A stretch of 64,000 nucleotides of DNA, taken from positions 1 to 64,000 of the forward strand of contig JBAMJV010011028.1 of NCBI GenBank assembly GCA_037951105.1, read 5' to 3'. The notes under the pieces are model-generated. The model was not told the DNA's origin, searched no databases, and saw only the letters and a list, made by a program, of their open reading frames with translations. This DNA comes from Echinarachnius parma (Eukaryota; Echinodermata; Echinoidea; Clypeasteroida; Echinarachniidae). Shown here one piece after another: positions 1 through 64,000 of the stretch. A program made the translations under genes and the position numbers. Positions within the stretch are counted from its first letter, which is position 1. The number at the start of each line of letters is the position of its first letter.

Positions 1-612
1 TATCAATTTAATTGCTCCTAGTTCTGCTCTTGTTGACCAATGTTTATCCTTTAAGAGAATCCTGCCATCTGATTGGTTGAAAATTGCCATGGACAGCTCT
101 TTCCTTTGTAAACTTCAATAAAAAGGTATTAATTACCTAAACTTAACTGAAAGACTGCATTCAAGAGAAAAATCAGTTTCCATAGCTCGTTACTAGGGTG
201 AAGAACAGTGTTTGTCCTCCAAATCCAAATCCTTGCATTTCCTTGCAGATCATAAAAGTGATCTAATAATGTGGTAAAACTGAACAGCGCTTGAATGGTG
301 AGTGATAATTTATGTCTGAAAGTTTTCTAGAGTACAACTCCACAAATTGTTACTTTCTTGTTCTCAATATTAAAGTTATTATTCTTCCGTTTGTATCATA
401 AAGTTTTCTTAAAACAAAATAATATGATTCAATTCTTGCCAAGTCATCTAAAGACTAGACAAACGTATAGTTTAATTGATCATGCTGTTCCTGCAGTATA
501 CAAACATTGGAATGTGTGGAAAAAAAACTGTGCATTTGCCCTAGAGCTTAAGTAATATTGTAAAAAGTACAAGATTTAGACAATCCTATTTGGCATGCAG
601 TCTTTTTATCAA
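1..612. other. No gene recognised
   Basis: AT-rich sequence at the left edge, downstream of the minus-strand receptor gene. The only open frame (358-555, +) is short, hydrophobic and shows no family signature. Nothing here resembles the missing RFC1 C-terminal exons. Confidence 0.6.
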
Positions 613-1653
613 CTACAATTCAATAGTTGTCCTTGGGACACTAGTGTTTTTAAACGCTCTGCCTCTTTTTAAGCGAGATGTATCCATTCCTCGACAGAGC
701 AACACGTCTTTCAGCGCGCGTCGAAACCCGGGAAGCCAAATGGAATAGACAACCGGATTGATCACGATATTGTTGAGGAATGCGATTTGTACAAAGAAGC
801 GGTACGCAGTGCTCTGCTTGTACCAATCAGGGAGAGCACTGAGGTTGTGAAGCAGGAATCCAACTTGATCGGGCGTCCACAGAATCATGAAGGTCACAAA
901 GATTGTGATGAACATCATGGTGAAACGTCGCCGCAGCTTCTGATAATGCGGCGACTGTCCTGCAGGAGAGTGTCTCCCAGTGGCCCAGCTATAGCTGAAC
1001 TTTCGCAAGGTCCAGCCGCTTCGGACACTGGTGAAGCACATGATGCAAAGCGGTCCGAAATATTCCGTAAGGAAAAGAAAAATGCCGTTGACGCTCTGAG
1101 AGCTTTCCGACGGATAGTTCGAATCGCATCGCCCGCACTCGTCGACCCTGTGATGGACGATGCTGAAGACGTTGACGGCAATGGCCGAAAGCCATATCAT
1201 CGCAATTGCGTACTTGACACGGCTAGCCCGGACCCAGATGCTGTACTTAAATGGATAAAGGACTGCTAGATAGCGCTCGATGGCAACCGTAGTGAGTGTG
1301 TAAACCGATGCGATGAAACAGATCCAAGTCAGGGACTGGGCCTCGATGAAACGACAGTAAAGCTCTCCCGCAAAGTTCTTCGGGACATTCCCAAACTCTG
1401 GTATGGGGATGATAAACACGGCCGTCAGCAGATCTGCCACGGCTAAGGCGATGATGAGCTGGTTTGTCGTGCTTGCCCCTCCAACCCGGGCGCTGCCACC
1501 AAGATGACTTTGAATGTAAATGACGAGAGCGTTGCCAATGACGCCAATAACAACCAGGACGCACAGAAAGTAATTATACCAGGGAAACGTGGTATCCAAT
1601 ACTATCCAAAATTCTTGGCTGGTAAAGTTTGTGCAGTTTGTAGTATTTTCCAT
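613..1653 (-). CDS. Rhodopsin-type (class A) GPCR, single exon, copy 1
   Basis: Seven-transmembrane receptor of 346 residues, expected at the plasma membrane and coupled to heterotrimeric G proteins. The ligand is unknown. Visible hallmarks are an N-terminus with N-glycosylation sites (ENTTNCTNFT), the TM1 GNALVI motif, LAVADLL in TM2, Cys at the top of TM3 (YCRF) with cysteines in the second extracellular loop, ERY in place of DRY after TM3, WTPDQ in TM6 and NPVVY in TM7. A Cys-containing tail follows. The reading frame opens 18 codons upstream, but I chose the ATG at 1653 because the paralogue at 10558 starts with the same MENTTNCTN. The two proteins are clearly paralogous along their whole length and diverge most in intracellular loop 3. 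Intronless, lineage-expanded rhodopsin receptors are typical of sea urchin genomes. Decayed copies of the N-terminal coding sequence lie just upstream. Confidence 0.9.
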   Translation of the reverse strand: MENTTNCTNFTSQEFWIVLDTTFPWYNYFLCVLVVIGVIGNALVIYIQSHLGGSARVGGASTTNQLIIALAVADLLTAVFIIPIPEFGNVPKNFAGELYCRFIEAQSLTWICFIASVYTLTTVAIERYLAVLYPFKYSIWVRASRVKYAIAMIWLSAIAVNVFSIVHHRVDECGRCDSNYPSESSQSVNGIFLFLTEYFGPLCIMCFTSVRSGWTLRKFSYSWATGRHSPAGQSPHYQKLRRRFTMMFITIFVTFMILWTPDQVGFLLHNLSALPDWYKQSTAYRFFVQIAFLNNIVINPVVYSIWLPGFRRALKDVLLCRGMDTSRLKRGRAFKNTSVPRTTIEL

Positions 1654-1754
1654 TGCGTAAAGCAGCCATAAAAAAGAGTCAACATTTAATAGAGATCGAT
1701 ATGTCAATTATTTCCATTACTGCAGTTTGATCTCATAGAATAACAACTAGTAGA

Positions 1755-2035
1755 CACGCAAGGTAATTATACCAGGAAATCATGGTATCATGTATTGCCC
1801 ATTATTTGTCAGTAAAGTTTGTGCAGTTCGTAGTATTTTGCCATTGAATAAAGCAGGTGTAAAAAGAGTTAATATTCAGAGTGGATGCGTCCATTGTTTC
1901 GATTACTGCAGATGGAAGTTGGAACAGGAAATTGTGGTATCCTGTATTGTCCAATATCCGTGAGTAAAGTTTGTGCAGTTTGCAGCCCTTTCCATTGCGT
2001 AAACCAACCGCAAAGAGTCCAAATGTAGAGGTGTG
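1755..2035 (-). repeat. Two decayed copies of the GPCR 5' coding end
   Basis: Two degenerate tandem copies of the segment that encodes the receptor N-terminus lie upstream of its start, at about 1755-1890 and 1910-2035. Each keeps recognisable sequence for the QNTTNCTNFT region and the following AAAGAGT leader motif. They do not continue into TM1, so they are fragments rather than genes. Confidence 0.8.
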
Positions 2036-2461
2036 CAATATCATTTGTGTCCATTAAACTGCAGACCAAACTTTGGCAAACACTTTGCACTGTGAATTTC
2101 ACTGGTAAATAAATGGGCATCTAGTTTATCAAGCAATCACAATTATTACACGTGTGATGCACACAGTACAACCTGTCCCTCTCTCTCTCTAAACAAAAGA
2201 GACAAATACTGTCGGATTTGGATGAATATTTATCAGATTTGGATAGAAATTTATATATTCTAAAGCATTCTCAGTTTCCTTGTTCACACCCCCATATTTC
2301 ATTCCGTTTCAATGTCATCCATTCACAGTGGTCCTTGAACCATGTAATCCGTTATACGTTTCTGTCAAAGCCAAACACGGCCCAATAGGCCGAATGAATG
2401 GGTCTATTACCAGCTGGCTCGCTACACTTTTTGAAAAAAAAGGAAGTCTGTTTTCTCAGAA

Positions 2462-2995
2462 ATATCAAGTCCTGTAAAATTACGCACAACTTTTAAAACT
2501 TTTCAGTCACTACTACATGTAAGCACCCTACTATTAAAGAAATCCGTGGAGAGGTCACTGTGATAGGCTCCAGCAAAGTCAAAGAAGAATAAAAATGATT
2601 GTCACTGCAAAATCAGATAATCTCTTGACTTCCAATCACAGAATTTCCAAGCTGTCCCAAGATATTAATTATTAAGTTCTGTAAAATTACACACAAATTG
2701 TAAACTTTTCGGACACTACTCTGTCCCTGGTAAGGCGATCCATAGGATAGGTTATTGCGTTATTCTCCAGCAACATCAAAGAAGAATAAAATGATTGTCA
2801 CAGCAAAATCTCAGGAGAAAGAAAAAAAATCTGTTGTGTCAGGATATCGAGTTCTGTAAAATCACACACAACTTTGAAAGTTTTCAGTCACCACTATTAT
2901 AAAGTGCCACTCTCCTTTGTCAGGCTTTGAATAGATAATTGTGAAATGCTCCAGTAAGACCAGCAACATTAGAGAAGAATAGAATGATTTTGAAC
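2462..2995. repeat. Three degenerate tandem copies, about 170-210 bp each
   Basis: Units start near 2466, 2675 and 2849. Each begins with a variant of 'agttctgtaaaattacacac', continues through 'cttttcagtcactact', and ends with 'ccagcaacatcaaagaagaa' followed by 'aaaatgattgtcac'. No coding potential is seen. The unit resembles the sequence around 4.4 and 9.2 kb. Confidence 0.75.
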
Positions 2996-3235
2996 AACAG
3001 TGTTAAATCGAGCGATACCCAGGCATTTATGTCCTTCAGTAAAAATGATATTATCTGCATTCCTGCTCTCTATCCAGGTGTAAGCATGAAAGCATAATGT
3101 GTAGCTACTCAACAGGCACGGATGGTGTTTGTAAATCAAAACATTTGAGCACTGGATACTACATTAGGCAGCTAGGCTAGAATCCTCCTTAGGGAGTACA
3201 GACTGATGACAGAGGGAATTTTGTCATTGTAAAGC

Positions 3236-3492
3236 ACTTCATTATAATAGAGATGATATTTGGTGCTATAAATCCAAACCACTTGACAAAAAACCCATGC
3301 ATATAAATGCTGCATGCAGTCTAGATCTATACTACACAATCTCCTTCATGAATATCATTGTAAAGTTCTTTATTATAATAGTCTTAGTGATTATATTTGG
3401 TGCTATAAATCCAAACTACAAACAAAAACCCACGCATATAAATGCTACTTGCAGTCTAGATCTATACTACATTAATCTCCTTTATGAATCTC
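3236..3492. repeat. Tandem duplication, about 130 bp unit
   Basis: Two adjacent copies share 'tttggtgctataaatccaaa', 'catataaatgct' and 'gcagtctagatctatactac'. They are diverged by substitutions and small indels. The plus-strand frame over them is a by-product of the repeat. Confidence 0.8.
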
Positions 3493-4135
3493 AATTGTTT
3501 GTGATTTCCAACTCCTTCAATGGAAGTTCAAGTTTAAGTCCACAACTCTATTGATAAACTAGCATGCTGTGTCAATTTGCAGCGTCAATTTTATAGCGTT
3601 ATGCTCTGTTTGCTCTAACTATACAATCGTAAAATAATACTACCAGGGGAAAAACAATTTTCGGGGGGGGGGGGCTACTTTTCAAGCTTGCCTACTTAAA
3701 GAAAAAAAAGTGTTTTGTATTGAACTCTATGCAAATTCACTGGGGCTCTTTGTAGGTTTGTTTGTTTTGTTTTGTTTGTTTTTGTTGTGTTTTTTTAGGG
3801 GGGGTTTAATCCCCTGAGCAGTGAGCCCCCATGTTTATTTCTGCATACTTTAAAAAAAAAACTTTATACACCGAGTTGGATTTCAAGTAGGAATATACAT
3901 GTATAATATAAAAGTGTCTGGCAGTAAATCGTCTTTTTTTTTGTGCAAAGTTGTTTTCAAATATCTACCAGTATGATTTATTTGATTTAGTTTCGTTTTC
4001 ATTTCATTCATAGGAAACGCTCATCTATATCCGTGGGCGTTGTGGTTGATACTCGATACCTACTCTGACAAAACAGGATTATAATATAGTCATGGATATG
4101 TGCCCTTTAGACTCTCATAGACCCAGGGGGTGTTT
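3493..4135. other. No gene; low-complexity intergenic
   Basis: Contains a G-run near 3664 next to a 'ggggctacttttc' fragment that recurs near 16.2 and 46.3 kb, plus T-rich stretches. No exon-like sequence was seen. Confidence 0.55.
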
Positions 4136-4433
4136 CACAAAGCTCCTAAGTTGAACTTAACTCTAAGTTGGACTTAGAAACTATGGAAAGCTCTAAGTTT
4201 CTTTGAAACAATTTTGTTCAATTTATTTTAAAAGGCATTTTGATTGAAATCATTGATATTTTCTATTATCAAGGGGATTTCATGTTCTTGATGTAAAATT
4301 TAGAAAAGTCTAAAATACTTGCATTTTCGCTTTTGAATATATTTTATTCCAAGGATACAAATGGCTTTCCATAATGTTTAAGTCCAACTTAGAGATAGTA
4401 CGTTCAACTTAGGATCTTTGTGAAACACCCCCC
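4136..4433. mobile_element. Foldback MITE, family A copy 1
   Basis: Short non-autonomous element whose ends are inverted copies of GGGGGTGTTTCACAAAG, with inverted homology running far inward (gttcaacttaggatc at one end, its complement at the other). It encodes nothing. A relative with the same ends lies at 14692-15046. Confidence 0.8.
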
Positions 4434-4439
4434 AGATGA

Positions 4440-5490
4440 AATTATTCAACATGATTGTGAGCTGTGGTTTGCAGAGTCCATTATGCTGTTTTCAGAGAAA
4501 ATTCTCCCTTTGTCATAAATTTCAAAGTTAAACTTTTCCCCAAATTCCATTATTGCTATTATTCTTTATTACTTTGGTTTTCATACATTAGAACCACTCA
4601 ACTGTAAGCAAGCATCAATAGTAAAGCTTTAACCCTATCTTAACTGGGGGGGGGGGGGGGTCAATTTGACCCCCCCCCCCCCTGTAATAATTTAGCGACT
4701 ACTCCGGAACCGCGGCAGATATCAAGTTTTCCTTTCATGACTTTTTTCGTTAAAGTCTTGCGCAACTTTTGAGACCAGATTTGCGACGACCGGGTATACA
4801 GTTCCAAAGTCATGTGACCTTTTGTAAGTGAATGTCGCCCCCAAAATCGCTCAATTTTGTGATTTGTGTACAAATCCTATGGAAATGGATTTTTTCCTAG
4901 AACTCACAAAACCTTCATTATTTTTCATTCTAATCACTGCAATTATTTAATTTTGGGCTTACAATGGTTGGATAATGGTCAATAATGTATTCCATTGAAA
5001 AAAACAATAATAAATATAAGTAAAAAAAACCAAAGAAATACATAAGAAATTCCAAAAACAAAGAAATACATAAAGAAAATTTTGGCTGTCGCAATTTTTA
5101 ATGTTGAAAACCTGTTAAATCATAACCAATATTCATGCACAAAATTAGCATATATTCTGAGCAATATAGTGATTTACAGACAAAAAGAGAATTTCTGCAT
5201 AAATTAGCGTACTTCGGTAATTAATATGTGCATAATTTGCATATTTAACATTGGATCGTTTAAACGAAAACATGAACGCGTCGCTAATACTTCAATGTAC
5301 CTCCATGCAAATTTTAGGGGGGAGTCAAATTGACCCCCCCATTAAAAACCTGGTCTGAAATAGCCCAGTTAAAATAGGGTTAAAAGCAAATGCAATTAAT
5401 CAATTGATGTGCTTGTGAGCTGTCATTTATCGTTAAACTGGAGTCCTCTTTTTCAGCGAAAATTCTCCCCTTTTCAAATTTTCTTATTAA
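4440..5490. repeat. Duplicated intergenic unit A, split by a transposon
   Basis: Flanks of the element at 4633-5379 (4440-4632 and 5380-5490) form one unit that aligns with unit B at 7530-8395. Shared landmarks are 'cagagaaaattctccctttg', 'accactcaactgtaagcaag', 'catcaatagtaaagcttt' and 'gagtcctctttttc'. At 4528-4531 unit A carries the intact TTAA that is filled by a transposon in unit B. Confidence 0.85.
4633..5379. mobile_element. TTAA-flanked TIR element (piggyBac-type ends), 747 bp
   Basis: Flanked on both sides by TTAA (4629-4632 and 5380-5383). Termini are CCCTATCTTAACTGGG and its inverted copy with one mismatch, followed by G/C-runs around 'tcaatttgac'. TTAA duplication and CCCT-type ends are hallmarks of the piggyBac superfamily. 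No transposase frame is present, so it is non-autonomous. The empty site is preserved in unit B at 8299-8302. Confidence 0.88.
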
Positions 5491-5617
5491 ATGATCATTT
5501 TACAATATCCCTTTTTCCAAACGGTCCATTATGCTGATAAGTTGCTTTAAAATTGTATACATTGTATATTTTTGTTTTATTATTGTCCATTTCATTTAAT
5601 GGAATCCCTCACATATG

Positions 5618-5822
5618 TGAACAGCTATAGCAAAAGCCTGCACTTGTCGCTAATAAATGTTTTGAAGAAATTGGCATTTTATGTTCACATAATGTGTGTA
5701 TTTAACCAATTTGTTAGAACAAAGCATGAAATTAAAGCTTGTGATGAGGCCTTTCTAATGGTATAAAAATCTACATTTTTATTTTACCGACAAGTGCAGG
5801 GTTTTACTATAGCCGGTCACAT
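5618..5822. mobile_element. Small TIR element, family B copy 1
   Basis: Ends are 'agctatagcaaaagcctgca' and the inverted 'tgcagggttttactatagcc'. The interior shares 'aggcctttctaatggtataa' with the element at 14361-14592, which lies in the opposite orientation. No protein is encoded. The plus-strand frame at 5572-5766 lies within it and is not considered a gene. Confidence 0.7.
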
Positions 5823-5969
5823 ATAATACAGTCATGGATATGTGCCCTTTTAGACTTTCATTATAGAATCAGATATATCTATTGATTTGTTGATTTGTTG
5901 CAAAATACTTCTGAAAACTGTGCATCTTCTATAATAATGCATCTATAGTGTAGTACAATGAGAGTCAAT

Positions 5970-6401
5970 ATGTGACCTCACACCACAAAACGACCAATAA
6001 GTCGGGAAAAAATGATTGTGCTAATTTTTGCATGAACGTAAAGTAGAAGTCAATACCTTTAAAATGGTATATAATTTGTCATCTAAGCGAACCCTCTCAA
6101 AATGAGCAGCCAAGATTGGAAGCATGGCTGAATCAGTTTTAAAGTTAGGGAGAAAACGGGCCGTTTCAAAGATCGGCGTCCATTCAAGCACTGTAATCTG
6201 ATCATATTTATTTGATTAAAAATCATATTTAAACATGATTTCTGACGCTCAAAATTTCACAAAAGGCAGATTATGATACCCTCATTCAGGAAATACCAAA
6301 ATCCTGAATTTCATATTTTAAACAAAATTTGGCTATATCAGCTAATAACAGACAAACTACCATGGCGACATAACGGTCATTTTGTGGTGTAAGGTCACAT
6401 A
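5970..6401. mobile_element. TIR element, about 430 bp
   Basis: Inverted termini TATGTGACCT(C/T)ACACCACA, with matching sequence continuing inward for about 25 bp. The interior is AT-rich and non-coding. Target duplication is unclear. Confidence 0.75.
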
Positions 6402-6507
6402 TAGAGCCTAAATTTTTTTTTAAATCCTAGTAGAATCTCCTTCAGAGGCTAAAACGACGATGGTACACAGAGAACATAATACTTTATAGACATATAGACA
6501 CATTATA

Positions 6508-6712
6508 TGATGACACACGCGGTACCCCGGGGTACCGCGTTGTGTAGCGCCATCTTGTGTCCACTCGAAGCACAACCGTATTGCGTTGTGTATGCAGTGC
6601 AGCGCGCGCTTGTATGCACGCTATACCCCGGTACAGCCCTAAAAAATAAATAAATAATTAAACAAAATGGCGGATATTCGTTTGGTACCCCAGGGTACCA
6701 TTTATGTCATCA
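6508..6712. mobile_element. TIR element with GGTACC palindromes, family C copy 1
   Basis: Ends are TGATGACA and TGTCATCA, each followed inward by a GGTACCCNGGGGTACC-type palindrome. The element is flanked by TA. A nearly identical copy lies at 13389-13611, so the family moved recently. Non-coding. Confidence 0.85.
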
Positions 6713-6990
6713 TATAGACAGTCAGAAAAGACACGCAAATCCAAGCAACGCTAGAAATTAAATTGTTTGCTTTGTGGACCAGTTGGGGCAAGTAAAAAAA
6801 CAAACTTTTTCAAATTTGAGTGGCCTGGATCTGATTCTGGTGGCCCTGGACAAAGAAAAACATTCCAAATTCTGTTATATTGGGTTGCCTGTTCAGGCCA
6901 GTGAAATTAAGCAGCGATGAAAAAGCAAATTTTTAGTAGCCCTAAACCAGTGGGTCTGTGATAATTATGAGCAAGTAGTTTTCATATAAT

Positions 6991-7155
6991 CTGGGCCCCG
7001 TTTCATAAAACTTTTCCAATGGTTGTAAATGTCCAATTATGGTAACTACTATGACAACAGCCAGCCAATCAGCATCAATCATTTTAGCTGTTGCCATGGT
7101 AGTTACAATAATTGGACACTTACAACAATTGGAAGTCTTATGAAATGGGGCCCCA
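6991..7155. mobile_element. Palindromic MITE, family D copy 1
   Basis: About 165 bp foldback: 'gggccccgtttcataaaact' at the left pairs with 'tcttatgaaatggggcccc' at the right, and 'gtccaattatggtaactac' pairs with its complement further in. A relative lies at 22148-22300. Confidence 0.8.
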
Positions 7156-7529
7156 GATCTATTGATTTGTACCTGAATACCCACAATAGATATGTTTTTA
7201 ATGAATTATATTGTATAGCACATCATAACGAGTTGAACTTTCTTTTAACTAAAATGAATGGCGTTTTCTATCAGGGCTCAAGTATTTTTTTGTTGAAAGT
7301 TTTACATTGCCAATTTTGTAGATCTAAAGATCTGTCTACTCATTTTTCGTATGCGAGTTTTATATGTAAACATGTTTTACGGAGCTGGACAAAGTTGACC
7401 GATATCTTACATTTTTAAAATAAATATTCTTATGATCATTTTGTAAAATAAATTTGTTCCTAACTGTCAATTACATTTATCTGCTAACAGCTAATCTGCT
7501 AAAAAAATGCCAAAGCCGGTGAAATTAAT

Positions 7530-8395
7530 CAACATGTCTGTGAGCAATGGTTTGCTGTTAAACTAGAGTCTCTTTTGCTTCTCAGAGAAAATTGTCCCTT
7601 TGTCAAATGCTACATTTCAAACTTAAAGGGCAATGAAACCCAAACAAAATGTTGCTTTCATAGTCTTGAAGAGATTAAGAAGAACAATCGCTGAAAGTTA
7701 GAGCATAATCGGGTAAGAAACAAGAAAACTACGGCTCTTTGAAGATGTCCATTTATTCCTATGGGAAACTCAAATTGGCAACGCACTCTGATAAGTGTGT
7801 GGACAACTCCCCATATGTTTTGTACACAAATGTTCCCATTTTTACAGTTTTCTTCATAGTCACATTTTTACATTCCCCCAACTCATGATATGTTATGTAT
7901 AAAAGCATTCTACAAAACATATGTTGAACTCGAACGAAGGGTAAACATAACTTTTGAAAAAATTTAACAAAACTGAAATTTTGTGTACAAAATGTATGGG
8001 GAGTTGTCCACAACTTTGCCAGAGTGTGTTGCCAATTTGAGTCACTCGAAGAAATACATGGCTCTTTTCAAAGAGCCATAGTTTTCTTATTTCTTGACCG
8101 ATTGTGCTCAAATTTTCAGAGACTATTCATTATATTGAGTGTCTTATAGTGCATGCAACAATTTGTCTGGATTTCATTGTCCTTTAAACTTTTCCCGAAT
8201 TGTCCAATATGCTGTATACATAATATCTGTTATTGTTCTGCATTATTTTTTCCATACATTGGAACCACTCAACTGTAAGCAAGCATCAAAGTAAAGCTTT
8301 AAAAGCAAAGGCAATTAATCAATGTGTTTGTGCGCTGTCATTTATAGACTGAAGTCCTCTTTTTCCAGAGCAAATCTCCATACATTGTCATATCT
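7530..8395. repeat. Duplicated intergenic unit B, split by a transposon
   Basis: Flanks of the element at 7627-8183 (7530-7626 and 8184-8395) align with unit A at 4440-5490. At 8299-8302 unit B retains the uninterrupted TTAA that carries a transposon in unit A. Confidence 0.85.
7627..8183. mobile_element. TTAA-flanked foldback element, 557 bp
   Basis: TTAA at 7623-7626 and 8184-8187. The ends AGGGCAATGAAA and TTTCATTGTCCT are inverted with one mismatch, and long inverted arms include 'ggacaactccccatat' and its complement. Non-coding; the minus-strand frames over it come from the arms. Unit A at 4528-4531 shows the empty site. Confidence 0.87.
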
Positions 8396-9212
8396 TAGGC
8401 CAAAATGAAAATTTGTTGGATTGGAGTAACGGGCAACCAAAAATTAGGGTAGGTACTGTAGGTAGGTTTTTTTTTTTTTTTTTTTTGCAGGATTCGCACA
8501 AATACACAAAAACACACATATATAACACACACATAACACATATCGCAATTGGAAAAAGAAAAACAAATACAAAATAAAAACATTTTCTTTTTTTTTTTCA
8601 ATAAAAAAATTAATAAAAAATCAGAAAAAACCTTTAGGGTGGAATTCTGATCAAAAGGTTAAATTTAGCAGTGCTAAAACGCGTCGTTTCGCGTCGTTCT
8701 ACGTCAGAAGTAGGTTAAATTTAACCCACTGTTTTATGGAAAGCCGGGTAGTTACTCCTTTGCCACCATTGTCTCCATTGGCACATACATGTATCTTCTT
8801 TTTTTTTTCTTCATTCAATTAGCACTTTCTACACTCGATTTTGACAGCGGAAGTTTGGAGGTTTCCCCGCAAGATGAGTCCATGTTATTTATATGAAAAG
8901 TCAAATAAATCTGGCAAAATCAACGATTATTGTCAAGTTTCTACACACTTTTTTCATACTTTCTTCCTGCCAGTTTAGCGTAAAAATAAGCGTCAGGCAC
9001 AATGGTCTTTTCATAGGTTTTGTGTTTGCGTTTATGAAGGATGAGTGCGCATATATCAAGTACAAGCGCGCATTTAAAAATAAGTGCGCATTGTTTGCAG
9101 TGTGGCGCTCCATAAAAAATTAACCCGGGCTAAATTTAACTTTTTGATGAGAATTCCACCCTTAGGGTCGGGCGGGTTACGCCAATCCAACAATTTATTT
9201 TTCATGGCCTTA
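8396..9212. mobile_element. TIR element containing a nested element
   Basis: Outer ends read 'taggccaaaatgaaaatttg' and the inverted 'aaatttatttttcatggcctta'-type terminus, continued inward by 'ttggattgg.gtaac'. A second TIR element (8637-9161) is inserted inside. Poly-T/A tracts at 8467-8486 and 8588-8600 give spurious short frames. Confidence 0.75.
8637..9161. mobile_element. Nested TTA-flanked TIR element, 525 bp
   Basis: Termini GGGTGGAATTCTGATC and the inverted GATGAGAATTCCACCC, followed inward by 'aaggttaaatttagc'-like repeats. It is flanked by TTA at 8634-8636 and 9162-9164. A TTA duplication fits the PIF/Harbinger superfamily; that assignment is inference. Confidence 0.7.
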
Positions 9213-9934
9213 TGATTGTAAAATGTTTACAATTATAGTGATAGCCTCCAGCACTGGGACCAGCTCATACTCTAGTTCATTCAATCAATGAAATAAAAAT
9301 GCTATTGACAACAAAATTATAATGCATGACTTAACAGGAATATAACTGTCTTGCATGATAACACATTTAGAATTCCTAATCTGACCCCGCATAGTTATTT
9401 TAGAGACCTTTATGGACCTTCATTTATAAGAGCATGCACTGTACAAATTGAATGCCCTGAACATTGCCAAGCTAGCTCTCTGTTGGTTTTTATACCTTTT
9501 GCGAAAGAGTGATAAATTGCTTAAATTGCACACAATGGAATATAATATATATATAGATGTGGCTAACCAACTATTAATAGGCTGCAGAGTGGTTCAGTGG
9601 CCAACTATCATATATATAGTCCCTTAACAGAACACTCCTATCACCACATGAATGGAATTATAACAACTGCAAGCACATCTGACTAGAGGGACAAAGTAAC
9701 AATTTACTGGATAGCAACTTAGGAGAGTAAATTTACTGTTGCAGAAATTTGACTCGATTTATCCTTATTGCCCAAGATGGGAATGCGATGTAACAGATTG
9801 TTTTATAGAAATCATGCTCTACAGGGACATCAATATCGACGGTTATTAAACAGGACGGAGTGCGCACCTCTAAAAAACTTTGCTTCTTATTTAATACACC
9901 CGCAGGATAATATTGAAAGAACATTATGCCTATA

Positions 9935-10557
9935 GATGAAATCTACCTGCAGGCATTCTTCTTCTTCTTCAAACTTCAGTACAGTCCTCTGGTTAGAGTA
10001 TTGTCGTACTGTTGGACACAACTGAAAGACTAATTTCTAAACTGTGCCTTTAATTTTTAAAAACCTATGCACGGGGAAACATTGAAAAGAAAACTTTATA
10101 CTCATGAATTCTATCTAGGCTTTTATTGGACACAATTGAAAGATTTGTCTCCAAACTGCATCTCTAATTAAACTTGCAGGAAAATGCTGAACTATGGAAT
10201 CTACAGTCTTTTTTTTTATCGGACGACAACTGAAAGACTCGTTTGCCAACTGTGCCTCTTAATTAACTCACAGGGAAACATTGAAAACAAAAATGTAAGC
10301 CTATGAAATCTACAAGCTTTTATTGGACATACTGAACCTGAAGACGTGTCTCCATACTTGGACTAGATTATTAACCCTGTGCACAGGAAAACATTAACAA
10401 AACAAAAACTATGAATTCTGTATGCTTTCCTTGGAAACACCTGAAAGACTTGCCTCTAAACAGTGCCCCTTATAAACTCACAAGACATTATTCTGTATGC
10501 CTATGAAATATACAGGCTGTTACTGGACACAACTGAAAGACTTGTCAAGATCCAACA
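9935..10557 (+). repeat. Leader-region tandem repeats upstream of GPCR copy 2
   Basis: About six degenerate copies of a roughly 100-bp unit run up to the start codon at 10558. Each has 'tatgaaatctacaggct' then 'ttattggacacaactgaaag', 'ctccaaactgtgcctctta' and 'cagggaaacattgaaaa'. The last copy directly precedes the ATG, so the array lies in the promoter or 5' UTR. This parallels the fragment copies beside the GPCR at 613-1653. Confidence 0.8.
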
Positions 10558-11583
10558 ATGGAAAACACTACAAACTGCACAAACTCTACTGATCAACTTT
10601 GGACCATTCTGGATACCCCATTTTCCTGGTATAAATACCTTGTGTGTGTCCTGGTTGTAATCGGCGTCGTTGGAAATGCTCTCGTGATCGTCGTTCAGGG
10701 TCGTCTCGGTGGACGCGCCAGGGTGGGAGGGGGTACGTCAACAAACCGGCTCATCATCGGCTTAGCCGTGGCAGATCTCTTGACAGCGGTGTTTATGGCT
10801 CCCATACCACAGTTCGTCAATGTCCCTAGGAACTTTGCGGGAGAGCTTTACTGTCGTTTCATCGCGGCCAAGTCCCTGACTTGGATCTGTTTCATCGCAT
10901 CCGTGTACACGCTCACTACCGTCTCCATCGAGCGCTTTCTAGCGGTGGTTCATCCGTTTAAATACAAGGTGTGGGCTCTAGGTAAACGTATCAAGTACGC
11001 ATTCGCGATGATATGGCTTTCGGCCATCGCCGTCAACATCGTCAGCATCGTTCATCACACGGTCGACGAGTGCGGGAGCTGCCATTCGAATTACCCGTCG
11101 GAAAGCTCACATAGCATCAACGGCATATCTCTCTTCATCATGGAATACTTTGGGCCGCTTTGCATCATGTGCGTAACAAGTGTCAGAAGCGTCTATGTTC
11201 TGCACATTAAGACCTTTAGCCGGGCAGACAGCTCCGGTAACCGACAGCAGTCAACGGCGGAGCAATCGCCACAGTTCCTTCTGATTCGGCATCGTTTCAC
11301 CATGATGTTTGTCGCCCTCTGTGCGGCCTTCATCATTCTATGGACCCCCGACCAAATTGGATTCCTCCTTCACAACCTCAACGCTCTCCCGGACTGGTAC
11401 CGACAGAGCACCGCATACATCTTCTTCATCGAAATCGCGTTCATCAACAACATTGTCATCAATCCGTTGGTGTATTCCATTTGCCTTCCAGGGTTTCGAC
11501 GCGCACTGAAAGACTTGGTGCTCTGTCGAAGATTGGACGCATCTCGCAAGCCAAAGACAGCCAGAGCAGCGAACGCTAGCTAA
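10558..11583 (+). CDS. Rhodopsin-type (class A) GPCR, single exon, copy 2
   Basis: 341-residue seven-helix receptor, paralogue of the gene at 613-1653. Visible landmarks are N-glycosylation sites at residues 3-9, TM1 with GNALVIVV near 39-46, LAVADLL at 69-75, disulphide Cys at about 99 with ECL2 cysteines near 172 and 175, ERF (125-127) in place of DRY, the TM4 tryptophan near 153, the TM5 proline at 200, WTPDQ at 262-266 instead of CWxP, and NPLVY at 302-306. A short Arg/Lys-rich tail with one Cys (323) follows. The sequence resembles peptide-type class A receptors, but no ligand can be named. The gene is complete, without introns, and preceded by the repeated leader array. Lineage-specific expansions of such receptors are known in sea urchins. 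Confidence 0.93.
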   Translation: MENTTNCTNSTDQLWTILDTPFSWYKYLVCVLVVIGVVGNALVIVVQGRLGGRARVGGGTSTNRLIIGLAVADLLTAVFMAPIPQFVNVPRNFAGELYCRFIAAKSLTWICFIASVYTLTTVSIERFLAVVHPFKYKVWALGKRIKYAFAMIWLSAIAVNIVSIVHHTVDECGSCHSNYPSESSHSINGISLFIMEYFGPLCIMCVTSVRSVYVLHIKTFSRADSSGNRQQSTAEQSPQFLLIRHRFTMMFVALCAAFIILWTPDQIGFLLHNLNALPDWYRQSTAYIFFIEIAFINNIVINPLVYSICLPGFRRALKDLVLCRRLDASRKPKTARAANAS

Positions 11584-13388
11584 TCCACTTATTTGTAGTA
11601 CTTAATCACTTTGTTTTGGCTAATGATGCATCACTGAATATATTGCAAAAACAAACAAACAAACATGGAAACAAGAGCATTGAATGAGTCATGAGATGAG
11701 TTAAGCCCTTGGTCACCGAATAGCGTTAACGGACACGCGACGGAGAGCAAAATTATCAATTTGTTCGTATTCGTTACTTGTTCAGCGAATGCGTTCCTTT
11801 GTCAGGCGATGTACGTTATTCTATCCGGCGAAATGTTTTGTGCATGAAGCTATGGGGGTGACTTTCACCGCCGGATAATTTGATTTCGCCGTCAGGCATC
11901 CATTTACACTGTCCAGTCATATATGTTATCAGCACCATTAAATAACCCTGTAGCCTGTAGCCTGTCTCCTGTAGCCCACAATGCAATGAGACAGCAGCCT
12001 TGCTATTATTTTCACTCATCTCTATCACTGCTAGTTTTTTTTCCGCATGTGGCCAGGCTGGGCAAACAAAAAGAAGATTTGTTTGAATACTAGTTGCCCC
12101 AAAACCTGCATCTGGTTGCCCGCAAACAAAGAAGTACATTTACAAATTATGTTAAATTTGATTGGCCATTTGGGCCAGTGTGGAATTAAGCATCAATGAC
12201 ATTTGGTAACCTGAAGCTTATTTTATGCCTGCAACAAATTGCTTTCAACACTGCATAAAAGCTATGACAGGGCTCGACACTAGCACTTGCCCGCTTGCCC
12301 GGGGCAAGTAAAAAATTGGTGTCGGGCAAGTGAAATGTCATAAATTGTCTGGTTTGCTTGCCCTATCGGGCAACTAAATAATTGTTCAACTATGAGAGAA
12401 GTAGAGAACAATGTAATACTAATTTCTTACATCTAAATCTCATCAAGAAGTAAGAGGGCAAGTAAATTTTATATTGGGGAAAGTAAACCTTCAAAATTTA
12501 TTAGGGCCAGTAGACAAAAAAGTTAGTGTAGAGACTTGGCTATGACATGTAGAACTTCAATTGATCTCAGTCGCACCTCGATGCAAGCTTTTAGTCTCAG
12601 TGTGGGAGACTACTGTACCATTATTGACTACAGATCATTTTTATGATTATAAAATGATAATTTACGCCGCTTGTTTAGTTGAGTTTACAAGGTCTAAATA
12701 CTGTATCTACATGTATACTTCATCTTTAATTACAGGTCATAACAGTGGCACTAGTGCACAAGTAACCATCTGGGGCCGAGAGCTCGATCATGACCCAGGC
12801 CCAGCCCTAGTTCCACTGATCTCTAGATATGCTTACAAGTGTAATCCTTTACGGTTAAATGAGTAAGGCAGATACATGTATGTGTGCTCTACCAACCATG
12901 TTCATTTGAGTTTTATGTTATTCTAGCATATTGACATCGATGAGTTAGAGCCAATGATACTAATTGACGTGGTATGTCACTGGTCCGTAATCGGGTCCTT
13001 GAGCCCTGGTGCGGGTGTAAATGGGCCCAATAACATATAAATTATAAGAATACATGAAATTTGCGCCCATTTGAACGGTTGCCACTGTATTTGCATCTTT
13101 TGGGGAATTACTGTTTATAACAATGTCTAATATTAGATTATATCATGTAATATAAATATATGTCAATTGAAAATTGTATGATGTTATGTATGTATGTATG
13201 TATGTATGTATATATATTAATGTTTAATTAGTATGCGCATGTTCTATGTTGTTGTTCTTTTGTATGCACCCTGCCATAAATAAAATATTCAAATGCTTTT
13301 GTTATATTTTTCATGGACCTGGGTTATTGTAGCTTCTTTGATTTGATAAATAAAGATGACTTATATTATATGAGCATGTTTCTGGAAA
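11584..13388. other. No gene; dispersed repeat fragments
   Basis: Contains degenerate sequence rich in 'gggcaagt' motifs (about 12270-12500) that recurs near 15.06, 28.6 and 30.65 kb, and a (TATG)n run near 13188-13210. The frames at 11816-12139 (-) and 12561-12866 (+) show no family signature and lie over repeats. Confidence 0.5.
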
Positions 13389-13611
13389 TGATGACACACG
13401 CGGTACCCCGGGGTACCGTTGTACCCCGGGGTACCGCGTTGTGTAGCGCCATCTTGTGTCCACTCGAAGCACAACCGTATTGCGTTGTGTATGCAGTGCA
13501 GCGCGCGATTGTATGCACGCTATACCCTGGTACAGCCCTAAAAAATAAATAAATAATTAAACAAAATGGCGGATATTCGTTTGGTACCCCAGGGTACCAT
13601 TTATGTCATCA
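13389..13611. mobile_element. TIR element with GGTACC palindromes, family C copy 2
   Basis: Nearly identical to 6508-6712 but about 18 bp longer, because the terminal GGTACC palindrome is repeated near the left end. It abuts the TTAA element that starts at 13626. Non-coding. Confidence 0.85.
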
Positions 13612-13625
13612 AATGTTGGTCTTAA

Positions 13626-14216
13626 AGGGGTAGTTCGGTTTTGGTATAGAGGGCGCTGCACAAAATAATTTTTTGTGAGATAATGAAAAACCGAGTGTAA
13701 GATTTCAAAAAGCATACAATTTTAATGGCAGAATAAACCTTATTTGATCAAAATCGGCTCGGAAACGGCTGAAATATCAATAAATATATTTGATCGGAAT
13801 AAATCTGGGGCCCAGATTTATTTGATGATTTTTGTTTTTTATTTTTAAAATGCTTACACTTTTTCAAACATTTTCAAAAGAGGTTGTTAAATAGTTGTTG
13901 ATGATCTCTCTATTTAATCATTATTTCAACAAAACATCACATGCATAATTTTGTATGAAAAATGGTTGAAACCAATGCTTTTTTAGAGAGCCGGGTGATC
14001 ATCCCACTATACTTTCTCACAGCTTGGTATATTTGTATATTATGTATACAGCATATTGGACAATTCGGGAAAAGTTTAATGATAACGGGCTTTTTACTTA
14101 GTCGTTGTAATTTTCTATGCCTTTCGAGCATTGTGGAGTTATAACTATTAGTTTGTAATGTTATTGTGCAGGTTTTGGTTACTAAAGCTCAGCCTTACCA
14201 AATCTATACTACCCCT
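13626..14216. mobile_element. TTAA-flanked TIR element, family E copy 1, 591 bp
   Basis: TTAA at 13622-13625 and 14217-14220. Ends are AGGGGTAGTTCGGTTTTGGT and an inverted ACTACCCCT-type terminus. The interior palindrome 'atctggggcccagat' is shared with the inverted copy at 18643-19139. Confidence 0.85.
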
Positions 14217-14360
14217 TTAAATTAGGTTTCAAGGGATACAAAATGCAAAATCTCATCCTTGTGTGATATTAAAGAATTACTTTATCATATGATACAAATC
14301 TGATAAAAAAAAGAAAAACAATTTTGATATCAAATGTCAATCCTTTTCAGACCTGGGCAG

Positions 14361-14592
14361 ACCGGCTATATCAGAACCCTGCACTTGTAGGTAAAAATCA
14401 AAATGTAGATTTTTATACCATTAGAAAGGCCTTATCCCAAGCTTTCATTTGATGCTTTGTTCTGACAAATTGGTAAATAATTAGCGAAGATATGATTGTT
14501 TCAATCTTATAATCATAGGTCTTTTACACACATTATGTGAACTTAAAATGCCCATTTCTGCAAAACATGCAGGGTTTTGCTATAGCCGGTCA
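14361..14592. mobile_element. Small TIR element, family B copy 2
   Basis: Ends 'accggctatatcagaaccct' and the inverted 'tgcagggttttgctatagcc'. Opposite in orientation to the copy at 5618-5822, with the conserved interior 'ttataccattagaaaggcct'. Confidence 0.72.
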
Positions 14593-14691
14593 CACATGAT
14601 TGTGTTTGTGAATATAGAAACCAACTGTAAGAAAATCAATAATATAACAAAAGAAGTGGAGAAAGACGAGAAGACAGGAAGACATGCAACA

Positions 14692-15046
14692 GGGGGTGTT
14701 TCACAAAGATCCTAAGTTGATCTTAGCACTATTAAGATGGTCTTAAATATTATGGAAAGCCATTAGTGTCTTGAAACAGTTTTATCAAAGTTATGTTAAA
14801 ATGCATAATCATGTTGATTCAAATCATATATATTTTCTAATTATCAAAGAGATTTCATGAATTTTATGTGAAGTCTGAAGATTATGAATCTCTTTGATAA
14901 TTAGAAAATATATATGATTTGAATCAACATTTTATGCATTTCAACATAACTTTTATAAAACTGTTTCAAGACACTAATGGCTTTCCATAATATTTAAGAC
15001 CATCTTAGTGCTAAGATCAACTTAGGATCTTTGTGAAACACCCCCC
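14692..15046. mobile_element. Foldback MITE, family A copy 2, 355 bp
   Basis: Nearly perfect palindrome with ends GGGGGTGTTTCACAAAGATC and inverted arms of well over 100 bp including 'tattatggaaagccattagt'. Related to 4136-4433. Such arms would extrude a long hairpin or transcribe as double-stranded RNA. Confidence 0.85.
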
Positions 15047-16109
15047 AGGGCTACAAACCCACTTGCCCTGGGCAAGTGACAATGCAGGAATTCATTTTTA
15101 ATTTTAGGGGGCTACTTTTTCAACCTGATGGATATCACAAAATATTTCACATAATACCCTAATATGGTAATTTCAGGGGCTACCTACTGATTTAAAGGAA
15201 CTAAAGAATACAACGTATTCTGGCACTTATTCCAAAGTTGATGACTTGTAAACTAGGTCTGCAGAAAAAAACTCCATGAAAATAAACACAGTATTGATTT
15301 TAGGCTAATTCTCCGATGCCAAATCTCACTAAGCAGCCAGTTTACGCCCGCCCACATTTAGGGTCCAAAATCAGCAGCGTGATTGACACTTCATCGGCTT
15401 TTGTTAGATTACGTCAACTAGAGAATGTAGAGAGGCGTCGTGTACAGAGACTATGGGGCGAAGTTCTTTAGATGACGTCACACCAATAGAGGGCAGCATA
15501 ATCAATGTTGGCGATTTAAAAGGGGCGTTCCCAGGACAATTAGATATTTAATAATTACCCCAAAATTGTTTGATTTCATGGGAAATGACTGCCAAATTCT
15601 TTTCTTGAGGAAATATTACATATCTATAGAGAGCCTAATTGTGAAAATTAGGCCATCGAGACGCTGTAGTACCTTTAAGGGGACTTTTTTGATAATTAGG
15701 GAGCAAAATCGCCCTGAGCACCCGTATATTTCATACTGGCAAGTGAAAACCAGTTGTGAGCAAGTTCAGATTGCCCGATCAGTGCAAGTAATTATTATCT
15801 AATTTTTGGTGAGAAAAATGTCTTAATTATCACGGTTATCTGAATAAAATACAGTGATTGACAGTAACTTATTTCTCAAGATTGAAAAAAAATGTAAATC
15901 ACTCAATTTCTCTTGAATCTTCTTCATGACATCGACAAACTGAATGCTCATTTCCTAGTACCGAATTTGGGCAAGTTACGTATTATTTGGGGCAAACCAA
16001 GTTCTCAGCAACTTGCCAAGCTGGGTGAGCCAGAAGAAAATTGATTTGTAGAGCACGGCATGAAAGACGATAGAAAAAAGGGAAGTAACAAATATTGTTG
16101 GTATCCGAA
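15047..16109. other. No gene; repeat fragments
   Basis: Starts with a 'cttgccctgggcaagtg' fragment and otherwise shows no exon-like sequence on either strand. This is where the next RFC1 exons would be expected from the intron sizes seen upstream, but none was found. Confidence 0.5.
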
Positions 16110-16330
16110 AAAAATACACGGGGGCGGCGGGCGAATTCGCCGCCGAAATGCCCAAATTCGCCCCCGAAAAAAAAAAAAAGATCAAATGCTTATAAAATGA
16201 TCACTTACAGCATTATAGCTTATTAGTAGCCCCTGAAATTCGAAAAAGAGCCCGGAAATTTGTAGCCCCCGAAAGTTGGAAAAGTAGCCCCCGAAAATGG
16301 AGCCCCCGAAATAAAAAATATTAATTTTTT
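16110..16330. repeat. Dispersed 'tagcccccgaaa' repeat, copy 1
   Basis: Contains repeated 'agcccccgaaa' modules and 'gcgaattcgcc'. An inverted copy lies at 46227-46510 in an MTERF3 intron. The unit starts 8 bp inside the intron next to the last recognisable RFC1 exon. Confidence 0.75.
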
Positions 16331-16337
16331 CTCCTAC

Positions 16338-16436
16338 CAGTTTGAGATCCTTCTTGGCATTCTGTGCATCTTGGTCCATCTGATCAGCAGTGAGTTTCTT
16401 CTGGCCTGCTGTCCACATACTCAGGTTATGCAACAC
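16338..16436 (-). CDS. RFC1: RFC1 exon: HNLSMW, last exon recognised
   Basis: 99 nt encoding VLHNLSMWTAGQKKLTADQM and QNAKKDLKL, matching VLHNLSMW...AKKDIKM of human RFC1. A proper donor (GTAGGAG) follows, so transcription should continue to further exons, but none is recognisable between here and the window edge. Confidence 0.92.
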
Positions 16437-19400
16437 CTACAGAGTTAAACGATCAACATGAAAGTAAGAGCTAAGCTATGAAACAAACGCTCCTCGCGTT
16501 GTGCACGAGTTGTTCGTGTCAAGCAAAATATATCATCATCATCACCACCACCATCTTCTTCATCATCATCACTATCGTCGTCGACTCGTCGTCATCATCA
16601 GCATCATCATAATCATAATCATCAACATCGCCATCATCATCACCCTCGTCATCATAGTCAGAATCATCATCAACAGCATCATCATCATCACAACCACCAC
16701 CACTAGCACTTTCAATATCACCACTTATATCACAAACACCACCACCGCCATCACCACCACCACTACCATTATCATTGTCCTGTACCTCATGAGCATTCTC
16801 ATTATTCACAATTCAGTTTTATAACACATCATACATTCATTGAAATAATAAATTTGATCTAGTGACAAATGGAGCTAACAAGTAACAAAATGCTAATCAA
16901 GGTTAGCACCGATCAGTGGCGTACCCAGTATTTTTTCAAGGGGGGGGGGGGGGGGGGGGTTATTTTGTAAAAATTTCGAAGCCGAGACCAAGTACCTTCA
17001 AAATTTTCGAGGCCGAGACCAAGACCATTGGTTGAGAACCCTCTCATTGGGGGGGAGGGGGGTGGGGGGGGGGGGTGTCCGCAGAAAATTTTCAAAGCCA
17101 AGACCAAGTACCTTCAAAATTGTTGAGACGAGACCAGGGTCGGTCAAAAACTTTTCAGGCCGAGACCAAGACCATTAGTTGAGAACACTCTCAGTGGGGG
17201 GAGGGGGGGGGGATGTTCGTGGAAAATTTTTGAAGCCGAGACCAAGAAATTTCAATATTTTCGAGCCCGAGACCAGGTTTCTTCACAATTTTCGAGCCCG
17301 AGACCAGGTTTCTTCACAATTTTGAGGCCGAGACCAGGTTAATGATGGTCGAGACCGCTAAAAAGTAGTCTCAAGACCAGCTAAAATTGCGAAAGGGGGG
17401 TTCAAACCCCCCAAAACAGCCATTTTTTGGTCAAAGGGGGGGGGGGGCCGGGGGGGTTGAACCCCCCCCCCCCCCGGGTATGCCTAAGGCACCGATAATA
17501 AATGAAAATAAATAAATCATTATCACTTTCATTACAACCAACACCAAAATCATCATCATTGTCCTCTTTTCTCCTGCCCCTCGCCCTCAATATAATTACC
17601 ACTGCCACCGCCACCAGCACTAGCACCACTATCACCAACACCACCACTACCACCAGCACCACCACAACGACCACCATCATCACCACCACCAGCACCACCA
17701 CAACGACCACCATCATCACCACCACCACCACCAAGATCATCATCAATATCATCACCACCACCACCACCACAACCACCACCACCACCACCACAATGACCAC
17801 CACCATCATCATCACCACCACCACCACCAAGATCATCATCAATATCATCACCACCACCACCACCACCACCACCACCATCATCACCACCACCATCATCATC
17901 ACCACCATCAATATCATCACCACCACCACAGCGCCATCATCATCATCATCATCCTGCTCGTGTTCATCATCATCATCACCAACATAATCATCATTATCAT
18001 CATCATCATCATCATTACCTGTCTGACATCTTGGTTAGCTGCCATGATCATCCCATCGAGAGAGGCCTGCGGGATGGACACCTTCTCCTTGAAGGCAATA
18101 GACATCATGGCCGCCTGGAGAACAATAAACCAATGATCACAGGAATTTAATAATGAAATATGTTTACAAAAATATTTTTGAAGAGAATTTGAGTTTACTC
18201 ATTCAAACACAGTTACAAAGCAAAAAACTTTCCCGGAACGCTTCTCATTCAATCATAAATTAAATATCTCCATAATTAGGGAGATATTTGAAAAATCAAA
18301 ACTCCATTTCATTCTTCTGTTACCAAAAGCCAAACAACAATGTAAAAGAGTAATGTGAAAGCTCCAAGTGATTGAATTGAATTGAATTTTTGAATTGAAT
18401 TGAATTTTATTCTGGTTGAATTTGACAAAGTTAACGGATCACTTTAATTTTGAATATAATGTGAAAGTATTTGTTCACCTTGATCTGTGGCACCCTGGGT
18501 CGCGAGAAGCGGAGATCGAAGCAGTAGTTGACCAGGGACCTGATCTTCGGGTGGCTGCGGTCGTTGCAGATACAGATGATGGGCACGTGGGTGTTCTTGA
18601 TCATCTGGATCATCTCCTGGAAATCGCAAATCAAATATTTAAAGGGGTAGTACAGTTTTGGTAAGGCTGAGCTTTAGTAACCAAAACCTGCCCAATAACA
18701 TTACAAACTAATAGTTATAACTCCACCATGCTTCGAAAGGTATAGAAAATTACAAACGACTTAAGTAAAAATCCAGTTATCATTCAAAAAGAGCCATTAA
18801 AACACAAGAGGGGGCTCTCTACAAATGCATTGGTTTCAACCATTTTTCATACAAAATTAGGCATGTGATGTTTTGTTGAAATAATGATTAAATAGAGGGA
18901 TCATCAACAACTATTTAACAACAAAATTTGTTTAATCATTGAATAAATCTGGGGCCCAGATTTATTCAGATCGGATATATTTATTGATATTTCAGCCGTT
19001 TCTGAACCGATTTTGATCAAATAAAGTTTATTCTGCCTTAAAATGATATGCTCTTTCAAATTTTACACTCAGTTTTTCATTATCTCACACAAAAAAATAT
19101 TTCGTGCAGCGCCCTCTATACCAAAACTGAACTACCCCTTTAATATTTTCCATCTTACAATGCATTTTCCTGCAATGTAAGCCTTCCATCTTCATCTCCT
19201 GCTACACCATTGCCAACATCCATCATTGGACAATGCATTGTTTTTTGTTTTATGTGATTTGATCATTTGAACACATGCTAAATTATGCAAGTTTCAACGT
19301 TTGTGTTATTTCTTGAAATTTCATCCATTATCAGGCAGAACATGTACTGCTTTTCGTTTCTTTTGATATTCACTCCCATAGCTAATCCTGTCGTTTATCA

Positions 19401-20341
19401 TAAAGCAATTCGAACTCCTACAGAAGAGTTTTCAGGAGGAATAATCAACCATGTACCAAGTAATATAGCAATATCATACCAAGATAATTAGCTGATCAGT
19501 CCCACAGGTAGTTTTCCATGTTAGTAAAAGTGTGATTAACAAATTTCATACCTGTATACCACCCCTATCTTCATTGCCAGCCACACCATCGACCTCATCC
19601 ATGATCAGACAGTGCATGTGTTGTTTGTCCTGCTTGTTGCCAGATGCCTTTAAGGAAAACATGTCGCTGATCGACTGGCTGTCTAGATACTCCATCATGC
19701 CCCCCTGGAGCTTCTTCTTATTACGAGAGTCACTGGCGTTCAGCTCCTTGAAAGAGAAACCAGTTTCCTGCAACAACAAAAATTTTAATGAAAAAAGAAG
19801 TTTAAAAAGTTAACACCGGGATAATTATTTTCATGATCTCATCGAAAGGAAATGTGTCGCTGATCGACTGGCTGTCTAGATACTCCATCATGCCCCCCTG
19901 GAGCTTCTTCTTAGTGCGAGAATCACTGGCGTTCAGCTCCTTGAATGAGAAACCAGTTTCCTGTAAACAAAATAAAAAATAAAAAATCATAAAGAAAACA
20001 TCGTAAAACTTTTCATTTAAGGCACAATAGAAATTAAACTATCTTAAACAAAACTTGGGTGCATGGGACCACACAACTTATTTACCAACAATAATCTGAC
20101 TAGGAAGAAACATAGTATTCTTACCCTGCACACTAGCGTTGCTGTTGTTGTCTTCCCCACCCCAGGGGGACCTGACAGGAGGGCTGCTCGGAACATGGAA
20201 CCATCTTCCTTGTTCTTCGCTAAAAACAAAACAGAAATACAAAGTTTATAACAAAAATAATATTACTAAGAAGAAGAAGAATAAATATAGTAATAATAAT
20301 AATAATAATAACAAAACAATAACAATAACAATAACAATAAC

Positions 20342-20379
<38 letters not shown>

Positions 20380-23300
20380 CAACCACAATAATAATAATAT
20401 TGATAATAATATTGATAATATATTAAATAATAACAACAATAATATCATAATGAAAACAATGACGAGAACAACAATAATGAGGGGGGAAAAATGTGTTTCC
20501 CATGAATCGAAGCTGAGACCTCTGGATTGCAAGATCAGTGCTCTAACCACTAAAGCTTGAAGTTCTTATGATACTTCAAAAACACCCTTTTCAATGCTTG
20601 CCTTATATATGCTACACAAACAAAAATGGCACAAAATAGGTGGAAATAATCAAAAACTGAAAACTATCCAAAAAAATGTCAAGATTATTTTAGAGAAATT
20701 GAAATATTGCAAAATTAAGATCAATTATCTCTCTCTACTTTACTCCTGTCTTGGTTTTTGCCACATCTGATATGAACAAATAAATGCCTGTAAAACAATT
20801 CTACTACCGAAAAACAAGAATACAATATTGAGCCCCCCACCCCCCCCCCCCCCAAAAAAAAAAAAAAAAAAAAAAAAAAAAACATCATTACGCCTGCTCT
20901 TGCTCATTTCATAGATGTCTTGTCAAGTGATCAACCATTTGGTTTCTTGGCGTAGCTTTTTTCCCCTATTCCAAGTGTTTTCACAACCATATTCTTATAA
21001 TTATCATGCACAAACTACAGTATTTGCTGGTGTAGTAATGGCACCTATTTCCTGATGGTAGAACCTGTGATGTTTTGCTCCAATCAGAAAAAACAACAAG
21101 TTTTTTAATATGTAAGGGAGAAAATCCTGGAATATTTAGTTTAATTATGTAACCCTGCTCCCAGGCATAGTTTGATCATCAAGAAAATGTTTTGTTTTCC
21201 CTTAAAATGACAACCCAAAATGCGCTTTGAGCACCCTATTTGCGCTCTGAGCACCTTATTAGGTGGATATTGCGCAATACAAATATTCAATATTATTATT
21301 ATTTATGAATACATATATGCGGTTTGTACACCAGCAAATATGGTAGTACTACTGACTAGCATTTCAAATGCAAAATCAGAAGTAGTACACAAAATATAAA
21401 AAACCAACAATATATGTAATTACGTCTGCTCTTGTTCTTCCCGTAGAAGTTGTTGTGCCAGGTGGTCAACCACTTGGCCAGTTTCTTGGCGTTGCTCTTG
21501 TCTCCCTGCTGACCGATGATCTGCTTCGTCGACCCCGGCTTGTACTTGTCTACCCACATCTCCGTCGCCACGTATGATGACCCATCGGAAACTGCTGGGG
21601 GTTTTGAACCTTGAACGTTCTGTGATGATGACGACGACCCTGGCTTTGATGATACTGATGTTGATGGCGCTGGTGATGGTGTTGAAGGCTTTGTATCTAT
21701 TTTGGGTTCTGTTTTTGTAACAGTCTTTTGAGAGTCTGATGCCGATTTAAATTCTTGCTTGGGTTCTTCTTTGACAGTTTTCTTCTCCACCTTCTGTGAA
21801 CTTTGACCTTTGGCCTTTGACTTGCCCTTGCCCGGCCTCGTCTCGATCAACTCGTAGAGATCTTCCTCTTGGATTTGTTTGACCCCAAAACTTTGAGCCT
21901 AGGAAGAAGAAAGAAAAAAATTCACATGATAGTTGAATTTAAATCATCTATTTTGAAGTTGAGATTTGAAGCATTATGGTTGTCATGGTAATATCTAGAT
22001 CTTAATATTAAAGATCATCATACATAGGGATGTAGAGGGCACTGTCTAGAAACTAGGCTAGTTTGTGCGCACTACATACATGTAACACTGATCCAGTGCG
22101 TATTACGCACTATGCGCAGGGTGTTTGCAAGATGGCATCGCACATCTGTAGCCCATTTCATAAGACACTGTTGTAAGTGTCCAATTATTGTAACTACCAT
22201 GGCAACAACTGTAATGCTCCATGCTGATTGGCTGATGACCAAATAGTTACAATAATCGAACACTTACAACAATTGCAAGTGTTTTATGAAATGGGCTACT
22301 GATTAACAAATCCAAACAAAAATAAACCATATGTCTGGCATAATTCACACACATATAATATGCATATGCTGGACAACGAAGATGATGATTATTATGCTTG
22401 CTGCTGCTAATGTTTTTGATGATGGTTATAATGGAGGTGATGATTGTGTTAGTTAAGGTGATGATGATGATAATAAAAATTTTTGACTTTTGACTCTCCT
22501 GGTTCACGACTAATCACAAGGTACAAAGTCTTCTTACTCATGCTCCCGGTGACTCTACCGCTGTACATTTCTACCACTGCCTTTATCAAAGCATTCTATG
22601 ACCCCTGTGATAACAAAAGCAATTCAACAACCACTCTCACCTTTGCGACCTTTGACTCCCCAGGTTCGCGACCGATCACAAGGTACGAAGTCTTCTTGCT
22701 CACGCTTCCGGTGACTCTACCGCCGTACTTCTCTACCATCGCCTTTATCAAAGCATACTTTGACCCCTGTGATACCGAAAGCAATAAGACAACTACTTCT
22801 CACCTTTGCGACCTTTGACTCCCCGGGTTCGCGACCAATCACCAGGTACGAAGTCTTCTTGCTCACGCTCCCGGTGACTCTACCTCCGTACTTCTCTACC
22901 ATCGCCTTTATCAAAGCATACTTTGACCCCTGTGATAACAAAAGCAATACAACAACCACTCTCACCTTTGCGACCTTTGACTCCCCGGGTTCGCGACCAA
23001 TCACAAGGTAGGTAGTCTTCTTACTCTACTCACGCTCCCGGTGACTCTACCGCCGTACTTCTCAACCATCGCCTTTATCAAAGCATACTTTGACCCCTGT
23101 GATACCAAAAGCAATAAGACAACTACTTCTCACCTTTGCGACCTTTGACTCCCCGGGTTCGCGACCGATCACAAGGTACGAAGTCTTCTTGCTCACGCTC
23201 CCAGTGACTCTACCGCCGTACAACTCTACCATCGCCTTTATCAAAGCATACTTTGACCCCTGTGATACCGAAAGCAATAAGACAACTACTTCTCACCTTT

Positions 23301-26300
23301 GCGACCTTTGACTCCCCGGGTTTGCGACCAATCACAAGGTAGGTAGTCTTCTTACTCTACTCACGCTCCCGGTGACTCTACCTCCGTACTTCTCTACCAT
23401 CGCCTTTATCAAAGCATACTTTGACCCCTGTGATACCGAAAGCAATAAGACAACTACTTCTCACCTTTGCGACCTTTGACTCCCCGGGTTTGCGACCAAT
23501 CACAAGGTAGGTAGTCTTCTTACTCTACTCACGCTCCCGGTGACTCTACCTCCGTACTTCTCTACCATCGCCTTTATCAAAGCATACTTTGACCCCTGTG
23601 ATACCGAAAGCAATAAGACAACTACTTCTCACCTTTGCGACCTTTGCCTCCCCGGGTTCGCGACCAATCACCAGGTACTTAGTCTTCTTGCTCACGCTCC
23701 CGGTGACTCTACCTCCGTACTTCTCTACCATCGCCTTTATCAAAGCATACTTTGACCCCTGTGATACCGAAAGCAATAAGACAACTACTTCTCACCTTAG
23801 TGACCTTTGCCTCCCCGGGTTCGCGACCAATCACCAGGTACGTAGTCTTCTTGCTCACGCTCCCGGTGACTCGACCGCCGTACTTCTCTACCATCGCCTT
23901 CAGCTCGTCTTTATCAAAGCACTCGATGACCCCCCGTGAATACAAATGTCATCCCTTCCAGACACGAGTCAGCTCCCTTTGAAAAGAAAATGGATTAGTA
24001 TGAAAGTCCATGAGAAATCAGAAGACTAACACTTTGTGTGCTGGATTGTGCTGGAATAATATAATTGTAAAGTGCTTTAATAGAGATGATAATCAATCGT
24101 GATAGGCGCTATATAAATTGAGGATATTATTTTTATTATTATAAAGGAAATGTATGGATATAAATTCAATTTTTTACCAACTAAGCTTCACAATAAGAAT
24201 ATATAATCTTCAGCTCATCTTTATCATTGAAGCATTTTATGACTCCACATCACTCCAGTGATGACAAACACTTCTAGACATGCATTGGTTCCCTAAAACT
24301 ATAGAAAATATAGAATTAGCTTGAAGCTGTGTGACTTTCATCATACCGTATTTGTCGGTGTATTAACCGCATGGTTTTCCCGACGGAATTACCGACGAAA
24401 AGGGGGGTGCGGTTTGTACACGGAGATAGGAAAAATTGCATGAAAAAAAAAAAATTTATAGTAAAATTCTTGATTTTTAGATGGTCAAAATGTGCCGAGA
24501 TAAGTAAAAACATAATTCTTTTCCAGAGAGTTTTGGTCTATGAAATATAATTCAATTAACTGAAGTCTCTGAAGCACATAAAGGAAATTATGAGCCCCTT
24601 CCCTAATGCTGTAACCGATCATCGGATCCGCATGCCGATCCCGATCCGATCATGGTTGATCGGAGCGTTTTTGCCGATTTCCGATCATGCAGAAAAAATC
24701 GGAAGATCGGATCGGAAAAAAAAAAAAAAAAAAAGAAGTTTTTTTTCTTTGGAAAATGATCCCAAAAAACATATTTTGGGAAAATAAATGAATACCAAAG
24801 CAACATATATCCATATGAATAAGCCCAAGGTAATCTTGTATGGGTATGCTTTCATTTCAAACTGATTACCTCTCCTTTTACAAAATTACTCACGGCGATT
24901 GATCTGAAAGGTTACGCCAAATTAATCACATGGGACTGAGCACAACTACTGCAGAGTCTAAGTGCTTGGCATGGCATGAGTATAGCGTCTTCATAATTAA
25001 TGAAGACGCTACGCGTGCCAAGTACTTAGACTCTGCAGTGTGCTCAACTGCAGAGTCTAAGTACTTGGCACGCGTATAGCATCTTCATTAATTATGAAGA
25101 CGCTACACTCATGCCATGCCAAGCACTTAGACTCTGCAGTAGTTGTGCTCAGTCCCATGTGATTAATTTGGCGTAACCTTTCAGAAATGCCGTGAGTAAT
25201 TTTGTAAAAGGAGAGGTAATCAGTTTGAAATGAAAGCATACCCATACAAGATTACCTTGGGCTTATTCATATGGATATATGTTGCTTTGGTATTCATTAT
25301 TTTTTTTTTTTTTATTAATTATTTTTTTTAATTAGCCGATCATCCGATCCGATCTGCGATCCGATTTCGATGATCGATAAAATGTTGCCGATCCGATCAA
25401 CCGATCCGATCATCAAGGTCAGTTACAGCATTACCCTTCCCCGATCAATCCGTAAGATTTGTTGAGTAATTGAGTTTACCAGAAAATACAACACGGAACA
25501 CTATACATGGGACTGTAATAAATTCTAGAAGAAAAACAAAGACAAAACAACAAAAATTAATTAAAACGGAGATAAAAAAAACTGTACCTTGATATGTTAT
25601 TCCTTCTTACAAGTCCAGATTTGGTTAAATCTACCCTTGAATATTGTTTTCAAGGGTTGAAAATTGTTTTTGGAGATGAAAAATTGCGATCGTATTAAAC
25701 TTGCAAATGCTGGTACAAAAAGTTTGCAGGTTTGATTTGTCTGAAATTAGCAATCAATCACGATAGGATTGGCTAACTTCAGTCTTGACTGAAGTTAGCC
25801 ACTCCCGATTCGGGATTCATGGCTAATTTCAGTCTTGACTGAAGTTAGCCAATCCTATCGTGATTGATTGCTAATTTCAGTCAAATCAAACCTGCACACT
25901 TTTTCTCCACACTATAGTACCAGCACTTGCAAGTTTAATACGATCGCAATTTTTCATCTCCAAAAACAATTTTCAACCCTTGAAAACAATGTTCAAGGGT
26001 AGATTTAACCAAATCTGAACTTGTAAGTTATCTTTGTTTTAATTAATTTTTGTTGTTTTGTCTTCGTTTTTCTTCGAGAATTTATTACAGTCCCATGTAT
26101 AGTGTTCCGTGTTGTATTTTCTGGTAAACTCAATTACTCAACAAATCTTACGGATTGATCGGGGTAGGGGCTCATAATTTCCTTTATGTGCTTCAGAGAC
26201 TTCAGTAAATTGAATTATATTTCATAGACCAAAACTCTCTGAAAAAGAATTATGTTTTTTACTTATCCTCGGCACATTTTGACCATCTAAAAATCAAGAA

Positions 26301-29300
26301 TTTTACTATAAAAATTTTTTTTTTCTTCATGGAAAACCCAAAAAGTTAGGGATGCGGTTAATACACCGGAGCGGGTAATACACCGGCAAATACGGTAATT
26401 CATATAACCAATCTTTGTAGGTTTCCATGGTGAAGACTGAAGAACAACTTGAAGTGGAAGTTTATAGTAGACCACATAGGAATTCTTTCTTTGCAGAGTG
26501 GTACTCAGTTACTCAAAGATTTGATCAGCATGTTCTGATCGTCTTTTTGCAGGAGATGCAACAGCTTGGTTTTCAAATTATACAATTTGTCTGAGACCAA
26601 TTTTTCTGAACTTGTTGGTGGAATGGACTACTAAAGCGATTACATTCAATTTATAAGAATATCACGTTTGGGTGGTGGTTCCCTTCAATATAATGAATTA
26701 CCTCTGGTTCTTCTCTGGTGCCCAGTGCCCTGGGGCCTTCCCTGTTCAGGTAGCTCCTGTACATGGCATTCCCTTTCTTCTTCTCCCCATCCCCCTGGCC
26801 CGGGGAAACCTCTGTCTTGCCTTTGTCTGGCGACGTCAGCGTCTTCTCCTTGCCCGACGATGCAGCGGCTTGTCCCTTTGGTGGTGACGTGACAGTCTTT
26901 CCCTTGGATGGTGTTGTGATGGTTTGTCCCTTTGCTGGCGATGTGACTGTTTGTCCCTTTGCTGGGGAAATATAAATAGGTTCTCATAATTTAATGGATT
27001 TTTAATATTTTATTTGTATATTTCCATTGCCAGTTTCCATATAAACTGGGTTCCAAAAGAAACTTATCACGTTTTCAGAGCGACGCTCACTAAAATCTAT
27101 AGCATCAAATTGAATTAAATTTAGACACAGATAAGCTATCACTCTCATAATGAAGCATATCTTAAAAATTAAAAGTTTCCTTTTGCCAAAAAGGAGAAAA
27201 TGTGATTGAATAACTATAGGTCACTTTTAAACTAGATGGATCTTCGACTGCGCGCATTCGAAAATGATGCCTCCGCCATTACGCAATTTATTTATGTCAA
27301 GCCCAAATCAACATGTACACAGAATTAATTCTGTCAACTCAATTTTGATGGTACTCTGTCTTTTAGATCTTGACGTATCACAATTATGAGCTATAAGTGA
27401 CCTTGACCTTTGCCCTCATGACCCCAAAATCTAATGACTACAATTGTTCCCTATTATACATTCAGGTATCAAGTTGGATTGAAATCTGATATTCAGTTCT
27501 TGAGATTTCTAATCTCAAGCTACTTTTTACATATAATGAGCCCTGTGACCTTTGACCTCATGACCCCCAAAATCTAATCAGTTCATTGGCTCTCCAAGGA
27601 ACATACATGTACCAAGTTTGGTCAGAATCTGTCAATCCCTTCTTGAGATAACGCGATCATGAGCTATTTTTGCATATATAATGAGCTCTGTGACCTTTGA
27701 CCTTTGACCTCATGACCCCAAAATCTAATCAGATCATTGGCCTCCCAAGATACATACATGTACCAAGTTTGGTCAGAATCAGTCAATCCGTTCTTGAGAT
27801 AACGCGATCACGAGCTATTTTTGCATAATGAGCTCTGTGACCTTTGACCTTTGACCTCATGACCCCAAAATCTAATCAGATCATCGGCCTCCCAAGATAC
27901 ATACATGCACCAAGTTTGGTCAGAATCTGTCAATCCTTTCTTGAGATAACGCGATCACGAGCTATTTTTGCATATATAATGAGCTCTGTGACCTTTGACC
28001 TTTGACCTCATGACCCCAAAATCTAATCAGATCATTGGCCCCCCAAGATACATACATGACCCAAGTTTGGTGAAAATCCGTCAATGGGTTCTTGAGATAA
28101 CGCGATCACGAGAACGGGACGTACGGACAACCCGAAAACATAATGCCTCCGGCTACTTCGTTGCGGAGGCATAAAAATCACAGAAACTGCGGTCTATTCA
28201 GAACTTTCAATAGCTATTCATTCAACTTCAAAGCGGGTTATGTAACCACTAGACTGGCTATTGTCCGTACCGAGCTCTGTGCCCGAAAGGCAAGCAGTTT
28301 CTGTGATTTTTGAAAAATTACCTCTTGCGATTTCACCTTATTTTATTCTTTGTTAACTAAAGCAAACAATTTTTTTTTAGATGAGCTTGCTAAGGGATAT
28401 TGTAGCTAGTCTATTCCCAATTATGAGTGATTGTTATGATTTGGATTTTAATGTGTGTCGCTCTGAAAAGTTTCTTTTGGAACCCAGTTTAGTATTGTAC
28501 AGTATATCATAGGCAGCGCTTTAAATTGGGACAGGCCATCTGTCCAGGGGGCCACTAAAACTAGCTTTGGGCCATCCGAATTGTATCTAAAAATGTTAAA
28601 TTTTACTTGACCGAAATCGCTAACCAGATTTAACATGATATGTCATGCTTTCGTTACGGTTATGGGCCACCAGATTCAGGTTTGAGGACATTCAATTGAG
28701 AAAATCTTGATTTTTACTTGCCCGACTGGGCCACAAGACAACAAAGTTTATTCTGAGCATTGAAGTCTTAAATTATTTTAATTATATTTTTGTATTTTAT
28801 TTTCCTCTTACTCTGGGCTGCCAGTGGCAAGAAAGCTTTTGCCTTTGGAGATGGTTTTGCAGGAGACGCAGTGGCCTTTTTTTTAGTAGGGGTCTTACGC
28901 CCGTTATCTAGGCGCTACCCGTTAAATTCATTAATACAAATTTGTTTCTGAATTTTTATTTGAAATATAAACATTAAATTGAACTGAATAAGTCTTTTTC
29001 TTCTAACTCTGCGCATCCATTGGCAAAGAAGCTTTTCCCTCTGCCCTCTGGAGATGGTTTTGCGGGAGACCCAGTGGCCTTTTTTTTAGTAGGGGTCTTA
29101 CGCCTGTTATCTAGGCGCTACCCGTTAAATTCATTAATACAAATTTGTTTCTGAATTTGTATTTGAAATAAACATTAAATTGAACTGAATAAGTCGTTTT
29201 CTTCTAACTCTGCGCATCCATTGGCAAGAAAGCTTTTGCCTTTGGAGATGGTTTTGCGGGAGACCCAGTGGCCTTTTTTTTGTAGGGGCCTTACGCCTGT

Positions 29301-32300
29301 TATCTAGGCGCTACCCGTTAAATTCATCAATACAAATTTGTTTCTGAATTTTTATTTGAAATAAATGTTGAATTAAATTGAATAGGTCTCTATCTTCTTA
29401 CTTTGTGCTGCTAGTGGCAGAGCAGCAGTCGCCTTCGGTGATGGTTTTGCAGGAGATGCAGCAGCCTTTTCTTTGGTAGGGGTCTTTGCAGGAGAGTCTC
29501 TCTGTGCTTGTAGCCTCGCTGACGACTTGGTGGGGGTCGGTCTCGAAGGGCGCAAATCTTTCTTGGGCGTGGCCTCTTTCGCTTTGTTGTTGTTGTTGTT
29601 TGTGACCTGAAATCAATGGTAGATTAAAAATATAAACAGATGACAAGAAGACTAGCAGCATTTCTACTCAAAAAACACAATCACTATGTGTTTTTCAAAC
29701 AATTATGACCTTTAATCAGATCATTCAATGCTAACTAAGTACACACAACAGTTGATGCATTTTCCTTTGTTGATTGTTAGTCTTGACCATATGAACAAAA
29801 AGGCTATTAATTAAAAACATCCACTACATGGTAAAGACGTAATTTCTGATAAAGTTACAACCAGTTGTAAGTTTGTTGTGCCCAAGACCCCCTTACTTAC
29901 CCTGCTCTGGTGCCTACTCTCAATGGGGGTGTCTTCCACAACCCGTTCTGAGCGTTGCTTGGCAGCCTTGTCTGTGTCTCTGTCGGGTGTCTCAGGTACC
30001 CTGGTCTCTGCCCTCACCTTGGCTGCCAGTTTGCTAGCCAGCCCTGTCCCCTTGGCTGAAAATAAAATATTGTTCATATTTTTAAAATTGTCATTCTTTC
30101 ATTAAGTCATTTAATCGATGATAGTATTTTTGGGGCGGCGTGGGTGGCATTTTGTAGCCTTGTCTGAGTCTCGCTTCGGCGTCTCGGGGACCCTGGTCTC
30201 TGCTCTCACCTTGGCTGCCAGCTTGCTAGCCAGCCCTGTCTCCTTGGCTGAAAATAAAATAATGTTGAAGTTAAACCAATTAACTTTCTTCGGTCCGGTC
30301 ATTAAATCAATAATGTTTGGTTTTTTTGGAGTGGGTGGGGTTAGTCAGCCTTGTCTGTGTCTCTGTCGGGTGTCTCTGTCGGGTGTCTCTGGTACCCTGG
30401 TCTCTGCTCTCACGTTGGCTGCCAGCTTGCTAGCCAGCCCTGTTACCTTGGCTGAGAGAAAATGAGGTCAGAAAAAGTCAGAGAAAATGTCTTTGTACAG
30501 CACTGCATGAAAGATGGAAAAAACTATTATATGGATCATCCACTGCGTGCAGTCGAATTGGATACCCCTGCCGTTGCATGATTTCTATATCAAGCCTATG
30601 AGCTTATAAATAAATATTATTGTATTGAGGGCTCTACACTAGCACTTGTCCTATTGCCCGTGCTTAATTATGTCGGAAAAGTCAAATTCTATAAATGTAT
30701 GATTTGACTTGCCTGAAGGGGCCAGTAGAGAAAAAAAGTGTGCAGGCTTGCTGCATCCCTTAATTTAGTTGCCATTTATAGACAGGTTTGACAAATAGTT
30801 ACCTGGTTTTGAGTCCAGTTCTTGCAGCGTTGCTTGGAAGTCTTCATCTTCGTGTTCTTCCAGATCTAGTCTTGGTTTCTTGGACCTGTCACCAGCCGAC
30901 TCATTGGAACCCTGACAAGAGGCAGAACATGCAAAGGTGAAAAATATACTGTTTAATAATAATAATAATATACTCGATTTATATAGCGCCTAATATGATT
31001 GATAATCATCTCTAAGCACTTTACAATGATAATTATTACCCCCGGTCATAGGATACAATGCAAACCAGCACACATCGTGTGCACCATCTCCACTCCCTGG
31101 GGAGCATTCCTTTCAAGCGGATCATGGGCATTGAGAAGATCCTTCACATATAGGCTTTCACCTCCTACCGGGTCCCCATTTATACACCTGGGTAGAAAGC
31201 AGCAATTGTGGATAAATTGTCTTGCTGAAGGACAAAGGCAGTGGGCAGGGTTCGAACTCGGGATCTCATGATCGGAAAGCGCGCGCTCTACCAATCCAAT
31301 CTGTAGTGACCACCTGTATGTAAAGACCACCTGGCTCTAGAGACCACTAACCTTGACTCCCTTGAATACAGTTTACATAATAAATCAACCTGTCTATGGT
31401 GATCACCTGATGATAAAGACCAACGTTTCTGGCTCCCATGGGTGGTCTAAAAGTTATAGACAGGTTTGACTGTATGCCAAAGTTTGAAAGTGTTTAACTT
31501 CATAATTTGTAGGTTCTTAACGTGGCAAATGTGCACTTACCATCATTTGCAAAAGTTTAAGACCACCTGGGAATTTGTGGGTATTTCAATAATTTGGAAT
31601 GCATTCTTTTGTCTCATTGAATGATTACTAGACTATTAACACTTCAAGTCATGGAAACAATGTCAAAGAGCAGTTCAAGTGTGATACAAAGGTTATGCGT
31701 TGAAAATAAAAGTATGTCTGAAAAATAAATATGTTTAACTTTGTTTTTTCTTTGAGTTATTGCATTTTGGAAGGGTGGTCTTAAACTTTTGCAAATGATG
31801 GTATTTTACCCTCAAGGATGGCTATAGGCTTTTACTAGCCAAGTCGCTTATATTCACGTCAATGAAGTAGGCTTTTCCACCAAAAATATTTAAGAAAACT
31901 TATATGAATTCCTGGGCCCCGATTATAAACTGAACTGATAGGTTCTGATACTGATAGGTCCTAATTATAACAAGTATTATTTTTCTTTAATTCGTATTTT
32001 GTATTGATTATTTTGAACAGATTTTCCTATTTGCTTCTAAAGGCTGAAATAATAACATTTTTAAAAAATGAATTAAAATATAACTTTTGGATAAACATGC
32101 AGCTCTTCCAAGCTATACACAGGCTAGGCACACACTGCCGGCCAGCTAGCCCAGTGAGTGTGTATGCAATTAATGTACTGCACACTGGGCTGATGTATCG
32201 CACGCTATACAGTTTTCCAGTACAGTACACTTTTCTTACCTCATTTGGTCATTGTGTGTGGTGTTAATGTGCATTATGATTGCCTGAAAAAAATTGCTAT

Positions 32301-34603
32301 ACAAGTTTATCCAATTGCTATACAAAAATTATTTTGTATAGCAAATTTGCTATGCAATTTTCGGGCTGGAAATTATTCCCTGCAGTGAAAGAGCGTCAAA
32401 CCTGATTTCTCTTCTCCCGCTTATTTGACGATGATGATCTCTGGACTGGGGAAGCCCCAAAGAAGTCCAGGACAGTTGTAGGCTTAGTCTTAGTCGGGGT
32501 CGGCGTTGGCAGCTTGGTCTGGGTCTTGGACGGTTTGGTTCCATTCGTCTTTGGTTTGGTCTTGGCGGGCTTAGGCTCTTCCTCTTCAGAATCTGATGTA
32601 GAATAGGAAAAATAGGAAAAATTGTAAATTTTCACACACTATTTGAGAACCATTGTTTTAGGAAATACTTGAGAACCATTGTTTTAGGAAATACGCACAA
32701 CTTAAACGTTTAGACAGATCTAGGTTAGACAGATCTACATTAGAACATTATCATTTGACTTTCATGACACGTGCCATTTAGTTTTCATGACTGCAAGTTT
32801 CCAAATTTTCAATTTCACTTAAAACTTTGGGGAACATATTATACTAATCTGATTTCAAGGACACTGCAAGATAATCAACTATATAACTGGGGTGGTCCAT
32901 GGGGACAACAAAATGATATGAAGATGTTAATTTGTTTTTTGTTTAGTGTTATTGACTCCTTATTAAACAAGAGCCCCAGGGGGGCACGACGCTCACCTGA
33001 GGTCAATCAATTCACATCTGGCGCATGTTCTCTCTGGCACCCTCAGAAGATATGAAATCAGTTGAAATCATGCCAAAATCTATAATGTGATGTACTATTT
33101 AATCAATAACTTTTGATCCCCTGTACCTAACATTATGATTTACCATAATGTTTGGGTGAATCATAAAAAAAGACAGACACACATATAAGACAAAGCTTAA
33201 CACATTTCACCAGCCACTGACCACTTCAGCATATTAACCCCACTCACATAGGGACCCTATGGGGCCATTCTGCGATGGCCTGTCATACTTCTGGATCTTG
33301 AGAAGAAGATATTTAAAATTAACGTATTTTTTACACTTGGTGCCCTCCCCCAGGGCCCCCCTGAGGGCCACGCCCACCATTTTAGCAACTTCGATTCCTC
33401 TACCCCTAAGGATGATTCCTGCCATGTTTGGTTGGAATCTAATCATTGGTTCTGGAGAAGAAGATGAAAATGTATATTTCCTATGGTAGGGCCCCCAAAA
33501 AAACTGTTACGCCCACAGGGCCCTTGTGGGGCCACCCACAAAAATCTTGTGAACAACTTTCATTCTTCATCAATAGAGGCATCTACATATGAAATATCAG
33601 GTCTGTCATACTTCTGGATCTTGAGAAGAAGATGTTTAAAATTTACATATTTTTTACACTTGGTGCCCTCCTCCAGGGCCCCCCTGGGGGCCACGCCCAC
33701 CATTTTAGCAACTTTGGTTCCTCTACCCCTAAAGATGATTCCTGCCATGTTTGGTTGGAATCTAATCATTGATTCTGGAGAAGAAGATGAAAATGTATAT
33801 TTCCTATGGTAGGGCCCCCAAAAAAACTGTTACGCCCACAGGGCCCTTATGGGACCACCCACAAAAATCTTGTGAACAACTTTCATTCTTCATCAATAGA
33901 GGCATCTAAATATGAAATATCAGGTCTGTCATACTTCTGGATCTTGAGAAGAAGATGTTTAAAATTTACATATTTTTTACATTTGGTGCCCTCCCCCAGG
34001 GCCCCCCTGGGGGCCACGCCCACCATTTTAGCAACTTTGGTTCCTCTACCCCTAAATATGATTCCTGCCAAGTTTGGTTGGAATCCGATCATTGGTTCTG
34101 GAGAAGAAGATGAAAATGTAAAAAGTTTACGGACGACGGACGACGCACGACGCACGACGCACGACGGACGACGGACGACGGACGACGGACGACGGACGAA
34201 AAGCGATCACAATAGCTCACTTGAGCCTTTGGCTCAGGTGAGCTAACAAAATGCTGTCTTTTAAAGTTTGTTTTGGATGCCATGGCCCCCAGTTGACTCA
34301 ACTCATACTATCACAGTGTTCCTGGACCCAGATCAGTCTAAAATTGCTTCATACTTTACCCGAATCAAAGATGATGTTTGACTTCTTTATCTTGGTTGGT
34401 TTTGCATTTCGATGTTGCGCCTTCCCCGCGCCAGAAGAGGCAAAGTCGTCATCGTCCTCGTCATCGTTGAGTTTTCGCTTGCCCTTCCCATAATGCTTTA
34501 AGGCTGTTTTGGAGTCGGTTCTAGAGGGCGGCGGGGACTTGCTCTGAAAGAAAGAGCGGATGTCCTCCTGGCCTGGACTTGTCGCCTTAAACTTTGGCTT
34601 TGG
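16338..34603 (-). CDS. RFC1: Replication factor C subunit 1 (large clamp-loader subunit), 13 exons, C-terminus not found
   Basis: RFC1 is the large subunit of the nuclear RFC complex that loads PCNA at primer-template junctions. The exons join in compatible phases to about 821 codons. In order they give a PIP-box-like DIRSFF; a Lys/Asp-rich segment ending FDSDSEEEE; a second DFFG element; a Lys/Pro/Thr-rich linker; YRSYLNREGPRALG leading into the BRCT domain (YGGRVTGSVSKKT); WVDKYKP; Walker A GPPGVGKTTT; ELNASDSR; Walker B LIMDEVDG; the arginine-finger/sensor region CNDRSHPKIRSL; and IAFKE through HNLSMW. Vertebrate RFC1 is about 1150 residues, so roughly 320 C-terminal residues are missing here. 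The BRCT exon contains a one-base frameshift in a G-run and is followed by eight derived copies. Several other exons have decayed duplicates. The exon holding the start codon is uncertain. Confidence 0.93.
16530..16780. repeat. (ATC/CAC)n microsatellite
   Basis: Trinucleotide repeat just upstream, in RFC1 orientation, of the last recognisable exon. The open frames on both strands are low-complexity artefacts. Confidence 0.92.
16912..17480. repeat. G-run rich repeat with 'gccgagaccaag' units
   Basis: Degenerate tandem motif (ttcgaagccgagaccaagta, ttcgaggccgagaccaag) between G-runs at about 16940, 17050, 17198 and 17430. No coding content. Confidence 0.8.
17540..18016. repeat. (CAC/CAT)n microsatellite in RFC1 intron
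   Basis: Roughly 450 bp of trinucleotide repeats (CAC, ATC) with occasional higher-order repetition ('aagatcatcatcaatatcat' occurs twice). It produces long artificial poly-Thr, poly-Val and poly-Ser frames on both strands. Confidence 0.95.
18019..18114 (-). CDS. RFC1: RFC1 exon: AAA+ lid
   Basis: 96 nt encoding MMSIAFKEKVSIPQASLDGM and ANQDVRQ, the helical lid of the ATPase. Phase 0-0. The donor is followed at once by an (ATC/CAC)n microsatellite. Confidence 0.93.
18479..18616 (-). CDS. RFC1: RFC1 exon: sensor 1 / arginine-finger region
   Basis: 138 nt encoding EMIQMIKNTHVPIICICNDR and SHPKIRSLVNYCFDLRFSRP, close to IPIICMCNDRNHPKIRSL of human RFC1. Phase 0-0. Its intron neighbour is a TTAA element only 26 bp away. 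Confidence 0.95.
18643..19139. mobile_element. TTAA-flanked TIR element, family E copy 2, 497 bp
   Basis: Inverted relative of 13626-14216 inserted in an RFC1 intron. TTAA at 18639-18642 and 19140-19143, ends AGGGGTAGTACAG and the complementary CTGAACTACCCCT, interior 'atctggggcccagat'. Confidence 0.87.
19552..19767 (-). CDS. RFC1: RFC1 exon: ELNASDSR and Walker B
   Basis: 216 nt, phase 0-0. Encodes FKELNASDSRNKKKL, then HCLIMDEVDGVAGNEDRGGI with the catalytic Walker B aspartate/glutamate. Donor GTATGA, acceptor ttgcag. Confidence 0.95.
19846..19960 (-). pseudogene. Partial duplicate of the ELNASDSR exon
   Basis: Repeats the first 38 codons of the exon at 19552-19767 (ETGFSFKELNASDSR through QSISD) with a good acceptor. 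It loses homology before Walker B and runs into intron sequence without a clear donor. It precedes the intact exon in transcription order, so its acceptor could be used first. Confidence 0.85.
20125..20219 (-). CDS. RFC1: RFC1 exon: Walker A
   Basis: 95 nt encoding KNKEDGSMFRAALLSGPPGV and GKTTTATLVCR. The P-loop GPPGVGKT binds ATP. Phase 1 in and phase 0 out, with donor GTAAGA. Confidence 0.95.
20230..20440. repeat. (AAT/AAC)n microsatellite
   Basis: AT-rich trinucleotide and hexanucleotide repeats (aataac, aataat) in an RFC1 intron just upstream of the Walker A exon. Encodes only artificial poly-Leu and poly-Ile frames. Confidence 0.93.
20500..20570 (-). repeat. tRNA-like SINE head fragment
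   Basis: Minus strand reads like the 5' part of a tRNA: A-box-like 'tagtggttagagcactga' and a B-box-like 'agcttcgattcatgg'. No acceptor-stem pairing or intact B-box, so it is a SINE remnant. Confidence 0.55.
20887..20965 (-). pseudogene. Decayed copy of the 3' end of the WVDKYKP exon
   Basis: Aligns with 21424-21500 (shared: tacg.ctgctcttg, gtggtcaacca.ttgg, tttcttggcg). It has substitutions throughout and no downstream exon body. It lies 460 bp 3' of the true exon, next to a C/A homopolymer tract. Confidence 0.8.
21424..21898 (-). CDS. RFC1: RFC1 exon: end of BRCT, linker, WVDKYKP
   Basis: 475 nt. Begins AQSFGVKQIQEEDLYELI (last BRCT helix), continues with a Lys/Ser/Thr/Pro-rich linker, and ends with EMWVDKYKPGSTKQIIGQQG and LAKWLTTWHNNF, the start of the AAA+ module in all RFC1 proteins. 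Phase 0 in, phase 1 out. Confidence 0.92.
22148..22300. mobile_element. Palindromic MITE, family D copy 2
   Basis: Ends 'tagcccatttcataagacac' and the inverted 'gtgttttatgaaatgggcta', flanked by TA. Inner arms share 'aagtgtccaattattgtaac' with the copy at 6991-7155. In an RFC1 intron. Confidence 0.82.
22488..23758 (-). repeat. Tandem array of eight derived BRCT-exon copies
   Basis: Copies at 22488-22604 (decayed), 22641-22766, 22804-22929, 22966-23096, 23134-23259, 23297-23427, 23465-23595 and 23633-23758, separated by 36-37 nt spacers. Each derived copy has lost the exon's first third and carries an 11-bp deletion relative to the founder. Seven have an AG acceptor (tatcacag or similar) and a GTGAG donor. 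Four (22641, 22804, 23134, 23633) are exactly 126 nt, phase 0-0 and open, encoding KAMVEKYGGRVTGSVSKKTS and the REPGE(S/A)KVAK end. Three (22966, 23297, 23465) share a 5-bp insertion that breaks frame. Unit period is 162-168 bp. Spacers look too short for normal introns, so most copies are probably not used. Confidence 0.93.
23796..23976 (-). CDS. RFC1: RFC1 BRCT exon (full-length founder), with +1 frameshift
   Basis: 181 nt with acceptor tcaaag and donor GTGAGA. It encodes GADSCLEGMTFVFTG, then after a frame change GVIECFDKDELKAMVEKYGG and the rest of the BRCT core. The orthologous human segment is exactly 60 residues (180 nt). Here a run of six G (23930-23935) leaves one base too many, and a stop follows in the unshifted frame. 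Either the G-run is a sequencing error or the allele is broken. Confidence 0.85.
24346..26395. mobile_element. Giant TA-flanked palindromic element (interrupted)
   Basis: Inverted ends CCGTATTTG(T/C)CGGTGTATTA flanked by TA. The two arms of roughly 600 bp meet near 25802 in a stem built of 'tcagtcttgactgaagttag'. The left arm is interrupted by the 830-bp element at 24604-25433. No transposase is encoded. TA duplication suggests Tc1/mariner-type mobilisation (inference). It sits in the RFC1 intron before the BRCT exon. Confidence 0.88.
24604..25433. mobile_element. hAT-like MITE, 830 bp, 8-bp target duplication
   Basis: Ends TAATGCTGTAAC and GTTACAGCATTA are perfectly inverted, followed by subterminal 'cgatccgatc' repeats. 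It is flanked by CCCTTCCC on both sides (24596-24603 and 25434-25441). The inner part (about 24780-25300) is itself a near-perfect palindrome with a repeated 'ctgcagagtctaagt' core. An 8-bp duplication is typical of hAT transposons. Confidence 0.9.
26590..26690 (-). repeat. Diverged copy of the 'accaccaccc' repeat
   Basis: Minus strand carries 'ggaaccaccacccaaa' and 'gtagtccattccaccaac', homologous to repeats starting at 43185 and 53358. Directly abuts the RFC1 exon donor at 26701. Confidence 0.65.
26702..26961 (-). CDS. RFC1: RFC1 exon: KGQTVTSP repeats and pre-BRCT segment
   Basis: 260 nt. The first half is a degenerate 8-11 residue repeat (KGQTVTSPA, KGQTITTPS, KGKTVTSPP). The second half encodes NAMYRSYLNREGPRALGTRE, nearly identical to YRSYLNREGPKALGSKE of human RFC1. 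Phase matches both neighbours. Confidence 0.9.
27044..28489. mobile_element. TA-flanked TIR element, about 1.45 kb, with internal tandem repeats
   Basis: Ends AACTGGGTTCCAAAAGAAAC and its inverted copy, flanked by TA. Inside, about 27410-28110, are four tandem units of roughly 130-165 bp containing 'gtgacctttgacctttgacc', 'catgaccccaaaatctaatc' and 'ttcttgagataacgcgatca'. They end in a hairpin 'gcctccggctacttcgttgc'. The tandem part belongs to a separate nested element (about 27240-28175). Confidence 0.78.
28500..28790. other. Intron sequence with 'ggccac' repeat fragments
   Basis: Degenerate dispersed repeat ('ttaaattgggacaggccatc', 'ttttacttgcccgactgggc'). No exon seen. Confidence 0.45.
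28800..29400 (-). pseudogene. Three decayed tandem copies of the RFC1 linker exon 3' half
   Basis: Units start near 28810, 29006 and 29207 (period about 193-201 bp). They repeat the exon's end (ggagatggttttgc, then cagtggcc and gtaggggtcttac) plus flanking intron (cgctacccgttaaattcat, ttgtttctgaattt). Frames are broken by indels and T-run expansions. The true exon at 29402 is the fourth and only intact member. Confidence 0.85.
29402..29606 (-). CDS. RFC1: RFC1 exon: Ala/Pro/Lys-rich linker
   Basis: 205 nt encoding VTNNNNKAKEATPKKD, SRPTPTKSSARL and KTPTKEKAAASPAKPSP. Low-complexity basic linker without a fold signature. Phase 0 in and phase 1 out, matching the 26702-26961 exon. Three decayed copies follow on its 3' side. 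Confidence 0.75.
29901..30055 (-). CDS. RFC1: RFC1 exon: basic linker
   Basis: 155 nt, encoding KGTGLASKLAAKVRAETRVP and then DRDTDKAAK to the donor GTAAGT. This copy has both splice sites and keeps frame with its neighbours. Two partial copies lacking donors lie at 30140-30247 and 30330-30451. Confidence 0.75.
30140..30451 (-). pseudogene. Two partial copies of an RFC1 linker exon
   Basis: Copies end (minus-strand 5' side) at 30247 and 30451, each with an intact-looking acceptor (ttttcag or tctcag) and the LASKLAA(K/N)VRAETRVPET coding segment. Neither has a recognisable donor and both run into unrelated sequence. They lie between the upstream exon (30803) and the full exon (29901), so their acceptors could compete during splicing. 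Confidence 0.78.
30803..30911 (-). CDS. RFC1: RFC1 exon: acidic HEDEDF segment
   Basis: 109-nt exon encoding KKPRLDLEEHEDEDFQATLQ and LDSKP. It matches the HEDEEFARTLAMLDEEPK segment of human RFC1 in position and character. Donor GTAACT, acceptor tgtcag. Confidence 0.82.
30955..31305 (-). mobile_element. tRNA-derived SINE
   Basis: On the minus strand the head near 31300 reads 'ttggtagagcgcgcgctttc' (A box) and 'cgagttcgaaccctgcc' (B box). The body follows, and the tail near 30960-31020 contains 'aagtgcttagagatgatta'-like sequence ('gcgctatataaat' motif) ending in AAT repeats. Tail fragments of the same kind recur at 24060-24140 and 41015-41085. Inserted in an RFC1 intron. Confidence 0.75.
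31540..31801. mobile_element. TA-flanked MITE, 262 bp
   Basis: Perfect inverted ends starting CCATCATTTGCAAAAGTTTA and extending 28 bp, flanked by TA at 31538-31539 and 31802-31803. Tc1/mariner-like by target site. Non-coding. Confidence 0.88.
32402..32592 (-). CDS. RFC1: RFC1 exon: second DFFG element
   Basis: Encodes SEEEEPKPAK, a Lys/Thr/Pro-rich stretch, then VLDFFGASPVQRS, matching the DFFGTGxVQRS element of RFC1 orthologues. Phase 1 in and phase 0 out, with GT-AG borders. Confidence 0.88.
32960..34245. repeat. Complex dispersed repeat with three 323-bp tandem units
   Basis: Bounded by 'acgctcacctgaggtc' and 'ggctcaggtgagct'. Inside are three tandem units (near 33280, 33600 and 33925) with 'tcatacttctggatcttgag', 'cacgcccaccattttagcaa' and 'ggttggaatctaatcattg', then a (GGACGAC)n run at 34130-34200. 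The unit gives similar 70-110 residue frames on both strands, which I regard as non-coding. Confidence 0.85.
34360..34603 (-). CDS. RFC1: RFC1 exon: PIP-box-like motif and acidic segment
   Basis: Acceptor tttcag at 34604 and donor GTAAAG below 34360. It starts in phase 0 and encodes QEDIRSFFQ, comparable to the N-terminal DIRKFF PCNA-interaction motif of human RFC1, then a KRKLNDDEDDDD stretch. It ends in IIFDSD, which is completed by the next exon exactly where human RFC1 has IIYDSDSE. No start codon lies in the exon itself. Confidence 0.88.
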
Positions 34604-36950
34604 CTGAAAACAAAGGAATATTGTACAAGAGGGAGAGAAAGAGAGAGAGAATGATAACAAATTCCCTTCTTCTTCCAGTACGAGTACAGATTGTTGTTGG
34701 CGTATTATCGTATTTGCACTTCTGGCCCGGACTCATCTTTCAATAAAATTGTATTTTAACAAAAGGAAAATGTACACAAGATATATTGTTATAAATTGAT
34801 TATGTTTTATCTTTCACTAGATAGTCTAGTCAGGTCATAATATTCATATTATGTTTTATTAAGTCTGACTTAGTAAGTAGAGTCGGTTCGGTCAATCACA
34901 CCGGTTACCGACCGTTTCAATCGGGACCCGGTTTCGTTTTTACAGAAACATTGCCCCGAAAAAGAAAAAAAATATATAAAAATGTTAAAAAAGAAATTAA
35001 GATTATCACTTAATGTAGCGGAATTCAAATAAAAACGGGGCAATCGATATCATTTACTTTAAAGAGTGGTTATTTTCGAGAAATTCTTGGTTCGTTACTT
35101 CGTTTGACAGTCAGAAATTGAACAGGAAGCGCAAAATTGCTAGTCATTTGAACGCTATTGCCTACAGATGTTCAGACAAAGTTAGGCCGACACTCCCGGG
35201 GAGTGTATGTATGATCAAGCTGATGAGCCAGTGCATTCAAAAAGTGGCTCAAAGTACGTATTTGGTAATTTTATACCATTTAAAAATGTTTTGATATTCT
35301 ACTTACATGATTCTATGGCTGAACAAAACAAAAAATAAGCCCCGAAACAATGAAAAAAACTGTGCAAATTATCGGGAAATTTTGATCGCAGCGGAGCATC
35401 GCGATGCTAGCTGGCCGACTGCGTGCGTGCCGCGCCGGGAACTGAAGTTAGCTAGCATATATCATATAGCATGCACTCGCGATTTTCTCGCGATATCGGG
35501 ACCCGAAAACTTGCTACTAACTTCAACCTTCGATTTTAGCGGCTTGTTTCAGCTTGGCGCGATGCTGAACAAACGATTGATTTCTAGGTCCAATTTACTC
35601 CGGAAAAAATACTTTTCTTGCGAAACGTGAGTTAATTCTGGATAGTCTGTAACTATTTTCCCGTAAAGATTGATATGTAAATCCATAAAAGCGTCAATAT
35701 TTGTAATGCTATTTGCATATAAAAACAGCAATATAAAGCCCCAAACAGTGCATTTTTGCCAATGCTTGCACGATTGCGTGATTTTACCGGTCCGAGTTTC
35801 GACGGCAAAAATTTATCGGGATACCGGTTCCTGACCGGTTACAGTTTATCGGGACCCGGTTCCGAATATATCCGACATGACTCAGGCTTACTTCCTCTTA
35901 ATTAAGAACAAAGCCACACATACACTCATCGCCATTCACTTACGTGTTCGAACGTGCTGTTGACATGCACCACATCTTACACAAAATCATGCTACTTCAG
36001 TAAGCAGCATCATCACCATTATCGATCACAATCAGGCGCTAATATATTTGTTTTATGCATTAACTCACCATTTCACTCCAGATGGAACTTTCAAAATGAA
36101 AATTCTTGTCCAAAATGTGTAAATTTACCTCATTTAGCGTTAACGTCGACGTGAATACCCGTTTCTAGCATGCTGACTGTGTTGTAATGGCGACTCGGTT
36201 TTTTTCTGGTTCGTGTCCGAGTGCGCTCGCTACGCTGCAATTACGTACATGCGACACAATGCATTGCATAGCGATGTTTAGTTACGTGACGCTGCTACTG
36301 TGCACTCTCTTCGAGTGTCGACCATTCGAGATCGGATGTTGATCTTCCATCAAGACGTTGACTATTAACGCCGTAATTATGTGAACCAATGTCATCACGC
36401 TCTGCTACCAACATACATTCATGTGACTAAATGATTACGCCTTGTAAAAGACTAGTTGAACGAACTTTCATGTTTACATGTTATCACATGTTTACATGGT
36501 TATGCCATAGCCAGCCATAGCTGGCGCGTGTACAGTCGGCCTTTTCCTGCCAATTCCCGAAGGAAGACGGACTCACCAAAATTTTGCCGCTGAAAATGCA
36601 GATTTGGTGAGCATAGCAGAACGTATTTTGATTAAAAATTTGTATAATAAAAAATGATCAAATGTTGCACTATGCAACTATATATAGCTGGAGCGCAAAA
36701 GAAGTGAGAAAGAGAAGGTATGTGAGAGAGAAAAATCGGAAAGGTAGCTTCGACCACGATAAGCACTAGTGTAAGGTAAATGGTTACTGTATGTACAGAA
36801 CCATCTTACAGTGTAGATGTGAACAAAGCCAGGTCTGGATTCCCTATATTTGCTAGCCTAAAGGCTAAGCCCTACAGTATGGCTGGTGCACGCGCGCACA
36901 CACATGATCGATCATAAAAACACACACTCGTGCAAGGCAAATTTGTTGTT
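34604..36950. other. RFC1 5' intron or upstream region, no exon identified
   Basis: Includes an element-like block (about 34880-35875) with 'cgggacccggtt' and 'ccggttaccgacc' repeats at both ends, consistent with hAT-like subterminal repeats. No convincing start-codon exon was found. The 35307-35630 frame (+) has no family signature. Confidence 0.5.
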
Positions 36951-36951
36951 T

Positions 36952-37180
36952 CAAATATCTGAGATAAACTATAATTAGCAATTACTTATCTGAGATAAAC
37001 TATAATTAGCAATTACTAATTGCTAATTATAGTTTATCTCAGATATTTGAAACAACAAATTTGTTGTTTCAAATTTGTTGTTTCAAATTTGTTGTTTCAA
37101 ATTTGTTGTTTCAAATTTGTTGTTTCAAATTTGTTGTTTCAAATTTGTTGTTTCAAATTTGTTGTTTCAATTTTGTTGTT
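36952..37180. repeat. Palindrome followed by a 14-bp satellite
   Basis: An inverted repeat centred near 37019 (arms 'aaatatctgagataaactat' and complement) leads into about nine tandem copies of TTTGTTGTTTCAAA (to about 37170). The satellite unit equals the end of the palindrome arm, suggesting expansion from it. Confidence 0.88.
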
Positions 37181-37572
37181 TACTAATTGAATTAGTAAAC
37201 ACAATGTCAATGAATGAATGACACATTGATTGAAATTGTTGACAGACTGGCTTCATTAATTAATTTAACTCATTCTTGAATTTTGTTTTTAATTTTATTT
37301 TTAGCCAGATTCCAGAAGAACAATTCAACAAACAAGAAAATCATTGACGCAATACCGCGTCTCCGAGTCTGACCATTTAACTTTGATTGAAATTGAATTG
37401 TGTTTCAATGCGAAAATAACATTCTTAAATTCTGAACTTCTAAAGTTCCATTCATCAGCAGCGCAGCCGCAGTTAGCCCAAAGCCGAAGTTCCACTTCCA
37501 GTTCCAGCAGTAAGCGGGGCCCGCCGGCCTAGAGTCCGATGCCGCGCTGTACTTGATCATCGGATCAGCTGC

Positions 37573-37727
37573 AGCTAGCTTAGATCGACAAATCTATCGC
37601 TTTCATGGCCTTTTTGACATTATTATTGTTATTTTCACTGTCGGCATTCTATGCCGACAGTGAAAATAACAATAATAATGTCAAAAAGGCCATGAAAGCG
37701 ATAGATTTGTCGATCTACAGCTAGCTA
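37573..37727. repeat. Near-perfect 155-bp hairpin
   Basis: Arms of about 70 bp ('atagatttgtcgatctacag' and complement, 'gacattattattgttatttt' and complement) separated by a few bases ('ggcattctatgcc'). A C(G)-rich perfect palindrome 'aggcgccgtccgtaggacgg' follows at 37741-37769. Confidence 0.9.
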
Positions 37728-37740
37728 CACTATAACCTAA

Positions 37741-38536
37741 CCAGGCGCCGTCCGTAGGACGGCGCCTGGCATTCTGAGCTGTGTATACCGTGATGGTAAC
37801 ACTTTTTAGGCTTTAACGGCAAACACACTTCTACAAAACCATACAATATCATACTTTAAATAACATATCTCGGTTCATACTTACGAATTATGTTATGCAT
37901 GGACATCAATGATCCAACTGGTAAAACGTCTGATGCTCCATTCGTTTGATTTATCCTGAAATTTACTATAAAACTGGCAAGATTACAGAAGTGACGAAAA
38001 TGGTATCCGAATTTGTTCGCTGCATGTATGTAGGATCTTTGGCTGCATGCAATATCAGGTGATCGAAAACTTGTCGGCAATGCGCGAGGTCGCAGGTCAA
38101 ACTTTGGCGTACGAGCCTGGATGTGCGCGCGTTCTGTACAGCGATTGATCTATTTCTGCGTGCGCGATACACCCCTGTACACGGTACATGTGACAGTCCC
38201 TGGCAGTCAACCGATCGCCACTTACGCGCAGAATACCTCCTATCCCGCGCATGCGCTATGCATTGCCGACGAGTTTTCGGTCACCTGACATTGCATGCAG
38301 CGAACAAAGACGAAGGAAATAAGTCATCATCATCATCATCATCAATTTGAGGTAAGTTATCATTCTTTTGCAACAAATTAAATATCAAGCAAGGTAGGTT
38401 GAATGTTTAATTCATGTCTAGAACTAAAAAAATAATAATAATAATAGATGGAAAGTTCTTGAAACCACCCGTCGCAAAATTTCCTCAAAATTTTTTAACG
38501 TCTCGTCTTCACAGCGCCGTCCTACGGACGGCGCTG
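37741..38536. other. Segment bounded by related GCGCCGTCC palindromes
   Basis: Two perfect short palindromes of the same core (CAGGCGCCGTCC/GGACGGCGCCTG at 37742-37768 and CAGCGCCGTCC/GGACGGCGCTG at 38512-38536) delimit about 770 bp, with 'agctacacta' on the outer side of both. Possibly the two ends of a mobile element. No coding frame of note inside. Confidence 0.45.
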
Positions 38537-38708
38537 ATCACAGTTAGCTACACTACAGCTCGGACTGTGCACTTATGTCAACATGAACATGATTGATTCG
38601 AAACGCAGTTATAAAGTCGCATTCATGATCAACAGACAGCTTGATACGATCTGCAATTCTTCCTCCTGTGAAAACAAACTGAGCTTATGGATTAATTAAA
38701 TTACTTAC

Positions 38709-38711
38709 CAT
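38709..38711 (-). CDS. RFC1: Candidate RFC1 start-codon exon (tentative)
   Basis: On the minus strand an ATG is followed immediately by a strong donor GTAAGT. A one-codon coding exon ending in phase 0 would join correctly to the first recognised RFC1 exon (34603), placing Met directly before the PKPKFKATS segment. This is only a phase-compatible candidate; others cannot be excluded. Confidence 0.2.
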
Positions 38712-41397
38712 GTTTATTTTGTAGAACTAGAAGGGATGTACAGCAAGAAAAGTGAATAAACAAACTACGTAGTACTTCACGATTCGGATGAGATTTCGCA
38801 CTCGCGCGCGCGCGCCACTGTATATTTTGCAGGTTTGTAATTCGCTCAACCTGTATCTGGCATTTACACACACACAACTCTACTGGCACATGTGTAGTCA
38901 ACGAAATATTATCACCTGACATTTGCTATCATGTGATGAGTAAAGTGCTGCTTAGAAAAATTGACAGAACTGCACGTGAAACTAAACATTCGTAATTTTG
39001 TAGCTCGAGGTATGTTGACTTTATATTTCCTTAATCTCTTCAGAATCATAATCTTATGGTGACCATTTGAGCATAAGTTTAACACAAACTGATATTATAA
39101 GGTACACTAATTATTAATTAATCATGTTCAGTATTTCTGTAAATCGCATTCATTTTTGTATTGTCCCATGTATTGTAATCTATGTAAGTATGTGCAGCAT
39201 GCAGATGCAGGACGTTAAATAAGTTTTGCTAATCATTCAGTGATTCATTACGCATCATAGATTTGTTTAGTTGCAAGTAATTATACATTTTCACTTTTAT
39301 CATACTTAAACAGTGTCTAAATTAAAATTATGATGATTCTTTGCATTCAAATAGCAGTTAATATTAGTCGCACATGAGCACATCTACAAAGTAAATGGTC
39401 CATAAATATATGGACCATTTACACGCAATATATGCAAATGCAGAGGAGATGCGCTTGTCCATACACTGCATAAACGGCCAAAACTTTTTATATATCACAT
39501 CACAATTATTTTTTTTATGACTGATATAAGGCCTAGCTTTTAGGCCATATTAAGCATTTAAAAAATAATTAAGAAATGTTAAACAAACTTACAAATTATG
39601 ATGTTTATTCCTCTAATTCCTGGCTCCTGCTCGAAGGTCGGCCATCTTCGAAGAAATAAAACTACGAGCGCGCCACGCGCGGTGATCGCATGCTAGTGTA
39701 TACACACGTGCACGCTCTGCTTGTAAACAAGCTTCAGCTGTGTGGACAATGGCACACCCAGACGTGCCTAGCCATCATTCAAGCCCTATGCGGCTGTCCC
39801 CGTATACGTACAGCTGCCCGCATGCATCGGTCGCAATACTAACTAAACATTAAAATACCCAAACATCGAACATTACGTAACTTGCTTAATATATTCTCCC
39901 GAAATAGGCCCGAAACACTTGAAAATTGTAATATTCCAAACCAGATAAAACATGAAACTTCTGGCAACAAGAATATTTAACCTGTCTCGGCAAAACGAAA
40001 ATTAATTATAACAACAATGTACAATTTCTTGTCGATAGATGGCTCACTTCATTTGGTAAGTTTTTGCTATTGCGCAACCAGATCGTTCACTATATGAACG
40101 CGCTGTTTTCGGAATATCGACGAAGGAAAACGGGACTGGAAATCGTCGCTTTTTCAACCTATTATGGTCTTCAAAACATCAGAATTGGCAAGTATTATCA
40201 AATATTAGGATTTATAGCATACATTAATTTATAGTTTGTTTGATTTGCAGGTAAAGGGAGGCAGGAATCAGCGAGCAAAAATGTACCTTGGACGGGGCAG
40301 CTAGTACAGTGCAAATGTACGAAAATCGTAATATCCAGACAGCACTATACTAATGAACCTATGTGTGCACATGAGGGCACTTTTCACATTTTAGACATTA
40401 CGTTTCACTAAGTTAGCCGTGATCTCCACCACGGTGGAAATCAACTCAACCATTTTAATAGCTTTCGTCAACATTCCATGCCCTGTTAACTGCCCCCAAG
40501 ACCTAGTGGTATTATAGAGATAATCTCCTCAGGTTACACGCAGTAAACCGATAAGAACGGTGTAAACGGTGATAAAATTCTACTAGAGGCACGAATCTCT
40601 CAAACTCTCCTCAGGCCTGAGAAGCGGATATTTTCTAACTTGGGTGAAACGTAATGCACAAATATGATAAAATATAAATGTTATCCTTTTTTTCTAAAAA
40701 TGGACATTCAATAAAGAGATTATAAGAATCAATTTAAAAGCCACGTCAGTAAATTTCCACCAATGTGTAAATATAGTTCAATTAAAATTTAATTAAAAGT
40801 CAAAGACAAGGCCCAAACTTTTATTCAAATCATTATCAGCCCCCACACTTTGGAATACCCTACCATTAGAAATTAGAAAAATACCCTCAATCAATTCATT
40901 CAAACAATCTCTGAAGACGTTTCTTTTTGTATGATTTATTTTTGTATATACAGTATGTTTCCTTTATTATGTTTAGATATTAATTAGATCTTATGCTTGT
41001 ACTGTATACTCATGTGAAGCGCTTAGAGAATTCATTATGTATTATTAAGCGCTATATAAATCAAATGTATTATTATTATTATTTGTGGGTGTATTTCAAC
41101 CAGTTATTGTGGAAATAATCAAATAATCTGTGCCGATGTATAAAGCTACAGTACTGATATTGCATATATCTTCATAATGATTTTATAATTTACTATTTAT
41201 GGTTGAATAAGTCTGGAATTGCTCAATATGGGAAATTTGAATTTTAACATTTTATCTCTGCATTTTTGCATGTGACAAATTAAAAGGTTGGTTATGAATT
41301 AGATTTATTTAGACATACATGTGGTAAAACATTTCTTTCATTTTTATCTATTTTTTTTTCACTAGTTTTTATCTCACTCTCGTACATATTTGTAACA
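38712..41397. other. Intergenic / upstream of MTERF3
   Basis: Contains a foldback element at 40397-40655 (ends ATTACGTTTCAC and complement, then AGTTAG) and a SINE tail near 41015-41085. A polypyrimidine tract and 'taacag' at 41393-41398 may be the acceptor of a non-coding 5' exon for MTERF3. No other gene recognised. Confidence 0.5.
40397..40655. mobile_element. Foldback MITE, about 260 bp
   Basis: Inverted ends ATTACGTTTCAC...AGTTAG at both sides, non-coding interior with 'accacggtgg'. Superfamily not assigned. Confidence 0.7.
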
Positions 41398-41519
41398 GGA
41401 TGGACGCCTGACTGGAAAGAAATGGCATAGTGTCTTCTATGATCACATATGACATGGAGAGGTAAATGGGTCCTTTTTTCTGAGTTGTTAAAACAAGCGT
41501 CTTTACTGCACAAAGAGAC

Positions 41520-42266
41520 ATGGCTTTTTTCAGTCAATACAGCCGTCCCATTTGTCATGGACTACCAACTGTGAGGAGAGGTTTCTTCAGATGTTCACAG
41601 TTCAGTATTCTACCCCAAACACCATCATCTCAGGAACCTGTTAGACAGTATGCATGTATCCACAGCAGGACTCACAGCATCTGTCTAGATACAAGAGAAA
41701 GACTGACTTATACGTGTTTGAGCAAGAATTGTGATGCAACAAAAAGTACATTTACATCTTTTGTTGAGGAAGCAAAATTTGGAGAAACGCTCTTGAACCG
41801 GACTACTGTTTTCCATGAATACTCACCCTTAAGTCAAAGTACGAGACTCTTCTCCACAAGAGCAGATGATGCAAGGACTAACTCGGATGTCGGTGAAACA
41901 GATCAGAAGTCAAGAACTAGTGACTCATTAGAACATCTCCTTGGAAATGCGAGTGAAGTACAATCAAGCGACTCAAACTCGCTCTCCCCGAATGAAGTCG
42001 ACTTCTTAGATTTAGATCAGGCACTGTCATTAGAGGAAAATCCTGATGATGAAATTGACATCCTTGAGGAGAGGGATGACCCTGTGATTCTCCAGGAGTA
42101 TGCCGACCTGCCCTCCTCCCGGAGAGCTACACCCTGGCCTCCTACGTGGACCATTCCGAGACCCTGCAGAAGCTAGTGCAGATGGGTGTGGACCTGTCCA
42201 AGCTGGAGCAGAGAAAGGGGGTGGCCAGCATGCTGCTACAGATGGACTTTGAGCGAGATATAAAAG
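41520..42266 (+). CDS. MTERF3: MTERF3 exon 1, presequence to first mTERF motif, with frameshift
   Basis: Starts at the first ATG of the frame, giving an Arg-rich, acid-free N-terminus as expected for mitochondrial import. The frame runs to EYADLPS, then conserved sequence resumes in another frame as LPESYTLASYVDHSETLQKL from about 42116. One base is missing (or two extra) in CTGCCCTCCTCCCGG at 42108-42122. Donor GTAATT after AAAAG at 42266. Confidence 0.88.
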
Positions 42267-45200
42267 GTAATTTATCAAGAGTTTTGGTAGTGCTGTTCCC
42301 CATACTATCATGGTTTTGTTTTCTGTATAAAATAATGTCAAATGGATATTTGCCATTTTTAAAGTAAATTCCTTAAAGAAGAATAATTACATGCACAAAT
42401 TACAAATCATCCTTATAAAATAGGGAGTACATGAAAGTTGAACAAAATGAAATTATTAAACGTAAAGTTTAAAATATTTGAATATTTGGGATTTACTTTT
42501 TAATACAAAGGTTGGTTAACAGAAAAGTTTGCTTTCTTGCACCACAAAATAAAAACTTGGTGCTTTTATCACAAAAATTAATAATAATACCAAAATCCAT
42601 GGTGAGAACAGAACTTTGCAAAGCTTTTGTCTTTTTATCCATGGATGTTGTCCCCTTTTTTGTCAAATAACGAGATAATCCATCCACTGGTTTTATATAT
42701 CTTATATTATTTTTTTACAGACCGGTTGGCTTTTTTGCACCACACCGGGATCCCGGGAGAAAAACTTGGTGCTTTTATCACCAGAAATCCGTTCATCCTT
42801 GCGGAGGAGCTGCAGACGTTAGAGGCAAGGGTCAACTACCTACTGGAGAAGGGATTCACCGAAGCAGGAGTTTCACAGATTGTCAACAGAGCTCCATTCT
42901 TTCTCAGTTTTTCGGTGAGTTTGTTCAGCAGGTTTAGGGGCCATCTACAAAGTACGTACACAATTTTTTGTCCGAAATTGACCCCCCCCTCCCCCCTGTA
43001 CGCACGCATCAGCGTGAACCCCCCCCCCCCCCCCCCCCCCCCCCTTGTGCGTACGTACTTTGTAGATGGCCCCTTATGGGGGGGCACAGAGTAAAAATGT
43101 GGAAACAAATCAGAAATAAAAAGAGTGTGCCCCCAGTCAATCGGACTACACTACATCGCATGTGAGGTGACTCTCTTGCTTTAAAGGGTACCACCACCCA
43201 AAAATAATATTCTTATTCAAGAAAGGTAACATCTTTAGTATTCCATTCCATCAACAAGTTCACAAAAATTCCAGGAAAAAAATATATAATTGGAAAACGC
43301 ATCACCATTCTAAAGCATGCGTTTATGCGGTCTGAATTGCAGAGATGCCAAGTAGTAGTTTTTGCCGTATTTAGTACGTTTTTTAAATGTAAATACGGCA
43401 GTACGTTGTTGTTTTTTTTGTGTTTTTTTTTCCCCCTTCTCCCCACCCTAACGTAACGGTTGAAAATGGCAAAAAGAATTAGGTTGAACCCTCAAAAACT
43501 ATTATTAAAGTTATAAATTTGAAATATATCACAAATAAACAAAACATACTCATAAAACGCTGTGTGATTGACTGAATCAACTTTTATATTAACGCAAACG
43601 TAAAGAGTATTAAGATAAAGAGCCTGATGAGCTTATGCCATGGCGTGGCGTCCGTCGTCCGTCCGTCCTTCCGTCCGTCCACAGTTTTCAAAATGCTTCT
43701 TCTTCGTTATTTTTCAACCGATTTTGATTCTGATTGTTTCATAAGATAGGGCTAGGAGGGGGATTTAAAACTACACAGAATCGTGAAATTCATTATCTAT
43801 GGTAATTTATGCAAATTTATTTAAAATCACAAAAAATGCTTCTTCTCCTTCATTTCTCAACCGATTTTGATTTAGTTTGCTTTATCTGGTAGAGCTAACT
43901 TTGGTACACTAAACTTCTACACATAATTTTGAAATGTTTCTCCATTAATTAATTATGGTAATTTTCAATTTTTTAATTTTTTTTTTCCCATGTCCCATGT
44001 CAAATTTTTATTTTTTTCACTCTAATTTTTTTTTCTTTTTTTTTTTATGTCCCTTCCAGGGCATCACATTTTTATTTTTTGACCAGTTGAAAAGTGTACC
44101 ACATGAAATTTGCGATATTTGATGTTGCGAGATGCCGGATGAGCGCTACGTCATTGACGTTCTGGTTTATTATCTTTCTGAACATAGTTTTGAAATATAC
44201 ACCCTTTTTTCCATTTCCGTGAATGTTTTTTGTGCGCGAACACATGCACAAATTTGCCCCTTTTTTCGCAAAACTGAATGATCATGTGTACACATGGCCA
44301 ATGTGTAGTGACACACCCAGGCTTTTGTGTTACCCTTGGTGACTTTATTTTGTATTTTTGTATATTGCTCATCTTTCAGATCGAGAGACTTGACAACAAG
44401 CTTGGATACTTCCAACAGCTGTTTGGGTTCAGTGACTCCCAAGTCAGAGATGTCATCACAAGATGTCCCAAAGTAAGTTGATTTGATAAACTGTACCTTA
44501 AAATGGTTGACTTTGGACAGAAGTTTGTTTCATATGTTACAGTTTAAATTAATATACTTTACCTTAAAGGCATATATGCGTGGGTTATAAAGGGTAGTCA
44601 GCAAATTCCAACTCGACTCCACCGTAATCTCTCGAGGTAAACTCACGATATGTGTTGGATCGATCGAAGAGAGGTGCTTCGAAATATCTGAACAAAGGCC
44701 TTCTTATGAAATTGCATGCAGCAAACAAATTTCTCACGCTATCACCTAGCCATCAAACGGCGGCACTTTGAAGTCGGTTGCGGTTAAGCGTGTTACGTGA
44801 TATTTTCGCTCGTAAACTTCTCTGATGGATCTCCATTCGACAAGTACAAACATTCCGAACGCGACTATTTTTAATGCATTTTTGACTCGGGTATTCAGAA
44901 ATGGGACAGTTTGCGATCGCTACTTATAACTGAGCCAATGGGGATTACGTACCGTGCGTAAAAGTGCGCAAGATGGATCCACGCGTCTAATAACCCACGC
45001 ATATATGCCTTTAAAATGGTTGACTTTGAACAGAAGTTTGTCTCATGTTACAGTTTAAATTAATATTCTTTACCTTAAAATGGTTGACTTTGAACAGAAG
45101 TTTGTTTCATATGTTACAGTTTAGACGATAACTTTAGTCGGTGAAGTCTTTGTTTCTTGCTTCAAGTTTGAGACCGGAAAATAGTACATGTGATTGAAAA

Positions 45201-45627
45201 AGGGTCTGGTTAACAACTTTTAGAATTGAAATGCAACAAGCTATAATTTTAATGTATTATTTGTTCATATTTCAGTTGTTTCAGTTGCATTTGTTTTCTT
45301 CTAGTTTATGTATTGCATGTCAAACCTTATTCTCTTTGATGGTAGTTTATTTATTATTTGTTTAAATTTAATTTTCATATCTGTGTGCAGTTAGTGACAA
45401 TGAAGGTGGCGAGACCCAATGAAAACCTGTTTGTGCTGGAGTTCCAGTGTGGGTTTAGCAAGGCTGCTCTGAAGTCAATGGTGATACAGGAACCTGGTCT
45501 ACTTCTAAGAGGTGAGAACTCTACTGATAAGTAGCAATCATCATCACCTTGTGTCTGTCCTTGACCCTGTCGATGCGACCAAGGTTGGTGGTGGTGGTGG
45601 TGGTGGTGGTGGTGGTGGTGGTGGTGG

Positions 45628-45666
<39 letters not shown>

Positions 45667-48600
45667 GAATGAGGATGGTGATGGTGATGATGATGAAGAC
45701 GACGACGACGATGATAGTGACCGAGGATGATGAAGATAGTGACGATAGTGAGGATGACGATGGTAGTGAATTGTGGCCGTATTGAGAGACAACTATTTTG
45801 TATAGATCTTGAGAAATCTTTTATGACAGCTGTGACTAATATCGTTCACAATTTGTGCATTTTGCAGGGAAGTTCCAGCTGATCACGATCTTTGACTACC
45901 TGCACAACTCCATGAAGATTCCCCACAAACTGCTGCTGAAGACGCCAACAGTTTTCCTTGGACGCATCGACAGGGTCAAGGACAGACACAAGGTGATGAT
46001 GATGGTAGAAGTGGTGGTGTTGATGGTTGTGGTGGTGGTAGCTTTAAGGGTTGTAGTGGTGGTGATTTAGTGGGTGTGGTGGTGGTGATGGATGAAGATG
46101 GTGATGGTGGTTCCCTACAAAATGCTGCTGAAGATGCCCCCAGTTTTCCTTAGTCGCATTGACAGGGTCAAGGATAGGCACAAGGTACTGATGATGATGA
46201 TGTTCATGGTGGTGGTAGTCAGCGAAAAAATTAATATTTTTATTTCGGGGCTACTTTTCCAACTTTCGGGGGCTACTTTTATCATCTCGGGGGCTACAAA
46301 TTTCCGGGCTCTTTTTCGAATTTCAGGGGCTACTATTAAGCTCTAATGCTGTAAGTGATCATCTTATAAGCATTTGATCACGATCCAAACAGAAAATCCA
46401 AAAAAAAAAATCCCCAAAATAAAAAAAATAAACTTTTTTTTTTTCGGGGGCTACTTTTTTTTTTCGGGGGCTCTTTTGGGCATTGGGGGCGAATTCGCCC
46501 GCCGCCCCCTTGTTAGTTAGGCGGCTAAGGGTAACAATTGTGCACTTTTTGAAAGAAGTATGAAAGTCCTACCATATAATCTTCATTATATGTGAATTAT
46601 TTTCCCTCGTGGAAGTTTGCTCAATTTGACCCCAAGTGACCTTTAGAGGTCATGACCTTGTTACCACCATATTTTACCGATTTGAGGCATCATTCTTAAC
46701 GCTTCTCCTATATTTCGTTTTAAATATGATTGTAGCAGTTAGCCTCGCATCCGCGGGGTGACAATTATCTAATTTAAAGATGTTGGGGTCATGGGGTTAA
46801 AGGTTATGGAGCTCATTATCTATGTACTTATCAATGTCATTGAAGTAAATAAATAGTCCTGTAGACGGATCTATACTTGTGTATTATACCTGGAGACGTT
46901 CTTTAGTCTAACATGTTTTATTGATTCATATTCTAGAAGGTTTAAGAATACATTTTAGCTTTGTTCCCACCTTTTAATGTTAATCAGCTAATTTGTATAT
47001 TTGTGTATAAAGGTCAGGGGTCATTTTCAATCTCGGAATAGTAAAATATTGATAAAACAAGTATTGTAGGGTATTTTGTGGCAAGGATTCCATTTCTGGT
47101 GCTCGTTTGTAAGTGCCAAATGGGAAACATCCCCAAATCCAAGATGGCTGCCTCTAATTTGCATATTTATGAATATTATTGATTTTCAGTGGCTACAGCC
47201 CCTTATAAGCAATGATTCCAGATTATTATTTGTCAGTTATGTTCTAAGTATGTATTTAAGATATCAAAGATTAGTTGCCATAAAGGAAACCTCTAGCAAT
47301 GCATATTATTTGCATAATTAGGTATTTTATATAATTTGTATATTTCCCCAAATCGAGTATATATTGGGAACCCGGACAGTAAAAATGACAAGTAATACCA
47401 CTTTTCCAAGGTTTTACGGGGCAACAGATCCATTTTTGATAATTACTTCCCTGTTTAACCGTGGCAACCATCTAAAATCCAAGATGGCTGCTCCCCAAAT
47501 TACACATGCTATGATACATGACTGTATTATTTCGGTTATATTAGATCGATATTATAATATTTGGACTTTTAATTATTGGAATAAGTAACTAGAATACTTG
47601 AATCATGATGTAGTTGTTTGCTTACAGTAAACAAATCATACTGTTATAAAATAAATGCAATTAAAGTGGCAAATAGCATTTTTCCTTCAAAATTACAAAG
47701 GCGCCATCTTGGATTTAAGTGGGTTGCCAAGGTGATACGTCTAACTAAGTATCATGGATGGATTTGTTGCCCCCTTAAACCTTGGAAAAGTGGTATTCCT
47801 TGTCATTTTTACTTCCTGGGTTCCCAATATATTCGATTTGGGGGAATATGCAAATTAGGTAAAATACCTAATTATGCTAATTGTATGCATTGCTAGAGGT
47901 TGCCGATGTGGCAACCAAGCTAAATTATCTTTAACACGCATTTAGAGCATAATTGAGGAAAATCGTCTGTAATTATGATTTATAAGAGGCTGTAGCCACT
48001 GAAAATCATTAATATTCATAAATATGCAAATTAGGGGCAGCCATCTTGGATCTAAGGGTGTTGCCCATATGGCACTTCCAAACGAGCACCAGAAATATAA
48101 TCCTTGCCCCAAAATACCCTAGAATACTTGTTTGTTATCCATGTTGTACAATACCTAGCAAAAAAAATGACCCCTGACACTATTTCACAAATATGCAAAT
48201 TAGCTAATTTAGTTTATAATGCTTTAAAAATAGTTGCCCAATGTTGCCATGGTAGCAACAAAGCTAAAATATATTCTTAACCCTTCTAGAATATGAATCA
48301 ATAACAAAATGTTGGACTGAAGAACGATAAGTAAACTTTAGACACATGTGAAAAGTGAGGGGGGAGGGGGGGTCCCACTCCTTTTCATTTACCCCATACA
48401 ATTACCCCATAAAATAATCATATATATTATAATAATGGACAATATGATTTTCAGGTCACTTTTAACCCATAAACATATTAAGGAAAAAATAAAGTCATGT
48501 TAGATACCCATACAATGGTGTAATAATGCACTTTGCACCCCCTTTCTTTCAAGACCCTGTCACGCCCCTTATGGTCATAATTAGCAAACTTCCACGGGGG

Positions 48601-49385
48601 AAATTAAACGTTATGATAATATGATCTATCTGTGAAAAATTCACACTTCTTTCATTTTGTGCACAATTGTTATGATTCCAGGCCCTTAGCAGCCTAACTA
48701 TGTATTCCAATGATGATAACAACGATGATGATGATTGATGGATGACGACGGTGATGATATTAATCAATGGTCATTTTTAATAAAGATGAGAGATGGTGAT
48801 GATTATAGTGATGATTCCTCACCACTGAAGATGCCCACAGTGACAGGGAATTAAGGACAGATACAAGGCGATGATGATGATGGTGGAAGTGGTGGTGATG
48901 ATATTCATCAAGTGTGTTGATGAAGATGAGAGATTGTGATATTAATGATGATGATGATGGTGATAATGATGAATTAGATTATTGGGATGATAAGGTGATG
49001 ATAATCATATGAGAGATGGTGGTAATGGTAATGAAGTATGATGATAGTGATGACGATTGAAGTATAAATGGTGATGGTGTTAATTATATTGATCAATGGT
49101 GATAATGACATCATATCATAATCGATATCATAATCAACATAATTATTCATTATTAACATCACTCTCCTCATTGATAATTTCAATTCAAAATAATTATTTC
49201 ATATACATTTATCATTTACTCTACAGTTCCTGAGATCACTGAAGAGAAATCAGTACGACCCCAAAGAGCCAGGCTATGTGCCTTTGATGGATCTCTTCAA
49301 GTTACCCGACGATGCATTCTGCCAGAAAGTCGCAAAGACTTCCGTGGAGGAGTACGAATCGTTTCTAAAGGCTTGCCGCATTTGA
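41520..49385 (+). CDS. MTERF3: Mitochondrial transcription termination factor 3, six exons
   Basis: MTERF3 acts in mitochondria, binding mtDNA promoter regions or rRNA to modulate transcription and ribosome assembly. Six exons join in phase to about 480 codons including stop, once one frame break is allowed for. The N-terminus (MAFFSQYSRPICHGLPTVRR) looks like a mitochondrial presequence. It is followed by a poorly conserved acidic stretch, then YVDHSETLQKLVQMGVDLSK, GAFITRNPFI, VSQIVNRAPFFLSFS, RLDNKLGYFQQLFGFSD and RVKDRH. The end QYDPKEPGYVPLMDLF...FLKACRI matches the human C-terminus. The mTERF helical repeats with their proline/LxxP spacing are evident. Human MTERF3 is about 417 residues, and the excess is in the N-terminal part. 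Exon 1 contains an apparent -1 frameshift near 42110-42120. Decayed copies of exons 2, 5 and 6 lie nearby. Confidence 0.92.
42512..42580 (+). pseudogene. Decayed copy of the start of MTERF3 exon 2
   Basis: Shares 'ttgcaccaca' and 'aaaacttggtgcttttatca' with 42735-42785, preceded by 'taacag' in place of the true 'ttacag' acceptor. It lies 200 bp upstream of the real exon. Confidence 0.8.
42721..42914 (+). CDS. MTERF3: MTERF3 exon 2
   Basis: 194 nt, encoding LAFLHHTGIPGEKLGAFITR, LAEELQTLEARVNYLLEKGF and VSQIVNRAPFFLSFS. Acceptor ttacag, donor GTGAGT. Phase 1 in, phase 0 out. Confidence 0.93.
42937..43073. mobile_element. TTA-flanked MITE, 137 bp
   Basis: Perfect ends GGGGCCATCTACAAAGTACG and complement, flanked by TTA (42934-42936 and 43074-43076), with C-runs in the middle. 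Inserted 22 bp after the MTERF3 exon 2 donor. TTA duplication suggests PIF/Harbinger type. Confidence 0.85.
43185..43345 (+). repeat. 'agggtaccaccaccc' dispersed repeat, copy 1
   Basis: Preceded by TTAA and homologous to 53358-53520 ('gtaccaccacccaaaa', 'tattccattccatcaacaag', 'accattctaaagcatgcgtt'). Only the left end is clear. Confidence 0.75.
43600..44060. repeat. Dispersed repeat with (CCGTCCGT)n and repeated 'caaccgattttgatt'
   Basis: Contains 'gcgtccgtcgtccgtccgt' and two diverged units with 'aatgcttcttctt' and 'tcaaccgattttgattt'. Intronic; no coding content. Confidence 0.65.
44380..44472 (+). CDS. MTERF3: MTERF3 exon 3
   Basis: 93 nt, phase 0-0, encoding IERLDNKLGYFQQLFGFSDS and VRDVITRCPK; matches VERLDNRLGFFQKEL of human MTERF3. 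Acceptor tttcag, donor GTAAGT. Confidence 0.94.
44498..45125. repeat. Tandem repeat with unit of about 65-75 bp, interrupted by an element
   Basis: Units contain 'taccttaaaatggttgactt', 'gaacagaagtttgtttcata' and 'tgttacagtttaaattaata'. Units start at 44498, 45011 and 45075. The TTAA of one unit is occupied by the 433-bp element 44578-45010; neighbouring units show the empty site. Confidence 0.9.
44578..45010. mobile_element. TTAA-flanked TIR element, 433 bp
   Basis: TTAA at 44574-44577 and 45011-45014. Perfect ends AGGCATATATGCGTGGGTTA and complement. Non-coding. The duplicated TTAA is proven by the uninterrupted 'taccttaaaatggttg' at 44494 and 45071. Confidence 0.93.
45391..45511 (+). CDS. 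MTERF3: MTERF3 exon 4
   Basis: 121 nt encoding LVTMKVARPNENLFVLEFQC and GFSKAALKSMVIQEPGLLLR. Phase 0 in, phase 1 out. Confidence 0.92.
45584..45730. repeat. (GGT/GAT)n microsatellite
   Basis: GGT repeats followed by GAT repeats in the intron after exon 4. Gives poly-Gly, poly-Asp and poly-Val frames only. Confidence 0.95.
45868..45992 (+). CDS. MTERF3: MTERF3 exon 5
   Basis: 125 nt encoding KFQLITIFDYLHNSMKIPHK and LLLKTPTVFLGRIDRVKDRH. Phase 1 in, phase 0 out. The donor GTGATG runs into a GAT/GGT-rich intron. Confidence 0.92.
46105..46200 (+). pseudogene. Partial copy of MTERF3 exon 5, copy 1
   Basis: Repeats the exon end ('atgctgctgaagatgccccc', 'attgacagggtcaaggatag') and the GAT-rich intron start, about 180 bp downstream. 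It has lost the acceptor side and carries an in-frame change to a stop (ttagtcgc for ttggacgc). Confidence 0.88.
46227..46510. repeat. Dispersed 'cgggggctactttt' repeat, copy 2 (inverted)
   Basis: Reverse-complement relative of 16110-16330, with 'tatttttatttcggggctac', 'ctttttcgaatttcaggggc' and 'gggcgaattcgcc'. Confidence 0.78.
46516..48698. mobile_element. Giant palindromic element in the last MTERF3 intron, about 2.2 kb
   Basis: Ends GTTAGGCGGCTAAGGG and GCCTAAC-type complement with TA outside. Inverted homology extends through the arms ('cgtggaagtttgct', 'aaatccaagatggctgcc', 'ccacttttccaaggttt') to a centre near 47600. No transposase frame was seen. A few kb of hairpin-forming sequence lies inside a transcribed gene. 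Confidence 0.85.
48824..48905 (+). pseudogene. Partial copy of MTERF3 exon 5, copy 2
   Basis: More diverged: 'cactgaagatgcccacagtg', then 'aaggacagatacaaggcgat' and 'gatggtggaagtggtggtga', the same exon-intron junction sequence. No frame. Confidence 0.78.
48860..49120. repeat. (GAT)n-rich degenerate microsatellite
   Basis: Imperfect GAT/GGT repeats before the last MTERF3 exon, following the exon-5-derived fragment from which they may have expanded. Confidence 0.8.
49227..49385 (+). CDS. MTERF3: MTERF3 exon 6 with stop codon
   Basis: 159 nt, phase 0 in, encoding FLRSLKRNQYDPKEPGYVPL and the C-terminal SVEEYESFLKACRI before TGA at 49383. Matches YDPAKPNYISLDKL...FEKFLKTL of human MTERF3. Confidence 0.95.
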   Translation, partial: FLRSLKRNQYDPKEPGYVPLMDLFKLPDDAFCQKVAKTSVEEYESFLKACRI

Positions 49386-50038
49386 GACTAGATTCGTGGA
49401 AGATATTCTGTTACCTGAAGCATTGGCAGTTACAGGAATTTAAAGTGACACGTGTAACGTGTCAGATATTGCACAAACTGACATTTGAGACTTCAATCCT
49501 ATATCAATATCATTGTAAAATTGTAAAAAAAGATTTGTGAAAGTTTGAAAGAAAACGAACACTGTTTACCTAGTGAAAAAACGAATATTGAGTTCATATT
49601 TTATCACCGAATACTGATGGTCTGTTCTAGATTTGTCGCAGTAATACTCGTCCGTTTGATCTTGACGATATCCGCACCCGTGTTTACAGCTACTAGTGAT
49701 GGTACGGAATTTGCGCACGCTAGGCTCAAAGTTCAGTGGGTCGGGAAAATTTCCCACGCGCGCTGCCAGGACGTGTTCAGCGACGACAATTGTACTTTTT
49801 ATCAAAACCGTTAGCTAACGTTTTTGAAATAATGATTTTCAATGATAATTATCTTCATACTAAAGGGACATTTGAAAAAATAGAACCCTATTTTATTCAT
49901 CTCTTACCATAAGCTAAACAACACGGTAGAAGAGAAACGAGGAAGCTCCAAGTAATTTTAGCGGAGTTACACACTTTACATGTGCACCTTTAACCTTTGA
50001 TGTGCTTCTAATAGGTACCTTTCTTTCAAGAAAACTTG

Positions 50039-50121
50039 AAGATGCATTCTGCCTGAAAGTCGCAAAGAAATATTAAATCTGTGGAAGAGTATGAATTTCT
50101 TTTGAAGACTTACTGCATTTG
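50039..50121 (+). pseudogene. Decayed copy of the MTERF3 C-terminal coding end
   Basis: 'gaagatgcattctgcctgaaagtcgcaaag' (first 20: gaagatgcattctgcctgaa) aligns with 49309-49336 and continues to 'gcatttga', 650 bp beyond the real stop. Frame is lost through indels (an early stop in 'aaatattaaa'). Confidence 0.88.
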
Positions 50122-50146
50122 AAAAAGAACAGTTGTAATGTAGTCT

Positions 50147-50366
50147 GTACAGTGGAACCTCTTTATAACAAGCTGTCGTAATGATGTACCTGATACAGTG
50201 AAACCTCATTATATCGAGCACCTAGGATCCAAAGAATTTACCTCGTTATATCAGATATATCTTGCTTAATGACATGAATATAATACATCGAACTTGGACC
50301 TGTGAAATTACCTTGTTATATCAGGTAACTCTTTATGACAGAGCTGGTTATAAAGAGGTCTACTGT
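50147..50366. mobile_element. CAGTGGAACCTC MITE, copy 1
   Basis: Ends 'cagtggaacctctttataac' and 'gttataaagaggtctactg', near TA. Interior repeats 'cctcgttatatc'. Related copies at 55296-55437 and 59478-59650. Confidence 0.75.
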
Positions 50367-50650
50367 ACATTTACTTTTCTACGGACCTAAACAGGTCTAG
50401 AATGTGATACTGTACTTCTTTTAATATATAGATACCGCTGGTGAAGGTGAAAAATGCAATGAAAGAACTCTGGTTCCAAATTGAATGCTTGTAAAAGAGA
50501 CAGAGCATTTATGTTTTGGGACTAGAACACTTCTTTGTGAAATGTCAAAAGCAGTCTAGTTATACATGTAGACACCTACATGTACTCTTCACTCACATAA
50601 ATCATACATGTACATGTTTATAACTGTACAATAATAATGATATCTATATT

Positions 50651-51182
50651 TGAAGAGCTTAATTCCAAAAGGGGCTATATCCACTTCCAGGTCTAAAAAC
50701 AGTTGAAAATTAGTTGCCAACTGGTACCAGTGATACCAGTTGTTGGCCTACTGGTTTCAATATGGAAATTGGTACACTGGAATCAACTGGAACAAACCAG
50801 TAGTGGGATTAACCAGTACATGAGGACCAGTTAAAGTAGTTGGTTTCAACTGGTATTTCTGTTGGTTTTAACTGGTCTTCCGCATCTGTCCATTTATCTT
50901 TACTGGGAACCGGGAATTTTAACTGCTACCGTTTGAGGCAGTTAAAACCAGTAAAAACCAGTTGAATTTCCAACTGGTTTTCAACTGTTTTTCGACCTGG
51001 GTTTCCATTACAAAATGGAGTTAACGATATTGAATTATGAGTAAACGAATTACGAGATCAAAATCAAATTATGGAACGTTCAATTTTCATATTCCCATAG
51101 GCACGTGTACAAAGTTGGACAAAGAAACCCAATTTTCTCGAAATTGAAAAGTGATATAGCCCCTTTTGAAATAAGCTCTTCA
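50651..51182. mobile_element. Foldback element with internal 'aactggt' repeats, 532 bp
   Basis: Ends TGAAGAGCTTAATTCCAAAA and the inverted partner, then 'ggggctatatc'. The interior is a degenerate array of 'ccagttgaaacca'-like units. Non-coding. Confidence 0.82.
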
Positions 51183-52322
51183 TTTATAGAGCGCAAATTG
51201 CAAATATATGTTTTATACTAAATATTGGAAAATTCATTACTCATTTGCATAAATTTGCAAGTCATATAATTATGAAGTTCACATCATCATACCTCCTATA
51301 CTTACTGAAATATTAGCATTCTATTTCAAAATTTTTCATATTTTGGGTCACACACGTGACCAAGAATGGCCCCTAAGCGCTATTATTATTACCCTGGTCA
51401 ACTGATACACACTGCAATCATTCCTGCACATTTTCCACTCCCTAGAGATTCAAACTCTCGGATCCCACTCATTGGAGAGCGCATGCTTTACCAATCTTGC
51501 CCAATTCCACAACAAAATAAAAAAGAATAATGTGAGCACATTTTTTACAAATTTAAAAGTTTTAATACAGTAAATGAAGATGTAAATGTAATTTTGTAGA
51601 ATACAGTCTAAAGGAATCAACTAAACAAAATTACATTAGTATTACTCGACTGATGAGGGCTATAATAATCGTCTTTTCTGTTATGCCTATAACTGAGCAC
51701 CTGGGTCCATTGAATTTACCTTTGTTATTCAGATATCTTGTATTAGGGATTAAAACATAAAAATAAATATAACCTGGACCTGTGAAATATATAGAGCTCT
51801 GAAAACGCCTTCTAACAAGGTAATTTTACTGTATAAGCTCTTTATATTCTTTTTTTTTTACCCCAATATTAAAAGGTCATTTCATGTTCCGCTCTGTACA
51901 CAGCTGAACAATAAAAAAAATGACCATGTACATTTGTATGTACATGTGAAATTTAAATGTACGATTGTTTTATTGAATAATAAAAAAAAGTGTTGTAGAA
52001 AAAAACTTGCATTTTGTTTCTTATTAAAAAGGTATCAAAGTGCTTTGTCACATTCAGATGTGCAGTGCCAGAACACAATGCTGCCTTAATCTGACAAAAG
52101 GAAGCAACTGACAATTTTATGAATATGGGTAGTCTTTTTACTTGTTTTGGGGTAATTGAGATATGCTCTACACAATGGTGAACAAATTAAAGTCACCAGA
52201 CAATCCATTTATGAGAAATTAATAGTTCCAATGGAAGTAACTGCACAAATATCATAATAAAAATCCTCATTTACAAGAAAAGTACCAATTGTCAGATTAC
52301 GGCAGAATGGCTGACCACTACT
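51183..52322. other. No gene; repeat remnants
   Basis: Includes a SINE-head-like fragment at about 51450-51510 ('gagattcaaactctcggatc', 'ggagagcgcatgctttacca') and AT-rich sequence. No exon-like frames. Confidence 0.5.
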
Positions 52323-52418
52323 GGGCCCGGTAACATAAAGATCAACGATTAATTGTTTGACCGTACGATCAATCAATTGATCTCACGATTAATCGTGAAT
52401 CTTTATGTTACAGGGCCC
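52323..52418. repeat. Palindrome, about 96 bp
   Basis: Arms 'gggcccggtaacataaagat' and 'atctttatgttacagggccc', with inner 'acgattaat' pairing. Probably a minimal MITE. Confidence 0.82.
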
Positions 52419-53357
52419 TGTGGTCATTAACAAAGATTATTTCCATGCTCTATAACCCAACATGTAGATAAATACACTTTGTTTATATCAGTTTTAAACA
52501 ATATTGATCTTTTTCAGGACTTCTAAAAACATTTGTGACCAAAACTAGTGGTATTAAGTAGGCAAAAAATAAAATGCATACCCCCCCCCCCCCCCCCCCC
52601 CAACAACCAAAAAGTCAATATAAACAACTGCAATTATCTCTTATGTTAAAATGACTCAGTTTCACAACGTAGCAGAACTCTTTCTTGTCTACCAGGGCTC
52701 ATATTATCAAACCACACTAGCTATTAGTTCTATTCTAAATCTATTTTTAGATGATGTGGATAACCTGGTATGCAACAAGGAATCATTTTAGTTGCCAACT
52801 AGGGCTAACTTAAAGTGATCCATTAACTTTGTCAAAATTCAACCAAATGTTGGAGCTTTCACACTTCTCTTGTACCTCGTTATTTGGCGTATGGTATAAA
52901 CAGAAAAATGAAATGGATTTTGTTTTTTCAAACATCTCCCTAATTATGGGGCTATAAAAGATTGAATTTGACTTTTGACGGTAGTCGCGCGTATCCAAAA
53001 TCTCACATATCATTCTCAATAATCTTACAATGATATTGGTATACGATTGAAGTCTCAAATGTCACTTTTGGGAAAAAATATATAAAGTTGATGGATCACT
53101 TGGGTAAAGTAAACTTGGGTTGTAACTAAGCTTGTACGGTTTTATGAATATGGCTTGTGGAAGATATAAATCTTAGTACTGATTTTCTTTTTTTTATCAC
53201 TAAACCTAACATTTTGTACAGAACATGCAATATATGTGACAATGTGGAAACTTTAAAAGTATTACAAGATTAAATGAGACAGGTGCAGAATAAAGTAATA
53301 CTGTAGCAAACGTGTTGGACCCTTCTTAGTAAGACTACAAATTGAAATTGAAATTTG
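52419..53357. other. No gene; AT-rich intergenic
   Basis: Contains a C-run at 52581-52600. The minus-strand frame 52810-53058 lies over sequence partly related to other intergenic repeats and shows no family signature. Confidence 0.5.
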
Positions 53358-53520
53358 AAGGGTACCACCACCCAAAATTAATATTCTTATACATGAAAGG
53401 TAACATTTTTAGTAGTCCATTCCATCAACAAGTTCAGAAAAATATGTTTCCAGAACAAATATATAACTGGAAAACGTATTACCATTCTAAAGCATGCGTT
53501 CATGGGTCTGCATGTACGAA
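53358..53520 (+). repeat. 'agggtaccaccaccc' dispersed repeat, copy 2
   Basis: Homologous to 43185-43345 over about 160 bp, including 'taccattctaaagcatgcgt'. Confidence 0.78.
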
Positions 53521-54006
53521 GACTACCTTTGTCCAGAGTGAACGAATCGTCCGGGATTATTGTCTCCAAACGTACGCGTGAATAGCATTGGCGCACTCGC
53601 AAATGTTTGGCGCGTACGGAACCATGAAATAATAATGGTTCCGTAAGTGGTGGTAATTAATTGCATCGTTTATAAATTACACAACCCTTTGCAAAATGTT
53701 GGGTATCTATTTGATATCACAAAACAGTACCAAAACATATAATTATGTGTTGTTCTTTGCCTGGTGGTCCCCATTAAAAGGTTTTATTGAAAATAATATA
53801 GATTTGTTTATTCTTTGGTTCATATTCATAGGTTATGACCGACTGTCTTATACTTGCATATACCTGCATATTCAAACATATGGTACAACGCAGTGTACAT
53901 GTAAGCCTACGTTGCAATAGTACAGGGTCGTTACATTTCGTTGGCAATTAAATTATACCTTTTTAATCTTGCATCTATTATTCATTACTTGCACTTTGTT
54001 TCTTCT

Positions 54007-54311
54007 AAAGGCCCAGTCCCATACTGATGATTTTCACGGCGAATCGCAACGATTTGACGTTCGTCGAGAAAATCGATTAGGTCGTGTTGCATCGTATTAC
54101 ATCCTATCGGTTCTTCCCCAAAACCATGGGCGTAGATCTGTCATTGATACCCATTCAACCGGGGGATGATCTATTCATTCATCCCCCCTGATAAATAGGT
54201 ATTACGTAAGTCGCTACGCCCATGCCCAAAACCGTGGCTTAATCGAGTCGGTTCGTTCTAGTAAATCGTTGCGAGTCGCCGTGAAAATCGTCAATATGGG
54301 ACTGGGCCTTT
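54007..54311. mobile_element. TIR element with nested insertion
   Basis: Ends AAAGGCCCAGTCCCATA and complement, then 'gattttcacggcgaatcgca' pairing with 'tgcgagtcgccgtgaaaatc'. A 99-bp element is inserted in the middle (54126-54224). Confidence 0.85.
54126..54224. mobile_element. 99-bp nested MITE with 8-9 bp target duplication
   Basis: Ends ATGGGCGTAG and CTACGCCCAT, flanked on both sides by CCCAAAACC (54117-54125 and 54225-54233). The duplication length is 8 or 9 depending on where the terminus is set. hAT-like by duplication length. Confidence 0.82.
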
Positions 54312-55295
54312 ATTGTCCATAGGTTTATATGGACATGAATGAAAACATTTACAGATGAAGGCGATAAGAAAAATCCTTCTTTTAAAAGTCTCTGGCAACA
54401 TCAAAATGAATAAAAACATTCAATTTAAACTGTCCTTAAAGGCTTAAATCAAGTGATTTTTACAATACATGAACATGTGTTATGTTATGGGCATGCAGCA
54501 GCTTATATATTTATTGAAACATTTACAAAAGAAACCAAGTTACAAACAATTCTGTCTGTGAAAGTACTTTGGCATATCAAGCAATTAAAACATGTATGAA
54601 GGTCAACGGATACATTTATGTTCTCCTCTCTAATAGTCCTCAAACTCCAGAATATTCAATCTTATCCTGAAAAATTGAACAATATTTTATTTCAGACATG
54701 CAGCAGTTACCAATATCATATGTTACAATGTACAATAAACTGATTGTAACTAAAACTCATTATGTATAAAAAATATGCTGGATTTTTTGGGTACATCACA
54801 GAATGGTCCCTCAGGATTTGAAATGCTATTTTGACGTCACAGCTTTCATTGCTATGGGTAGTGGTTCGAACTTCTAATCAATGTCGGGTAAGCCAGATTT
54901 GATGGCCCTAGCTGTCGCTAAGGCAATTGTCCATCTCCAACCCACTACCAAAAGTCTGTGTGACAGGAAAAGTTGTTTAGATCCATCATTATGTTATAAC
55001 AAAAGAATGGTTATTTGTTGCCACGACAAAGATCCTGCTAGGATTGAAAGCTAGGCTCTATGCGACTTTCTAGTTTCAACAAAAGAATGCGACATGAATG
55101 ACGTCACTATGAAACAAACTCCCACAAAGTGTAGACCCCCCACTCCTAAGTTTTAATTAACAGCTATCCAACTTGGGTTTTTTAAAATGGGCTCAAAAGG
55201 GCCCCCTAAACCCTGCCGCGCTAAACTGTCTACTCTCACGATGAAGATGGTGAGGTGTGGCCCTTCAATGTATGTTCACTACTTCGGTAGTCTAC

Positions 55296-55437
55296 ACAGT
55301 GGAACCTTATTATAAAGAGATCTGTTATAACAAGGTCATTTTGCTGGTCCCACCTCTGTATAACCATGGTATAACAGACTACCTAATATAACAAGGTAAT
55401 TCCCAGCATTCAAGGACCTCGTTATAAAGAGGTTCCC
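55296..55437. mobile_element. CAGTGGAACC MITE, copy 2
   Basis: Starts 'cagtggaaccttattataaa' and ends 'cgttataaagaggttcccgt'. Same family as 50147 and 59478. Confidence 0.7.
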
Positions 55438-55710
55438 GTGTCCAATCTTTTGACCATATCTCGGGACTCCCAACTTTCCTAAATAGCCTTTCAAATCTCT
55501 CAGAGAGGAACATTTTATGACGTACGTCCCTTCGCCAGTTAACATCTAAATAAGTACAATGTAAAAATAACAGTACGCATTCACATCCTTAAGAAACAAG
55601 TTCTTCTTAAATCCATATTAATAATAGTGCTTCATCACAGAGGTCTCAAAGCACTTGGAGCATTATCACCTTGGCTTTAGTTGATCTGCCAAGATGGGCT
55701 GCTCAAGATA

Positions 55711-55840
55711 ATGCAGATGTCATTTGTATGACGCACCTCTTGACCCCCGGGGAAAGGTGCGTCATGGATGCATCCATGACGCACCCATGATGCACCTTTC
55801 CCGGGGGTCAAGAGGTGCGTCATACAAATGACACCTGCAT
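55711..55840. repeat. Near-perfect 130-bp palindrome
   Basis: Arms 'gtcatttgtatgacgcacct' and complement, then 'cttgacccccgggaaaggtg'-type pairing, with a short 'tggatgcatcca' core. Confidence 0.92.
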
Positions 55841-55962
55841 AAATTCCTCTCAACTTCCCACTTACTACACCTTGGTTAAGAGCAGCAAATGTGTTTCAAG
55901 TTAAGGAGACACCATCTGTGAAAGGCTGTTGGCATATAAACAGCAACATACAGTGTAACCAA

Positions 55963-56318
55963 TAAGGCTGTTGATTTCGGGTATATTTACTACCCGGGAC
56001 TCGCGATAATTTTTCGGGCGAGTCCCGGGTACCCGAAATTTATCCATTTGTTGATTTCGCTATAGGCATGTCACGCCGCTGGGAAAACATGTTCATTCAA
56101 GTGACAAAAATGCAGCGCATTTATGACAATAAATCATCTTCTAAAATACAGCAAAGAGGGAAAAAGGAATGAAAAGAAAATGAGAGTGGGCAGATAACTC
56201 GGGCGTTCAAAAAGGGGACTTTTTGGTTTTTTTTCGGGATATCGAGTATCGATTTTTGCGCCCGGGACTCGACATTTTTCGGCGGGACCCGGGTACCCGG
56301 GACTCGTCAACAGCCTTA
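55963..56318. mobile_element. hAT-like MITE, 356 bp, 8-bp target duplication
   Basis: Perfect ends TAAGGCTGTTGA and TCAACAGCCTTA, flanked by GTAACCAA on both sides (55955-55962 and 56319-56326). Subterminal 'acccgggactcg' and 'cgggtacccg' repeats. Non-coding. Confidence 0.92.
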
Positions 56319-56326
56319 GTAACCAA

Positions 56327-57365
56327 TAATTATTTGGAAACCTTGAAAAATCACTTTAATTTAAATGATGTTAGAACAAATTTTGAAGGAAATGTTTGGT
56401 AAAAAGCTGCCTAAAATTAATTGTATGTGTTTATTAGATGCTGCTTTGTTGAAATGAAGATAAAATATAAGACCATTTTTGAAAAATTATCAAAATAGTT
56501 AGTGTCCTATTTGTCAGGGTGTCCAAATAATTGTTAGTTACACTGTACATGTACAGTCATATGAAGACTAAATGATGTTCTCTCCTAACAGTCCATCTGG
56601 AGTGTCTTGATGGTACCAATCCAGCTGTTTAATGGTTTAGTCTTACTCCTTTGCAGGATTCTCCTTGAAGCTTTTCTTTCAGGTGGCCCAAATTACACAT
56701 CACCATAGACTCTTACCATAAACTTGTGTGATCTATCCTAATTCTTAGGTGGCCAATACAAAAGTTTCTTGTGGCCATTGGCACCTGGGCCACCGCAAGG
56801 ACGAGAGCTATTTTAAGGCAAAATTGATCATTATTTTCCTCTACAAATTGGCAACTCCTAATTTTTTTCTACCTTTTAATGAAATAAAAATAGGTGGAAA
56901 ATATTTAGTTATTACACTTTAAGACAAATATGAAGTGACTTTGCCGCAAAGTTGCCAATTTGAACGCCGAAATCTGTTTTTAAAATATCACAATGTGTTG
57001 CCAATTTAAGGATTTTCCTAAATTATAGTGATCTACGCAATAATAAAAATCATTAACAAATAACTAAAGCAGGTAGAGTAACAAAATAGGGCTCTAAAAA
57101 TAGAGAAATGTTTGCTCTTTCTCCTTGTACACTTCATATAACTTTGTATCTTCTTGCTGAAGTGTAAGATTACCAACCCACAAATATGTGGGACTCCGTC
57201 TTTGATGGGTTAGGGCAAACCCTCCTTCGGTAATAAAACAACGTGTGTGTGAAGACAATGATTTTGTTCTTGCGCTTAAGTCCAGAATCTTGACATTCCT
57301 TTACTCCTGTGATTATCTCGACTCCTTCTTCTGCAGGCCATAGAAGGATGTTTTGGGAAAAGGAA
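56327..57365. other. No gene recognised
   Basis: AT-rich sequence with no exon-like frame. Downstream (3') exons of the minus-strand THRAP3/BCLAF1-like gene could lie here but are not recognisable. Confidence 0.45.
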
Positions 57366-57690
57366 GAGGGATAGGGGGGGGGTGGAGGTGGGTGTAACAA
57401 AAAGGGATAGGGGGGGTTGGTGGAGGTGGGTGTAACAAAAAGGGATGGGGGGGTTGGTGGAAGTGGGTGTAACAAAAAGGGATGGGGGGGGGGGGTTGGT
57501 GGAGGTGGGTGTAACAAAAAGGGATGGGGGGGTTGGTGGAGGTGGGTGTAACAAAAAGGGATGGGGGGGGGGGGGTTGGTGGAGGTGGGTGTAACAAAAA
57601 GGGATGGGGGGGGTTGGTGGAGGTGGGTGTAACAAAAAGGGATGGGGGGGTTGGTGGAGGTGGGTGGAACAAAAAGGGATGGAGGGAAGG
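57366..57690. repeat. Minisatellite, about 37-40 bp unit, eight copies
   Basis: Unit 'ggaggtgggtgtaacaaaaa' + 'gggat' + variable G-run + 'ttggt'. Variation is almost only in G-run length. Generates Pro-rich (LHPPPPTPP) frames on the minus strand that are not genes. Confidence 0.95.
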
Positions 57691-58245
57691 ATTTGGAAAC
57701 ATGGGAGAGAGGGAAGAGTTGAAAAGAAGAGGATAAAAAGAAGTCAGCAATGTACTTCTAATCAAGGATGCTGCAGCAAGATAAAAACAAATGAGAACAG
57801 ACATTTTGTGAGCAATTTATATGGCAACATTATTCTAGGATTTTGAGTGAACATTATATTATGTTAACCTGTTCCCTCCCTAGATTTTGCAATTCCCATA
57901 GAGTTAATTCAAGACCCACTGGGTTCCCCGTAGGCAATGGGTAAAGTTCTTAAAGATTAGCCCCTCTTTTAAAAAAGACAGAAAATGTGATTTCAATGAA
58001 GGTGCATTCTGCAGCTTGATATAAAATGAGGACAATATTTGTAAGCATATTATTATCACACTGATCATTGAGGTATAGTTTCCTTTTCACTATAGATTGA
58101 AGATAAATGCTAATCCCATCCCTAAACTTAAATAGTAAATCTTAATATGACCCCAAAAACTTGCGCCCTAAAATAACGGTACAACATCTTTTAAAAAATA
58201 GTAATGAAAATTAATCAACAAAATAAAACTCATTCAAGAACTTAC

Positions 58246-58290
58246 TGCTTTGGATCTGTCAGGTGATTTCTTCGACTTCTTGGATTTCTT
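58246..58290 (-). CDS. THRAP3/BCLAF1-like, 15-codon micro-exon
   Basis: 45 nt, phase 0-0, encoding KKSKKSKKSPDRSKA between acceptor 'gaacag' and donor GTAAGT. It continues the Lys/Ser composition of the preceding exon. The donor implies further exons to the left. Confidence 0.75.
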
Positions 58291-61107
58291 CTGTTCAAGT
58301 AAATAAAAACAACAGAATGGAAATGTTTAACAAATATTTTCTAATAAATCATCTTTATATAAAAGTATAGATTAGAAACAGAACAAGGAGAGAACTGATA
58401 CCAAATGAAAGCTTGCGAAGCAAAAATTTTATTTTTGTATTGTTTGCATCTCTTCAAAACTTACATTTTAAAACACCACAAAATTGGTTTTAAAAAAATA
58501 CAGCAGCATATTTCTTGTAAGTGCTTCTCTTTTGTACTTTTATCGAAATCAGTTATCAAGCGAATCAAATTTAGCCAACCCTGTATAGCTCCTCACCTTG
58601 TCCGAAGACTTGGACTTCTTCTCCTTCTTCTCTGACTTGTCTTTCTTCTTCAGCTTCTCCTCTCTCATCTTCGTCTTCTTCTCATCGTACTTGTCGTGAC
58701 CCCCCCAGGAGCTGGACGGGCCCCCGCGGGTGCTTGCGCCCCTCCCCCGATTCCACGGCCTGTTGAAGCCCCCCCTGTACCCACCCCGGAAACCTTGGAT
58801 GTAGTTTTTCCCGAGGTAGCCGCCTCGACCGCGACCTCGATTGTTGAACGTCCCGCGGAATGTTCCGCGGTTGTTGCTGAAGCGGCCACGTTCTGGTCGT
58901 CTCTCACCTCTCCTGTCCCCGCCGGGTGGGGACTTCTCGTCACGGTCGTCGTGCTGTGTGTTTGAATAGGACAATGAAACGTTAACATATATTTTAATTA
59001 TATAATATAATGTAATATGATATATAAGGATTTGGTTCGAATATAACAGAACTTGATGTTGAATAGAGATTTAGAATAAGGATTTGGTGCTAAGAAAACT
59101 GGATGTTGAATGAGAATATAAGTTTTCTAATTCACTTTCCTTTTACAAAGATTTTGCTCAACTACTAAACTTCACACTCAACATTTACTAAAAATGTATT
59201 AACAGATACAAGGTCAGTCCTCTAAATGGACAACGCTATGCAATTATTGGAATAAATAATGGAGAGACCGGAACCGTTTCTAACGTCTTGCGATCGCACA
59301 ATTGTACAGAATACATTTTTGTAATTCCTGAATATCTTTATCTTAACTTATTCAGGACGGACTGATTTTGGTATTTAACATGCATTCTCCATCTATAGAC
59401 TCCTGCCCAAGTATTTTCGGGACTAGTTCTGAATGGGTTAAAAGTAATATGTTGCTGTGTCAGAACCACATGAATTACAGTGGAACCTCGCTATAAAGAG
59501 CTCTAAAAAAGAAATCCCTCTTGTAACAAGATAATTTTGCTGGGCCCAGCAGTAATATATTTTTCAGTTTGTTTACCCTCAAATAACAAGATAACTGATA
59601 TAAGGTCATTTTCATGATCCCAACAACCTTGTTATAAAGAGGTTCCACTGTACAATATTGTAAACTTCCTGTAACAAAAGTATTTACCATAAAGTAATTT
59701 CCTTTGAATTCAAGCATTGGGTCCTGCTTCGCTATTTCCTCCACTTCTTTCCTGAAGTCCGGGAGAGAGCCTTCGGACTTCACACCTCCACCATCAACCT
59801 GGCCAAGCCTTTCCCGAACAGGCCTTCTATCAGACACCGAACCCCTGTGGTCATGAGAAATGTCAGATGCCAGTCCCCTTATCGGAGACCTCACATCGGA
59901 GTGAAGGTTGCGCCGGACTTCCAGGTCGTGTCTAAGGTCACTGCTGTCGCGAAGCAGGCTGTCAATCGCCAAGGAATGAGTTAATGTGGAAAGAGCCGTC
60001 TGGGGTTGGCCCAAGTCGCGGGAGCTTGACATGCTGTGCTGGGAGTCCTCTAACTCCTGCAAGATGGCTGGCCTGCTGCGAAGCGACTGCTCATATTTCT
60101 CAAAGATGGTGAAGGGCTTCATCACGACGGTTGCCTCCCTTGGTGGCAGTTCAGGGCTTGGGGACCTTCCTCTGTCCCTGTGCCCTCTGCTGTGCTTCCT
60201 TGGCCTGATGTCTTCCTCTAGATCAAAATCCCTGTCATCCTTGCTATGGCTATGCTGCGGTTCGGGCGATTTTCTCCAGCAGGCAAATCGCTCATACTTC
60301 TCTGGGTAGAGCTCTGGGTCATCTTCTAGGACGCGAATAATGATTTCTGGACGATCAAAGAGCGGGCGCAGTCCTTCGTCCTTCCTGCGCGGAATGACCA
60401 CAAGGCTTGGATCAAGTTTTCTCTGCTTCGGAGAATGCTGCTTCCGCTTTACCTCAACCCTGAGGCCGTAATCTGGTCGCTGCTGCTGCTGCTCTCTGAA
60501 CCTCCCGTTGTCGGAAGTTGTAGCCTGGTCTTTGGGATACCTTGAGGGCTCTGGCATCCCCTGGTCTTTCGGGTATCTCATGGATTCCATCGGACTTGCG
60601 TTCCTCTGCTGGAACCTCTCTGGCGACGGTTCCTTCGGTCCGTAGTAATCTCTCGGCTCGTTCTTGGGTTGCGCAGATGCTGGTCTGGGCCTGGAACTCC
60701 CAGAACTCTGCTGGGACGCCAGTTCCCGCAGCCTCATGTCAAGGTCTTGACTGGACCGGTGCTGTTGTTGTGGAGAAAACGATCTGTCCTTCTTAATTGC
60801 ATCACCGCCAGGATGACCGATGAAATCAAGACCAGGGATTTCACTGAAGTTGCCACTGAGAACCTTGCTGGTGTCCATAGCATAGCCTGAAAAGCCTTCC
60901 ATCTTTTGGGGCTGCCTCTGATGTCTAGGTGCCGGTGATGCGGAGCGTGAACGAGGTTGGTTGCCATAGTTATGCCTCTTCCTGTTATGAGGGGAATGTG
61001 CGGATGAGCGCCTGAACTTGGGTGGGGACCTCCTTGATCTGTCTTTACCATGAAATCGCTTATCCCGCGATCGTGAACGAGATCGGGAATAACTCGAGTC
61101 AGAGGAT
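58246..61107 (-). CDS. THRAP3/BCLAF1-like RS- and RGG-rich nuclear protein (partial, three exons)
   Basis: Three exons in phase give about 607 codons of a low-complexity, charged protein: an SR-rich start (SYSRSRSRSRDKRFHGKDRS), a Gln/Pro/Ser middle, conserved-looking islands (LVVIPRRKDEGLRPLFDRPE; LEDDPELYPEKYERFACW; SSDLRHDLEVRR), an RG-rich stretch (RGTFRGTFNNRGRGRGGYLG) followed by HDKYDE, and a Lys/Ser/Asp-rich tail. BCLAF1 and THRAP3 have the same order: RS N-terminus, DLRHDIDRRR / DLRLDIERRK, then RGTF...RGRGRG and HDK(Y/F). This supports membership of that family, which acts in nuclear RNA processing, transcription and DNA-damage response. The first and last exons are not in view. An alternative is another RS/RGG splicing-related protein. 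Confidence 0.6.
58597..58953 (-). CDS. THRAP3/BCLAF1-like, RGG exon
   Basis: 357 nt, phase 0-0. Encodes HDDRDEKSPPGGDRRGERRP, the RG-rich block, then KKDKSEKKEKKSKSSDK. Donor GTGAGG, acceptor acacag. GC-rich compared with its surroundings. Confidence 0.87.
59478..59650. mobile_element. CAGTGGAACCTC MITE, copy 3
   Basis: Ends CAGTGGAACCTCGCTATAAA and the inverted 'gttataaagaggttccactg', TA outside. Lies 38 bp into the intron after the central exon. Confidence 0.85.
59688..61107 (-). CDS. THRAP3/BCLAF1-like, long central exon
   Basis: 1420 nt, open throughout, from acceptor 'ccatag' at 61108 to donor GTAAAT. Codons before the first Met (60902) are clearly coding (RS repeats, RNYGNQPRSRSASPAPRHQR-type sequence), so the exon is internal. 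It ends DPMLEFKGNYFM in phase 0. Confidence 0.85.
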
Positions 61108-62430
61108 CTATGGAATTGGAATAGAGAGAAACATTATTAAAAAGAACACAATTTTCAGTAATTCAAAGAGCCTAGCCCATCTGATGATGAACTGCAATAA
61201 AATAGCTACAAAGTAGAATATCTACAAAGTCAAATGTAAGTATTACATTTATTCTTGAGATTTCTTTGACCGTATGTTCATCTTTCAAACTTAAGAAATG
61301 AAACTGTATATCAACCTTAATAAAAACAAATCTTGCAAAGTAAGGTAGTTTTGATGAAGCCTATATTTTCATATATTGCCAAGTGAGGAAGCTTTAAAAC
61401 TTAGTACTAGATGAACAATAAATCACATCTTCTTTTTGAGGATCAACTATATGTGTAACATTTTATTCTGTCCAGAGTCGATGCCATTCCTGAGTTAAAA
61501 TTTGGATAAAGTAGAAATTTACTATACACCTTGATAAGAACATGATTAGTTCTATCTAGGATTATTCCGTATTCAAATCATACATTACAAAACTCACCTC
61601 TCACAATACCAAGATATTACCACAATTTGCCGAGTTGTGTACCGTTTTGTTGGTAATGATTCATCTTTACCAAACTCTTTATTTTTCTTGTATCTTGATC
61701 CAAATTACTTCACTCTGCTATTTTCTTGCTTGTGAAATAAACCAAATGCTCCTCCCTTTTCGGATATATGCCTTTTGATCAGATCAATTTTGTGCTCTCC
61801 AGAACTGCAATTTCTTGTATTTTTATCAAATCCATTTACACTCCTCCAATGTTGTCATCTCCGTTTTCTTGGATGAATCCACCTTTGTTCCTCTTTTCGT
61901 TGTTACTTCTGCCATTTTTCTTTTGGTTTTCAGGCTCTCTTTGTTTGGCCTCTCTCTCTTCTCCATCATTGACCCCCTTAGGGACGATTCGGTATAGATG
62001 TAATTTCAATTCTTTTTTTATCTTTCCATCACAATTTCAAGATCTGTCATCTTTCATTTGCTGGTTCCCCAGCCATCTACATACGTGTATGTAGTACAAT
62101 GTCGTTGATCAAGATGAGCAGCACCCTGGATCTAGTTCCCCGTCTGATGTTTGCACTTGAACCTTCCCATACTTTTCCTGTTCTGTTTATTCTGCTATTT
62201 GTTGTGGAGTTTTTTGAAGGATCCATCATCTTCATTTTTTGCACTCTAGGTACAATGCAGATCCAGACTTTACTGCTCATCATCTTCTAGTTCATCTAGA
62301 GGAATACTTCAGGACATATCTGGTCCAACTAGTCCGCTTCCCTAGGACTAGTCTGTCAGATCAAACTTCGTTGGGCTATTTGTAGTTCTTCCTCATCTCC
62401 AACTGCATTCTTTGCCATCAGTTCAGGCAA
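61108..62430. other. No gene recognised (likely intron or upstream of the THRAP3/BCLAF1-like gene)
   Basis: AT-rich. The plus-strand frames at 61768-62094 and 61815-61997 are hydrophobic, overlapping and without family signature. No minus-strand RS exon was recognised. Confidence 0.5.
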
Positions 62431-62434
62431 AAGG

Positions 62435-62910
62435 ATTCATCAATTTTGAATTGCCCTTGAGATAGACTGTTCATCATCTACTCAGTGAATGAATTTCAGG
62501 ACATATAAATGGTACAGGTTACAGGTACAGGTTAAAACTCCATTTGGATTCTTTGCCATCAGTTGAGACAAAATACTTCATCAATCTTGAATTGCCCTTG
62601 AGATGGATCTGGAATTCACTGTTCATCATCTACACACAGTGAGTCGATTTCAGGACATACATGTATGTAGATGGTACAGGTAGTCTGCTTCTAAGGCCCA
62701 AGGATTGGTCTGCTTCTAAGGCCGAAGGATTGGTCTACTGTTGGATCAAACTTCAAGAAAGCACTTGGTTGTTTGGACTATTTGCAGGCCTTCCTCTCAA
62801 ACCATCAAGATGGATGTGGGCTTCACCGTCCATCATCTACGAATCAACATTAGAACATAGCTGGTACAGGTAGTCTGCTTCTAAGGCACAAGGACTGTTT
62901 TACGTTTAGA
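62435..62910. repeat. Degenerate tandem repeats, about 120-130 bp
   Basis: Units repeat 'catcaattttgaattgccct', 'ctgttcatcatctac', 'tttcaggacata' and 'ggtacaggtagtctgcttct'. The segment 'gtctgcttctaaggcccaag' itself occurs in tandem near 62682-62725. Confidence 0.78.
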
Positions 62911-63185
62911 TCAAACTTCCATGTGTGTGTTTGATCTTAGGCCATTTGCGGTACTCCTCTCATCCTTGCATCTGCATTCTATGCCGTCAGTTAGTCTCGA
63001 CTTTGCCTTTTCCATACTCCGTTCTAAGTAAATTCTCCAGCCGTATGAAGTGTACTCTGAGGAAGCAGATTGGAACTTGCTGCAGCAAGCTTCTCATGAT
63101 TTTCTCATTTTTCCCCTCTCCATCTTTCATCATCCTTATGACTTGATTTTATCTCTGCTTGTCATTTGTTGTCTGTTTTGGTGAC

Positions 63186-63750
63186 AACCTTGCGGCATCT
63201 TTTCATTCTCCGTCTTTGCATGTTTGTTGATATGATGGGGATGTTAGTAGCCAACCGGTATGGGTTCTAGATTTTTGTTTCCTTCCATCATAGAAATCTG
63301 AGGACATCTGAGGAAATTCTTTGCTGGCTTCTTTAGAAACTTCAAGCCATCTATTAATTTTCGGACCATGCATGTTGGTCGATATGTGGGTGTTACCAGC
63401 AATCTGGGTAATGGTTCTGCATTCCGCATTCTGTTCCATTCCATTATGGAAAATTCCAACTGCATTTCTGCAAAATGTATGCAGACGATCCTCACAGGAA
63501 ACGTCAAGCCAGCTTTTCATTCTCCATCATGTTTGTGGCTCTACTGTAGATATTAGTAGCCATCTGGTATTTCCATTCCGCATTCTGTTTCATGCCATTT
63601 CAGAAATGTTATGACATCTTCTGGCAGCATCTCAGCAAATTCTTTGCAGACTTCTTTACAGGAAACGTCAAGTCATCTGTTATTACTCTCTCCTTGCATG
63701 TTGTTGTAGTTGATAAATACAGCCATCTGGTCAGGAGTCCTTCTCTATTT
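63186..63750. repeat. Four degenerate tandem copies, about 160 bp
   Basis: Anchors near 63190, 63338, 63498 and 63661 share 'ggaaacgtcaagccagcttt', 'catgtttgttgatatg', 'agccatctggta' and 'attccgcattctgtt'. Overlapping frames on both strands are repeat artefacts. Confidence 0.8.
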
Positions 63751-64000
63751 CATGGTAGACATTGAAATGCCATGCTCATCTTTTGGTAACAGCCAAAACT
63801 ATCACTAGCAATTATGCTTCCAAAAGGAAGTGTCACGAGTATGTGAATTTATCAAAGTGATACTATACACAAGAGTGGCCAAGAATTATCAAAGTACCCA
63901 CTTATGTAATAGCTTTGTCTGGTTTTGTTTTCTTTAGAAATGTCTACATATTTATACTAGATTACAAGTATACTTTTAATTTTGCATTTAAATTGCATTC

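Follow-up and report, generated by a model that had tools for sequence, protein, structure and literature searches.

The question raised by this locus is whether a row of exon-like copies behind the BRCT exon of RFC1 supplies the gene with additional coding sequence, or is a repeat of exonic origin that lies within an intron. The window is the whole 64,000-nucleotide stretch that was analysed (contig C11006, positions 1-64000), and the assembly searched comprised 1.2 Gb in 14,790 contigs. In the mitochondrial COX1 frame, aligned to human COX1, TGA falls at Trp sites (13/14 aligned), ATA mostly at Ile sites (13/18) and the single aligned AAA at an Asn site. This agrees with the echinoderm code, although the evidence from AAA is thin, and the animal is probably an echinoderm; its COX1 protein looks sea-urchin-like. 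An earlier note on this DNA had named RFC1 as the host gene of the array, and the best PDB match, the BRCT of human RFC1 (2ebu, E 9.6e-27), bears this out; the PDB matches were headed by human RFC1 and also included 6vvo (E 3.8e-23). RFC1 lies on the minus strand of the window, as do all the features given below. The exon preceding the BRCT exon was matched at 26702-26971 (tblastn match range, 5' border approximate) and ends in YRSYLNREGPRALGTREEPE. The BRCT exon at the head of the array, the founder, occupies 23796-23976 (181 nt), with an acceptor ending in ttttcaaag and a donor beginning with gtgagaag. The next exon, at 21446-21898 (3' border approximate), follows an acceptor ending in cttcctag and holds the end of the BRCT, the linker and the start of the AAA region.

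Eight derived units, each a partial copy of the BRCT exon, lie downstream of it. The exon and units of the window are labelled A0 and A1-A8. TRF described the array as 163 bp x 8.6 copies with 92% matches and a score of 2263, and it is therefore beyond chance. Units 1 (23633-23795, cassette at 23633-23758), 4 (23134-23296), 6 (22804-22965) and 7 (22641-22803) each contain an open cassette of exactly 126 nt. Units 2 (23465-23632), 3 (23297-23464, identical to unit 2) and 5 (22966-23133) carry a 5-bp insertion and are closed. Unit lengths from 1 to 7 are 163, 168, 168, 163, 168, 162 and 163 nt; terminal unit 8 (22485-22640), of the most divergent type, is truncated, contains a stop codon and has no GT donor. 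The alignment places a common 11-bp deletion in 8/8 units, an AG stands ahead of each cassette, and the spacers of 36-37 nt are of two types. The earlier description of the array thus held in its main counts: eight copies at 162-168 bp spacing (the last truncated), the two spacer types, the shared deletion, the AG borders, the four exact open cassettes and the three insertions. Its account of the founder as a full 60-codon BRCT segment did not hold for the window. The exon there has 181 nt and is frameshifted by one extra G, the sixth in a run at 23930-23935, which sets GADSCLEGMTFVFTG and VIECFDKDELKAMV in different frames.

A second contig, C2518, was examined for its version of the same region. 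All 18 matches to an RFC1 BRCT-linker query in the contig search fell on C11006 and C2518. A BRCT family scan gave 13 places at E <= 0.001, seven of them RFC1 and the other six single places on six contigs. Broad collinearity with the window extends over C2518:124000-153999, in blocks that share ~80-98% identity and are accompanied by numerous indels and off-diagonal repeats. Because of this collinearity and the two-locus count, C2518 was taken as the allele; it is apparently the other haplotype and not a recent large duplication. Its BRCT exon (B0, C2518:139690-139869) is open, with 180 nt and five G, and is followed by seven derived units (B1-B7), three of which (B1, B2 and B5) are open 126-nt cassettes. 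With eight against seven derived units and four against three open cassettes, the array differs in number and make-up between the two contigs.

These observations bear on two ways of dismissing the array. It could be an assembly artefact of one true exon, given that 163-bp repeats can be mis-assembled; the extra G, which may be either a real allele or a homopolymer error, could by itself still be a fault of this kind. However, the array on the second contig is differently composed, and its units and those of the window differ by shared and private changes. A seven-unit array on the apparent other haplotype makes a simple artefact unlikely, and we give this reading almost no credence. Collapse of the array to one exon in an independent assembly had been proposed as a refuting outcome; the comparison made here answers this in part, as it lies within a single assembly, whose second contig holds seven units and not one. 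Alternatively, the frameshifted exon and several broken exon copies in the locus could mark RFC1 as a decaying pseudogene, to whose working counterpart the array would be irrelevant. Against this, the BRCT-linker matches are confined to the two contigs, the BRCT exon on C2518 is open, and the other RFC1 exons matched by tblastn in the window are single-frame matches. The window ends before the C-terminal exons, and the full domain order was judged on C2518, where BRCT, AAA clamp-loader and RFC1 C-terminal domain follow one another. There, PF08519 was above its cut-off at two places within C2518:113854-114835, on the same strand and downstream in RFC1, and tblastn matches to a human RFC1 probe extended through about residue 1115 (E <= 7e-4), with weaker ones to residue 1148 (E 0.11-0.15). 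A decaying pseudogene is very unlikely.

The nature of the units was addressed through their spacers. In the longer spacer type, the frame of the prior copy continues into the spacer and gives V R S S C L I A F G/V I T G V; beyond ~8 nt of intron, this resembles the residues with which the BRCT exon opens, A D S C L E G M T F V I T G V. Most units with this spacer read KVAK V R S S C L I A F G I T G V K V C F D K, and B4 has F V I T G V where most have F G I T G V. In tblastn with the human RFC1 probe, stretches spanning the spacer aligned to probe residues 395-461 (E 0.003-0.004), and the last unit aligned to residues 401-429. The shorter type, in A6, A8, B3 and B7, has one base less and does not keep the frame, and the first ~10 nt of the spacer show a weak likeness to the exon. 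Most of each spacer looks like the first third of the exon itself, fused without a gap to the opening ~8 nt of the intron, which would make the units near-whole exon copies joined head to tail. They had been described as spacers shorter than usual introns; the length of 36-37 nt stands, but the sequence appears to be mostly exon-derived and not plain intron. Upstream of the founder, at 24208-24292, lies an older copy, now decayed, that covers the BRCT exon's first half and was delimited by eye and by alignment. It lacks the 11-bp deletion (by eye), and its counterpart on C2518 was touched by blastn at C2518:140544-140579. In the alignment, both this copy and the derived units are without ~6 nt that follow TGTCT in the founder, and this supports the exon origin of the spacer. 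The earlier note was silent on the decayed copy, as it was on the copies of other RFC1 exons described below. With the 11-bp deletion restored, a 163-nt unit becomes 174 nt, or 58 codons; this length, divisible by three, may have let the first duplicates join in frame.

Could the open cassettes nevertheless be used? They might be spliced in one at a time, giving RFC1 isoforms with an extra 42 residues; neighbouring units would have to be skipped, because introns of 36-37 nt are too short, and introns between non-neighbouring units would measure ~200 nt or longer judging from unit lengths. Seven of the 15 derived units on the two contigs (A1, A4, A6, A7, B1, B2 and B5) are exact phase 0-0 open cassettes of 126 nt with AG and GT. 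By eye, the inner units of the window keep AG/GT, with a strong-looking donor, AAG|GTGAGA, and a moderate pyrimidine tract. Given this donor and an acceptor-like AG, trace inclusion is possible. On the other hand, eight of the 15 units are broken or truncated, so that no open, properly bordered insert can come from them, and an array maintained for cassette or mutually exclusive use would be expected to keep frame and splice sites and to have real introns between its units, where we find exon-like spacers that resemble exon remnants. The cassettes had been described as repeating the second half of the BRCT; they are open over 126 nt, but their first eight residues (GSKYALIK) are out of the BRCT frame. 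That they are open can be put down to the coding origin of the units and to their recent common ancestry, and half a BRCT added to the protein would probably fail to fold. Cassette use is accordingly regarded as improbable, and the array, judged from its sequence, is probably silent in RNA.

The proposal of tandem amplification with unequal exchange is supported by the difference in copy number between contigs and by the identity of neighbouring units 2 and 3. In a tree of the units, A and B units mix and are not separated in a label test, with poor resolution (2/13 inner branches starred). Terminal units A8 and B7 pair with each other and are outliers in the distance matrix, whose values are inflated by spacer alignment and were not used for rates, and in tail differences. 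Most inner units are alike; B3, although an inner unit, shows about the divergence of the terminal ones. Units were also compared with the functional exon, separately for its head and its tail. Unit A6 differs from B0 at 6/27 head positions and at 1/93 tail positions (Fisher p 5e-4). Across the 12 inner units tested, head differences from B0 numbered 6-8/27 and tail differences 1-6/93, the head being more divergent in 12/12 (p<0.02 against B0 and p<0.05 against A0, Fisher). These tests are not independent, the 27/93 split was picked after the alignment had been viewed, and small insertions were skipped; B3, in which the segment is missing, was left out, and the identical A2 and A3 were both counted. 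For terminal units, differences from B0 were 4/27 in the head and 14/93 in the tail for A8 (p 1), and 6/27 and 12/93 for B7 (p 0.23).

The functional exons of the two contigs differ from each other at four tail codons, and for three of these four both states occur among array units. One is a two-base change between GCA and ACT, with ACT shared by A0 and, on the other haplotype, unit B2; the fourth differing codon (CGA) is private to A0. The 20 variable sites among the 12 inner units fall 6, 4 and 10 at codon positions 1, 2 and 3, a lean towards third positions that could reflect either mild constraint or exchange with the exon. The array and the end of the functional exon appear to have exchanged sequence, in either direction; recent shared ancestry of the tail would look similar.

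Taken together, we consider it likely that this is a minisatellite-like array within an intron, made by local tandem duplication at the DNA level, exchanging with the exon and most likely removed with the intron. Local duplication of this kind would create partial copies of the BRCT exon, with a unit that begins slightly within the exon and ends ~8 nt past the exon, in the intron behind it. The first duplicates possibly joined in frame, and indels would later have broken the copies. Unequal exchange would then alter copy number and homogenise most inner units, while the terminal unit would retain older divergence. The functional exon would act as the upstream end member of the array, its last ~93-96 nt taking part in exchange and its first part not. 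The whole array would be removed within one ~1.9-kb intron, from the donor at 23795 to the exon at 21898.

The BRCT exon is not the only RFC1 exon with partial copies nearby. The ATPase exon at 19552-19766 has a partial copy (92%) at 19846-19972 that includes ~14 nt before the exon. Three copies of the 3' part of the linker exon at ~29404-29605, with up to ~200 nt of intron, form a 193-bp array at 28803-29292. Two partial copies of the exon at ~29901-30055 (AKGTGLASKLAAKVRAETRVPETP) lie at 30156-30455. On C2518, extra partial copies were found for 6/17 RFC1 exon segments. The copies span exon borders, covering 120..402 relative to the 202-nt linker exon, -14..115 of the ATPase exon and -195..92 of the TGLASK exon, with borders placed by eye and accurate to a few nt. 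Because they cross exon borders, they look like copies of DNA, not of cDNA.

Similar copies were sought around other genes, within 5 kb on each side (shortened at the ends of 10-kb pieces). Among exon segments pooled from RFC1 (represented by C2518 only), MCM, CCT and other BRCT genes, 27/72 had a direct copy, 26 of them at >=80% identity, and 1/72 had an inverted copy. The 49 copies had a median length of 72 nt, distance of 334 nt and identity of 86%. Partial copies were present for 15/40 segments of MCM and five other BRCT loci; one of the 40, C3590:116872-117024, is itself a copy and was dropped from later counts, and the BRCT place on C2345, with the same scores as that on C10906, was left out. 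CCT genes (16 of 63 places, on three contigs) gave 6/16 segments with a copy at >=80% identity, or 7/16 counting a weaker one. Counted by exon nucleotides, RFC1, MCM and other BRCT genes had a local copy at >=80% for 1467/9364 (15.7%), and CCT genes had one for 649/3072 (21.1%). A first control with mismatched loci gave 56 matches over 507 exon-locus pairs; because related MCM genes and a probable pair of alleles were among those loci, the control was restricted to unrelated genes, with MCM exons compared with the RFC1 locus and vice versa, and 1/323 pairs then matched. The idea that RFC1 is a special gene was rejected, since partial copies of this sort also occur at the MCM, CCT and other BRCT loci. 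The probable alleles C1152 and C2586, which are not independent, differ in two partial copies of 72 nt and 27 nt, which suggests recent turnover.

A mechanism specific to exons, favouring their copying into introns (from RNA, for instance), could also be envisaged. Direct copies were indeed found for 14/39 exon segments as compared with 223/780 non-exon samples taken at random from the MCM and BRCT loci (the same 14 loci drawn from 20 times, non-exon meaning outside the analysis's own exon list), and 89/780 of these samples had inverted copies. This difference is small, and since the non-exon samples behave likewise, exons are neither spared nor clearly enriched; the copies, moreover, cross exon-intron borders. 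An exon-specific process is thus thought very improbable. Arrays of this kind seem to start in an ordinary way, frequent among the genes tested, when an exon gains a partial direct copy within its own intron, and the probable exon-derived minisatellite of RFC1, striking in copy number, seems to have an ordinary origin for this genome. A broader proposal, which we hold only tentatively and think more likely wrong than right, is that about a third of coding exons have partial direct intronic copies that serve as a donor pool rewriting working exons, with the three of four array-held codon differences between the RFC1 alleles (T/S, A/S and T/A) as an instance.

The array can be compared with known systems. 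Like tandemly duplicated or mutually exclusive exons, of which Dscam is said to be an example, it consists of copies of one exon placed head to tail inside one gene; in contrast to them, its units have no true intron between them, carry a frame-breaking deletion and are in more than half of cases damaged. It resembles a minisatellite or VNTR under concerted evolution in its tandem 162-168-bp head-to-tail units, in a copy number that varies between haplotypes (8 against 7) and in inner units that are more alike than the divergent edge units, with inner B3 also an outlier. It differs in that the unit is coding-derived and the upstream end member is a functional exon. Prdm9 zinc-finger repeats are translated and lie within one exon. 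As in that coding minisatellite, exchange would reshuffle a coding repeat, but all RFC1 units except the first are probably intronic.

Introns that hold exon-like copies have already been recognised as a class of their own (PMC9013439; Exonize, PMC12343006). In Exonize, partial, inter-boundary and intronic events occurred in significantly more genes than full-exon events (PMC12343006). A 2002 study, as cited in PMC9013439, put tandemly duplicated exons in ~10% of animal genes. The share of exonic nucleotides with a homologue at >=80% is given as ~2% in human, 0.08% in fly and 0.06% in worm (PMC9013439). The local-copy rate here looks far above those figures in a small sample from one genome, and the comparison is only rough because another aligner and whole genes were used there. 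Among the matches listed in the literature searches, none described an array of RFC1 exons or partial copies of exons within the introns of sea urchins.

If a third of exons truly adjoin partial copies, the genome would be a dense natural record of the beginnings of new exons and of how gene conversion from exon to intron begins. Open, splice-site-bearing exon fragments would then mislead gene prediction in such genomes. What is seen at RFC1 suggests that the exon edge of a core replication gene can evolve in concert with neighbouring non-coding repeats.

Partial copies of further exons were observed on C2518, the second contig of the assembly, which is taken as the other haplotype of the RFC1 locus. 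The RFC1 exon at C2518:113857-114075 has additional partial copies at three places within C2518:113159-113655, and the last RFC1 exon segment (C2518:110017-110094) has them at four places within C2518:108611-109864. At an MCM locus on contig C3590 of the same assembly, an MCM exon segment and two more copies less than 1 kb away (83% and 79%) lie within C3590:116016-117024; one of the two extra copies is a family match without stops.

A 364-aa open frame occupies positions 616-1707 of the window on the minus strand and, judged by eye, looks like a seven-helix receptor. It matches C2518:126101-127092 at 78%, and that segment, which lies inside an RFC1 intron of about 17 kb whose flanking exon segments are at C2518 positions 132746 and 115862, matches window positions ~10496-11942 at 96%.

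The RFC1 exon preceding the BRCT exon contains an internal coding repeat of 27 bp (window 26870-26965), which yields a repeated T.T.P.KG-like motif in the RFC1 linker. Two more tandem arrays, with periods of 151 bp (27542-28112) and 323 bp (33280-34120), were found between RFC1 exons and are in keeping with frequent local duplication.
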